A DNA stretch of 64,000 nucleotides from Sisyra terminalis (Eukaryota > Arthropoda > Insecta > Neuroptera > Sisyridae), in the NCBI GenBank assembly GCA_958496175.1, contig OY292278.1, forward strand, positions 42,408,001 to 42,472,000. The letters are read 5' to 3'. A program made the translations under genes and the position numbers. The notes beneath the pieces were generated by a model, which did not search any database, was not told the origin of the DNA, and worked only from the letters and a program-made list of their open reading frames with translations. Position 1 is the stretch's first letter, and every line of letters begins with the position of its first letter. Shown here in pieces: positions 1 to 64,000 of the stretch.

Positions 1-27
1 TCAGCAAATCCCCTCTCACAGCTAATA

Positions 28-963
28 ATGCCAATGGTCAACGAATTTCACCTAAGCAATCCATTTTTCGGCAAAATCCTCTACTTTATTTGGGACATTT
101 TTATACGATCTGTCATTGTGTACGCGATTTACTCACTCGGAACCTACCATTTGTCGTTATCATGGATCGCAATCGGAATAATGATCAAAGTGTTACACAA
201 CCATTACAACCGACAAAAGCTACAACCACGGAACACTGAAGCCACCAATAAACTATTTCCCCAAATTACCACCAACGTTAACATGGCCGAAAACATCCCG
301 TCCTGGTTAAAAATCCCCGAGGTCAACAAAGCGGGATGGGTCAACACAATTCTGGCACTGCTCTGGCCTCTATATGAAGATCACATCATTCTATGGCTAC
401 GGGAATCGGTCGAATTCAATATGGCATCACTTTGTGCCAATTACAATCTGACCAATTTTAAACTTGGCGAAATTTTAACGATTGGCCAACCGCCGCTTGT
501 GGAAGCGGTTAAAGTGCACGAAGTGCTATCCCACACCAACGATATAGTGATTGACGTGAAAATATCTTTTACTAGTGAATGCGACATTGAGTTTCACTTG
601 AATGGTATGCAGGGAAACCTACAAAACTTGACCGTAATAGGAAAGCTGCGAATTTTAACGAGACCCCTACTAAGTGCCCCGTATTTGGGTGACGTGAAGG
701 TGTACTTTCTGTTGCCTCCGGTTGTTGACTTTAAAATGAGCGGATTTGCACAGCACGGAATTTCTGGCGTTAGTCTCATTTTGAAGAAGTACATCACCGA
801 AAGAATTGCAAGCACAATGCTGTTGCCGAATGTTTTGTGTTTGCCCGAATTTAAGGTTCAAATGATCAATGTGTATCCGACCAAATCGTATAAGAAAATC
901 GAAAAGTTTGATTCGCCCAATTTAATTGCTCGTACTGAAAGTTTTCCGCGACGCATCGAATAA
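28..963 (+). CDS. SMP-domain protein, extended-synaptotagmin-like, no C2 domains
   Basis: The 311-residue intronless frame resembles the N-terminal half of extended synaptotagmins (E-Syt), ER-anchored proteins that move lipids at ER-plasma membrane contacts. Residues ~17-57 form a hydrophobic hairpin like the E-Syt ER anchor. Residues ~92-280 match the SMP lipid-binding module: a start like KAGWVNTILALLWP, a middle GKLRILTRPLL, and an end ..LLPNVLCLPE. E-Syts normally continue into three to five C2 domains; this frame stops ~35 residues after the SMP domain. An AATAAA at 992-997 suits a short mRNA. The frame is open to the window edge, which begins tcag and could be a splice acceptor, so an upstream exon is possible. 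The family call is secure; function without C2 domains is inference. Confidence 0.75.
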   Translation: MPMVNEFHLSNPFFGKILYFIWDIFIRSVIVYAIYSLGTYHLSLSWIAIGIMIKVLHNHYNRQKLQPRNTEATNKLFPQITTNVNMAENIPSWLKIPEVNKAGWVNTILALLWPLYEDHIILWLRESVEFNMASLCANYNLTNFKLGEILTIGQPPLVEAVKVHEVLSHTNDIVIDVKISFTSECDIEFHLNGMQGNLQNLTVIGKLRILTRPLLSAPYLGDVKVYFLLPPVVDFKMSGFAQHGISGVSLILKKYITERIASTMLLPNVLCLPEFKVQMINVYPTKSYKKIEKFDSPNLIARTESFPRRIE

Positions 964-991
964 TTTCTAGTTGATATTTGTATTTTTCGTT

Positions 992-997
992 AATAAA
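992..997 (+). terminator. AATAAA polyadenylation signal of the SMP gene
   Basis: An AATAAA hexamer lies 29 bases after the stop codon of the SMP-domain gene. The spacing is ordinary for a short insect 3' UTR. Confidence 0.5.
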
Positions 998-2689
998 ATC
1001 ATTAGCTATATTACTTTTCAGTTTGATCAAATTGTTATTTTAATAGAAATCTTGGGAAGTTTAACACATATGATGAAAGAAGATATGGTGGACTCGACCA
1101 AAAAGCTTGGCTTTAGGATGTACTAAAATCAAGTGATCCAACTTAACAGTAATTTTAGTCCAAAGTCAAGCCCGATGGATGTTTAATTTTATTAACTTTT
1201 AAAGAATATGGGGAAATTTTTAACTTGTAAAATTAAAAAACTTTTATTCTAAATTTTATCTAAGTTTAAAGAAAATTCATATAATTTTATTCAGTTAATT
1301 TTTTATGCTATCTATCGAAGAGAAGAAGACTTAGGAAGTCTATCCTTACCCTTAGAACGAAGAAAAGGTCCGATTTTTCCGGTAATTAATCAAAGTAATA
1401 TCTTTGATGAAACTTTCGACTAATTTTGAATCGAATATAATTTATTTGAAGTCATAGTCAAAGTTTAATCGAACCCCAAAGTTCCTCGTATTCCTCTTGC
1501 AAGGAATTGAAGGTAGCAGCTTAATTTTAGAGAAATTAATCAGTAATAAGATAATTTCCACTTAACAGAATTGAAAACTAAAATATTTTTTTCTCAATTA
1601 TATAAAAAGTTTTCCACGATGCATCGAATAATTTCTAGTTGATATTTGTAATTTTCGTTGGTAAAATCATTACCTTTAATGTTTATTTGTTTCAGGGCGT
1701 TTACACTTCATAGGAAATCATGGTCAAAATCATTAGCAACGATTCAAACCAATTCTATAGAGTTGCATATAAGAATTATTTCCTTGTACCAAACCGTACC
1801 AAACGTTCTACAAAAAATAGTCACCAATAATAAACTAGAAACTCCCTGGTTCGTTTGATAAAATTGTCATTTTAATAGAAATCATGGGAAATTTAACAAA
1901 ATAATAATTTAAGAAAAGTTAAGATTCGAACAAAAGTCTGATTTTAGGTTGCACTAAAATCAGGTGAACAAACTTGGTAACTTATGGTCAAAGGCAAGCC
2001 CGATGATTGTTTAATTTTAATAACTTAAAAAGAATATAGAACAAAAAATTTTTTGCCAACTACCATACAAGATTAAAGAATTTATATTCCAAATTTTTAC
2101 TTTAGAGTAAAAAAAAACTTATCATTGTTTTCGGTTAATTTTTTATGCTATCTTTTGAAGTCAAAAAGACTAAGGAAGTCTATCCTAAGGCGAAGAAGAG
2201 GTCCGATTTTCCCGGTAATTATTCAAAGTATTGACTTTGGTGAAACTTTCGGCCAATTTTTAATCAAAGATGTTTTTTCTCTGAAATCAAAATCAAAGTT
2301 TCATCGAACCCTAAAGTTCCTAATACTCCAAGCTATGCAATGGGAATATTAAGAATTTTAGGGTTTGATTAAGCTTTGATTTGACTTCAGAAAAAAAACT
2401 TTTTGGATTAAAAATTACTCAAAAGTTTTAACAAAATCAAACTTTGAATAATTACTGGATAAATCATACCTCTTCTTCGCCTATGGATAGACTTCCTTAG
2501 GCTATTTAAGTGGAATATTAGAAATTTTAGGGTATGGCAGCAGCTAAGATTCGAGAAAATTAATCAGTGATACGATAATTTCAATTTAACAAAATTTAAA
2601 TTTCAAAACTCTAAAAAGATTAAAGAATCTTTACATTAAACTATTGCTTGAGTGTTAGGAAAAGTTAAAATATTTTTTTGTACCCATTT

Positions 2690-2815
2690 ATTAAAATACT
2701 TATTTAATAGTTATTTAACAACTTAGGTCTTTTGCGATTCTAGGGCTAATACAAATCCGTAATCGAGAAAAATCGAAAATTTGCTCGATCCCAGAACCTA
2801 CCAGATTTGGAGCAG
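2690..2815 (-). repeat. tRNA-derived SINE, decayed copy
   Basis: This stretch matches, with many changes, the minus-strand SINE at 50419-50596: the body motif gcgattctagggct and the arm-like gatcccagaacctacc. It is interpreted as an old copy of the same SINE. Confidence 0.45.
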
Positions 2816-3142
2816 TATGTCACCTAATTTTGTGTATTGTGTGTGTATTTTTTAAACCATCTTTTGAGGCAAAGAAGCCTCAAAAAGTGATCTAATTTAC
2901 CCGGTAATTATAAATCGAGATTTGGGGATTCAAATTTTTCAAAAGAAGAGATTAGTTTTGGTTCAAATTTCAGTTGATTTTTTGACTAAAGTCAAAATCA
3001 AAGTTTATTGATCTAATATTCCACTAGCAAGAATTTGAGGTAGCAATTTAATTTTGAAGAAGTTAATCAGTGATACGATAATTTCTACTTTATAGAATTT
3101 AAAACACTTTGTACTAGTATACAAATTTTTAGTATTTCTCAA

Positions 3143-3232
3143 TTACGGAATTTTAATAACCCTAGAGTCACTAAAGACTTAAGATAGTATAAAGTGATGG
3201 TTAGTTATAATTCCCAAAAAAAAAATTTGTTT
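3143..3232 (+). repeat. SINE 3' tail in the Osiris exon flank
   Basis: The segment starting aaccctagagtcactaaag is the 3' body of the SINE family also seen at 6167 and 50419, and it ends in an A-rich tail near 3219-3228. It sits on the opposite strand just downstream of the splice donor of the minus-strand Osiris exon. Confidence 0.5.
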
Positions 3233-3252
3233 ACCAGTAAAATAATTATTAC

Positions 3253-3610
3253 CTTTTCCATTTTTTCCATTTGGTAAAAACACGGCTAGTTCCAATTGAT
3301 CGGAGGCTTCATCGCTGCGGCTTAAGCGTAAACTGAAAGCTCCCATGTCCAGGTTGAGGGCGTGTTGGGATAAGAAGGAAAACATTCTTCCCTCGGCACG
3401 TTGTGAGTCCAGTGGCGTAGCAGCACGTTCCACTTGTAAACTTAATCCAGGAGCGAATTCCACTGGCTTGTAATGCTGGAGATCGGATAGCATAGTAATC
3501 AACGATCCTTTTGTGCTTTCATCACAATTCACTTCGTTAATACAAGAATCACTGATTGATTTCATCCAAACCGTATTGGCAAGACCGAGAATGATTAAAT
3601 ATTTGAACAT
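3253..3610 (-). CDS. Osiris-family (DUF1676) protein, first coding exon only
   Basis: Reading leftward from the ATG at 3608-3610 (context accaaaATG), the frame begins with a hydrophobic signal peptide (FKYLIILGLANTVW). It then has the paired cysteines typical of Osiris proteins (C23 and C29), a charged helical stretch, and an ending NGKNGKG like the basic run before the Osiris membrane segment. A consensus donor (AAAAG/GTAATA) follows at 3252, leaving 119 codons plus one base. The expected hydrophobic segment and C-terminal Tyr-rich tail were not found down to position 1. They may lie beyond the window, making the SMP gene nested in this intron, or the gene may be broken. Osiris proteins are insect-specific, secreted or endosomal, and linked to cuticle formation; which paralogue this is cannot be said. 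Confidence 0.7.
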
Positions 3611-3864
3611 TTTGGTATCCTTTTTCTTCTTTTGGGTGGTTTGAGATTTCTAAACACAAATAAATTGAGTATTAACGAAGCTTTTTCTACACTGATAGCC
3701 GTTAAGAGTTGATTGAGTTCTTTGTCACTTGTAGGACATGTTTTATTGTTGCACAGTTGATACAGAAAATTTTCTTTTATTCTTTTATTCTTGTGTTTAG
3801 TGTAGAGAATGATGTTCAACTGATGGATGGTTTGTAAGATGCCGCGATTTTTATTCCCTGTCAC

Positions 3865-5331
3865 AGTGGATGGATTCTCCCTAGGTGAACCACACGCTAT
3901 TCAGATGCACATGCAAAACGATAAGGCGTCTGATCCTAATGAGCAAACCAACCAAGCGATTTAATTAGACACACATACATATACACGAACAATGTGCCAG
4001 ATCAATCAATTTCCCCAAGAAAAAATCCAGAAATTCCACAGAGTAATTACCACAAACCCCAAAATCAAATGATCCAATAAAAGTTTATCAACTCTCAAAA
4101 TTTGATAAAACCCCAAAAAAAATAATCAATCTACTCTTAAGCATACAAAATAAACTACTAGCAAAAGACTAGAGTTAATTAAATTTTTAATTAGCAACAG
4201 ATCATCATAAATGGCTTTAATGTTCATAATTGCATTTAATAATATTGCACATGTAACACTTAGCCCAGTTATTTTTCTAATACATTAATAGTAAATGTTG
4301 CATGCTTTGATCTCCTAGATCAGATCGAGATGTTACGCATATTTGACATGATACGATCGGGTGCTCAAATAAATTGGGAAGAAAATAGGATTTGAATGGT
4401 TTTCTTTCAATGAATATCTTGGCGAATAATGTAATGAAAGTTGAATGGGAACGTAAAACACATACCTACACAAACATAAAAAAAGTAGATTTGCAGAACA
4501 ATTCATGTGTTTTTTTTTGCTCTATACAAGCATAAGGGTTTATCTCTTTATTTAAGTTGTAAAACAAATATTTATTATTCAAACTTTTTTATTTATGACA
4601 AAGTTAAAAAATTCAGACGTTATTATTCACTTGAATTATTATGAGCTTTACGTTTTTATTGCACAGATAAAAGTATTACTTTTTCGAGAGAAAAATATAA
4701 TTGAAGATATGGCAACGACTAAGCTTAATTTTTCTAGATTTTTTGCTTAAGAAAAAAAATATGATTATCTTTTCAGTATGTCTCGTACAATGTGGCACGA
4801 CCTTCAACTACAATCATTTGGTTTTATTGTGGAATATTTAAAATCATATCTTTGGCATTAATTTCTCATTTGGAGAAGGTCCTTAGTAAATTTCAATAAA
4901 GTCATTAATGAGTGATGGATTAATTAAGCTCTTAAAAAATAGGATTCATATTTGAGTTGTCGAAGAAAAATGGGAAGGTTCCAAGAAGACATTAAAATTT
5001 TGGACTTTTTAAATCGAGAAATGATTTTAAGAAACTCTCCAAAGATAGAAAAGTTCAACCTCGCGGGACACTAAATCTTTGGTTTGACATGAAAAATCAT
5101 TTTTCAATAAAAATTCGTGCTTTTTTGAAAAGTTTAAGTTTTAAGACACATTTAATTACAATGAAAGGGGTCCCATAAGAGCGACGGATTTGAAATTGAA
5201 TTTGCTATTTGCTTAAAAGTAGATTCTCGGATTGTAAGTCAATACATTGAATTCCAATAAGAAATTGGTTATTTCTATGGTTTTAAATGTGTAAAGAATT
5301 CAGATTTAATATAGAAATAAAGATATAATAT
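3865..5331. other. Intergenic, no gene seen
   Basis: This lies upstream of the minus-strand Osiris exon. No coding frame was recognised. The part at ~4230-4400 is less repetitive than its surroundings and could hold promoter-distal regulatory sequence; that is only a guess. Confidence 0.4.
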
Positions 5332-5361
5332 TGTAACAGAAAAGGATGAAGTCTATCTCTC

Positions 5362-5526
5362 TCAAGGTTTATAAAATACACAGGTGGCCTCATGGTGGCT
5401 ACGTGATGGATACGTGACGTATCCAGAAGAAATTCGTATATATCTTCAGACTGATCAATTTCAAAATTCTTCGTATGACGTCATTTTTTTTTCTAATGGA
5501 GCAACCTGTGTAATTTACAAACGTTG
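5362..5526. mobile_element. Palindromic hAT-like MITE, copy 1
   Basis: The element runs from tcaaggtttataaaataca to the inverse ending and is largely self-complementary. Copies lie at 27512-27676 and 47434-47592. The flanks TATCTCTC (5354-5361) and TGTCTCTC (5527-5534) agree at 7 of 8 positions, so the target duplication is 8 bp, as for hAT elements. It is inserted in the solo LTR. The apparent open frame across it is a by-product of the repeat. Confidence 0.7.
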
Positions 5527-5602
5527 TGTCTCTCCTTGTGCCATGCTGGCACACGATTGGCTTAGTGATTTCTTTCTCTCTCCTACAAACGCGAATGCAC
5601 AG

Positions 5603-5690
5603 AGAAAATTCTAGAAATGTCTAGCAAACGGGAGAACATACTAGAACGTTTGGTTGCGGATATATAAGAGGCTAAGTTCGGGTAACAGTT
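5603..5690 (+). promoter_or_regulatory. Heat-shock-type promoter inside the solo LTR
   Basis: Four contiguous 5-bp units at 5603-5622 read agaaa-attct-agaaa-tgtct: three perfect alternating nGAAn/nTTCn units and one with a single change. A second cluster at 5633-5652 (agaac-atact-agaac-gtttg) has two perfect and two near units. A TATA box (tatataag, 5661-5668) follows, and an initiator-like aacagttca lies ~25 bases further on. This order and spacing match heat-shock promoters bound by HSF. Confidence 0.6.
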
Positions 5691-6166
5691 CAATTTTGGA
5701 GCTGAGATTTGAATTTCTGTTTACGTTACAACAAAGCGATTGTTATTTTATTGTGGTTTTGACTATAAACGATTATTGTCATTTGATTGTTGTTTTGACA
5801 AGAGTTTGAAACGACTGTTTATTTCCAAAGAAATAAAAAAACTTATAACGCGAACTCAATACAGCCTTGAGACGTCACGTTACAATATATTAAAATATAA
5901 TTAGTGATTAAGATTAGTGGGTAGCGAAGAAACTATGCATTAGGGGTTACTACATATTAAAAAAGATATTTTATCCTGTGCTCCATTTTATAGGTATAAT
6001 TTCTCCTTGATTTGATTTGTGACATTATTAGTCACATAAAAATCGTAGCAGTTTATTTTTGTGAAGGGGTTTTTCTTTATACTACAAATTGTGACCAAAT
6101 AATTACATTTCTTTACATTTTTCTGCAATCTCTGATATAAATTGTTAGTGCAACAATAAGCAGTAA

Positions 6167-6290
6167 AGGCCTACTAGTGGCAGAGTTGGTCAAGGTAGTG
6201 TCACAAGGTTAATTTTTATTAACCCTATAGTCGCTAAAGACCTCAGTTGTCATAGAACGACGATAAGTAAGAATTAAAAAAAATAACAAG
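6167..6290 (+). repeat. tRNA-derived SINE, internally deleted
   Basis: A tRNA-like head (ggcctactagtggcagagtt, box-A-like) is joined to the SINE 3' body (aaccctatagtcgctaaag) and an A-rich tail. The box-B part present in the 50419-50596 copy is missing here. Confidence 0.55.
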
Positions 6291-7439
6291 CATTAACTAG
6301 CATTTAAAAGTGCAGCAGCATTTCCTTAATCCTTCTATTTAATTGCAAAAATAAAATAAATTTATCCAATTTTTTTGACCAAGGATTAATTCTTCTATTG
6401 TCTCACATACCATTAAAAAATATTTAATTTTCTCTAATATCCCAATCTTTACTTGATTACGTAAATGCCCAGATCATAATCTCTTTGAAAAAGGAGGATG
6501 GCTGTTTAGAATCTAATTTTTCCTCAAATCTTTCCTTCAATAGCCTTAAAGCAAAATTTACTAAAATTGAAAAAAAAACAGTCCCGGAATAATATAATAT
6601 AAAGTCAACACATTGACCGTAATTTGGGTATGAAAAGCTATTTTAAAAATAAGATGGATTTAACAAAGAATTATCATAAATTTATTGTTAATTGCTGTAA
6701 AACCAATTGATTTTTTTTATTTTTTAACTTTTTGCTAAGTTTTTTATTGAACAAAAATGTTTAAATGGTAATTAGAGGTTGTAGTGATTTAGTCAAGGAT
6801 TGTATATGTATTATCAGTAGTGTAGTATATTTGGTAGAAGTATTAGATATCTCTTGTGCTATTTGATGATTCAGTGATATATAATATGATTCATAAAATA
6901 TGGATATGCAAGGCTATATTATTTTATATTCGAAATACTATTAAACAGGTCCAAGTCAGCAAAAAAATCTTATTATGTATATCTTTAATTTAATTTTCTT
7001 TGCATAAAAATTTATTGTTACAGATATGTTTTCGAATGGTTGCCACTTTAGAGTCTTTAAATTCAAAAGAACATATCAAATGGTAAAAGAATCGCTTATG
7101 GGTACTACATTTTTTATATAAAATTTAAGTGTTCAAAGGCTTAGATATGCACTATTGATGCAATCAATGCAATCAAAGGTTTTAAACGTACGAGGTGTAA
7201 TCTGAAAGTAAAATGTTTTTTTTAATTTCGTGGACTACCTACATCTGATTAAAAATTTTCTTTCTTTTATGCAACTTTACATGCCGACAACAAATGTTGA
7301 TAAAATTATCCTTAAAGTGATAAAAAATTTCTTTTATAAAGCTCTAAAAGTTGTGTTTTACTGTGCTTAGGTTAATTTTTATAAGTTGCTAAATTTTCAA
7401 CTAAAAGTTTTCACATCCAATTCGCTCAGGAGCATTTAA

Positions 7440-7720
7440 ACGGTGATCTTGCTTTAATCAAAATCAGTACTAATGACGGAACGTGGTTATATGTATATGA
7501 TGTCGAAACGAAAATTTAATAATCTTCAATAATCTGGAGAACCAAAATCGATAGGTTGGTCGAAACCGAAGGTTTCGGTTTTTATTTTCTTTTACCATAA
7601 TGATGTGGTGCATCTTGGATTCTTTTCGAAAAGTTTTACAAGTATTAAAGGATGTAACCTTAAAGTTATGAGCGTTTTGCGTGGTACTATACGAATAAAA
7701 TGAATGGGTTTCTAGAAAAA
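7440..7720 (+). pseudogene. Mariner transposase relic
   Basis: The plus strand shows decayed mariner transposase: a segment like TNDGTWLYVYDVETK corresponds to the first catalytic motif (TGDETW..YDPETK). Further on come HNDVVHLGFF and a helix like NLKVMSVLRGTIRIK, matching the family region between the first and second catalytic aspartates. In-frame stops are present. No terminal repeats were seen. Confidence 0.55.
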
Positions 7721-7783
7721 AACGTTATCATAAAAGTTATCATACTATACCAACCATATTCATTAAATTAGATTTTTCACAAC

Positions 7784-9225
7784 TTTTTTTTTATAATGAT
7801 ATTTATAGTCGCTCTAACAACAGGGTCTTGCACGACTTTATCGACACTTTATTATTATTATTATCCAATTTTTTCACTTGAAACAACACCGCACTCGCAC
7901 GTTGCACTTGTCCAGACTCATTCCACTCACACTATTTCAACATTCACAACATACTATCCCAAAACTGTATTAAATGTCTTCGTACAGCCTCGCCGCTTTG
8001 AGATATTCGATGGTCGCACGAATCCCTCTGGCTGTGCTTAGGCATTCCTCAATGTCCCGTGGTAATTTCCACTTTCCTCCCTGTAGCTCTGGCATTCCAC
8101 GAGGATATGGTCCACCGTTAGCTCGCCTCCACATCTGCATCTCGCCTGTTCTCCGGTCATCAGGTGGGAGTGGGTCAATTTGGTATAACCAAATCTCAGC
8201 CTGATGGACACAATGCCTTCCCTCCTAGTCAGGGTACCCAGCAGTCAGGGACCACCCAGCACCGATCTTCTTACCCTCTGAAGTTTTTGAGGATGCCTCT
8301 GCCATATAGCATCCCATGCTGCCTAACTTCGTTTATGGCATTCTCTAATTGAGTCCTCCTTGTGACGGTCTCTCCCTCCTCGTAGCTTTTTTAGCTGCTT
8401 CGTCCGCCAGCTCATTATCCTCGATCCCCTGATGTCCTGGGATCCACACGAGCTCCATGACTCGCCCTTCCGCCAGCAGTTTGCGCAGCCTGCATTAAAT
8501 GGCTTTAATTAAAGTATTTTTATTGCTAGGGTTTGCTATGGCGAAAGGCTTGTTAAGGAGTCCGTGAAGGTAACATTTCGATTAATATTTGAGAGTTCCT
8601 CCCCTAGAAGCTCCAAGCTCTTTAGGATGGCTCTTGCTTCGCAGGTAAATATGGATGATCCACCCGATACTCTTTGTTGGTAGATTTTGCTTTCAGTTAC
8701 AACTGTGAAATCCACAGTTCATTTTGAACTGAGCCAATGAAAGCTCAATTTTGGGTTCCCAGGGTTCCCATGGCGGAGGTTGGTTGACGGTGAAGGTCTT
8801 CGGCTTTTCCAATTTTAATTCCTGTCTATAGTGTGCCGCTCGTATTCCTACAGAGAGGCGATAATTTCTCTTGTAACCAGAATCTGGACCGATTTCAGTC
8901 TGATTAATCACATAACTCCTGGCTGGGTTGTCTAGGTGCCTGGTGGTTTTTGCTGCGTACTTGATGGTTAGGATTTTTCGTCCCCAGCAAAAAGGAGCTC
9001 TTCTGCTTCCGCTAAAATACTTAGCGTAGGGCTGGATCGGAAAGCTTCTTTGCATAACCTCAGAGCCAAGTTATGAATAGGATCCAGCGTTTTCAGGCGA
9101 TATTTGGCTGCTGAATCATACAGCAGGGCTCCATAGTCTATCTTTTGCAGGACTATTGTCCTGTATGTGTTCATGAGGGTATCCGAATTAGCTCCCCAAT
9201 CCCCAACTTTTACTTCTTTCAAAAA
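7784..9225 (-). mobile_element. 5'-truncated I-type non-LTR retrotransposon with RNase H
   Basis: Read leftward from 9222, the C-terminal part of a reverse transcriptase appears (IVLQKIDYGALLYDSAAK..LDPIHNLALRLC..AFRSSP), then a linker with PPWEP. After that comes an RNase H segment (~8385-8470, WIPGHQGIEDNELADEA) and a terminal Cys-rich motif (~8100-8160, CRCGGELTVDHILVEC). Frames change several times, so it is a pseudogene. The region is richer in G+C than its surroundings. A TAA-type microsatellite on the minus strand at ~7848-7864 and an A-run near 7785 lie where the 3' end should be. RNase H with these motifs points to the I/LOA group of LINEs. Confidence 0.8.
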
Positions 9226-9573
9226 TGGAAAAGTTTGTTTCTATTATTGAGGAAATAAAAACCGCACAGCTAAAAAAGTTTAAGTTCTCACCAAAAAGCA
9301 CAAATCAGAAGTGCTTCGAGGGTTTGAAAAAGCAACAAAGAAAACCAACTTGATATTGATGAATAAGTACTATAAGTACTTTTCGATAAAAATACAAAGA
9401 CAACTTAATTTTTGAGCTGTATTTTTGAGCTCAAACTTTGCTGTATGAAATATAAATAATTTAAGAAAATATAGTTTTTAATAGACTTTAATTGAAGATA
9501 ACTATAGATTGAAAGGATGACATCTCCGAGACGTCATTGTAGGTCCAAGAAGATGAGGATATTTTATTAATAT

Positions 9574-9960
9574 ATCATTCTGAAGCCAATGCACCATTCT
9601 TATAGCCCTAGGGCTTTAAAACATTTAGATTGGAAACATAAATTTTTCACTAAAATCACAAGTGACAATTGAATAAGAACCATCACTGTAGGCATTAAAA
9701 TCCATAATTTGCAGAACTTTATAACATTCCTCTTCTTGAATAAAAGAATTGTTATCTTGGCTGATTAAATAATAGCTATATTCACTTTTTGGCTTTTAAT
9801 CAAACAAAATTAAGTAATTAAGAACTAAGAATTAAGAAAGTATGATGAAGTCAAGCAATGCACTAATATCTGATAATTTTTTAGATAATATATTTTTTTA
9901 AAACGTATAAAGTCATTATTTTGACCTTTGTCATTGATGAAAAATTGGTGATCAGTAATT
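9574..9960. repeat. Dispersed repeat, partner at 63136-63500
   Basis: The sequence around ttaaaacatttagattggaa and what follows recurs with small differences at 63136-63500 in the same orientation. No coding frame or terminal repeat identifies its class. Confidence 0.6.
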
Positions 9961-11670
9961 TTTTTTCGAAGATGGTTTGAATTGGAAGTTCTTTGGATCT
10001 AAAGTATAAGAATTTGATAAATGTAGAATAAAAGGTATAAACTTATTGAGAACAAGAAAATATATTAATAATACTCGTTCAATATGATTTAAATCTTAAA
10101 AAATCAATAAAATTTTTGAAAGAATTTTCCACCATCTATTTAATCATTTGAAAACTGCAGAATATTCCTCTAGCCTTAAATAAATAACAAAACGCTAAAA
10201 TATGAATTTCGCAACAATTTTCTTTCCTCAAACATACTATCCCGAGTTTAATTAACCTTTGTACTGAAAAAACGCTTCATTTAAATTTTTATTTTAAACA
10301 CAAACTTCATATAAAAAGTGTTTATTTTAACCAGTCAACGTTCAAACCATATAAAAACACTTCCCATTTTTTTCCATGTATTTACATCAAAGAAAAAAAA
10401 ATAGGTAAAATACCACAATTTATGTCAAACCACAAAAATGTTTTAGTCAATATTTTCTCTTTTTGCCTCAATATTTAAACGATATTTTCCCTTCGCATTT
10501 GCGTGAGAACATCTCTTAAATTGCGCCAAATAATCAATGTCATTCACCAATTTAATTTAAACTTACATTTTCGTTAAATTAAATCGTTTGTAATGGTACT
10601 TTCAATTTTAAATCCCGTTTTATTGTAATGAACAGTAAGTTTGCTTAATTATTGTAGATAATTTGGTAAATTCAAATTGATTAGATACACTTTTTGTATG
10701 TGTTAATTATATGCTTAATCTTTACGATGGGAAAACGAAAAAAATAGTGTTGTTTTGTTAAGAATAGGGATGAGAGACAAAATTTAATAATAAGGTAATT
10801 CGTTTCGTTTTTAGTCCTATTGTTGTGGAGGAATAGCCGAAGATGAATTTTATGTTGTTGGCGGTGGTGAAACCGAATTGAGAAAAACATTCCATTGTCA
10901 TTTTATTGACGACATTCACGACCGAAATTGAAATATACGAACGTTCGTAAACTAACGAAATGAAATGGAAAAGAAAAGTTTTCAACGTAAAAATGTGACC
11001 CAAGTGTGTACTACTCTAAAATCTTGTCAATAACAAAACTATAGGAATGTGTCGCACGTAAAATAAGCAATCGCCGCAAAAATTTAACGGAAATCGGTAT
11101 GAAACTTTCAGCTATTGTGGTTTGCCAGGAAATTATTTCTTCAATACATATTTTATTGCAACTAATTTATCATAATCTTCACAGAAGAAATCGAGAATGA
11201 TGAGTAAACTTTATGTCCCATAAAGTGCAACATTTTTGTAAACAGTTTATGTAACAGGTCTTAAACAATTTTGCTTATTTACTTTAAACTAGCATTTTTA
11301 ATTTCAAAATAAAATATTATTTTTATAAATTAATATATTTTAATAATTTTTTTTTTGTTAGCAAAGCTTTAAAGTTGCTATCTTATTTTGATTTTGTATG
11401 AAAAATGATGTCACGTAAATGGCCTTCAATTTTAGCTTCGCAAATATGAGCTTTTCGTTTGGCGTTTTCCATGATATTTCTTAGCATCTGAGGCTGTATG
11501 GATCTAATTTCTTTTTGTATGTTTACTTTTGATTATTTGATAGTTCGAGACTTATTTACATAAACTTGTCCTATAAGATATCCCCAAAAGAAAAAACCTG
11601 GTACTGTCAAATCAAGTGAGCATGGAGGTCATAAAAATCGGAATTTTGAGAAATTATTTGACCTTAAATT
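9961..11670. other. Intergenic, no gene seen
   Basis: This is mostly AT-rich simple sequence. The part at ~10690-11110 is less repetitive and has short opposing open frames without recognisable domains or codon bias. No gene is called. Confidence 0.35.
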
Positions 11671-11744
11671 ATTGCAATTAAAGAAGAAGACAATTCAGGT
11701 TTTTTAAGATCGGTTTTTTTATTTAATATTTTTATTATTCAATT

Positions 11745-11790
11745 AGCTACGTTTCGTTACTTATCGTAACTTCATCAGGCTTCTTGATTC
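11745..11790 (-). ncRNA. Hammerhead ribozyme motif, left arm of family A
   Basis: On the minus strand: CTGATGA, stem II GTTAC/GTAAC closing GATAA, then GAAAC-GTA. Stem I can form between AGC before the core and GCT after the cleavage position. All core positions are intact. Stem III is only the palindrome ACGT with no loop, so pairing between two copies would be needed. Confidence 0.65.
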
Positions 11791-11851
11791 ACAAAAATAA
11801 AATATTTTTAATTTTTTGAAAATATTGAAAATATTTTATTTTTGTGAATTA

Positions 11852-11895
11852 AGAAGCCTGATGAAGTTACGATAAGTAACGAAACGTAGCTAATT
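11852..11895 (+). ncRNA. Hammerhead ribozyme motif, right arm of family A
   Basis: The core CTGATGA is at 11858-11864, stem II is GTTAC/GTAAC, GAAAC is at 11881-11885 and the GTA cleavage triplet at 11886-11888. Stem I pairs AGC with GCT. It is identical in all core positions to the left arm. Confidence 0.65.
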
Positions 11896-12004
11896 GAATA
11901 ATAAAAATATTTATTAAAAAACCGATCTTAAAAAAACCTGAATTGTCTTCTTATTTAAAAAAATAACAGTTGAGATCTGAATTTTATCATCTATTGCAAT
12001 TAAA

Positions 12005-12879
12005 ATTTGCATTCGTCATCGTTTAGAAACTTTAAAATCCCATGGACGTTTTTTTATGACAAATGTATTTAAACACAAATCGTATGGTTTTTTGAATCCT
12101 TTAAATCAAATGTTAATGATTGAAACCATTTACAATGTTTGAAATTTTTTGTGACCAGGTATATTTTATTACACTTCGTAAATTTTTAAAAGGAAAAGTA
12201 CAATAAGTTACTCTTCTTTATGAGCCAAGAAGAAGAGAAGTCATCTGTTTCAAATAGTTATTATGAAAATTAAAAGCCCTTATTTTTTCTGAGTATAGCC
12301 TATACTAACTTTAATACTGTACTTAAATATCAACGAAATAAATTCGTGAAGTGAATTTATGTGATAATGATGACGTAAATCTATTCGCGAATGCATTATT
12401 TATTGAAAAAAAACACATAAATCGATTAAATTTTTACCAAAATATGTAAAAAAATTAACAGCCATATACTAAACTTTGGGAAATTTACAAGAAAATGAAA
12501 ACTAAATTCTACTACAAGAAAATTTGTCTTCTGATTCTAAAATAATTGATTAACAAGCAAATTTATCCATCTCCATTACTAGCAAATAATTCGATACAAA
12601 TAAAACTTTAATTAGGAAAAATTTTATATATCCAAAACTAGTGGTAGTATTAGATATGCGTCAGTTCAGTATAAGAAATTGTGTGTTTAATACTGAAGCA
12701 ACTATTGAAACTCTGGGACATAACAATGATAAATTTCCCATAAGTAATTTCTCTATTCATTAAATTCGTAGGGAAAAGCGAAAAGAGCACGAGAATCTAT
12801 AAAAGTCGATTCCCAAAATGAGTACCAGATATTGAAACTATCCATTAGGATGGTAAACTTTTCCTGGCTTTAAATGCAT
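12005..12879. other. Intergenic, no gene seen
   Basis: AT-rich sequence with no recognisable frame, terminal repeat or duplicated segment. Confidence 0.35.
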
Positions 12880-13700
12880 GAAAATCAAAAGAAGAACGAT
12901 TACTGATAGTTATTTCTTACGGTAATAAAGAACAAATTATCGTTGTACCAAAATTGGACAACTCTTCGGGAAGGAGAACATGCAGTTTGAAACGCCATTA
13001 TTGACTGGAATCTTGAAAATAAAGTGTAAATTCTTTGTTGTGATACTACTGCTTCACATATAGGTTGTATTAATGGAACTTCTGTGCTTATTGAGCAGAA
13101 ATTAAGTAAAGAATTGCTCACTTTTGCTTGTTTTCATCACATCTAAGAATTAGTATTCAAAAACATGTTTGAAAAAAAAAATTAGACAGACAATTAAAAT
13201 TTCTTGAAAAATTTCAATTGTTGAAAAATTTCCGTGAAAATTGGAAAAATATTGATTTCAAGGAAATGTAGAGTAGTACAGAAAAGGTGTCATGTCTCAG
13301 TATATCAGAATTGAATACGATGTTAGAATTTTATCGAATTGAGTTAACTAAATAAATTACTAAAGATGACTTTTGAGAATTTATTTATTGGCATTTACTA
13401 TTGACATCCAACGCTAAACCTTGGCTGCAATACAATTAAGCTTTAAATGCACTTTATCTGGTGGTTTTTTTATGCCTTTCAAAGGCCAACAAAGCTTACA
13501 ATAATGATAGACAAATGGACCTCAAAATCAGCTTTATAGATGTTCTGCCAGCATTTATGATATCTAATAGATGAAATGTTAGTCTTGTCCATTGATGCTG
13601 ATGTAGACCAAAAACCAAAAGTAAATATTATACAACGAATAAACGCTATATCCCATCAAAAGAAGAACTAAGTGACTCATTTTACGGTACGTGGGGCAAG
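12880..13700 (+). pseudogene. Decayed DNA-transposon transposase relic
   Basis: Around 13015-13145 the plus strand, broken by stops, reads like CDTTASHIGCINGTSVLIEQ and then LLTFACFHHI. This resembles a widespread insect and cnidarian transposase-like family with FDTTASNTG..NGAC.LLEQ and ACRHHI. A segment like FRENWKNID follows near 13225. Remaining parts are too decayed to place, and no terminal repeats were found. Confidence 0.45.
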
Positions 13701-16440
13701 TAATATAAGTTTTATTTATTACTAAAATATATGATAAGGGTTGGCTAGTTCTTAATTTCAGAGAAAATCATCGATGACTTTGTTTCAATCAAGTTAAATT
13801 ATAATTGGAAAAAGTCAACATTGAAAAGAAAAACTACTGAATAATGTCCTTTTAATATTAATAACTTAATTAATATAAGATACAGACAAAACAGTGTCTT
13901 ATTTACTAAATTAACAAAGATCTTATAGTTCTGTATGGATTCTACATTTAATTAATAAATTAAAAATTGTATATGAAAGTTTGAGATCAAGTCGGCACGG
14001 GTTATTGTTCTTCGATAGCGATAATATTTAATATTTTAGTTACTAGGGTCACAGAAAGAAATTGAGGGATAGCACATCGAAATTCGAAAAAATAATTTTT
14101 GCCTTTATAGATTGAAACACGCTAACCAACATGGTCCAACCTCAAACAATGGTCCAAATATCCTTCTGGAGCCGATTTTTCATTGTTATCGTCCTATAGG
14201 TTTTTCTACAATATTCGCTTTAGTCAACAATTTTGAATTTCCGGAAAAGTATTAACTATACTTTTCTCCGAATTTTTGATATTACAATATATTAAACGGG
14301 AAGTAATTCTCCACTCATCATTTTCACCAAACATAGCTCTTTTAGCAAACTTTTTCTGAATAAATTTTCAGGGCAGCGCTTTGATTATAAAGAGATGAAA
14401 ATTTGGGTAGATTTATGATGAAGAGTGCCTTCAAAGATGACAAGTTCTTCCAACCTAGTATTCAAATTTTCTCAAAAAGATGGGGAGAAATAGTAGCAAA
14501 TTACTTTCAATGAAATATTAATTGCTATTTATTTGCAATAAATTATTTATTTTTGCCAGAAATTGGCGAAAATTTTTGGTACTCTTAATATATTTTTTAC
14601 TTCTGGCATTCATCAGGACATACATCTCTTTTGCGCATCAATCTTTTCGATCTTTTGAGTAGAAAATTATCAAGATTTTCATAAAAAATGCAATTTGAAG
14701 ATGTCACTCAGTTGGTAATATTTTGGCACCCCATCGTCTTTTCTACACCTGTCAACGGAAGATCTTGGAGCAGGATAAGTCCTCTTACCAAATAATGACA
14801 ATCTGATATCAATCTTAATATTTGAATTCTTTTGCTTCTGCCCCAAAGTTTTGCATTCATATTGAACCTACATAATGTTCTCATAAATAATGAGTCCTTT
14901 TTGTTAATGTAAAATATATTTTTCTAGATAAAAAAAAAAAAAAATAAATATTAATTAAGTACAGTAATAAGTTTATAAAATTGCAATATTAAATAACTGA
15001 ATATTTTTTCAATAAGACTCAAATTTCAAGAGAAAAATAGGAATTATCGATTTGAATAAAATTTGTTAGTTTTTACTTTTGATAATATTTTAGCATAGGA
15101 AAGATGAACTTTGAATTTAAAGATTTTTTTTTTTTTTGGAAAAATAAGAAAATAAAAATATGAATCACTGTTCAGTTTTAACGAAAACTTTACATAATAT
15201 ATTGCAAATTCTTGTAAAATATAATTTATATTTTACACTTTATGAGTTTTTCTGTCAATTTTTTACGTGTACTATGTTTCATTCTGGTTATTTAAATTTT
15301 GCTCTATTCATATTTATAAAAAACGAACAAATTCGGTATTTAATATGAAGGTGAAAAAAATCTAAGTATTATAAATTATTATACTTTTTTTTTAATAATA
15401 CGCTCTAAGCTTTTCATAATGATGTATATCTTAATCCTGTCAGAATATATAACAGTGTATATTACAAGCACTTATATTAAAATCATTTTCATTTTTTTAA
15501 AGATATTAAAGAAATGATATATTACTGATATTTTGCTGAATAAGAAATTCTACTAATATAACAAAAAAATCATCCTTCGGCAAGGATAAACGTATCAAGA
15601 TAAATCGTAGACGAGTGGCCCTGAAAAAAAAAACGCCAAATTATTTTGCCGAAAGACGTAGGTGAAAATAACACAAAGCTCCCTAATCAAAACCGTTCAT
15701 CCCGAAACAAGACATAAAACAGCTCAATTTGTTTAGATTTTCTTCCGATTTTTCTTCATTTTCTTCAAAGAAAATGTAAAAGCAATTTGAATCTTTGCCA
15801 TTTCCCGCAAAATGAGAAACTAGAACCAACTACAAAAATTACTCATACGGAAAAGTAGCGGCCACAAATCTACAATTGCCTGGCAAAGAACTCTATTCCA
15901 GGTGAAATGTATTGAAACGAATAATTGCAATTTGTTGGAATGAAAATTAGCAAATGGCAAAGAACAATAAAACACAAAGTGTGTTTTAAATCATCACAGT
16001 TCAATAATCATCGAAGATTATTACTTATTTTAAAATAATCGCAAGTACGTTTTGGTATAAAGAAACAAATTTCAAATTGATATTAATAACAATAATTCAA
16101 TGCTGGGGAATTGTATAAATTTGCAATGCAACGATGCGAAGCATATGTAATTATATTATTCATGGCAATTTTGTAATGAGATGAGTGATTATTTCCGCAC
16201 CTCAATGATCTAATTTAAATTAAACAGATGATAGAATTTAATTTACTGCAAATTAAACCTTCCATACTGCAACATAAACTTGAACTATTTTGCAAAAATC
16301 GGTGAAAAATAAAAAGAATTAGTACTCTTAAAATTTACTCTTGATAAGTAAAAAGTTATTATTATTTCTCTAGAATTAAAGGTAGTGAAGTACAGTTGAT
16401 TTACTTTATTAGTCATCTTCCTCCCATTATTTTTTCTTTG
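13701..16440. other. Intergenic, mostly featureless
   Basis: No gene was recognised. A CTGATGA-like motif on the minus strand at ~14610-14625 lacks the rest of a hammerhead. The stretch at ~15560-15960 is less repetitive and contains aacgccaaattattttgccg, which is similar to a motif at ~20322 upstream of the Osiris gene. Confidence 0.35.
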
Positions 16441-16458
16441 ACATACTTCAAAATTGTA

Positions 16459-16649
16459 GAGTTTCAGATCCTCGATGATGATAAATTGATTAAAAATATT
16501 CAGAGGACTAGGATCAAATAATAATCAGTCAAAATTATTTATTACATGCGCGACGTTTCGGCCTGGTTATTGTAGAATTTCGCGCATGTAATAAATAGTT
16601 TTGACTGATTATTATTTGATCCTAGTCCTCTGAATATTTTTACCAATTT
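16459..16649. mobile_element. Foldback hammerhead retroelement, family C, decayed
   Basis: Inverted arms (gatcaaataataatcagtc and its complement) flank a short centre. A 15-16-bp near-perfect direct repeat, ATACTTCAAAAT(T)GTA, borders it (16443-16458 and 16650-16664). The unpaired tail is on the left. The left arm keeps only the 3' half of a hammerhead on the minus strand (GGCCGAAACGTCGCGC, ~16549-16564). The 5' half and the other arm's motif are deleted. Confidence 0.6.
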
Positions 16650-16664
16650 ATACTTCAAAATGTA

Positions 16665-17879
16665 ATTTTATATTGCAATTTTTTTCCCTAACATTATAAT
16701 TGACAGTTGCATGAGAAAACCCATAAATAAAAAAATGATAATTTAGAAAAGTTATCAAAAATTGCCTGGTACAAAAGAAAAATTATTCCGGAAATTAAAA
16801 AGAAAAAAAATATTTTGTAGGACTTTACAAATCGAAAGTATTGTAAAATAATAATAGTAAAACTTCAACTCTTAAAAAAATCAATACTTATACCGTCGAA
16901 TTCCGACAGTTTTATGTTAAATTTTATGAAAAAGCCTTTTAAGACAAAGGCGACCCATTTTTTACGACTGAATATAGAAAAAGCGGAAACATTAGTAGTT
17001 TTGTTTCTGTCATTGAAAATATTTTTTACCAAACATAAAAAAAATCGTTATGCTAATAGCTTTTCTACAAATTAATATTGTTCAACTTTACAATAATGGT
17101 CTTTAAGGATAGCAATTCCATACTGTGTAATATATACTGACATATTGTGATTTTTTCAATTTGGAAAATGGAAAGTTTTTCTTCAAATCCCCTCGAGTTA
17201 AACATCTTGATTTTCAAAGTGATATTATTTTTTATTGAGTTTCAATGTTTCGAAAGAAATTTTCTGGAATTGACAGGATGCAAAGCTTTCGAAAAGAAAG
17301 AGACTTTAACGGAAGTGATTTTTTTTTTGCATTTTTACAAATATTTTTTTATCATAAATTTGCAACTCATCATTAGAAAATCGTTGCGTATGAATTGGTT
17401 CTTCGCAAAATTTTTCGTTAGAGATGAAAAAAAAAATTTAAGACATAAGAGTATTAGACCTTAAAGTGTAGTTCTTCTTTTTCGTAACAAGTGCCTAATT
17501 TTCCTGCTTCCATTATAAAATGTAAATATAAAATACGGAAAAATATTTGCTAAAAAAGTACTTTCCTATTAATAGAAACTTTTGATTAAAGTTTTGGAAA
17601 CTATTCTAAGAACTACTTAATATAAGGACTCGAAAATTTAAAAAGCTCTCGTTATTTATCGATCATATTTTGTTTTAAATAAAGTAAATATTCTAATATC
17701 TAATTAAAGTAAATAATGTTATTTAAAACCTTTGAAATTTGTTACTTTTCAATAAATTTTTCTTATGTCTTTTGGGAAAATTTAAAGGGAAAATTAGAAG
17801 AACTTTCAAAGTCAATGGAAAAGAAAAATAGTACTTCAAAATTTAAATTAATTTCTACGTTTGATTCCTTAAAATTAGT
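16665..17879. other. Intergenic, no gene seen
   Basis: AT-rich. A 105-codon plus-strand open frame at 17147-17464 has Phe/Lys/Ile-rich composition as expected from random AT-rich DNA, so no gene is called. Confidence 0.35.
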
Positions 17880-19310
17880 TATGATATGATATGGTACTTT
17901 ATAAGTTACACATTAAAAATATTCCAAGATAAATGAGTTTTAGGCAAGCAATAAGAAAAGCTCCAAACTTTACTTCTTCTTTTAGTACCACTTCAATGCA
18001 AAAAATTTGCCAACTATAAGGGATATCCTGAACCATTGCCTTCAATGGAGAGGTTTCCCATTGCCATCTTCAACTATAAGTCACTGGCTTTTGCTGGTGA
18101 GTTTTTTAGCCTTTACGACCGATTTCTCAACCTCAGAATAGAAAAATGTCCTAGTCAAAACACTAGTTCATTATTTTTTACAAAAATTATCGACTCTGGT
18201 CTAAGGTAGGGTGGTTTCACCTGAGAACTATGATATGTGTAGGGAGATTCTACAGATATAACTTTGCCTTTTAATTATCTAGCAGAAGAATATGTAATAC
18301 TTATCCTTGGGTAAAAATATCAACCTTATGTGTATATTTGGTTATGGCTATTAAAATATTTTTCATTGTCTTTCAAATAATAATTGATACAAATGTATGT
18401 TATACATAATTGTTAAGATATATGATACTTTAGAAGTTACATATTAAAAATATATCAAGACAAATGGGTTTATAGCAATAAATAGAGAAAGCTCAAAACT
18501 TTACTTCTTCTTCTTTAAGTACCTCTTCAATGCAAAAAATTTGCCAATTACAAAGAATATCCTGAACCACCGCTTTCAATGCAGAGATTTCCCGTTGCCA
18601 TCTTTAACTATAAGCCACTGACTTTTGCTGGTGAGTTCTTTAGCCTTAGTGGCCAATTTCTCCACCCCAGAACAAAAAGATGTCCTATTTAAAGCACTGG
18701 TCCTTTTAAAAAATGATCGACTCTGGTCTAAACAAGGATATTTTCATCTAACAACAATGATATGTGAAGAAATTATTCTAATAGATACAATTTCACCTTT
18801 GAAGTAGCTACCTGAAGAATATGGAATACTAATCCTTGGATGAAAACATCAGTCTTAAGTGTTTATTTGGTTATGCCTATTAAAATATTTTTGATTGTCT
18901 TTCTAATAAAAATTGATACAAATATATTATAAGTTAGTCATAATTAAAATTTACCAATTACAAGGGATGTCCTGAACCACTGCCTTCAATGTAGAGGTTT
19001 CCCGTTGTCTTCTTCAACAATAAGCCATTGACTTTTGCTAGTGAGTTCTTGAGCTTTTGAGACCAATTTCTCAACCCCTGAATCAAAAAATGTCCTTTTT
19101 AAGGCCCTGGTTCTCTTACAAAAATTATCAACCCTGGTCTAGACAAGGGTGTTTTCACCTAAGATCAATGATATGTGTAGGGATTATTCTAACAGATACA
19201 GCTTCATCTTTTAAGTAGCTACCTGAAGGGTGAGGAATATTTATCCTTGGATGAAAACATCAGCCCTATGTTTTCATTTGTTTATTTGTTTATGCTAAGT
19301 AAAATAAGTT
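17880..19310. repeat. Three tandem copies of a ~400-530-bp unit with a minus-strand coding trace
   Basis: The landmark ccaatgcaaaaaatttgcca..cctgaacca recurs at ~18000, ~18535 and ~18950. On the minus strand all three keep a similar decayed frame ending GNGKPLH then stop (core VEKL..KAKELTSKSQWLIV). Copy 2 (~18570-18720) is the cleanest. The frame resemblance across copies suggests a once-coding unit. I do not recognise the protein. Confidence 0.6.
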
Positions 19311-19450
19311 TTACATAACTTACCATTAGATTTTAGTTTCAAAATTGCAATAAAAAGTTATCCTGGTTGCTCTCATCCATGGTGTGGTAGATAATTAATA
19401 ATGTTCTTGGGAACTTGGACTCAAATAATAAGACGTAAAATTCTCAAATC

Positions 19451-19497
19451 ATCTCAACGTTTCGTGGGTATTTATTTCCAACTTCTTCAGGAGAACT
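19451..19497 (-). ncRNA. Hammerhead ribozyme motif, left arm of family B
   Basis: Minus strand: CTGAAGA core (position 7 is variable in hammerheads), stem II GTTGG/CCCAC with one mismatch, GAAAC-GTT, and stem I TCTC/GAGA. Confidence 0.5.
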
Positions 19498-19941
19498 AAA
19501 ACATAACAACAACGAATGTTGTTCAAAGCTAAAGGACACAAATAAATTAATTTTCGCTATTCAGTATAAAACTAAGATAACAAAGTTAAAAAATACATAA
19601 AAAGAATAAACCTTACTTTCTGAGGATAATATCCTCGTTGTAAATACTGGCTCATTATACTGGGTCAAAAATAATTTAAATATAATTATAAATACAATAA
19701 ATATAATAATGACCAGCAGTTATTATATTTAACTTAACTTAATCTTGTTTTTTTATATTTGTTTTAATTTTTGACCCGGAATAATGAGCCAGTATTTACA
19801 ACAAGGATGTTAATCTCAAAAAGTTAGGTTTATTCTTTTTATGTATTTTTTAGCACTGTTATCTTAGTTTTATACTGAAAAGCGAAAATTAATTTATTTG
19901 TGTAATTTAGCTTTGAACAACATGCGTTGTTATTATGTTTT

Positions 19942-19990
19942 AGTTCTCCTGAAGAAGTTGGAAATAAATACCAACGAAACGTTGAGATGA
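19942..19990 (+). ncRNA. Hammerhead ribozyme motif, right arm of family B
   Basis: CTGAAGA core, perfect stem II GTTGG/CCAAC, GAAAC-GTT and stem I TCTC/GAGA. GTT is a permitted but slower cleavage triplet. Confidence 0.6.
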
Positions 19991-20058
19991 TTTGAAAATT
20001 TAACGTCTTATTATTTTAGTCCAAGTTCCCAGGAACATTATTAATTATAAAAAGTTAT

Positions 20059-20780
20059 GTTTTAAATTCTTCTTTGCTGTTATTGTTTCGTGATATTGAC
20101 GTTATTTTAAAAATTAGACATCTTCAAGTAACATATGTTTATTAGTAATTTATTTATTTGCTCTAATACCTCCACATTCCATATTCTTCGCTTGCAAATA
20201 AGGAAAAACAATTCTTAGAAGGGAAAACTGATTATCTACTAGAAATATTGACACAGAAAACCACAACATTTTATTGTTTTCTTCAGGTTATTTAAATCAA
20301 GATCAAGGTGACCAAAAAAAAAAAAAAACGCCAAGCCATTCTGCCGATCAGTGAAAAGTAAAGCAAACAAAAAAGAAAATATTGTCACAATATTACAATT
20401 ATTTGTGATAGAATAAAGAAAAATAGAAAACGAATGAGACCATTTATCGTTTTGGTCAATATAATAAGAATGTTCGATCGATAAAATTGCTGAAAACTGG
20501 AACAGCAACCACATTTTTTCCTCCTGAATTGAGTTAACTGTAACAATGATTGCACTTGGACATTGCGAGTTGGATGTGATGACTTTGATGAATAATTATT
20601 AAGGCGATTTTTGTAGTGTAACGCTCCATTAAATAGATCACTTCCAAACCGAACGATATTGGTGTGGAGGTGAGATTTCCAAAAAAAAAATAAAATAAAA
20701 TGATTTGGTGAAGAGACAAAAGTACGTTTGCCATTCTCTCGGCTTTTTTGTTTACCTTTTGATTTCCATATAAATCTTTC
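20059..20780. promoter_or_regulatory. Osiris upstream region, candidate regulatory DNA
   Basis: This unique stretch lies between the family B element and the Osiris TATA box. It contains aacgccaagccattctgccg (~20322), similar to a motif at ~15635. It also contains ttaactgt (~20532), whose complement fits the ACNGTTA core bound by Ovo/Shavenbaby, a known epidermal regulator. Regulatory function is inference. Confidence 0.3.
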
Positions 20781-20781
20781 G

Positions 20782-20788
20782 TATATAA
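20782..20788 (+). promoter_or_regulatory. TATA box of the Osiris gene
   Basis: TATATAA lies 79 bases before the ATG. A CACGTG E-box at 20833-20838 is in the presumed leader. Initiator-like tcattt starts ~20825. Confidence 0.5.
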
Positions 20789-20860
20789 ATCACGGTGGAT
20801 TATTATCGAATTTATTATTGAAGATCATTTGACACGTGCAGTACCAAATCAATCATTGCA

Positions 20861-23800
20861 ATGGCAATAAATATCAATAAGTGTTCGCTAGTTTTAGTGG
20901 TCGGGTTTATGTTCATTTCGTATTCGCGGTGTGATACCAATAGCGTTTATAGTTCCGAATGTGGAAACAATTCGGCGGTCACTTGCCAAAGTTTGAAATT
21001 TTTTAAAAAAATTGCTCGACAATTTCTCGAAAATCAATCGAAAGATGTGCTAATCGCAACGGGGGTGCATTTGGTACAGACCGACAACCCTGAAGCCCGC
21101 AGTACCCTCGACCAAAACTCCAGCAATTTGTTTGGAAGCCTCGAAAAATTTCTGCTGAACCACGAAATTCGTATTAAAATGCCAGAAATATTTCCAATTG
21201 AAACCATGAAAAAGTCCTTAAATATCGTTTTTGATGAAATTTCTCAACGATCCTTAGGTATTTACTTACCAAAGATTAGAAAAATGAAAATTTTAAATTT
21301 TAAAATCATTTTTTCATTAGAAGAAACCGGAAGAAAGAAAGATAAAGGAGCTGGGATGTATCTAGCCTTGGCTTTGGCAACAGCCAAGATTTTAGCCACC
21401 ATTGGATTTGGAGCCGTCGGTGCATTGGCCATGAAAGCTTTAATGGTGAGTACCTCAAAAAAAAAAAACATTTTCTTCACGCAAAATAACGCACAATTCT
21501 CGTACATATTTTATAATTAACCTCATTTTTTTGCAACAAAACCATCAATCGTTTAATACACAATATTTTTATCAGAGCAAAAAAGAAATTACATTATTTA
21601 TTTATAGATCTCCAGACAAACGTCTGCTCAATCATCTTCAATAATTATATTTTTGCTAGAGAAAAGATATAAAATAGCAGACAATTCTTTCTTTGCCTCT
21701 CATTATTTATCAAGCACTTTATTGGTGAATCAATAGCTATTACCGATTTATTTTTCGAATCACTTGTAATTTTAAGGTCGGTGGAAAATATTATTAAATT
21801 ATTAATTCAATCATTCACAATGGGTGGAAAGCTTCATGAACTTTGAAAAGGTAATGCAGGGGATGGGATTGTCTAGCCTAATGGTAAGTGGTTAAGGATT
21901 CAATGTTAGTGGAGAAAGGGAATCGCCTTTTGTTTTAGGAGTACAAATTGAAATTGTATTGTTACCATCAATTGCAAATCTAATTCCGATGTTCAATCTA
22001 ACAAATTTATATAGAGTTTTGGTATCGAATATTATTATGACTTATTACGTTACTTAATTCGATCTTGTATTATTAATTTCTTGATTAAAAAGATAAAACT
22101 TACATTTGGGTAAACGAGAAATGTTCACAGAAGATTCATATACGATTCAAGGAAATCAAGTTTTTATGATTATCTTCTGTATTTATTGGAAACAATTGAT
22201 TAAAATCTTCCACCTGTTGGTCGCTTATCACTAAAGATGGGTCTAGGTCATAGGTCAATAACCGTGGCGACTCGTGAAATTCAAGGGGTTATTTTGAATA
22301 AATCTTTCACACTTAAAAAAATCAATTATAAAGAAACTTAGTACAAAATCGGGAGTCCAATTCCAAAGGAAGAAAAAGAAATTAGGGGTTGCACAAAAAT
22401 AGGTTCTTTACTTATCTTTTTTGGTTCTTTGAAACCCATGGTCTAAGTTAATGTTTCTCAAATAAGATTTCGTTCTTTAATGAACATTTTGCCACCAAAG
22501 ATAGGAAACTTTAAATCGGTAAAAATCGTGGTTTCTTTATTAAACCCAAATTTCTACATTAAAAAGGGCTTTACAGTAGTGACCAAACATATAAATTGTT
22601 TACAATTCCAATTATTTAGCTTTCCACTTAAGAGTACAAAAAAAAATTCAAAAATTCTTTACTTCTTATTCCTTTACTGTGCTACCTTTTGACCAAAATT
22701 TTTAATTTACTTAGCTTGAAATTAGATAATTTATATTTAAGGGTGGATCACCGTCAGAACGTAAAAAAAAATGACTTTTTAAAAATGCTGCCATTTTTTT
22801 TAAAGATATTAAAAAACGGTCTTCGGCATGTAAAGGTGAAGTTTTGAACTATTTTTTTTTATTTGAACCGATATGTCCCCCTCCCCCTTTTACAGCGCTT
22901 TGAAAAAGGGTCCTCAAAAATGAGGAGGCAAACGGGAGATAAGTTTTCTCGGGAACCGGAAATTGGATCATGATTTTCCAAAGAATGTAGGTTTTGGTAA
23001 TGCGTCTTCTTGGTACTGAACCTCGAAATTCCGAAAAAAGTTGAAAATTCACAAAATGGCGCGACTTTGAAAAAAAAGTTAAAAGAACGACCTTTTTTTG
23101 GACCTTTTCTCCTCTCCCACTTTGAGGGGGAGAGGTTTGGCCAATTTCAGAGGTTCAGTACCATGAAAACGTGTTGAACTATGAAACTCTCCAGTTTCAA
23201 GTCAATCCGTCGGATAGTTTCTGAGAAATCTTGTCTCCCAGTTTTAAAAAGTTGATTTCGAGAAAAACGCATTTAAAGTTTTTTTAAGATATTTTTTTAT
23301 GTTATTATCAATTTATTCAATTTTTATCAGTGAAAATACATTAGTCAGCTATTCCAATCCCTTTAACACGTTATTCTTGAATGTTATAAGAAGACATTTA
23401 TGGAAAAAAAAAACGATTTTTTTTTCTGACGGTGATCCACCCTTAAATCTATGCCAAATATTTGATGTTAATCTATTTAAATTTTCAATTCAAATTTTAA
23501 ATATCTTAGACTTCTGAAATTGCTTGCATTTTATTGTAGAGATGCATTTTGCGTTGATTTAAATAAGTATTCATCACTAAACCGGTTTTATCGTAATTTC
23601 AATTTGTGGATTTGTAAAATCCGTGCATAGTCTTTGTACAAACAATAACAATCTTGGAATAATGACCTTCTAATTTAAATATTTTTCAATTTTGTGAATT
23701 AAAATGTTTAACAATATGTCTTTTGGCTTAAAATTAAAATATTTACCTAATCAATAATTTTATCTTCACTTATATTTTTCAAGAAATATCTTAAGTCATT

Positions 23801-26800
23801 ATTTTTAAATTCAAATAAATTCAATGAAATATAAAACAAGCTTTGTTAAAAGCAAAAAAAAAATAAACAATAGGTGAAAAAAATAAATCATTTTTCCTTC
23901 TGAAAAACTTAATTTTCCAGAAAGTTTTGATGTATTAATATCTACAGAATTATTCACTTAAAGTGAAATGAACTACAAACCAGTGTATATATCTAAATTC
24001 TGCCGAGAATTTTTTATTTATCTATTAAACAACAAATTATAATATTATTTACATTAATTATACCTAGAACAATGTGTCATTGTTAGATTTGATTGTTTAA
24101 AACCATACCTGAAACTTTGCTTGGCCGATAGTACACAGTTTCCAAACTTGGTGTTTCCTAGCGAAAAAAAAAACCCAACTGAATAGTTTTTAAATTATAA
24201 AACGAATATTTTTTCTTGACTTAATACATACCCTACAATTAGAACCAAAAATGGATCACCAGGTGGCGACATCTACCACAGGAAATGGTGCGGAAAGCTC
24301 TAACCACCGAAAACTGTCCTCCAATCGTTTTCTTGAGCATTTATCAAAATAAATGCGATTAATTATCAAAAAATAGTTCTGAAATCTACCCTGAAATCAT
24401 GGGCAGATAAACTTTCCGAAAACAAACCATGAATATTTCAACACGCCTAGGCCTCGTCTCATAAAGCACAGGTTAATCAAGAATAATTGAAAAACAAAAT
24501 TCGAAAGTTTATTCCGTAAAAAGCGATGGTTCTCAAATTTTCCTGAAACTAACTCAATGGAATTTTCAATCTGCTATATTTTAGAGAACAAAGTGTGAAC
24601 TAAAAAATTTAGTCGTTTATAGGCCAAAATACCAGCGATCCATTATTTTAACCCATTTTGTGCATCAGAAGAAATGAAAATATTTTCAAATAAAATATGT
24701 ATGGTTTTGTGAATTGGTTACTCTTCGAGTAGTTACTCCAATCAGAAGTATAGTTATAAAAAAACCATCAACATTATTTTTTGCATTTTTTTTTTTAAAT
24801 ATATTATATTGATTTCAATAGTTAATTGCACTCGATTAATGCACATTCTTGAAAAATATAGCTAGGAAAATTTTAAGAAAGTTTGGATCAGTAACTAAAT
24901 ACACTTTTGGTTTTGGAAAATTTTTAATTTGTAAACATTTTACGTTTACAATAGTAAAAAATATTAACTATTTTATAGTCAATTAGAAAAGAGATAGACA
25001 CATCAATAATAAATCTTATCTTTTTCTCATTTTACGCCATTACATATCTCTCTTATAAATCAAAATCAGTAGTCCATGTTATATTGAGATTTTCTTAATT
25101 ATGACTCAATTTAAAAGAAAAAACTTTATCACTGAAATCATAATTTTTTAATGTTTCATTCTTTGTAATTTCTATAGTATATCAATGAAATTATTAGGAG
25201 AGATTTCTTTCCATTTTTTAACTAAAAGAACTGACATAATTCGCAATGTGAAGTACTAAATCTATACGATTGTGATCAAAATAATATTTTTTCGCTGACT
25301 TTGAACAGTTATACTGTGTATACAATATATAGAATATATTGCGGGTCAATTTATGTAGTATAATTTAATATAATAGAATAGAAAAATCATACCATTAACA
25401 TAAATTTGAACAGAAGTTCTAACAAAAATGTTTGTGACGTATTGCCCAGATACGTATTTCGATTGCCAAGCAATCATCCTCAGTGGTCATCAAGTAGTTT
25501 GGATCACTCTGTAACTGCTTTGTGATGATTCTCACTTTTTGGCACTTTTCGGGATGCTTACGAAGGATTCGGTAAAAATAAAGAAATTTGGGAACACCCC
25601 CCCCCCCCCTCCATAACCACATTGCAAAAAGAGGAAGGCACGACTTATAAATTGAGGTCAATCCGTGATTATTTTGTGAATCATCACAAAGCAGTTACGG
25701 AGTGATCCAAACTACTTGATGACCACTGAGGAAGATTGCTTGGCAATCGAAATACGTATCTGGGCAATACGTCACGAATATTTTTGGTTGAACTTCTGTT
25801 CAAATTTATGTTTATGGTATGATTTTTCTATTCTATTATATTAAATTATACTACATAAATTGGACCGCAATATATTCTATATATTGTATACACACTATAC
25901 GATTGTGACTTAAATTTTAATAACAAATTTTTGATTCATTATGATCGAAGTCATACTGAAGTATTTTATTAAAAAATATGCATTTGAACAAAAAGATTTT
26001 ATTATTTTTAACCGATCTTTGATTGAATTGAATTGAATCTAATCGATAATTAAGAAATGTATGTGTCCAAAAATCGGTCCAAATCCATTTCTGCATCTTT
26101 TTATGATTCCATCTCGTTTCAAAGATTGGCGATCCAAATAGATAACGTAGATTAAGAAACAGCCATTAGGAATATATCAATAGATGAACAGCAAAACTAT
26201 ATTCACCTTCCCCCAAGAATTTTGGGGTCAACTGATAGACTTTTTCTTTGGATTTCGCCTTCTATAATCATTTGCAGAAGTTCATACTTTTCTCCTCATA
26301 TTATATGTACCTGTGTCCTTTAAAATGCATTTTTCTTTTCTTGATGGTAAACTTGAGTCATTTAGTATTTCCATGCAGTTATTCAAATCTTAATATACTG
26401 TCCTAATTATTCTGGAATAATAATTATTCAGGAAGCGAATTCTCAAAGGAAGGTTAAGACTGAACAACTTTTAAAAGATCAAAGTAAAAACTTCTTAACT
26501 TAGAACGGAAGGATTTGAAGAAATATTTCTAGACTTAAAAGAAAAAATACTGATCAAGAACTAGCAGGAAATGCAGGGGGGGAGACACTGGCTTCTACGC
26601 ACTTTAAGACAGCCCAGCCATGATTCAAAGTCTAATAAGCTTTCTTAGGCTACCTGGAAATGATCTAAGAAACATTTGCAAAGAACCAATCGATTTTCTG
26701 CTGAGATTTATCTCAGAAACAGAATGGTACCAATTGGAATTAAAAACAAAAATGGGCTGCAATAATCTTTTTAGGATGCTACATACAGGAACTTTTAGAA

Positions 26801-29800
26801 GAGCCCCTTAGAACAATGAAGGTGAAGAACTTCCACATTTACTATTCTTCAAATGAAATTCATTGAAATTCTTGGTTTACATTGGAAAATATACTTTTTA
26901 AGCAAATCAATTTTCTTTTCCAATGATATAACGAAAATTTAACTCTCGTATCCGTAGAGGAGAATTGAGAAAATGTAACATCTAGCCTTTCGTACACCGG
27001 AGCTTTAGGATTTACCTGACCTTACGAAAAATCATCTTTTGTTTATAAATATATTTCTTGCATGTTCAATGTAGCTTCTGATTTTTTTCTTTTCGGTCGC
27101 ATTGATCAGTCATGACAATGAATCTAGGCAATTGTACGAAAATACGTAATTCAGAATAGCACTATCGATAACTAGATGAACCTGGACCAGTCTCTTGGCA
27201 AATGCAAAGATTTTTTGATTCCACCAAAATCAAAGTTCCTAGTTCCTGCTTTCTAATAATTACATTAATTGAATATTAAAAAATGTTACCCTCAATTAAC
27301 ATTTGCGTAAGTACTCTTGTTAAACGAACAGTGAAGTACTTTTCCAGAAAAATCCTTCAACTGTAGAAATAAAAAAAAGAAATCAAAGCTTGAAAATGCG
27401 AACTACCAAACTACACTTTAAAAAAATTGTATTGCTTTCCTTTCTGAAAATTCAATATGTCTTACGGGAAGAAAGGGTAAAAGGTATCCCAAGTCTAAGG
27501 TGGTCCAATCCCAAGGTTTGTAAATTACACAGGTTGCTCCATTAGAAAAAAAAATGACGTCATAGGAAGAATTTTGAAATTGATCAGTCTGAAGATATGT
27601 ACGAATTTCTACTGGATACGTCACGTATTCATCACGTAGCTACCATTAGGCCACCTGTGTATTTTATAAACCTTGGTCCAATCCTGTATTATGATCTTAA
27701 AATAAAGTTCGATACAGTATAAAAAATAACATATAATATATTTTTATTCAGAATATATTATTTAAATTCAGTAGGATAATTAAGACTAATTTAAAAGTAA
27801 TGAAATTTTATTTCGAGAGCTCAATTATTTCCAAGAAGCCTATATTTATTTAATAAAAATTTTAAGCTGATGAAAAATAAGTAATCAAAATAAACTTTAT
27901 TATAATGTTGTAAATTTTCCATATGATTAAATTTTCCCAATAAAATTCACCAAAATATCTTATTGAGGAATTTAATTGAAAATTTTCAAATATTGGATTT
28001 AATTTTAATAGTTTTTTTTTTCTGCGAAAGGAAGGAAATTACTTTTGACAAACAAATATTGAGAAAAAAAATTATAAGCTATATTAATTTCCGCTGTTTC
28101 TGCTTTATCGATTCGTTATTTTTGATAGTCAACCCGTATTACTTGTGTGTTACGGGAATTGTCTACCCAACTACCACAACAAAATCATGGTCGATAAAAC
28201 TGTAGATTCAGAAGAAATTATTTTTATTATTCTCCCATTGCCCCGGCGAAATTGTAGGAGGAGATATTTGAATTGGTATTTGTAAATGGCGAAAGAATGA
28301 AAGTAAATTGATGATTATTTTATTGTGAATTGGGGGAATTTTTGAATTGAGACATCTCGTAGGAAAATCATGAAGTTTATAAAGATTGTATATCGTTCGG
28401 CTATTTCGTATCTTGTAAATTTGAAAGTAGTAACTTAGAATGGTTTGTACTTTCGTGACAAATCTGACTATTTAATTGGAATCGTTCTAAACTAAATCAA
28501 TTGGAAAACGGTTTGTGATATTCTCAAACGTGTTACAGGTGTCTCTCTAATATCAATTTTAAAAATTCCACATTTATTAAAGTAACTGAATATGTTCGTC
28601 TTTTAATGAATAGAACCTTCCTGGAACGAATGTTGACCTAAATACCATCAAAATTTCCCTTAAAGTCTCAACCAGTAATATCATAAAATAAATTTTAAAC
28701 AAGTTCTTCTTGTTTTTGTCTTCTAATTATCCGATACACCTATTATAAAACCAATAAAAAGATATCCATTAAAAAGTACAAAAAAAGCAATAAATTAAAG
28801 TTAAAAAAAAATTCGAAACCATTTTCCAAGTCATCTTTTTGGGTTTTAAGCCCAAACTGCACTCCAAACCACATGCATAAATTATTCCTTGTTCCCGATA
28901 ATCCAATGTTGGTTTTATCTTAAAAATCCTCCCATTTATTTTCAATTACAACCCCCGATTAAGTGGAAAATATCAATCGAGCGAATATTTCCGAATGGAA
29001 CACTTCCATATAGTAAAAGTGCACCCCAGTGATTTTAGCTGCGTTATTTCGTTCATTGAAATTTCGGAAGGAACAGCAAATTACATATTTATAATTCATG
29101 AGGGTAATAAAATTGTCTCGTTCAAGCTCCCTTTTCACCGATTTAATAACGTTATTAATTTGCTCGACAAGAAATGCGAATTTTAAAACGAAATTTGATA
29201 TCAATTACTGAAGAAAGAACGGTTGGTAAACCATCAATTATGTATAGTTTAAACTGAAATTGTTTTGTTCATTTGAATTGGGCGGAAATTATTTTATGAA
29301 ACCTAATTTTGAATATTACTTCCGAGATTTGTTTCGATTTTCGTTTAACAAAGATATTTTCAATGTTTAATCTTGGCTAAATGATGCAAGAAATTAAAGA
29401 TTTTCAGGGTTCATTTTAATCATTATAATATATTTTAATATTTTAATATATTCTCTGCATACCACGTTTTTGTAGCGAAAAATTTTAATATAAATACTTA
29501 ATTTTATGACCAATAATAAAACTTAAAATCCAAAGGTTGTATAAGGTAAATAAAGTAAACTAACCCTTAAGAATTAAGGAATTCAACGGCAGTACTACGA
29601 TTTGTTCTGTTTTGTCCTACACTCATTTGATTTATTTGCGTTATAACACATTTTGATTTTGTAAAATTTGCAACATCGACTTTTCTCAACATCGACTTTG
29701 AATTTAATCATCAATTCAAGTATATAAAATTACAATGAAAGTAATAAAATTTAATCAAGTTTTGGTATATAATAAAGAAAGTGTTCCTTGAAGAACTAAA

Positions 29801-31691
29801 ATTCGAAGAAATGCATAAGTTTTGATGAAGAAATTTCCATTTTTTCAACTTTGAATTCACAAGAATCTTGAAACTTAAAAAATCTGGTTTCCTAAATACA
29901 TCTCTTTTGATTACAATAACTAAGGCTCCTCTATTGATTAAGATTGACTAAAAATCTTTTGAGAATAATTTAATCATGCAAAGGCTTTTTAACAAACAAT
30001 AAAGAATGTTTATGCAATAAAGCTTTCATTAACGGGCTTAAAAGTTTGACTTTCAAAAATCGAATATCTACACACTCCAATATCTAGAAAGCTTTTAATT
30101 AGAGGTCATTGAATTGGGAATTTTTTCGTACTTTTGGGCAATCGAAATACGTATCTGGGAAACAAAACAAGAGTATTGGAGCTTTGGTCAAAAATCTTTC
30201 GAGAATAATTTGACCATTTAAGGGCTTTAAAATAAACTAATAGTCTTTTTCCTCTAAGCTATCTCAAGAAAGAAAGTCTAAACATAAAAGCTTTCACTAA
30301 TTGACTTTAAAATGTAACCTTAAAAAAATCATTACTAGATCTTCCACAAAACACCAACTTGAAGGTCAAAGTTGGAATTCAACAGGAAAGGCTAAGGGAT
30401 GATAATAACAAGCAGAATCATATAGTTATTCACTATCCCGTTTACCCTTCGAAACGCCAGAAAATTGGGCTTTCAAATGATATAGATACGTCTAAAATAT
30501 TTTAGGTCAAAGATGACCAAAAGAATATTAAAATGGGAATCCTTAGAAAAAAGATAAAGAGAAAGACCTGATCTACGATGGAAAATTAAGAATGGACAAG
30601 TAATGGCAGAGAAAGAAAAAAATAAGATGGGAAACCAGGGAATTGTTGTGGACAAAAAAAGTAAAATCATAATCAGAAAATACCAAAGAAGAAGAAGCTT
30701 GCAAAGTTTGGAAATCACATATAAAATTTATGTTAAATAAATATTTTTGATCCTAAAAATCAATAAGAACATTGTTTATAATTGCTATTAAAGTGATCAA
30801 CTTTTGGAGTAGTAAATCAAAGGAATATTGTCAAATTTTCCTTCTCTTTATTTGCATTTATTTTCCGAAATAGTTTTCATTTATCCTTGAGGACTGCCAA
30901 TCTTAAGAGTTAACAGTTTATCCTTTGCAAATGTAATTTATTTCAGTTGTATAAAGCCTATGATTCTAATTGTCCATGCTCCTTTTTTCTGGATTATTTC
31001 AATAATTTAACCCTTTGATGAAAGATTTCTTTGTTACAAAGTATAATAGGAAAATTTTGATTAATTTTTCCATGCAAGAATTGCAGTTAGCTAGATGTTT
31101 TTTTGTTAATGGACGTGGAAAATAAGAAATGATACACTTTTTTTAACAAAATATATCATTATTCCATTAATTTTAAATCACATGTCTTATGATGTTGAAG
31201 TTGGTATTGTTATAAGAATATGATGATAATTCTTTACTTTATCCCATAAAATGTATGATGTATATACAATGGTAGTATTCTACAATCAATGTCATTTTGA
31301 ATGACGTGGAGGTGACGACATTAAGGGTAGAAAATTGAATTATCATTTAAAGTGAACTAAGGGAAATTTTCTACTAAAAGTTTTAAAAAATGTCAACTTT
31401 CCCCATTTTGTTCTTTTTTTTGTGGGTAATAAAATTATTGGTTGATTGATTTAACTTGGAAATTTCATGAAAAGTAGTTTGGAAAATTGGTAAAATGAAT
31501 TTATTTTGTTATAGGTTTCTTCACTTGCGTTGATGCTCTCGGCGCTTTTGGGGTTGAAAAAGATGTCATCGGGTCATGAATCGGCGCCACAGGTGATTTA
31601 TGCAGGACACGGTGGTCATGAGGGACACCGTCGAAAACGCCGTGATTTACCCGACGCCACCCCATTACCGTACCGAGCCTGGCAACCCTGA
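20861..31691 (+). CDS. Osiris-family (DUF1676) protein, complete three-exon gene
   Basis: Exons are 20861-21257, 21321-21445 and 31515-31691 (699 nt, 232 residues plus stop). Junctions are CTTAG/GTATTT..TTAG/AAG (phase 1) and TAATG/GTGAGT..ATAG/GTT (phase 0). The product has a signal peptide (residues 1-24), the Osiris cysteine pair (C34, C42), an amphipathic DUF1676 region (~43-132) and a basic run RKKDKG (137-142). A long hydrophobic, Ala/Leu-rich segment follows (~143-190). The tail has His/Gly, a dibasic RRKRR (213-217) and PLPYRAWQP, matching the family's AQxLAYxAY-type ending. Osiris proteins are insect-specific and linked to cuticle patterning and endosomal trafficking. Intron 1 is 63 bp and in frame; intron 2 is 10,069 bp and filled with transposons. 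The paralogue number cannot be assigned. Confidence 0.88.
21446..22736. other. Osiris intron 2, proximal part
   Basis: This is intronic sequence directly after the GTGAGT donor. No repeat family or frame was recognised. Confidence 0.4.
22741..23442. mobile_element. TTAA-flanked MITE (piggyBac-like), copy 1
   Basis: A perfect 19-bp terminal inverted repeat, GGGTGGATCACCGTCAGAA, is flanked by TTAA on both sides (22737-22740 and 23443-23446). The 702-bp interior has no transposase. It shares a motif like tttcgagaaaaacgc with the TTAA element at 45397-46172. TTAA targets are the mark of piggyBac-type transposases. Confidence 0.75.
23447..25261. other. Osiris intron 2, with a less repetitive island
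   Basis: Most is AT-rich filler. The part at ~24230-24480 is richer in G+C and includes atcaccaggtggcgacatc (24255-24273), which resembles a CTCF-type insulator site. No exon was recognised. Confidence 0.35.
25444..25490 (-). ncRNA. Hammerhead ribozyme motif, left arm of family D
   Basis: Minus strand: CTGAGGA core, stem II GATTGC/GCAATC, GAAA, an 8-nt palindrome ATACGTAT as stem III, C at the cleavage position, and stem I CCA/TGG. Confidence 0.65.
25721..25766 (+). ncRNA. Hammerhead ribozyme motif, right arm of family D
   Basis: CTGAGGA is at 25726-25732, with perfect 6-bp stem II GATTGC/GCAATC and GAAA at 25749-25752. Palindromic stem III ATACGTAT, cleavage C (25760) and stem I CCA/TGG follow. 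Confidence 0.7.
26420..26830 (+). pseudogene. Possible LINE RNase H/C-terminal relic
   Basis: Around 26620-26735 the plus strand reads LPGNDLRNICKEP then IDFLLRFISETEW, resembling the C-terminal tail of some LINE ORF2 proteins (L..PI..LL.FI..TGW). Flanking frames have stops. The assignment is tentative. Confidence 0.3.
27512..27676. mobile_element. Palindromic hAT-like MITE, copy 2
   Basis: The same family as 5362-5526. It starts caaggtttg and ends aaccttgg, and is flanked by a perfect 8-bp duplication TCCAATCC (27504-27511 and 27677-27684), which fixes the hAT-type target size. The open frame across it is a by-product. Confidence 0.8.
27685..30339. other. Osiris intron 2, distal part
   Basis: No exon was recognised. 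At ~28850-29210 both strands carry open frames (63 and 81 codons) in a less repetitive island, but neither has a known domain. A 26-base fragment of the family D hammerhead (gggcaatcgaaatacgtatc) lies at ~30138-30157. Confidence 0.35.
30340..31075 (+). mobile_element. Non-LTR retrotransposon tail, plus copy of an inverted pair
   Basis: The sequence is an inverted copy of 33957-34690. In the sense frame, broken by stops, a segment like MTKRILKWESLEKR..ERPDLRWK resembles the extreme C-terminus of many LINE ORF2 proteins (..KR.RGRP..RW). The longer open frame on the opposite strand is not coding. Confidence 0.55.
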
Positions 31692-31767
31692 TCGACTGAA
31701 TTGAATTCTCGAACTATTTATTCACCTATTTATTGTATCTTAATTTATTAATTGCCGTATCATTGAA

Positions 31768-31773
31768 AATAAA
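31768..31773 (+). terminator. AATAAA polyadenylation signal of the Osiris gene
   Basis: An AATAAA hexamer lies 77 bases after the TGA stop, followed by an A-rich stretch. Confidence 0.55.
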
Positions 31774-31991
31774 AAGCAAAATTAAAAAAAAATGCGGATG
31801 TGCAAGAATTTAACACACTATTTCTAATTGCAGACTGGGTGGAAAAAAAATCTAGTTCACATAAAAAGTTGATCACAAATTTGAAAATAAAACGTATGCG
31901 TCACATAAGAAAAAGGCATTCTAGTAGCCACACGAAGAAAGAGGTGCTTCATAAATGGAGAGAGAAAGAGAAAACGGTATGATCAGTGATC

Positions 31992-32420
31992 CAATGACCT
32001 GGATCTCATCCGAGAGGTTGTTGTTACTTGTTTTGTGTGCCACTTCCTATAATACCGGTTGGACGGGCACCAGGAAGTGATGGCTGGTGTTGATTGTGAT
32101 CTGGGCCGTGACGGTGGGATCGTTCAAGTGAAATACACATGAAAGTGTTACCTTGGACTTGAAAATTCGGTCATTGGGCCAACGTACCTCTGCCATTGTA
32201 CTGTCTTTCTATTTTCTTCCCCCAAATGTGGAGAAGAAACGCGCGTCGGTTCGGTATATCCCCACACGACTAGCCCCACCAGAACGTGACCTCTTTATCC
32301 GTATTCCGTATAATAAATACATTGTAGTGCGGCTTGGTCGCTAGAATTACAAGCGACAACGTCCACGAATCATCGTCCCTTTGCCTTTTATAGATATAAT
32401 TCAATCGGCTTTTATTCTCG
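31992..32420. promoter_or_regulatory. GC-richer unique island 3' of the Osiris gene
   Basis: Base composition rises clearly compared with the surroundings, with no repeat match. It contains taccggttgg (~32055), close to the Grainyhead site AACCGGTT used in epidermal enhancers. A 63-codon open frame (32153-32344) has no recognised domain. It is most simply a conserved regulatory element; an unrecognised exon is possible. Confidence 0.35.
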
Positions 32421-33068
32421 GATTTATTTAACTTCGACTCGATTAAATTTCGGAGAAATGATTTGATACTCTTGAGATTTCTTTTTGGTCACAATAAAAG
32501 CCTAATTTTTCTCCACCAAGTATTAACAGTTAACACTAATTTGTCTCTGAAATTGAATTCAAATCTACTGGCTTAACTTTTAGTAATCTTGACGAATTCA
32601 ATCTTTGGTCTTTTGCTTCTTGGGAACTTAAAAAAATCTCCAATAGTTCCTTTTACATTTTACTTAGTGGTAATGCCCAAAACATAAAAATATGGTTCCC
32701 AATTATTTGTAATTATTTGAGCTTCTGCTTTTTATCCTCAATCCAACTAATGATCCAGAGTATCTCTACTGAAAAGTAGTTTATTTTAAAGACTTTATAG
32801 TTATCACTTAAAGTTCAACAACTCCTTAAAAATTTTGGAAAATCTTAATTTTATAGTTCATATCCTTCAATAACTATCAAGAAGATATTCTGACGGATCC
32901 ATTTATGCCATAGAGTAGAAAGTAAATGTTCCTACAAGGACAGTAAAAGGTATTTTAAAGATGTACACTTAATTATTATATCCTTTATCCTTTATATCCT
33001 TTTGAAAAGCAGAAATATCACAATCGAAAAAACAAATAGAAAGCCTTTCTTTCCTTCCTCGAGCTTTT

Positions 33069-33702
33069 GACGAAAAGGAGCTTAACTGGAAGAATTAATT
33101 TACCATAAGGCAACAATTTGAAAAAAAATCCTTTGGGAATAGCTTTTGAACTATTACAGTCTTACAAAGTTGGAAATATTGGCAAAAACTTTGAAAGAAA
33201 ACCCTTTGTTTCCTTTGACCTATTTGTTAATTTTGTTTATTTTTTCAATTGAAATTTTACTCTGAATGTTACGTTTATCACCCAAAATAATATAAGAATA
33301 TAAGGGCATAAAATATTCATTCTTAATTAACTGGGGTATCTTTTCTTAATCCAAAAATCGCTGCCGATATATTATGGTTAAATTTGACGAAAAGGAGCTT
33401 AACTGGAAGAATTAATTAACCATAACGCAACAATTTGAAAAAAAATCCATTGGGAATAGCTTTTGAACTATTTATAGTCTTAAAAAGTTGGAAATATTGG
33501 CAAAAACTTGGAAAGAAAATCCTTTGTATCCTTTGACCTATTTGTTATTTTTGTTTATTTTTTAAGTGAAATTTTACTCTGAATGTTACGTTTATCACTC
33601 AAAATAATAAAAGAATATAAGGGCATAAACTATTCATTCTTAATTAACTGGGATATCTTTTCTTAATCCAAAAATCGCTGTCAATATATAATGGTTAAAA
33701 TG
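33069..33702. repeat. Tandem duplication, 317-bp period
   Basis: The segment starting gacgaaaaggagcttaactg at 33069 recurs at 33386, and the similarity runs to ~33702. Differences are few, so the duplication is fairly recent. No coding content. Confidence 0.8.
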
Positions 33703-33956
33703 GCTGTCACTTGGGGGAGATCCAAATTTTTCAGGACCTGACTCTTTTTTGGGTCCTTCTCTAGCAATTACGTACTTATGGTTGTTGTATTACGGACGAA
33801 ATTTTAAAATTAACAAACTTTTCCACCAATTCTGTCCAACGGATCCGAAAAATCTGAGATTTCGTCCTTGTATCGATTGGGGTATATTTTGTTCAAAAAA
33901 GTTTTTCATTTCTTATTTTCCACGTCTTTTAAAATAAACGTATTTCTAACTACAAT

Positions 33957-34690
33957 TTTTGCATGGAAAAATTATTCAAGATTTTCCTATTATACTTTGT
34001 AAGAAGGAAATCTTTCATCAAAAGATTAAATTATTAAAATAATCCAGAAAAAAGGAGCATGGACAATTGGATTCATGGACTTTATACAACAGAAATAAAT
34101 TATCCTTGCAGAGGATAAACTGTTAACTCTGAAGATTGGCAGTTCTCAAGAGTAAATGAAAACTTTTTCGGAAAATAAATGCAAATAAAGTAAAGGAAAA
34201 TTTGACAATATTCCTTTGATTTGCTACCCCAAAAGTTGACCACTTTAATAGCAATTATAAGCAATGTTCTTATTGATTTTTAGGATCAAAAATATTTATT
34301 TAACATAAATTTTATATGTGATTTGCAAACTTTGCAAGCTTCTTCATCTTTGGTATTTTCTAATTATGATTTTACTTTTTTTGTCCACAACAATTCCCTG
34401 GTTTCCCATCCTATTTTCTTCTTTCTCTGCCATTGCTTGTCCATTCTTAATTTTCCATCGTAGAGCTGGTCTTTCTCTTTGTCTTTTTTCCAAGGATTCC
34501 CAATTTAATATTCTTTTGGTCATCTTTGACCTAAAATATTTTGGCCAATCCATATCATTTGAAAGCCCAATTTTCTGGCGTTTCGAAGGGCAAACGGGAT
34601 AGTGAAGCAAATATACTGTATTTGCCATACCTTAGCCTTTCCTGTTGAATTCCAATTTTGACCTTCCAGTTGGAAGTCTGTGGAAGATCT
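33957..34690 (-). mobile_element. Non-LTR retrotransposon tail, minus copy of an inverted pair
   Basis: The minus strand has an open frame at 34344-34628 with SKMTKRILNWESLEKRQRER then ALRWKIK, the Arg-rich tail typical of LINE ORF2 ends. It is the inverted partner of 30340-31075, 2.9 kb away. The plus-strand frame at 34318-34602 is its shadow. Confidence 0.6.
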
Positions 34691-36458
34691 AGGTACTAAA
34701 TCTCAATCTTCTCAGACTTCTCTCCGTCAGGAGGAAAATAATTATGCAAAAAACATCCCCACACTTGGTAAGCAAAGATTTTAATTGATATGCATTTTTT
34801 CCTTTATTTTGTAAAAATAAAAAATCTTTAATTTATTCATTTTGTTTATCCTCGTTTTCATTATTTAAAAAACATTTTTTTTCAGGCTTAAATATTATTT
34901 TTCTGTATAAATTTTATATTTTTCTCCAAAAAATTCCACTTAGCATTACAAAGGATGGAATTTAGTCCTTTAAGCCATTCTTTTTCATTTTTTCGATGCT
35001 TAAAACGGCTGGCTTTATTTCATAATAAGTGCTCAAATAATATTTCAATAAATTTTTTATTTACACATAGAAAAAAACTAAAAAGAAATCCATCAAACTT
35101 AATAGGGCTTTCCCATTAAAACCCATCGACAAATCCAGATTTATGTGTTTCGTTCCAGTATTCAAATTTTTCATTTTATAGTCGCCTCCCTTATTTCATA
35201 ACAAGCGTAATAAAAACGAAAATTGAAATTATTACTCTAATAGAATCCTTTTTACAAAGGTCATAACTTGTACTGTCAAGCTTTATACTGGAAAGCTACT
35301 AAAATGAGAAGTGGGCACTTAAAAATTTCAATCGTAAAACTCAATAATTACCCTCTCGGTTTAAATTAAATAAAACAATAATTTTCATAAAAGATTTATG
35401 GCCTCTATTTCAAACATATCTTTCAATATTAATCTCATTTATTTAAACAAAACTACGATGTTGACTACGAGATGTCGCCATTGTTCGCATTGTTAGCAAA
35501 GAAATTTCATTTCTCTCCGCCTAAATTCAACATTCTTTATGAGATATTCATGCAAGATTAAAAAATTCAATCTTTCATTCCCGAAAAAATGTATTGATAC
35601 AAAAAGCGCTGTATTAGTTCGTGCATGGATTGAACTCGTAAAGCTCTGAAAGCTTATTTGAAATATGCATATTTGATCCCAATAAATCTATATTGTCTTT
35701 AAATAATGAATGACACGAACGAATTTAAATTCCATTTTGTCACGTTTGTCAATATTATATCGTTCCGGCGCTAAGACGGAAAACTTACGAGAGCTTTTGT
35801 GTGGGAAAACAAATGTTAAGTCGAGCTTTACGAGCTTATTTCTGCATATTTCATCATTTCAAATTTGTGTTATCGCACTTCATTTTCGGTGACAATTCGG
35901 GTTCAATGGAAGCTGACTTGCAAGTCATTTTTTTTAATATTAAATATTAAAGTTTATCCGTGTATTATTTTTGGTATAGGCACAAACGGGAGCTTTTATC
36001 GGATTCAATATGATGAATGACTTTAAGAAGTTCACGCTTCGAATACTTACACCGTACTTGACTAAGTTTAACATCGTTTATTCTGACGTTATTATAATAA
36101 TAAATGAACTTTTCACCACAAACAGGTGGAACCATCTGCTAATGGGGAATTCTTAAACTTATGAAAGAGCTTTATTGTTATCAAAGCTTTTTATTTTTCC
36201 TCGTTAAAAACAATATCAAAATTAAGTATTCTTACGATATTTTCAATGGTCTTTCAAATCTTTCATATTGATTAAGTGATTAGGAAGAAATTCTTTAAAA
36301 AATACCAAATTGTTAATAAGGATTAATCTGAGCTTTGAGAGGAATGATGTATATTTGATTGTTCGAAATGCAAATGTAACTTTTTTTGTGTATATTATGA
36401 AGTATTCATTAAATTTTGTTTTTTTCGGGCTTAAAAAAATTCAAGTATTAATACAAAT
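34691..36458. other. Intergenic, no gene seen
   Basis: AT-rich filler with a moderately GC-richer part at ~35440-35900. No frame, RNA or terminal repeat was recognised. Confidence 0.35.
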
Positions 36459-36789
36459 ATAATTGATGGTAAGAAGTACTCAAAAGTCATTAGAGGGGTT
36501 CGTCTTTTGTACATCTATGAAGCAGAAAAAATATAAATTTAGCTTAATCTTTAAGCTTTAAGACTCATAACAAAATTAAGAATAAACATTCTATGATTTT
36601 TTTAAGCTTGAGTTAATTTTTTTTCAAACTTCAGGGCCGTAATAAAAAATTTCATACTTAAACCTAATTAGCTCCAAATAATTATTTTCTACTTTCAATA
36701 CTAAATGGCAAAAGTGTTCATGACTTTATTTATTTTTAATAGGGAAGTGGACTTAAAGGATGTAAATCTATACACTAATTATTAATTTA

Positions 36790-36830
36790 GCGTCGTTTTG
36801 GTCTTTTATTTGACCTTCATCAGGTTTCTT
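36790..36830 (-). ncRNA. Hammerhead motif, left arm of family F, inactive
   Basis: Minus strand: CTGATGA and stem II GGTC/GACC are present, but GAAAC has become AAAAC and the following ACGT is ACGA. Essential core bases are lost, so it should not cleave. Confidence 0.5.
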
Positions 36831-36920
36831 AACATGAAGTATACAATATACATCTCAATAACAGCGACATTTTTTTTCTTTTTTCTGTTATTGAGATGTA
36901 TATTATATACTTCATATTAA

Positions 36921-36964
36921 GAAGCCTGATGAAGGTCAAATAAAGGACTGAAACGTCCCTAAAT
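36921..36964 (+). ncRNA. Hammerhead ribozyme motif, right arm of family F
   Basis: CTGATGA, stem II AGGTC/GGACT (weakened), intact GAAAC and GTC are present. Stem I has one mismatch (AGC/CCT) where the other arm keeps GCT. Confidence 0.5.
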
Positions 36965-38045
36965 TAATAATTACTACATGGATTTACATCCTTTAAGTCC
37001 ACTTCCCTACTAAAAATAAATAATATTATCTAAATTATGGACACAACCAATTTTTCAATAATTTTATGACATTTTTGTGATCATTTAAGTCCCTAGTTCT
37101 TTTTAGTAAGGATAATGTTTTTTTTTCTTGATAATCTAAATCTACAACTTGCTACTCGTATGTTACTATCCAAAATATTTAACTTGAATTATAACATATA
37201 ATCTTTCGGCCAAAAAAATATAAACCTCCTTATACCTACTTTCTGAACTCACTTGGTTATAGTACTTCATATTAAGTAAAATCGCAAGTAACATCGAAAT
37301 AATTTGAGGATTTACATCAAACTTATGATATATTTTTTTCACAAAATTTTTATATCATAAAAAATTTTCAATAAAAGGGTCTTAGGAGGGAATCAACTAT
37401 AACTGGAAATGTTAAACATCTTAATAATTTTTGAAGATAATTTATTAATATACATATAATTGATGGTAACAAGTACTCAAAAGTTATTAAGGAGGTCGTT
37501 TTTTGTATATGTAGCAGAAAAAATATAAATTTGTCGCTTAATCTTTAAGCTTTAAGCCTCATAAAAAAGTTAAGAATAAACATTCTATGATTTTCTTAAG
37601 CTTGTGTTAAAATTTTTTTAGACTTCAGGGCCGTAATAAAACATTGCATACTTAAACCTAATTAACTCCAAATAATTATTTTCTACTTTCAATACAAAAT
37701 GGCAAAAAATTTTATGACTTTTTTTGTGATCACTTTAGTTCCTTATTTTTTTTAAGTAATGATAATGATCTTTTTTCTTGATAATCTAGACCTACAGCTA
37801 ACTCATATGTTACTATCAGAAATATTTAACAGTAATGGCTATTATAATATACATAAAAATATAAACCTCCTTATAATTACATTTTGAACTCACTTGGTTA
37901 AAGTACTTCATTTTAAGTAAAATCGCAATTTAAGTAGCATTGAAGTAATTTGAGAATTAATATCAAACTTATGATAAATTTTCTTCGAAATTTTTTTTAT
38001 TAAAAGTCTCACAATAAGGAACCAAATAAAACTAGGCATAGAAAA

Positions 38046-39490
38046 CATCTTAATAATTTTTTAAGAAAATTTATTTTTAATAAGAGATTGATACAATCCA
38101 TGTAGAAAACAAATATTCTTTATTAGAAACTGTTTAATTTGATGTATATATAAATGCTTTCACAGAAAAATAGTACACTATCATTGTATTCACTAATAAT
38201 TCAAGGATTGTTAAATTGCCCATTGCCATAAATCTAACGATGTAATTTGTAGTGTCTGGGAAATCATTTGTGAATAATAATCATTTGACATCGGTTTGGA
38301 TTAGTTCAACATATTTTTTGAATACCTTATTTCTACTCGTATTTACTTGAATTATAGGAACTAAGAAAATAAAATTTGCAAGAATTTATGGTCATAAATA
38401 TACAAATATATACAGAAAATATTTTCGATATATTGGCGTGCCATTCCTACGAAGTTGTAGGTTTCTGTTGGTCAAATATTGAAGTAAACTTTACAGTGCA
38501 ACTTAACAGTAGTAATAAAAGTAATTAAGTTATTTAAAATCCATTGTATGCGTAATTCAATTAAGAATTACATAGTATTTTTTACGAAATAATTTTGATT
38601 AATTAATTACAATAATTCTCACCTATAGACCGGAATTAATAATTTTTTAACGGAAACATTATATTAAGCATTTAATTACTTTAATTGGAATGATAATAAT
38701 TTTGCATTACTCATCCTATTATTTAAGTTAATTAAATCAAAAAAAAGTTTAATTAATTTACTATAAGCTAATATAAAATGGTAACATTGAAAGTCAATGA
38801 CACTAATTGTCTGCAGTTTGAAAAAATTTTGCAAAACTATGAACTTTTAAAGAATTGAAAAATAATGCGATAAATTTTTATGATTAGTCGGACTATTAAA
38901 GTAAGCCACAAGTAATAGTGTTTAATTTAATTTAATTTAATTAGGTTATTTATTAGCAATGAATTTCGATGTATTTAAAGTTGAATGTAACGTTATTTCG
39001 AACACTATACTATTTAAAAATATTCAATAAAAATCACAATTGTCATCTAATTATTTTTCAAGTCGAAAAATTTTGTAATTACTCCGCCTAAATGTATTTG
39101 ATACATATTTTGTGACCTATAAAGCATAATCGGTGTTAACGTTACATTTTTGTCTGTATTTAAATAATAGCCCGAAGGACTTATTTAAAGAAATCTATAA
39201 CAAAACCGTTGTTAAAAATAATTTTCTATCTATAGCTACGTGTAGCGATGAATAAAGATGAACTTGAATAATTTTCGTGTGGCGCGACATCGTAAGTGAA
39301 ATGGGAACGAAGTAATAACATTATGTAAGATTCAGTGGCGGTTCATAAAAATATTTTTTTACGATGAGATTGATAAAACTTCGACGTTACTTTTGGCCGA
39401 TTTTGTGATATTTTTTTAAAAAAATTTAAGGGTTGACACGACCGTGATTGCATTCAATACTTAGATATATTCATCAATCAACAATCAATG
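38046..39490. other. Intergenic, no gene seen
   Basis: Very AT-rich, with no repeat structure or coding frame recognised. Confidence 0.35.
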
Positions 39491-39498
39491 CTTTATGC

Positions 39499-39725
39499 CA
39501 GCGGTTCCTAACCTTTTTCAGCCGCGGACCCCCAAGGAAATCAAGCATAAGGCCAAGGACCCCTGAGTGAAAAAAGGTGCAATTTTCGGTCAGTATTATA
39601 TTTTAGTATTCCTTCATTAAATTAAAAAAAAACAAAAAACAAACTTTTTCAAATGGGACCGCGAACCCTCAAACATAGGCTCGCGGACCTCCAGGAGTCC
39701 GCGGACCACAGTTTAGGAAACAATG
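39499..39725. mobile_element. hAT MITE (CAGCGGTTC type)
   Basis: It begins CAGCGGTTCCTAACC and ends in a diverged inverse (ggtttaggaaacaatg-like). The flanks CTTTATGC (39491-39498) and CCTTATGC (39726-39733) agree at 7 of 8 bases. This is the widespread hAT non-autonomous type with CAGNGGTT ends. A poorer relative with the same architecture is at ~56000-56160. Confidence 0.75.
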
Positions 39726-40089
39726 CCTTATGCTATTAATCGGTGCACTAATGGTTTTCGATTAAGACTAAGCAGTCCCCAGGTTTCCTTATTCACCCAA
39801 AGATCAATGTTTTTTATTCTTATTTAGTTCTGCATTTATGATTCAATAGCCCCTAGTTGTTATCATCAGGTGTTTTTGTAATTTAATGTTTGTTGCAAAT
39901 AATTTGTTATTAATCATGATTGAATCATAAGGTTGGATCATGTTTATGAAGTTTATATATTTCATATTAATCCAGAGGGTCATAAAAGATCTTTTCTTGT
40001 AAGTATGTAAAAGCTTAAAACAGGTTTCAAAATGTATGCATTTATAGTTTTTATGTTTCCTTGAAAAATTGAATATATTGTTAAACCAG

Positions 40090-40406
40090 TCAAAATAAGA
40101 TTTTTTCGTTAACTTTGAACAGTTATATTGTGTATATAATACATAGAATATATTGCGGTCCAATTTATGTAGTGCAATTTAATAAAATATAAATTTAATA
40201 TAATGTGAATCATCACAAAGCAGTTATGGAGTGATCCAAACTATTTGATAACCACTGAGGAAGCTTGCTTGGCAATCGAAATACGTATCTGGGCAATACG
40301 TCACAAATATTTTTGTTTGAACTTCTGTTCAAATTTATGTTTATGGTATGATTTTTATATATTATTATATTAAATTATTCTACATAAATTGGACAGCAAT
40401 ATATGG
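40090..40406. mobile_element. Family D hammerhead retroelement inserted in the Penelope-like element
   Basis: It shares its left end (tcaaaataagatttttt), right end and hammerhead with the element at 25276-25894, but most of the left arm is missing. TAAACCAG is repeated at both borders (40082-40089 and 40407-40414), so the insertion interrupted the Penelope ORF between the nuclease and the C-terminal parts. Confidence 0.75.
40250..40297 (+). ncRNA. Hammerhead ribozyme motif, family D
   Basis: CTGAGGA core, stem II GCTTGC/GCAATC (one pair weakened), GAAA, palindrome ATACGTAT, cleavage C, and stem I CCA/TGG. Confidence 0.6.
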
Positions 40407-41560
40407 TAAACCAGATTTTCTTGGTGTAAGCTCCTTGTATCTAGTCCCGGAAGATTTACCAGATTGGTCAATAAATCATTTTGCACATGATCCACCTTGA
40501 AATTTTAAAAACTGCGGTTTTATTTCCCATTGAGATTTGATTGTTCTTCCATGGTTTGAGAATTTAAAGAAAATAGTTATTTGTCAAAAATTCGATGTTA
40601 ATTTTATTTTTCTTTAGGAATTTGGCGAATGTGGCTACAAAACTATTGTTGAAACTTGATTTTAACTACTTCTTATTTTCTTTATGTAGAATTGAGAGGA
40701 GTGATTTTTAGGTGCATTTTGATATTAATTTATTTATAACTGAGCTTTTGTATTCGCTGGTTACTACTATTTGTTTTATTATGTTGGATTTTTCTTACCA
40801 TACTTTGGGTGTTAAAGAATTTGATGGTTCTGCATACGAAGCTTTTGGAAGATGACATTTTTTGATGTCTTAGGTAAAATGATATACTGTGAAAAGTAAA
40901 GCTTTTTCTTTTGAGTATCCTGAATATATTGCATGCTAGCTTTTCATTTTTGTTGGTCATTTTTGTGTCTAAATAGTTAATGCTAAGATCCAATATCATA
41001 CTGTTAATCGGTGTGATAGTTCCATTATATAATATGACAATATCATCAACATATCTACCAAAGTATATAAATTAAATTTTTGTAAATATTTTTCATGGTT
41101 TATTTTTTTAGCTAATATTTCTTTAAAATAGATGATCAAGAATTGGCCAATGACCAAGCTTTTCTTCTGGTGATGAAATGCTTCTTCTAAAAAAATTCTA
41201 ACTACTTCATGGATCTTCTAGGATTTATAAAGTTTTATTTTAAATAATTTAAAAGTTTAACTTTTTGAAAAGAAGCCCTCATAGTTTTGTCGCAATTTAG
41301 ATATAAAAAACCATTTATAAACTGGTTTATATAAAAATGGGGGTTGGTATAAAAAACCACCTACAAAAAATGTACTTCTCATTATTAACACTTTATGATA
41401 TGATATAATTTATTATAATCAGTTTATTGATAGTCATGTATAGTTTAAATTGCATGAAGATATCTTTCATAGGTACAGAGGGAAAAATTTTTTAAGTTAA
41501 GGGTTGTCGTCTCTATTATTTCCTTGCTAAAGGAGTTAGGGGTGGGACATTTGATACATG

Positions 41561-42221
41561 GTTATCTTAAAACAAATAAAAACAATGTAAGAACCGTTCA
41601 TCAGACGTGAGTACAGTTTTCAAACGCTTATTTGTACCCAAAACCTCCTAATTTTTTGGGTTTCCATGGAAAAAATAATTTAAATTTTTAGATATTTTGA
41701 TTTCGGTAAAGCTGAATTTTCGGAAAAAATATTATTTTCTTAATACTTTAGGGATGAATTCTCGAAAGTAAAGTGGTATTCTGATTAAAAGTTTTTCCTG
41801 TTCTTCCTTTTTAATTTTCGTTTTCCTTATCATCCTTTTACATCTTTTTTGATAAAGATATACATACAAATCAATATATCATACGTCGGTACTATCTTAA
41901 AACATATAAAAACAGTGTAAGAACCGTTCATCAGACGTGAGCACAGTTTTCAATGGCTTATTTGTACCCAAAACCTCCACATTTTATGGAATTTCCTTGG
42001 AAAAAATGAACTTAGTTTTAAGATATTTTGATTTCGTTAAAACTGAATTTTTGGAAAAAATATTATTTTTTAAATACTTTAGGGCTGAAGTTTCGAAAGT
42101 AGTATTCTGATCAAAAGTTTTTCCTGTCCTTTCTTTTTAATTTTCGTTTTCCTTATCTTCCTGTAACATTTTTTTTTTTTTTATAAAGATATACATACAA
42201 ATCAATATATAATATGTCGGT
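41561..42221. repeat. Tandem duplication, 330-bp period
   Basis: Copy 1 (41561-41890) and copy 2 (41891-42221) share blocks such as aagaaccgttcatcagacgt and tatacatacaaatcaatata. No coding content was recognised. Confidence 0.75.
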
Positions 42222-42545
42222 AATGTAGAGCAGATCGAAGTACCATAAGTGATATTTTCTCGTTAGCTTACGCATTAAATCTCTGAAGGTTGACAATGTT
42301 TTTAAATTTTGTGTGACCACCTTGCAAATATTTATACAATTGTAACTTTTTGGCAAATTTGCATAATCTGATACCTTTTATGTTTAAATTAGATTTTATT
42401 TAACTTTCTATAAGCTTTCATAAGTGTATCTTCTCTCTTTTAATTGTATAAAAGATATATGAGCGTTTGATATAATATTTAAGAGACATATTTACTCAAA
42501 CTAGGTGTTAAGTATTGTAAAAATATGAAACCTGAGTTCAAATTA

Positions 42546-43968
42546 GGGGCCGTTCATAAAATACGTTCGCATAGAACGAGGGGAGGCATCTTGCTGAGTG
42601 TGACACGATGTGACAAGGGGGGCGGGGGGTTTTCGGTAACGTGACGTTCGCCGTTCGTCAAAAAATTTTAAATTAATATTTCTTTCGACTATTTTTCTTT
42701 TTCAATTTTTATCATGATAAAAAGTCATTCATTTCGTATTTAGTAAATCTATTATTATAAAGAGGAAAGATTTGATTGTTTGTTTGCTTTGAATAGTCTC
42801 CGAAACTACTTGACCGATTTGAAAAATTCTTTCACTGTTCGGAAGCTACACTATTTGCGGTGAACATAGGCTATATTAAATTTTCAAAAAAGTTTGTAAT
42901 CCATAATAAAACTCCAATAATGTAACCCAAGGTCTGAAAAAATTACCAAAAAGACATTCTTACATCGCGTACGCTGCAAAAACTATTGGTTATAGAACAA
43001 AATAATGTACTACAATTTTACAGAACATATCATTATCTACAAAAAATACAAAAACTACATTAGTGAGCGAGTACCCTTTGAAATTCGGCGAACTAAACGA
43101 AAATACCGACATTTTTACGGTAAGCCATAATTATAAAAGAAATTTAAAATGCTCTTCCAGAACAAACGGCATACGCCAAATCGTGTATGGTGAACTCTTG
43201 ACTATCTAATACGGTTTAATTATATAGTTGAAATTCAGATATTTATTAATAAGTTTAACTGGGTTTCGTGCCATTGTACAAATTTCAATTGCGCGGTTGT
43301 GTTGTGCAGTGCAATAGAGTAACAGTTTTTGGAAAAAGGTTCATTCGGGAATCGAAACAGTGAGATGGGGTTATTTTGACGCGAGTATTTTGATAATTTT
43401 CGACATTTTGTAGTCATAATTAAGACCGAATTTATTGAACTTGGCGATATTTTTTATTTATGTATAGATGCTGATTGATTTACGAATTATTTGGTTCACG
43501 ATAGATATACCTATCGTAGGTATACGCAATAGACATAATCTTTTTAGATATTTATAAATATTTTTTGAAAATTAATTGATTATTATATAGAACTATTTTA
43601 TTCTTTGCAACAGCATATTAAATGTGTCTTTTTTAAGTTGCCAAAACAGTGTTTTTAAGTATGGTTATGTTTTTAAATAAAAATTTCCATATACCGCTAC
43701 AAATAGCAAATTTGAAAAGAAAATATAATCTACACCTACATTACTCAGACAAAATCGCGGGGATCAGCTAGTATTAAACACATAGAGTTTTTAAATATAT
43801 ACAAATTTGAGCACTTTTAATTGAAATTTATCATATTCAGGGATGGGGGTCTTAGTTTTGTGACGAAATATTTCTAGGGGGATCACAGAAAGTGTGACAC
43901 AGTGTGACAATGGGGGAAGGGGGTCAGAAAAAGCTTATTTTAGCGTGACGTATTTTATGAAAGGCCCC
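42546..43968. mobile_element. PIF/Harbinger-like MITE split by a Helitron
   Basis: Terminal inverted repeats GGGGCCGTTCATAAAATACGT match at 20 of 21 positions and are flanked by TTA (42543-42545 and 43969-43971), the PIF/Harbinger target. Without the Helitron at 42748-43771 the element is ~400 bp. Subterminal blocks gtgtgacacngtgtgacaa occur at both ends. Confidence 0.7.
42748..43771 (+). mobile_element. Non-autonomous Helitron-like element, copy 1
   Basis: It starts A/TCTATTATTATAAAG and ends GGGGATCAGCTAG/T, matching the Helitron rules (5' TC, 3' CTRR, insertion between A and T, no target duplication). The first 150 bases resemble a very common insect Helitron head. It is inserted in the PIF-like MITE. 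A palindromic ggtatacctatcgtaggtat-type block lies ~270 bases before the 3' end. Confidence 0.7.
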
Positions 43969-44029
43969 TTAATAAAAAGAAGTTGATAACCAAAGGAAAA
44001 CAACTAAATTTTTGGAAAGAAACAAATTT

Positions 44030-44640
44030 CAACGATGATATTAGCTTTTATGGGTCCATTGCCAAGCCGCCACTGGTAAGACCGTACATTTTATTACAAA
44101 TCTTCGTCAGTGATGACGATGGTACAGTGTAGAGGTGAATTCCTCGAATGCCTACCGATAACAAGTCCAAGGTGATCATCGATAGTGGTTTAATGCAGCT
44201 AGGTCAAGGCAACTGGAAGCGACATGTATCCAGCCGATGAACACTGATATCCTATACATCTATAATTATAGTCCGCCTTTATAGACCATTTCCAATTATT
44301 TGTGAGACATTAGATTTGAAGAGGACCGAGCGAATGTATCAGGGAGGTGGCTGACCCTTCGGAATTAACCTCCTTGAATAATCGTTTGTAAACTTCCATC
44401 TGGCCGGTTTTTCAATTGTATGAAAACCGAGTTGACGAGTTCTCCTTTCACATCGAATTTATCACCCGTAAAGATTTGCAATCTACGTGGACGTTTTCTA
44501 TCACAACAATTGATTTTCGTGCGATTTACAATTTAATGATAACATCTACGCAAATCTACGTGAACATTTAGGCATCTCGACAATTGATGACTCAATTCTG
44601 ACATGAATATTCCATTTTGTTGGGGAGTCGGTGGTTTTTG
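44030..44640. other. Unique GC-richer island with short coding-like frames
   Basis: Composition and lack of repeats set this apart from its surroundings. On the minus strand ~44510-44370 reads RRLQIFTGDKFDVKGELVNS then a short tail to a stop, preceded by a possible acceptor (gtgatag). A ~50-codon minus-strand frame lies at ~44200-44050. I recognise neither. It could hold terminal exons of an unseen gene or be a conserved regulatory element. Confidence 0.3.
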
Positions 44641-45392
44641 CGGTTTTAAATCGAAAAGTTTAAACACATTTGCGAATCAACTCTTGATTAAATCAATTTT
44701 TTATCTGTCCAACTAAATTTAAAACTATAAGTTTTCCCTTGCAAAAACTGTTTGTGGTTTTGGCAGGGAAAGTTTTTATTATGATTTATTGACCATTTGA
44801 AAAGAGCTTTTTGTATAACACATTTGGAAATAATAAAATTACAATCAAAATAAAAATAGTTTTACTTGATCGATAAAACTTCACATGTTGTAAGGTGAAC
44901 AAATGTATGCCAAATCTTTTTCAAATCCATTGAATTTATCGCGTATTTTTTATTTCAACAATGATATGTGCTTGTCCATACTCTCGATGTCCATTTTCGC
45001 TGGAAAACATGATAATGCATTGAATACATTAAATATCAGAACATTAAACAGCCAAGTAACATGAAAAAGGAAAACGACCCGTGAATGCAAAACTTGGAAA
45101 TTCAATGGAAGAAATATGGTAAATTTTCGACTGTATATTTTCCTAGATCCATACAATATGATGTTGTGACCATTTACATATCTATTCGTAAAAGTACGTG
45201 CTCTTTCATGAAATGACAGGAAAATCGAAAAAATCATAACGTTAGAGATTTTCTCCGAAAGATTTTTATGGAAATTTTGCTATTTGTAATGGAGAAAAAT
45301 TCATATTGTTTCTGTAGACTGATTTCTTTTTGAGTCTTTAATCGCAAACGTATCTTTTTTTCTGTTCATTTATTATTCAAATAATATTTTTC
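44641..45392. other. Unassigned, one unsupported minus-strand frame
   Basis: A 95-codon minus-strand frame (44950-45237) has no recognised domain. A possible acceptor (ttttccag) lies inside it. Nothing else was seen. Confidence 0.3.
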
Positions 45393-45396
45393 TTAA

Positions 45397-46172
45397 GGGG
45401 GTATTCTACTCTAGAGGCCCGAATTTCCAGCGTTTTTTGGCGATTGATAAAAAAAAAGCAATTGATATTTTTACGGTCCATTTTTTAATAATTTGTTTAT
45501 TTATATTTAAAGATTACACAAAATAAATTTAAAAAAACAAAAAAATTTCCTTCGAGTTATGTGTCTTTCAAGTACAGGGGAAAAAAAAGGCCATGTCCTC
45601 GTATCCATAATTTCTACCCTTATGGTTATCTAAAAAATAAAACAATGGTGAATTCTTAATAAGTACAAATGTCGTTATCGTAAGAAGCAGCAAACCTGAA
45701 AAAAAAACTTTTTTTTTTTTATAAAATGGCGGCTACTGAAAATAAAGGTCGTTTTTTTCCCCAATTTTTTAACTTTATCAAATTTTTTTAAAATATTACA
45801 AACTTCAAATTTTCATTTTTTGTCAGTTCATACGATAAAAAGATATTGAAATAATATTCATGCCAAATTTCAATTAAATCGGTTGATTAGAACTTGAGAT
45901 ATTGTGGACACTGCATCGAAAAAAGTAGTTTCGAGAAAAACGCGTTTAAAGTTTTACGTTAAGTTTCAGGCAGCGTAATTGATAGAATACTAAAGTATTA
46001 TTTACATTCTCTTAATCAGCCATACCAGCTTCAAACAAAACCGCTATAACTTCGGAAATAATTTGAATTTTGAAAAATCCTTTTAAGAGGATATTTTTGA
46101 TATCTAAACTATCGGATTATGAAAAAAAAAATTTTTTGATTTTGTTTCAAATTTCTATAGTAGAATACCCCC
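45397..46172. mobile_element. TTAA-flanked MITE (piggyBac-like), copy 2
   Basis: Ends GGGGGTATTCTACTCTAGA and its inverse match at 18 of 19 positions, and are flanked by TTAA (45393-45396 and 46173-46176). There is no transposase. It shares a tttcgagaaaaacgcgtttaa-like internal block with the 22741-23442 element although the terminal repeats differ. Confidence 0.75.
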
Positions 46173-46225
46173 TTAATATTACAAAAGAGATGATTAAATT
46201 CAGATCTCTGCTTTAATTAAATACT

Positions 46226-47278
46226 AGTAGTTGCCCGTTGCATTCGCAACTAAAAGTTTTATCTCAATAAAATGTTTAATTTGAGATAATGTAAAGTTAA
46301 TCAACAATCGAAATTTTAAATTTAATAAATCAAGGCATTGTTAATATAAAAAAAGTTTATCTAAAATTATATTAAGAAATAAAATATAAGTGTTTTTCTA
46401 TATATCATTTTAATAACATTTTAAATAACGTCATTTCACTAAATTAGTATGAAAGTTTAATACTGATGTTGTACTTATACCAAATAGGCGACTTTAAATT
46501 TTGGATCGTTTTTTAACAAACAATTTTTTTAAAATCTATTTTTTTATGAACCAATGGTTGTGATCTGTAGTAATTATATATTTAGGTGGAAAGCATTAAG
46601 GTGGCAGATTTTTGCCATATATTTCACTGTCAATTTAAATATAAAATCTTCGATACTAACTTTTTTTCAGTATTTAGAACAATTTGAAAACCAATTATTG
46701 TTATTGAAAATAAATAAAATATTCGAATTTACTTCCATGCTTTCCACCTATTTCCAACAATTTTGTATGTACAACGTCCAAATGTGTGAGATCGAATAGC
46801 TTTTTAGTCATTTTAACTAACATAAAGAAGGTCATTATTTTTTTTTCGTTTTACATTGTATTTTTAAATGTAAGTGCACATTTGTGTCGATGAAATTTGG
46901 AAAGTGTTTTCCTTATACGATGCAGATATATAATAAGAAAGGGTTTTTGAAAATTTCTCTCCTAAAAGAGCAAAAAACGGTAGCAAAGTTTGTAAGGGAT
47001 AACGTTTAATAAACAATCGAAATTTCAAATTCAATAATCAATCAAAGTCCGTTATAAGCGAAATGTTATTACTGCTTATTATAAAACAAAGTTGATTAAT
47101 TATTAGAAACAAAAACTTAGGGTCTACTTAAAAATTTAAACTCTGACAAGTAGATATATCTGAAAAAGTTAAGTTTATAAGTGAGCGTTATGTTTTTTGG
47201 CTTTCACATATTGTAATCCTGAAAATCCGAAATACGTTTTCACAAATAAATACATTAGTGAGTGAGTACCCTTACCCA
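46226..47278 (+). mobile_element. Helitron-like element, copy 3, chimeric and truncated
   Basis: From ~46300 the sequence parallels 51110-52060 of the 50807 element. Its left end is instead ACTAGTAGTTGCCCGTTGC, the inverse of a Helitron 3' end. On the right it stops where a fragment of the cccaaggttt MITE begins (47279). Confidence 0.55.
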
Positions 47279-47300
47279 AGGTTTATAAATTACACAGGAA
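47279..47300. mobile_element. hAT-like MITE end fragment
   Basis: cccaaggtttataaattaca matches one end of the palindromic MITE at 47434-47592; the rest is absent. Confidence 0.5.
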
Positions 47301-47433
47301 TATTATTAGAAAGTTATTAAATTCATCTGTATAATCAGGGTGTGGGGTGAATAATCTATATCTACAATAGCAATACTCTTGTATCTTATGTGCTTTCTCC
47401 TTGTATTAAATGTTAGCTATATGTGGGTATATA

Positions 47434-47592
47434 ACCCAAGGTTTATAAATTACACAGGTCGCCTCATTAGAAAAAAAAATGACGTGATACGAAGAATTTT
47501 GAAATTTGAATCAGTCTGAAGATATGTACGAATTTCTTCTGGATACGTCACGTGGCGCATGAGGCCACCTGTGTATTTTATAAACCTTGGGT
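47434..47592. mobile_element. Palindromic hAT-like MITE, copy 3
   Basis: Ends acccaaggtttataaa and its inverse enclose a near-palindrome of 159 bp. The flanks GTATATAA and TTATATAC agree at 6 of 8 positions. It is the most intact of three copies. Confidence 0.75.
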
Positions 47593-47598
47593 TATATA

Positions 47599-48925
47599 CA
47601 CCCTAAATGTGTTTTGTGTCGTATTTCTAAACAAAACTTATTTAAAGAAACCCATTAATTTATATAGAACAAAAATATATGAAAAAAGGCAAAAGTAAAT
47701 ATATCATCCCTTTTGTTTTCATTAAAAATTGACCTAATATGCATACTTAAAAAAAATCTAAACTAATATGAAAACAAAATGAAGACCAAATGAAAAACAC
47801 GTTTTTTTTTGTACTCCATAATTCTCTTTTTATCTTAATTGACAATGCAAGAACTTGATCTAGGTCCTCTAACTTTATTATTACTTCTGGTCCTAGGGAT
47901 GTCACTGGACCTTTTAAAGCGATGATTTTCTTCTTATCTTCTGGATCCTATGTCGTTGATGCTTGAAGAAATTTGAAGTTTGAGATCATGCGGCATTTCT
48001 TTAGCTTCTTTAGAAGACCATAATTAACAGCTATTAAATTTAATTTTATATCAAAGTTAAAAATAGCTTTGCTAAATGCATAAGCGGTCATACAATTAAC
48101 TAAAAAAATTAATCTAGTCAAAGTAGTATTTAATATAAATGGTCAAACTTGAGCTTGTATTATAGTAAAACCTTAAACATGATTTATACTTTTTTTTTAA
48201 ATACTCAAGTTTTAAGGCACCTATTAAAATTTAACGGTTAGCAAATTTATAGTTATTAAACATCAACTTTTAAATGACTCATAAATATTGATTTGAAATT
48301 AAAAAAGAATTGGCTATAAAAAACAGTAAAAAGAATTAACAAAGTATAATGCGCAATTGAAGTAATTTTCTTTAAAATTCTCAGAAAAAAATTTGCTGTT
48401 TGCATTCATGAAAACATTACTTGAAAATTAATTACCAATTTCTTATCCTCGGCTTTGTTTAATTTCACTCTATTTTATTTCAATTGTAACGCAGACAGGA
48501 GCGAAAGCTTTTAGACGAAAGCTTTTATTCAAACTTTGATTGTTTTCAAAATTCCCTGACAATTAGTTCAACAGAAATTTCATTTTTACAACGCAAATCG
48601 TAACGATGGTAATTGAGTTAGTGGCTTTATTTTTTAATGTAATTATCGAACTTCTCCCGTAATGGAATATACAATTTTTTTCTCCCATTAAAATTCAAAG
48701 AACAAGAGTTTAATAAATTTTATTTGTTTCCAAATATCATATTGGGTTTTGTAGGTTTTCCAATGTTGAAATAATTAAATTTTAATCTCCAAAAAAAAAA
48801 TGTAACCAGATAGCATTTGAATGATTCAGCCTTAATGAAGAAAATTTAAAATATTTTAAGGGTAGAAACAAATGGAGATGTACGATTCGTTTTATCCGAA
48901 ATTTGGATTGATTTTTTTATTCTTA
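47599..48925. other. Intergenic, no gene seen
   Basis: AT-rich filler with no recognised repeat or frame. Confidence 0.35.
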
Positions 48926-48927
48926 TA

Positions 48928-50252
48928 TTAGGTGTACCAGAAAGTAATTTCGCTTTTTTACAATAAAATAAAAACACAATAAAAACCGAAAATATTGTTC
49001 GTACTATTAATATCAAATCAATTATATAATCAGCCACAATAGAATCAACGTTTTGATATCTACTGTGCAAATTTTTAGTGCTAAATTAGTAAAAAATAAT
49101 TGATTACTTAGGAAAATATCAAAACTACATTTGGAACAGCACTTCAGCTTTAAATTTTTTACCACTTAGTCAATGTTGTAATAAATATTAGATTGAAATA
49201 AATAGAAATTCGATGAAATAATTTTAAACAATTATAGTGAATACGGCAATAACATCTCTCCCTTAATTTATGAGTTTTTCCCGGGGCTTTTCTTCTGCAG
49301 AAGAGTCTTGCAATATAGTGTTGCAGTACAAAATTTCTTTTATTAACAGTTCTTGGGTACTTTTGGATATTTTATTGGTCGACTAAAATTAATTAGGAAC
49401 ATTTGACTGCTCTTTGTCTTTCTGGCATATATTTGGCACCATTTCCTCCCTTAAGTTCTTACTGGTTAAAGTTTTCAACAAAAAAAGTCCAACTTAATAA
49501 ATAATTTGAGTACAAAATTTTTTTATCATGCAAAAGTCATACTTATTTCAAAAAAATTTCCCAAATTGCTACGTCTCTATAAATTATCTTATATTTTGAT
49601 TAGCATTTGTCAATCATTGCTAAAGGAAAATATGATTCAATATTTTAGAACTTATTGATAAAATCAATGAATAAATCTGATTCCTTAATAGTTATAAGTA
49701 GAAGGTATATTAGGTCACTCTTTCAGGACGCATTTTTTCTCTTTTTGTAAAAGTAGTACTAATTTTTTACCAACTATTATTGTCTATAGTAGTCTATTTT
49801 ATTAAAATAATGAATAAAGTTTTTACGAAGTTAGAACAAAATGCAGTTGAAATTTCTGTTAGAAATGTGTCGAAGAATTTGAGATCAAAATAGTGCAAAA
49901 TTTCTTTTATAGGGTTTGGAATGTAAAGTCCAAATTTTAGTATTTTATTGATACCACAAATCTTTTCTTTGAAATCCACAAAAATTGTAGCTTTCAGTGT
50001 TGCTCTCCTTATCTCTTTCTTTTTAAACTCCGTATCCTTTTTTACATGTTTTCTGCCTAACAAATGACTCAATTTCGATGAGGTTTTCCCAAACAGCGTA
50101 GTTAATTCCTCTTTTTCTAAATTTCAATATTCAAATCTAATCAGAAAATGTCTTTAGTTGCACTTTGCAAAAGCTTATAAGCAAATAAATGACAATTGAA
50201 TGACTATAGGTTTTAAAACTTTAAAAATGAAATTACTTTCCGGTACACCTAA
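48928..50252 (-). mobile_element. Mariner transposon, full length with decayed transposase
   Basis: Terminal inverted repeats TTAGGTGTACCAGAAAGTAA (about 26 of 28 positions match) are flanked by TA (48926-48927 and 50253-50254). The 1325-bp length is typical of mariner. The minus strand keeps fragments in order: ~50070-49790 with KILKFGLYIPNPI (cf. LGKWVPHEL), and ~49330 VLQHYIARL where mariner has VLQHDNARP. Loss of that aspartate and many stops show it is dead. Confidence 0.7.
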
Positions 50253-50418
50253 TATATAGTCGTTAGATAATAGGTTGACGATTTTTTTATGAAAAACAAT
50301 CGGTTAGCAGTCTAAGACTTGTTGATATGAACCGAAAAGCTATCCAAAAATTATATAAAAACTTTTTGACTAGATCGACGAATATTTTATTACATTACCT
50401 TAGTCCAAGAAATTGAAC

Positions 50419-50596
50419 TTAACTTTTTTAATTTTAATTGTTATTTATCGTCGATTTATATCAACTAAAGTCTTTAGCAATTCTAGGGTTGATAAAAATC
50501 CGTTACCAAGAAATATCGAAGATTATCTCGATACAAGGATTGAACTCAACACCTACCTTCGGAAAGGACACCTTGATCACTCGGCCACCAGTAGGC
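50419..50596 (-). repeat. tRNA-derived SINE, best copy
   Basis: Minus strand: head GCCTACTGGTGGCCGAGTG with box A TGGCCGAGTGATCAAGG, box B GAGTTCAATCC, a body with aaccctagaattgctaaag, and an A-rich 3' tail. Relatives lie at 2690-2815, 3143-3232, 6167-6290 and ~62470. The tRNA resemblance is confined to the promoter boxes, so this is not a functional tRNA gene. Confidence 0.7.
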
Positions 50597-50806
50597 TAAC
50601 TAAATGTCATAGCAAATGTTGCAGTTAAGGCATATGGGGTTGAATTTATACAAAAATTTCAAAAACTTTTAGGGAATAAGTATTTAAAAATTGATGCTTT
50701 ATAAGCTCTACCAAATTACTTAATGACAACATATATATGAAAAACAGTCTTAGGGAAATATTTTTGTCCAGGAAGTTTGGAAAATTCAGTGTAGGGTTTT
50801 GTCAAA

Positions 50807-52737
50807 TCTATATATATAAATAAAATTGGAGTGTCGTGTCTGTTTGTAATATTGAAATAACCGCTTCTTACTACATGCATATATATGATATATATGAATA
50901 TATACGGTACATACACAAAAAAAAACAATTTTTTACAATTTTTGTCTGTCTGTATGTCTGTTTGTTCTGGTTAATCTCTGAAATGGCTGAACCGATTTTG
51001 ACGGGACTTTTATTGGACGGTAGCTGATGTCATAAGGAGTAACTTGGGCTGCTTTTATTTAAGATGTAAAAAATCTTTTATTTTAGCAAAATAAAGTAAT
51101 GTTGGAATTGAACAATCAACAATCGAAATTTCGAATTTAATAAGGGTAATTAATAAAAAAATAATAAAATAATAATAAGTCTCTGTTTTTGTTATACATT
51201 TTAATAACAGCATTTTAAATAACGTCATTTCACTTAATTAGTATGAAAATTAATGTAGTAGTTACTTATACCAAATACCAAAGAGGTGGTTTTTAATTTT
51301 TGTTTGTTTTTCAACAATCAATCTTTTTAAAATCTAATTTTTATCAACCAATGATTGTGACCTGGAGCAATTATATATTCTACTGAAAAGCATTAAGGGA
51401 GCAATTTTTTAACATATATTTCATTATCAATTAAAATATACAATCTTCCAAACTAACTTTTTTCGGTATTTAGAACAATTGAAAAATCAATTATTGTTAT
51501 TGAAAATAAATAAAATATTCGAATTTACTTCCAAGCTTTCTTCTTATTTCCAACAATTTTGTATGTACAACGTCCAAATGAGCGAAATCGAATAACTTTT
51601 TAGTCATGATAATCAAAATAAAGAAGGACATTTTTTTTTCGTTTTACATTGTATTTTCAAATATAAATGCATATTTGCGTCGATGAAATTTGGAAAGTAT
51701 TTTCCTTATACTATGCAGATATTTAATAAGATAGAGTTTTCGATAATTCCTCCCCTAAAAGAGTGAAAAATTGTAACAAAGTTTGTACTACAAAACGTCA
51801 AATAAACAATCGAAATATAAAATTAAATTATGAAAGTACCATTAAAGATGAAACATAATTACTCTTTATTATAAAACAAAGTTGGTTAAATATTAGAAAC
51901 AGAAACTTTGAGTCTGCTAAAAAATTTAAACTCTTATAGATATATCTGAAAATGGTTAAGTGAAGTTTATAAGTGAGCATTAAGTTTTTTGGCTTTCACA
52001 TATAGTAAACCTGAAAATCCGATACACGTAATCACAAATAAATACATTATTGAGCAAATATCGAATAGCGAGAAATTCGGCGAACTAAAAGAAAATGGTT
52101 TAGTTACATAGTTCAAATCCAGATATTTTAATAATAAGTGCATAGATACACAATGGTTATACTTGATTATGGAGGAACAAGGTTTCGTGCAATTGAACAA
52201 ATTTTAATTTCGCGGTAGTTTTGTTCATTGCAGTAGTGAAATAGTTTTGAGAAAAAGGTTCATTTGAGAGTCGAGACAATGAAATGGGATTTCTGATAAT
52301 CTTCTAAATCTAGACCCTTTACTTCTTTTAATTTGACGTGAGTGTTTTGATAACTTTTTAGTGTTTTAAGTCATAATTAAGACAGACTTTATTGAAGTTT
52401 TTATTTATGAATAGATGCTGATTGATTTATGGATTAATTGGTTTACGGTAGGTATACCTACCGTAGGTATACGGAATAGACCATACTCTTTTTAGATATT
52501 TATAAATATTTTTTGGAAAATTAATTGTTGATTGCATATAACTATTTTATTCTAAGCAACAGTATATTAAATATATTTTTTTAAAGTCGACAAAATAGTG
52601 TTTTTAAGTATGGTTATGTTTTTCGTAAAAGAAATAAGAAAAATAAAAATTTTCATATACCACTACAAATAGCAAATTTGAAAAGAAAATATAATATACA
52701 CCTACGTTACGCAGACGAAGTCGCGGGGATCAGCTAG
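50807..52737 (+). mobile_element. Non-autonomous Helitron-like element, copy 2 (longest)
   Basis: Starts A/TCTATATATATAAA and ends GGGGATCAGCTAG/T. The first 200 bases include tgtctgtctgtatgtctgtt and a ggctgaaccgattttgacgg block typical of insect Helitron heads. The last ~250 bases match copy 1. No Rep/helicase frame is present. The short minus-strand frames inside are not supported. Confidence 0.7.
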
Positions 52738-52738
52738 T

Positions 52739-54294
52739 CTTTCACTTACTGTTTCAACTAAGTAGGAATAAGTTTAGATCAAGAATGATTTTTAGAGGAA
52801 AATCTTCTTATCATTTTATGTTTAATGTGTCCCTTTTGTTAACTTTTGAAAAAATTTAATAAGATTTGAAATTTTTTTCAATGAATGTCAAGTTAAGTGA
52901 AATCAATCACGGTGCAGTCGCGTAGATATTGCGAGTAAAAATCAAAAAAAAAAAATCACCATTGTGATTGATGATTTTATGAAAAACAATCAAAGCTAAG
53001 TGGATTTTTAGATAAGAAATGTCCCGAATAAGATTTATATCGAGTAAAATAAATCCCTTTCGTTTCCATTACACATAAAATGTGAAAACTCATTCAATCG
53101 TCTCTCAGATAACTCGTGAATGAGTTTACGTTTTTACAATATCCATATAACAATCACGTCTTTCCAGTCGTCGCTAGTAACGAGGCGTAGTCGATCCCGA
53201 ATATGGCCATTTACATCCGGTAAAAACTAAACATCAACATTTCCACAATTTCATTGCCATATCGAACGTAAAACATGCCACTTTTACCAAGAATGTCGTG
53301 TGAAATTAACAACAAAACCTTCATCGATTATGACCATATATTATATTTATCAAGTTCTAATTCAGCGTTAATGTATCGTTCTTGTTTCACGTTAATCTTA
53401 GCCTCAATTAAATTGCACTCATAGTCGGACGTCTATTCACAATTTTCCTCCGATAATCAAACTTCAGTGCTGTAATTCACTAAAAAAAAACTATTTTTAA
53501 TTAAATTCTTCCCACAGCAAAAAAAAAGCGCACGCTTATTCTAATGAGTCTCATTCACATTGCCAGACAAACCACCCCTAAGCAAGTTCATTGCCCCCAA
53601 CAAAAATATCGAATTAATCAACATCCTTAAAACATAAATAGTTCATCACACTAAAAGAAAACGTCTTCATTTTCCTAGAAACCAGAACAAAACGAATACA
53701 TCAAGTTCAATTACGCCACTGGAATAGACGCAACAATTTAAAACTTGTACAAGTAGTAAATCTATTTTATTATTACTCTTATTACTATATTTCCTATTAA
53801 ACTTGAACAAAAGTATAAGTTAATGCTCTCATTTTGAGAGAAACTTGTCACCAAAGCGGCACAGTTAAGACCAACCTTGTCTTCCTATAACAAGAAAATT
53901 CTTATCTTCATTGAACTAACGGAAATACGTAAGTGATAATTCCCATAAATTTCTATTAGAAGTCTGTGTTTGAGTCTAATTCGATTTATTGAATTAATCC
54001 AAAAATGATCACGTTGCAAGTAAATTATTGAACGTCAAGAAATCCGTTAGCAGTAATTTTTCAAGATTATTAGAAAAGCGGTTAGAAATAATAGTTTTGC
54101 AGATTAAAAAGTGGGGAAAAAAATTTTTTTTTTTTTTAGTCAAAAATATCGATTATTATTAAGAAATAATATTAGACTTTTAAATGAAATTCTTTGATCG
54201 AAAAAATCCGGAAATACTTAAGAAATTTGTAAGTTATTTTGTGGTGTAAAATCACTTAAAATAGATCTAATCTACCTTATTTTTTTCTAATCTC
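52739..54294. other. Intergenic, no gene seen
   Basis: Includes a less repetitive part at ~53080-53600. A 48-codon plus-strand frame from 53275 has no recognised domain. Confidence 0.35.
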
Positions 54295-54790
54295 GTCACT
54301 TTTTAATCTGCTTAGTGTACGAAACAATGCGTAAAGTTTTCTTATTGATATAAAAATAACAATATAAATTCATTCCAAAACAAATCATACCAACAATGGA
54401 AAAATTGGTTAGAACCGGTCACTATCCTGACTTATGTCATAGTATTCCTTATTCACCCCTTTCTGGGGATCATTTCTGTAGATCCTCTGACCAAGTTCTT
54501 TTTAATCTTCTTTGTATCATTAATTGTTTAAATAGTCACTTTTTAATCTGCTTAGTGTATGAAACAATTGTAAAGTTTATCTAATTGGTATAAAAATAAC
54601 AATTTAAAATCATTTCAAAACAAATCATAGTGGTATCAAAGAAAGAAAATCAGCTTATAATGGAAAAATCGGTTAGAACTGGTCGTCATCCTGACTGATG
54701 TCATAATATTCCATTCTAACCCCTTTCTGGGGATCATTTCTGTAGATCCTTTGCCCATGTTCTTTTTAATCTTCTTTGTATCAATAATTG
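54295..54790. repeat. Tandem duplication at the jockey relic 3' end, ~240-bp period
   Basis: Copy 1 (54295-54534) and copy 2 (54535-~54790) start gtcactttttaatctgctta and share cctttctggggatcatttct. The right copy overlaps the end of the LINE relic, so the repeats probably derive from its 3' region. Confidence 0.65.
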
Positions 54791-55120
54791 TTTAATTAGT
54801 TCCTCAATTAGTATATTTTCATGTTCTTTGTATCGTTTCTTATGTTTTAAGCTCTGTTTCTTGATTACGTCTTTTATAAAAGGCATATTTAGGTCTTCAT
54901 GCAATGTTTGGGTGCTAATAAACCAAGGTACCAAAGCTATGGATTTTAAGATTTTCGATTGTGATCTTTGAATGATATTGGTATATTATATGTAAGCGCA
55001 TCCCCAAATTTTCAGCCCATATGTTCAAATTGGATTTATTATTCTTTTGTATAACTTTAATTTTAATTTCTATTGAAATCTTTTTAGAAGTCACTATATT
55101 TTTTTTTAGTTTTGACATTT
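54734..55120 (-). mobile_element. Jockey-type non-LTR retrotransposon C-terminus
   Basis: Minus strand 55120-54915 corresponds to the end of the RT thumb (like NLNIWAENLG, cf. W.YGIQLWG). In another frame 54934-54734 reads VPWFISTQTLHEDLNMPFIK then QRRLKRTWAKDL, matching the jockey ORF2 terminus (APWFVSN..H.DL.IPFV.. and RRLKR..P.DL). It is 5'-truncated and frameshifted. Confidence 0.7.
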
Positions 55121-55429
55121 TTTTTCTATGTAAAGATCAGGAATGATATTAATTTCAATTCCGGATGCCACTTTTTATTAGTAAAGTGAAAGTAATGTAA
55201 GTGTACTTTTGAGGGTAGGTAAATTTTTCAGTTTAGAAATCATTTTTCTAAGTGGTCTGTAAATAACTTAAGTTTATTAAGTTACTTAAGTAAATAACTT
55301 AAGTTACCCAACTTCGGTTGGGTATTATTTAAATTTTTTTTATACCGCTTCGAAAATGATGTAGTTTTAAATAAATAAAATCCTATGGAACAACTCTGGA
55401 CAATTATAGGGGGTAAGACAATATCATTC

Positions 55430-55660
55430 ACCCTTAATTAATTATTTTTTTTCCAGGGAATGCAAAGGAGTCTTGCATTATCATGTTGAAGGACTAAAGT
55501 TTTCTCACCTTCCAATTCTTGGAAACTTTTGGGTATTTGGATAATCAACCAAAATTGATTAAGAATATTTCAAAGTTTTTCACTTTTCTGGCATACATTT
55601 GATACAATTTCCTCCCTTAACTTCTTATTGTTTAAAGTTTTTATTATTTTTGGTTGATAT
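55430..55660 (-). pseudogene. Mariner transposase fragment
   Basis: Minus strand ~55500-55458 reads TLVLQHDNARLL, keeping the second catalytic aspartate motif HDNAR. The flanking sequence parallels 49250-49470 of the mariner at 48928-50252. No terminal repeats were seen. Confidence 0.6.
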
Positions 55661-55999
55661 GAGCTTAAGAACTCAAAGTTATCGAATTTGAGCTTAAATA
55701 ATTAATTTGCCATTAATGCATATTTAATGTACTTGGATAAATATTGAAAATATTTTTTGGTTGCAACTTTGCATTACTACCTTGCAAAATTTGAGGAACA
55801 TACATTACCAAATTTTTATTCCTTTGGAACTTTGCCTAACTATTTTAAATTACTTTCTAGAATTAGATTTTTTTATTTTCAAGAGTTTAAAAGTCATTTT
55901 ATTCATAAAATGTGTTTAGTTTGACTTTGAAATAGTTAATGTAGTAGTCGATAAATGGTAGTAAAATTTCTTTAGATTCAGAAACGATATTATTTTCCG

Positions 56000-56160
56000 G
56001 ATCCTCTATTACTGCATTTCTTAACTTTTAAAGTGAGCTGCACCCCTTTGAATTTGAAAATAAATCTCTGCACCCCATAGAAAAGTGTTTTTGATTTTTT
56101 AAATTTCATAATTTATATATGCAGGAGCTTTTCCCGTACCCCTAGGTTAGGTAACATTGC
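56000..56160. mobile_element. Possible hAT MITE relic
   Basis: Starts tgcatttcttaacttttaaa and ends cccctaggttaggtaacatt, an inverse-related pair with the cacccctttg/gtacccctagg layout of CAGNGTTTCTCAACC-type hAT MITEs. The 8-bp duplication cannot be confirmed. Confidence 0.4.
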
Positions 56161-58369
56161 CTTAATACTTGCTTTTTAATAAATTAGTTTTCAACAAAAA
56201 ATAAATTCTTTCTCTAAGTTCTTCCTTTAAAATAATCAGTTTTCAAATAACTCATGAATCTGATTTTGGATGAAAACTTTAATTCTAAGATGTGATAGAA
56301 AATCTTTCTATATACCTGCAAGAATGTACGGAATTATTATTATTATTACATTACCATTCAACCTCATAAATTTCGGAAGTCGATGAAAGAAGTTATTGTT
56401 TACAGCTTTGAAGTAATGTAGTTTCCCAAAGAAATTCCCAATTAAATTTCAATGAAAAAAGAAAAGTAATTTCTTGAAAAATTCTTTCATAAAAACTTCA
56501 ACTCATTCTCCAGCATTTACCTTAAATAGTCTCGACTTGTAAAAAACACCATTGTTAAATTTCATTTGTATAATTTCAAAATATAAATTACCTTAATTAT
56601 TTCAAGTGCTTTTTAAATCAACAAGCCTTAGTAGGATTTCATATTGAATAATGGTTTATACAAATTCAATTCTAAAATACAATTTAGACTACACTATTAT
56701 TCTCTGTAACCGTTTTTCTACGTAGTACCTACGAATCTATATCCACCTAAATTCTATCGAAAAAAAATATACAGAAGTCTATCAAAAGATGTTTCATTCA
56801 AAATATCTTGGAATACGAATAGAAGAAACATTTTCATTACACATAGAAAAAATAATCTGAGGTAATGGAAGCATGGAGTTCATAAAATGCGAATCAAGAA
56901 ATTGATTTTATAAGACTTTAATTTTAGGAAAAATATTCGTTGGTGGATATGAACAGGAATCTTCAAACAAGAAAAAAAATCAAAGATTTCAAAATTTAAA
57001 ATATAATGAACTTATTTACAAAAAAAAAGCAGAACATAAGAAAATGGAAAATTATGTTAAAATCAAATTTCAATATTCATTCTTTTTTCTGCCTTTTGTT
57101 TGATCAAATAATGATAAAAGACGATGTCCCATTAGAGATACTGTTATCGAAACAAGTATAATTCAAAAAAAAAAACAAATTTACAATGTAAATTTATTCA
57201 AATCAAAATTACTGACATGCAAACTTATTGAACTTGAACATAAAAATAAAATAATATTTCTCATTAGGAGATAAGAAATACATATAAAACGACCCGCGGT
57301 ATTGATTCAAATCAATACATTATTCATAGCGCCGCCTCTTCTTCTAACCATATCAACTTACCATTAGCTATTTGATAAAAAAAATAAAGATTCATAGTTG
57401 AAAAATGCACTGCTAGCATTATTAAGCAATTAACCTTATTATCGTCGATAATTGAGTCTCCACTTTAGAATAAAAAAAATGTGTCAACCAAATTGGTAAA
57501 GGTATTGTGAAATTTTTATTGTAATTGATCTTTTTGTATTTGATTTTCTTCGAAAATATTAAATTTTGAACGTTTTAGAAGAAAATATCTTTGAAATACC
57601 AAGTTCGATACCTTTGAAATCTGAAGACTTGTCGATAGGTTTTTCATAAAGCTTTTTTGGTTCATTATTTTGAACTTTCATCAACACTTTCATCAAAGTA
57701 AATCAATATAATTGAGTAATTAAACTAGCAATTAAGTGGTAAAGTAGTTCTTATAGGTAACTTTGAAATGGATACTTTGGAAAAGAAGTTTAATTTTAAA
57801 CCAAATGTAATGTTTATATCCTTTTTTATAAGATTGGGTAAAAACTAATTAATTATTTTGGTAGATTATTTTTAAATGTTCAAACTTGGCTTTGTATTCC
57901 TTTTAAAGGGTTGTATTTGTACTTGTAAAAAAGAAAATTAAAAATCCTTTCCATTTTAATGGCTCTGTGGAAAAACCCTTCAAAGTTGATGATGGACCGA
58001 AAAATTTTGTCATCAGTACATTTATAATTTTCTTTTAAAAACGATTAAAAAATTTAAGGCAGTTAACACAAATTTACAGTGGTGTGTACGATTTTGGTAC
58101 GTTAACGTACCGTGGCTCGGTAATTTCAGCATTAAAGATGCATTTAGGCTATGATAAGGTGTGTTGTAAAAAAATCGATGAAATTTGGAAAATTAAAAAT
58201 AGGCAAAGATAAATGCAGTTGTTATATTACTGAAGAACTTTAAAATTAAAGTAAATCAATTTTAGAGTATTAAGGTATGGTCAACTTCAAGGAAATAAAA
58301 TACAAACGTTAAATCAGAAACTAGTTTCACCATATTTTCATCTGTGAATTCTTGGCAATTGGAAATGTA
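56161..58369. other. Intergenic, no gene seen
   Basis: AT-rich. The palindromic gtacgttaacgtac block at ~58098-58111 has no assigned element. Confidence 0.35.
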
Positions 58370-58375
58370 AAGAAA

Positions 58376-58800
58376 TCAAAATTGTTTTACGAAAAATGAT
58401 GACAACCGACGAAAAATAGTTCCTATACTAAAATATCAATCAAAAATTTTAATTAGTTATGGCTAGTAAATTGGCCCAAAAGGTAGTCAAACAGGGGTAA
58501 AAGACCTAAAAGATTTTTTGCCATATTCATGATATGACTTGAAGGATATCTATACTATATGGTAAGTCGCTGTCCATTAATTGAAAGCTTATTTACTCAA
58601 AATTTAACCAAATTTAAACTGAAATTAACCAACAGAAGCCAGAATTTAGCAGTCGAAAAAATTGTTGTGTTTCACCTGAATATCCCCTAACTTTAATGAC
58701 CTAGTAAAAGTTTTGGGAGTTTAGTAGCAAAATTTGTGTCTAAATTTGTATCCTTCTAATAATTTGGATTTTGTACCAAACGATTGTCTTCTGTTTTTTC
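58376..58800 (+). pseudogene. Mariner transposase relic
   Basis: Plus strand: MTTDEK.FLY.NINQK matches the first catalytic block (TTDEKWI.YDN...K), and ~58650-58685 reads KIVVFHLNIP where mariner has VVFHHDNARP. Stops and a lost aspartate show decay. It is a different lineage from the 48928 element. Confidence 0.55.
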
Positions 58801-61187
58801 CATGAAAAGCATTCTTCATCATTCAAATAATTAACTTTAAGGGATGGTTGTGAGAAATTGGTATATAAGTTTTTCGCCTATAATGAATCATTTTCTGGAG
58901 AAAATTATAGGAAAAAAATGTTCTTAAATGGCGATAAGTAAACAAAAAAAAATATATATCCTTGAATTTAAAAAAAATGCTGTTGCCATGCTAAATAAAA
59001 TCATGAATTTGTCTTTAAAATAATGATCTTTTTTACCTTTGTTTTTGGGAAATTATTCATATTCAACGGCATAAGAAAAGAAGGAAACCACGACATTAAA
59101 GGTCCTAGTGACATCTCTAAGATTAACAACAATGATGAACGTTTCTTTATTGAAAGCCCCGGAGCAAATTGTTGTCCACCATTCCGTAGTGTAGCTAACC
59201 AACTAAACTTGATGTTATACTATAAACCTTATAAACCTATTTTTTTCTTTGGAAGGAAATGTAAATAAAGTTATTTTCTTTACCCAATAGAGTCACAAAC
59301 CATTAGAGATATAGAAGCAAAAAATCAATAAATTGAAGAAGCTATAAAGTATTTCAAGCATTTCCGTACAAGTATTTCACAAAATACTTACGAAAAGATT
59401 TATTATAGTCTTGCTATAGAATTTCAGATATTCCCGTGCATGCAAAGACAACCGATATTTTAAGTATTTTCTTGGCGGAATTAATAATTAATTAACGAAT
59501 TTCGTAATTTTACTAAAAAAAATTGAGGTAAAAGACTACATTGTTAGTTCTTGTTGGTTCTTTTTCTACAAGACTGAAATATTTCCCATAGTTTATTAAA
59601 ATTTCACGAAAAAGTAAATTCTCAAGAATATACTGAATCTCTACGGTCGAGGGACAAGGAAATAAATCAATAGTTTTAATTAGAATAATGTAAGATAAAT
59701 AGAGCTTTTCTTGTAACTTAGATTTTTGATTTAAACTACACGCAATTTTTTCAAAAAAAAAAAAAAAAAATTTCAAGATTTCTTTAGTAAGATTTTTGTG
59801 GGTTATATCAAGAAGCAATCTTTAGCAGCATATCTTGATTTCTTGTAATTAAAATTTTGTAAAATATAGGGTAAAGATTGAGTTACAGAAACAATTTGAA
59901 GTACCATCGTTTAACATTGGATAGATTGGTAAATTTTATTTTCTTTATATACTGATATTAGTGGATTATTTGACAGGTTTTTAAAAGACGAAAGTATTTT
60001 CAAAAGTATTACCAAAAGAGATTTCTTAGAACTTCATACAGTAAAAGAGTAAATTTCACATCAAATACTACTCTAAACTAATCAGTAATTTTGGGGTTCT
60101 ATACTCAAATTTCTAAGCCGAATACCGAATTACATTGATATAGATTGATATATATTTATTTTACGTCAAAGAATATCAAAACTAAGGACATTAATAAAAT
60201 TTAAATATTAGAATCAATATATTTCGTGAGGTAAAGATTATGAAAAGAAGTCAAAGTCTTTCTTCAAAAAATATTTTTTTTTTAGTAAAATAACAAATGG
60301 TTTTCTAAATTTAAAGAAATATTTACTATAAAAGTGAGGAGATTATAAATCCTTTCTGTATGGGAATTTAAATTGAAAATCATTTACAAATTTCAAATGA
60401 TCTTTGGCATTAAAGTTGAGGAGTTAACAATTCGACTAAGTTTAATTATATCATATAACAAAGTAAATTTTCGGCTAAACAATTCATTTTTTTCCTTCTT
60501 TTTAGTTTCTTGTGCATAAAAAGTTCAATAAACAATAAAAATTATTCAAAACACTTTTTAATTGTCAATCAATTACCAGTTAATACATATGTTTGCATTT
60601 AATAGCCAATGGTTTGCAACAGCCCCGACCATTTCATCCTTTTTTATCGATTTTTTTACATATAAACTCAAATAACCAGGTAATACCAAGTTGGTAAATC
60701 ACTAATAAGTACTCCAAAAGCTTTTTTCATCATTATAAAAAAAAACTACATTAAAGTATTTTAGATTTTTATTTCAAAGTCATAAACTATAACATCTTAC
60801 CACAATCTATCGAAGATATCTCAGAGCTTTATCTGTTAAAATATGTTGAAATTGTAACAGTGGAAAAAAAATATCCAAAAATGAAAACTATTGATTAATT
60901 TTAATAGTGTTCTAACTAAAAATTATCACTATTTGTCTTTTGATGCAACGAAAAGTTAATAAGTATTGCACTATGAAATTTTGAATAATAAAAAGCTTTA
61001 TTCTTAGAAAAATTAAGACATAAGGGGAAGTAACGTGATCATTGGTTTGATCTTTGTTTTTTCATGAAAATTCAAACAATCAACGCAAAACGTAAGACAA
61101 ATTCAATTAAAAACTATGTACAAAGTTTTCCCAATAAAAAATTTTTTTTTTTTAGAAAATTTTATAGATTTCCGAATCATTAACCTA
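58801..61187. other. Intergenic, no supported gene
   Basis: At ~58931 the plus strand reads MAISKQKKIYILEFKKNAVA before stops, vaguely like a helix-turn-helix transposase start. An 81-codon frame follows (59023-59268) without recognised domains. Neither is supported as a gene. Confidence 0.3.
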
Positions 61188-61194
61188 TCAATTG

Positions 61195-61335
61195 TCAAAA
61201 TAAGATTTTTTCGCTGACTTTGAACAGTTATACTGTATATACAATATATAAAATATATTGCAGTCCAATTTATGTAGTATAATTTAACATAATAATATAC
61301 AAATTTAATATAATAATATATAAAAATCATTTGTG
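61195..61335. mobile_element. Family D element, short copy without hammerhead
   Basis: Starts tcaaaataagattttttcgc like the 25276 and 40090 elements but ends after 141 bp. TCAATTG borders both sides (61188-61194 and 61336-61342), so the truncated form inserted as such. Confidence 0.65.
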
Positions 61336-61367
61336 TCAATTGTGTCAAAAATATGTTAACATACCTT

Positions 61368-61612
61368 AAATGAGCCGCTTATTTTGAAAATGGGTTAAGT
61401 TTTTTTGAGGAATAGTTCATATATCTAATATTTTTTCAACAAATAATACATAATTTTCAAAACTTAAGAAGTTACTACTAGTATATCGAAAATAAATATC
61501 ATATCAATATTCTTTTAAAAATTTAATGATACATATTAAATCAGCTTAATCTGGTTTGCACCAAATCAAATAAACTTAAACCACTTTCAAAACAAATGGT
61601 TCAAATAATGTT
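61368..61612. mobile_element. MITE with ttattttgaaaatgggttaa ends, copy 1
   Basis: An inverted pair, atgagccgcttattttgaaa.. and ..ttcaaaacaaatggttcaa, encloses ~250 bp. The family recurs at 62873-63132 and 63613-63735. Confidence 0.5.
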
Positions 61613-61879
61613 TTCGAATTTGCTAAAGGATATAAAAATGGGAATCATTTTATATTTCCTTTCTTGATATATTTAATTAAATCCTGCATAATCCAAAACA
61701 CCTTTGTCTCTCAAAAATAGCTATACTCAAATCTTTTTTTCTTCCGGTTCGCATTTCGATTTTTTCTTCCCTACGTGGGTCTTAACGTATTTATAGTTAA
61801 CTGTAAATATTACTCAAAATATAATAATTAAATTGTGGGCAATAAGGACGAAGGTTCTTATGGAATATTATTTATTTTA

Positions 61880-61925
61880 TCGCCAACGTTTCGTCAGTCA
61901 TTCCTGATTTCTTCAGGGCTCAAAA
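61880..61925 (-). ncRNA. Hammerhead ribozyme motif, left arm of family E
   Basis: Minus strand: CTGAAGA, stem II TCAG/CTGA, GAAAC-GTT and perfect stem I GCC/GGC. Confidence 0.55.
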
Positions 61926-62149
61926 TTTTAAAATTACTTCACAAATGTCATCAAAATAAGCTGTAAAATGACCCAACTGGTAGAACAACAGGCCAAGAAA
62001 ACAATTTGGTATTGATAAATAAAAAACTGTTTAAAAAACAATATTGAAAAAACACATCTTATAATGATAATAATCAATCTCAATGTTGTTCTACCAGTTG
62101 GGTCATTTTACAGCTTATTTTTATGGCATTTGTGGAGTAATTTTTAAAT

Positions 62150-62195
62150 TTTGAGCCCAGAAGAAGTCAAGAATGACTGACGAAACGTTGGTGAT
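62150..62195 (+). ncRNA. Hammerhead motif, right arm of family E, inactive
   Basis: Stem II GTCA/TGAC, GAAAC and GTT are present, but CTGAAGA has become CAGAAGA, losing an essential core base. Confidence 0.45.
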
Positions 62196-62872
62196 AAAAT
62201 AAATAATATTCCACTAGAAGCTTCGTCCTTATTGCCCACAATTTAATTATTATATTTAAAAAGACAAGGATTTAAACAACATGGATTACTCAAAATAGAT
62301 TCTTCAAAAATCTTTTACTGGTACGCAGGGATGCCGTTCTGGAATTTTTCAAATAATTTTTTAATTTCCAGAACAATTAAATACATAAAAAAAACAATTC
62401 AAAACATCCAGATAACATTTTTGTTGCAGATCTATGTAATCTAAATTTCTTGATTTACGGATTTTCATTAATTCTAGAGTCGCAAAGATTATTTTATTTA
62501 CAATGCGATGCTAACTAACGATAACTAATAATAAAAGAAATTTGTTCAATCCCTTTTATAAACGATAATTTTTATTTAGTTTGATAACTAATAAATTAAA
62601 AATCTTAAATAAATGATATTTTCGAATTGAAAAAGCGTGTAAGTAAAGTAGCTTGTGGAAAATTAAATTTCATCCCTTCGTTTGCCCCCTCAGGATTGCA
62701 AATATATATAAAAATGGAAACTCAATCAAATTGTAATAAACAGAATTATTTCATTTATTTAAATTGCAACATTTCGTTGGTGTTATTCCAATTGCATTTA
62801 TTCAATTATTCCGGTTGCAATTGAAATAAATGAACTGAATCACTGCTAACTTATTTGGTCTACTACATCCTG

Positions 62873-63132
62873 ATATATGAACCGTTTATTTTGAAAGTGA
62901 GTTAAGTCCATTTCAAGAACAATCCCTATGTGTTATAATTTTTAACCATAGGAACATAAGATACTAAGGAGGAGGAAATAATTGGCGTTTTTTTTGTTAA
63001 CAACTAAAATGAAATCAGTAATTTGTGAAAACAGCGGTTAAATAATTAACATACTTTGTTCTAGTTACAAGAAGAATCACCATATAAATCGTCCTTGAAA
63101 TGGACTTACACCACTTTCAAAATAAACGAGTC
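62873..63132. mobile_element. MITE with ttattttgaaagtgagttaa ends, copy 2
   Basis: Left end tatgaaccgtttattttgaa and right end ttcaaaataaacgagtcata are inverted copies ~260 bp apart. The right half recurs at 63625-63732. Confidence 0.6.
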
Positions 63133-63135
63133 ATA

Positions 63136-63735
63136 TCTTTCTGAAGCCGATGTATCATTCTTATAGCCTTAGGGCCTTAAAACATTTAGATTGGAAACAT
63201 AAATTTTTCACAAAAATCACAAGTGACAATTGCAGAAGAACCATCACTCTAGGCAATAAAATTAATAATTTGTAGAACTTTATAATATTTTACTTATTTG
63301 GATAAAAGAATTGTTATCTTGATTGATTAAATAATCACTTGAATCACTATTTGGCATTTAATTAAATAAAATTAAATAATTTAGTACAAATAAAGTATGA
63401 TGAAGTCAAGCAATGCACTAGCATCTGCTAACTTTTTAGATAATTTTTTTTTTGCCCAAGTTGCTGTAAATATTTTTTTTATATATTTGAAACATTTACG
63501 TATAGCTTAAGAAGCTGATTGTAAAAAAAGGATAATAAAAAAAGCTTTATGAAGTCATTGTTTTGACTTTTGTCATTGGTGAGCAATTGGTGTCCAGTAA
63601 TTCATAAATCATTAATTTGTCAAAACTTAGCAGTTAAATAATTAACATACTTTGTTCTAGTTACAAGAAGAATCACCACATAGACTGTCCTTGAAATGGA
63701 CTTACGCCACTTTCAAAATAAACGAGTCATATTCT
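63136..63735. repeat. Dispersed repeat partner of 9574-9960, then a half MITE
   Basis: 63136-~63500 matches 9574-9960. 63613-63735 repeats the right half of the MITE at 62873-63132, so the dispersed repeat lies between two copies of one MITE half. Confidence 0.55.
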
Positions 63736-64000
63736 TCACATTATACATCGATTTAGACCTGAAATAATGAAAATAAACGGAATTTTTCGTGAATAATAAA
63801 ACAAATAACAAGTCCATAGTGGTCCATTTGGTACATAGTTTTAGATTAGGTGGATATCAAATTTGGCTATCTTTTTATGTATTTAGAAAGATTCAACTAT
63901 CTTTATTTATAAATCGACTTCAAAAATTTTATTACTAAACATTCCACTTTTTATTTAAAATATTTATCAATCAGTTGTCCAATTTTTAGTACAAAATTTT

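Follow-up and report, generated by a model that had tools for sequence, protein, structure and literature searches.

In Penelope, as far as the accessible part of one report goes (PMC3846280), pLTRs occur inverted with a tail on one of them, head-to-head being the most frequent arrangement, and target-site duplications (TSDs) are short (8–10 bp in the described cases), with some copies having none. The elements at the locus described here resemble those given in the same part of that report for Adineta vaga (Pen2a_Av and others), namely head-to-head inverted pLTR pairs with short TSDs, an optional tail, there of 31 bp, on one inverted pLTR, solo pLTRs, and an ORF with reverse transcriptase (RT) and GIY-YIG domains. 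Unlike those elements, which the same pages give as low in copy number, thousands of motif copies are found here, many as short ORF-less pairs. The paper does not contain the word hammerhead. For one Penelope-like element (PLE), both target strands are described as cut and extended, and a hammerhead ribozyme lies at the junction of pLTR and ORF (PMC11167929). Poseidon of Anolis (PAc) is comparable in its minimal hammerhead at the pLTR/ORF junction, its AT-rich targets and its two adjacent RT start sites, which explain the tail, but unlike the elements here PAc forms tandem arrays, and its hammerhead, which needed added protein in order to cut, was dispensable for insertion in vitro (PMC11167929). 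PLE hammerheads are without helix III or its non-conserved nucleotides, and the minimal type I forms (Cervera and de la Pena 2014; Lunse et al. 2017) are abundant, dispersed and may cut as dimers, according to the available portions of PMC7761336 and PMC6155905; with helix III absent or without non-conserved nucleotides, the cores described below are like these. Among the open-licence papers listed, none presents, by its title and abstract opening, inverted pLTR pairs with hammerheads as a class of their own, and the accessible part of PMC12910113 has nothing on them.

The window, i.e. the whole 64,000-nt stretch of Sisyra terminalis DNA analysed here (C5:42408001-42472000), was scanned for inverted repeats and hammerhead motifs, and the genome (376.6 Mb, 11 contigs) was searched for relatives. 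Seven short foldback elements were found in the window, where the original prediction had placed them, with inverted repeats throughout and hammerhead cores in six of the seven (Table 1); shuffled sequences gave none. Six arm pairs, at 11678-11958, 16491-16642, 19391-20048, 25310-25899, 36726-37023 and 61817-62257, are 63–282 nt long and 91–98% complementary, and the element at 40090 has a weak internal arm pair (57 nt, 79%). A short relative had also been predicted; it is the single arm at 61195-61335.

Table 1. Coordinates of the foldback elements in the window and of their parts; the focal element is 25276-25894.
Feature	Position	Strand	Details
Foldback pLTR pair	11683..11991		core on each arm: 11858-11887 (+), 11778-11749 (-); tail at right
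TSD of element 11683	11670-11682 / 11992-12004		13 bp
Foldback pLTR pair	16455..16649		long extension at left; hammerhead 3' half only (GGCCGAAACGTC), minus strand, ~16559-16552
TSD of element 16455	16443-16454 / 16650-16661		12 bp
Foldback pLTR pair	19362..20046		cores 19949-19982 (+), 19490-19457 (-); tail 19362-19390
TSD of element 19362	both flanks		ATAAAAAGTTAT, 12 bp
Focal element, left TSD copy	25262..25275		14 bp; second copy 25895-25908
Focal element, PLE tail	25276..25309	-	34 nt, this end alone; comparison of copies L001-L008
Focal element, left pLTR arm	25310..25534	-	antisense on +; core 25483-25450, H17 at 25449
Focal element, PLE ORF 3'-end remnant	25533..25702	+	ends ..VNHHKAVTE-stop; tblastn with L115 ORF
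Focal element, right pLTR arm	25675..25894	+	sense, no tail; inverted-repeat scan
Focal element, putative hammerhead core	25726..25760	+	CTGAGGA / stem II / GAA / AUACGUAU / C17; predicted cut after 25760
Foldback pLTR pair	36726..37064		core 36926-36956 (+); degenerate core ~36789-36824 (-)
Foldback element, same family as focal element	40090..40403		tail-bearing arm truncated; core 40255-40288
TSD of element 40090	40079 / 40404		10 of 11 bp
Single truncated tail-bearing arm, focal family, no core	61195..61335	-	sequence
Foldback pLTR pair	61822..62284		core 61916-61886 (-); tail at right
TSD of element 61822	both flanks		ATTACTCAAAATA, 13 bp

Cores (CTGANGA..GAAA) are present on both arms of elements 11683, 19362 (with one mismatch in stem II of the left core) and 25276, and on one arm alone of elements 36726, 40090 and 61822, where the partner core is degenerate (36726; 61822, right arm, CAGAAGA at 62158-62188) or the partner arm truncated (40090, whose sense arm starts GTGAATCATCAC..). 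The predicted hammerheads hold for six elements, and as a 3' half for element 16455, with cores on both arms in three only. TSDs lie at the borders of six of the seven elements, and six carry an extension of ~27–36 nt at one end. Comparison of the flanks of element 36726 gave no convincing TSD, which leaves its right end and tail uncertain. The right arm of element 16455 (16552-16582), which is outside the set of inner ends measured below, begins no more than 2 nt from the cut site predicted for its family, which was taken as chance.

Other features of the window were recorded in passing. An ORF at 20822-21520 (+) matches DUF1676, the domain of insect Osiris proteins, with 48.5 bits, which makes an insect host probable. 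An imperfect inverted repeat at 62875-63136 with a further related arm at 63683-63732 (AAGTCCATTTCAAG / CTTGAAATGGACTT) has no hammerhead core by the two motif patterns; a MITE-like 41-nt inverted repeat (95%, 91-nt spacer) lies at 47427-47599, and a 67-nt repeat (87%), with arms 211 nt apart, at 2163-2507.

The pattern CTGANGAA..GAAACGT matched six times in the window and the variant ..GAAATACGTATC twice, each with no match in 100 dinucleotide shuffles, and a looser scan gave the ninth core, on the minus strand at 25483-25450. Counted as exact patterns, one motif has 7,720 copies in the genome (reversed control 0) and the focal-family motif occurs at 2,152 places. A chance origin of the motif is ruled out by the shuffles for the window and by the reversed control for the genome. 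The pattern scan of viral_contigs returned 54 stretches.

For analysis of base pairing, 81 distinct cores from the fetched loci and the window, mostly from contig C1, were read with their flanks after identical contexts had been removed, and were grouped by a simple distance rule into 17 stem-II families, some of which are close variants and not fully independent. The core sequence was the search term and only pairing was free to vary. Across the 17 families, 44 of 51 pairs were kept in stem I (permuted mean 27.5) and 66 of 68 in stem II (permuted mean 42.2), with 0 of 10,000 permutations reaching the observed value in either stem; by this covariation, the two helices have kept their pairing through changes of sequence. 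The CUGANGA, GAA, A15.1-U16.1 and H17 features are present, the core being the search term. Between CUGANGA and stem II there is an extra nucleotide, an A in 80 of the 81 cores and a T in one; a viroid hammerhead tolerates an extra A in the same place. This nucleotide may set the cores apart from the published minimal hammerheads. The palindrome ACGU (AUACGUAU for the focal family) makes up helix III, and one family (GGTCTAATAAAAGACC) has GUGUC following GAAAC, a sequence that can be accommodated only if helix III contains a 2-nt loop. As read from these sequences, the motif agrees with the minimal type I hammerhead, poor in helix III, that has been described in PLEs. With no more than this palindrome for helix III, the putative ribozyme would depend on a dimer or on assistance from protein for cleavage.

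In a search of the window against Rfam, no family, hammerhead included, reached the gathering score, and none of the 22 matches at E<=10 was to a hammerhead family. The microRNA matches in this search, below gathering score, were set aside as reflecting the hairpin shape. In the predicted folds, stems I and II form in the isolated segments 11850-11900 and 19940-19996, are absent from the minimum free energy (MFE) structures of four other isolated arms, and in six dimers tested no convincing double hammerhead was seen in the MFE structure. The full hairpin 11678-11958, at a predicted -177.9 kcal/mol, is by this model far more stable than the isolated ribozyme fold of 11850-11900 (-7.4 kcal/mol), in line with the expectation that folding of the long hairpin would compete with it.

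The elements had been described as having no ORF, which is not quite so for the focal element. Its 140-nt spacer is a 5' extension of the right arm and a coding remnant of ~55 codons; by tblastn, 22 and 33 residues in two frames are 77.3% and 93.9% identical to the C terminus of a PLE ORF. This ORF comes from locus L115 (C1:12715100-12718150), where focal-family pLTRs in opposite orientation bound an open frame of 696 residues with matches to RVT_1 (36.5 bits, above the Pfam cut-off) and GIY-YIG (15.9 bits, below the cut-off of 22.6). The frame runs into a focal-family pLTR and ends within it (..VNHHKAVTE), on the other side lie another frame coding for GIY-YIG (18.3 bits, again below the cut-off) and the oppositely oriented pLTR, and the insertion has a tail at one end and a 13-bp TSD (TTCAAAAGATGAT). 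Positions 1–141 of the focal right arm share 95.7% identity with each of the two L115 pLTRs. Since its spacer is L115 coding sequence, the focal element is a shorter version of L115.

Coding sequence was also found next to arms of two other families. At L114 a GIY-YIG ORF (22.6 bits, at cut-off) is followed downstream on the same strand by a 19362-type arm (93%). At L096 a frame of 151 residues lies between two opposed cores, in arms that match the right arm of element 11683 at 82–83% identity along 182 and 120 nt, the 182-nt match (82%) taking in the tail; this frame has no Pfam match of its own, aligns with P0005, a sequence scoring 26.4 bits for GIY-YIG, and has at least 150 matches in the genome. 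A protein search gave six relatives, one of them named GIY-YIG catalytic domain by its source. Searching the genome with the Pfam GIY-YIG model returned one place only, missing the PLE endonucleases, and RVT_1 gave at least 150 places, counted irrespective of element type. Judged from these matches, RT and GIY-YIG are joined to focal-family termini, and only the endonuclease part to those of the 19362 and 11683 families. The arms of elements 16455, 36726 and 61822 gave no match to L096, L114 or L115, and these families are provisionally assigned to PLEs by architecture and ribozyme only. Further endonuclease-coding PLE fragments stand head-to-head at C1:3778417/3779440, 3832463/3833487, 8025578/8026090 and 10935687/10936316 and at C2:52672354/52672501. 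Positions 6193-6606 of L096, together with L115, represent a CTGATGA subfamily of the focal family, with the same ~40 nt of the pLTR missing from both arms.

A genome search by arm, proposed at the outset, showed that the focal and 19362 arms recur with near-fixed outer ends. The focal left arm gave at least 65 matches (40 of 2,000 candidates scored). In its eight best-scoring matches (L001-L008, L001 being the focal element itself), which are complete in the tail-bearing arm because they score best with that arm, the same tail is present on the left arm in 8/8 and the second arm is without it in 8/8. The left arm reaches nearly the same inner point in all (query 256–259), and the second arm begins at focal position 418, 433, 524 or 543 in four copies; in another three it begins near 400, which is its full-length point, and in the focal element it continues into coding sequence. 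Element 40090 is the mirror case, with a truncated tail arm and a full sense arm. Among 60 listed matches of the 19362 arm (40 of 813 candidates scored), outer ends fall at 277–282 of 282 and inner ends at 1–243. Near-fixed outer and variable inner ends are characteristic of reverse-transcribed insertions and not of a unit moving as DNA.

Flanks were compared for 50 partner alignments against 244 shuffled pairings; 18 of the 50 have identities of 0.62–0.80 and may be chance or overrun, and element 11683 was overrun here, its TSD coming from a separate flank comparison. A TSD score of at least 11 was reached by 17/50 elements and 1/244 shuffled pairings, and a score of at least 10 by 20/50 and 7/244. 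The target duplications measure ~10–15 bp. Among the 20 elements scoring at least 10, 19 have a tail of 23–43 nt on exactly one side, and no tail was seen in the remaining one (L101). The copies thus have short TSDs and are 5'-truncated with a fixed 3' end, so the predicted retroelement nature stands; the motifs belong to the elements, keeping a constant position with respect to the outer borders in each family, and the refuting case named at the outset, in which motifs bear no relation to the borders, was not observed. Cleavage as a cause of arm truncation was considered and rejected, as arm starts do not cluster at the predicted cut site: measured inner ends (67 of 81 cores, those with a partner) range from -254 to +23 around it, the nearest being +4 (L106, minus site). 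In near-perfect palindromes, recognised by their negative spacer, arms truly begin at the centre, likewise not near 0. In the focal family the arm start is nearly fixed, ~85–95 nt upstream of the predicted cut site.

The arms sampled are strictly oriented. A head-to-head partner arm was found for 62 of 77 cores (the 81 minus four with short flanks, the two arms of one element being counted separately, as also in the 81 cores and in the inner-end measurements) and a tail-to-tail partner for 0/77; direct partners were found for 1/77 upstream and 0/77 downstream, compared with 2/77 in the control of random window segments. Among all 81 cores, 14 have no detectable partner arm. Neighbours within 2 kb at the first 100 of the 7,720 motif places were -+ in 22 cases, +- in 2, -- in 1 and ++ in 1; three of the four pairs other than -+ join different families, and in the ++ pair (L094) both members belong to a single family and lie 1.6 kb from each other. 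For the 60 listed matches of the 19362 arm, 22 pairs within 1 kb were -+ and no other orientation occurred, and the first 100 of the 2,152 focal-family places gave -+ 12, +- 1 and ++ 1 within 2 kb. Arms of one element also tend to share variants: N7 of the core agrees between arms in 13/13 focal-family -+ pairs (7 T, 6 G), and mean identity is higher within than between elements in 5/5 families (e.g. 94.7% vs 91.6%), the partner being the closest arm in only 23/42 comparisons.

Taken as a whole, each element is almost certainly a 5'-truncated PLE insertion made up of one RNA 3' region present twice, head-to-head. This region is the pLTR with its minimal hammerhead, followed by the short tail, and there are two opposed ribozymes because there are two inverted copies of one RNA end. 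We infer that the PLE protein would cut both target strands, with reverse transcription starting on each, probably at a pair of neighbouring internal positions on the RNA, some 23–43 nt apart; two such sites, one per strand, would leave a tail on one arm and none on the other. The two truncated cDNAs would then be joined in the middle to give the hairpin, and the ribozyme would here be a passenger of the pLTR. Strict orientation, the one-sided tail and the shared variants suggest that one RNA was copied twice, once per target strand; orientation, TSDs with one-sided tails, and the letters shared by the arms favour two RT starts on the same or a sister RNA.

Self-priming is the rival that fares best, though we consider it unlikely: one cDNA, or an antisense RNA, would fold onto itself at a palindromic stretch close to the 5' end of the pLTR and be copied into the second arm, as has been proposed for Penelope of A. 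vaga in the accessible part of PMC3846280. It would account for the subfamily letters shared by the arms (N7, 13/13) and the higher identity within elements, and it suits the start of the focal family, GTGAATCATCAC, which is partly self-complementary, as well as the three of eight focal-family copies whose second arm starts at the same full-length point. A snap-back, however, should duplicate the tail, which is one-sided in 19 of 20 elements with clear TSDs, and some junctions have long spacers or an arm continuing into the ORF, as in the focal element.

Far less probable is a self-contained, non-autonomous foldback or MITE-like family that moves as a unit, with its paired ribozymes under selection. 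Short copies in the thousands (by exact motif matches, 7,720 and 2,152) and paired arms at most cores tested would be expected of it, but junction positions vary between copies, the one-sided tail makes the terminal repeats unsymmetrical, the same arms bound or follow RT- and endonuclease-coding frames, and the second core is degenerate or missing in three of the six core-bearing window elements; the symmetrical terminal repeats and fixed internal structure of MITEs and foldback DNA transposons were not found. Metazoan retrozymes, i.e. small tandem repeats with type I hammerheads that are copied through RNA circles, would account for a short non-coding repeat with a type I hammerhead, and PLEs are suspected of mobilising them in the available part of PMC7229834, but they are a most improbable explanation here, given direct neighbours at 1/77 upstream and 0/77 downstream with no tandem arrays in the sample, a minimal helix III, inner ends off the cut site, and no tandem direct repeats with a canonical type I hammerhead.

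Returning to the insertion of one RNA end twice, a more detailed version may be put forward tentatively, at somewhat less than even odds: the hairpins would record PLE insertion with the start sites used one per strand, the focal arm start would correspond to the RNA 5' end, and initiation from the leader pLTR would make ORF-less pairs the main product. In vitro, the Anolis element showed two RT start sites (PMC11167929); the same work found no difference in start site between the strands, which speaks against a strict rule of one site per strand.

The original prediction was a correct and sharp observation, and its explanation lies in an element type that was already known. The further proposal, that compact elements with two opposed ribozymes are a distinct non-coding form, did not hold, since these are truncated head-to-head PLE insertions in an arrangement already described for Penelope in the accessible part of PMC3846280. 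A supposed new ribozyme element is thereby removed and placed with the PLEs. The thousands of motif copies are a data set on PLE insertion, in which self-priming may be weighed against priming from both target strands; with the strict orientation and one-sided tail of the sampled copies, these models are testable by counting.
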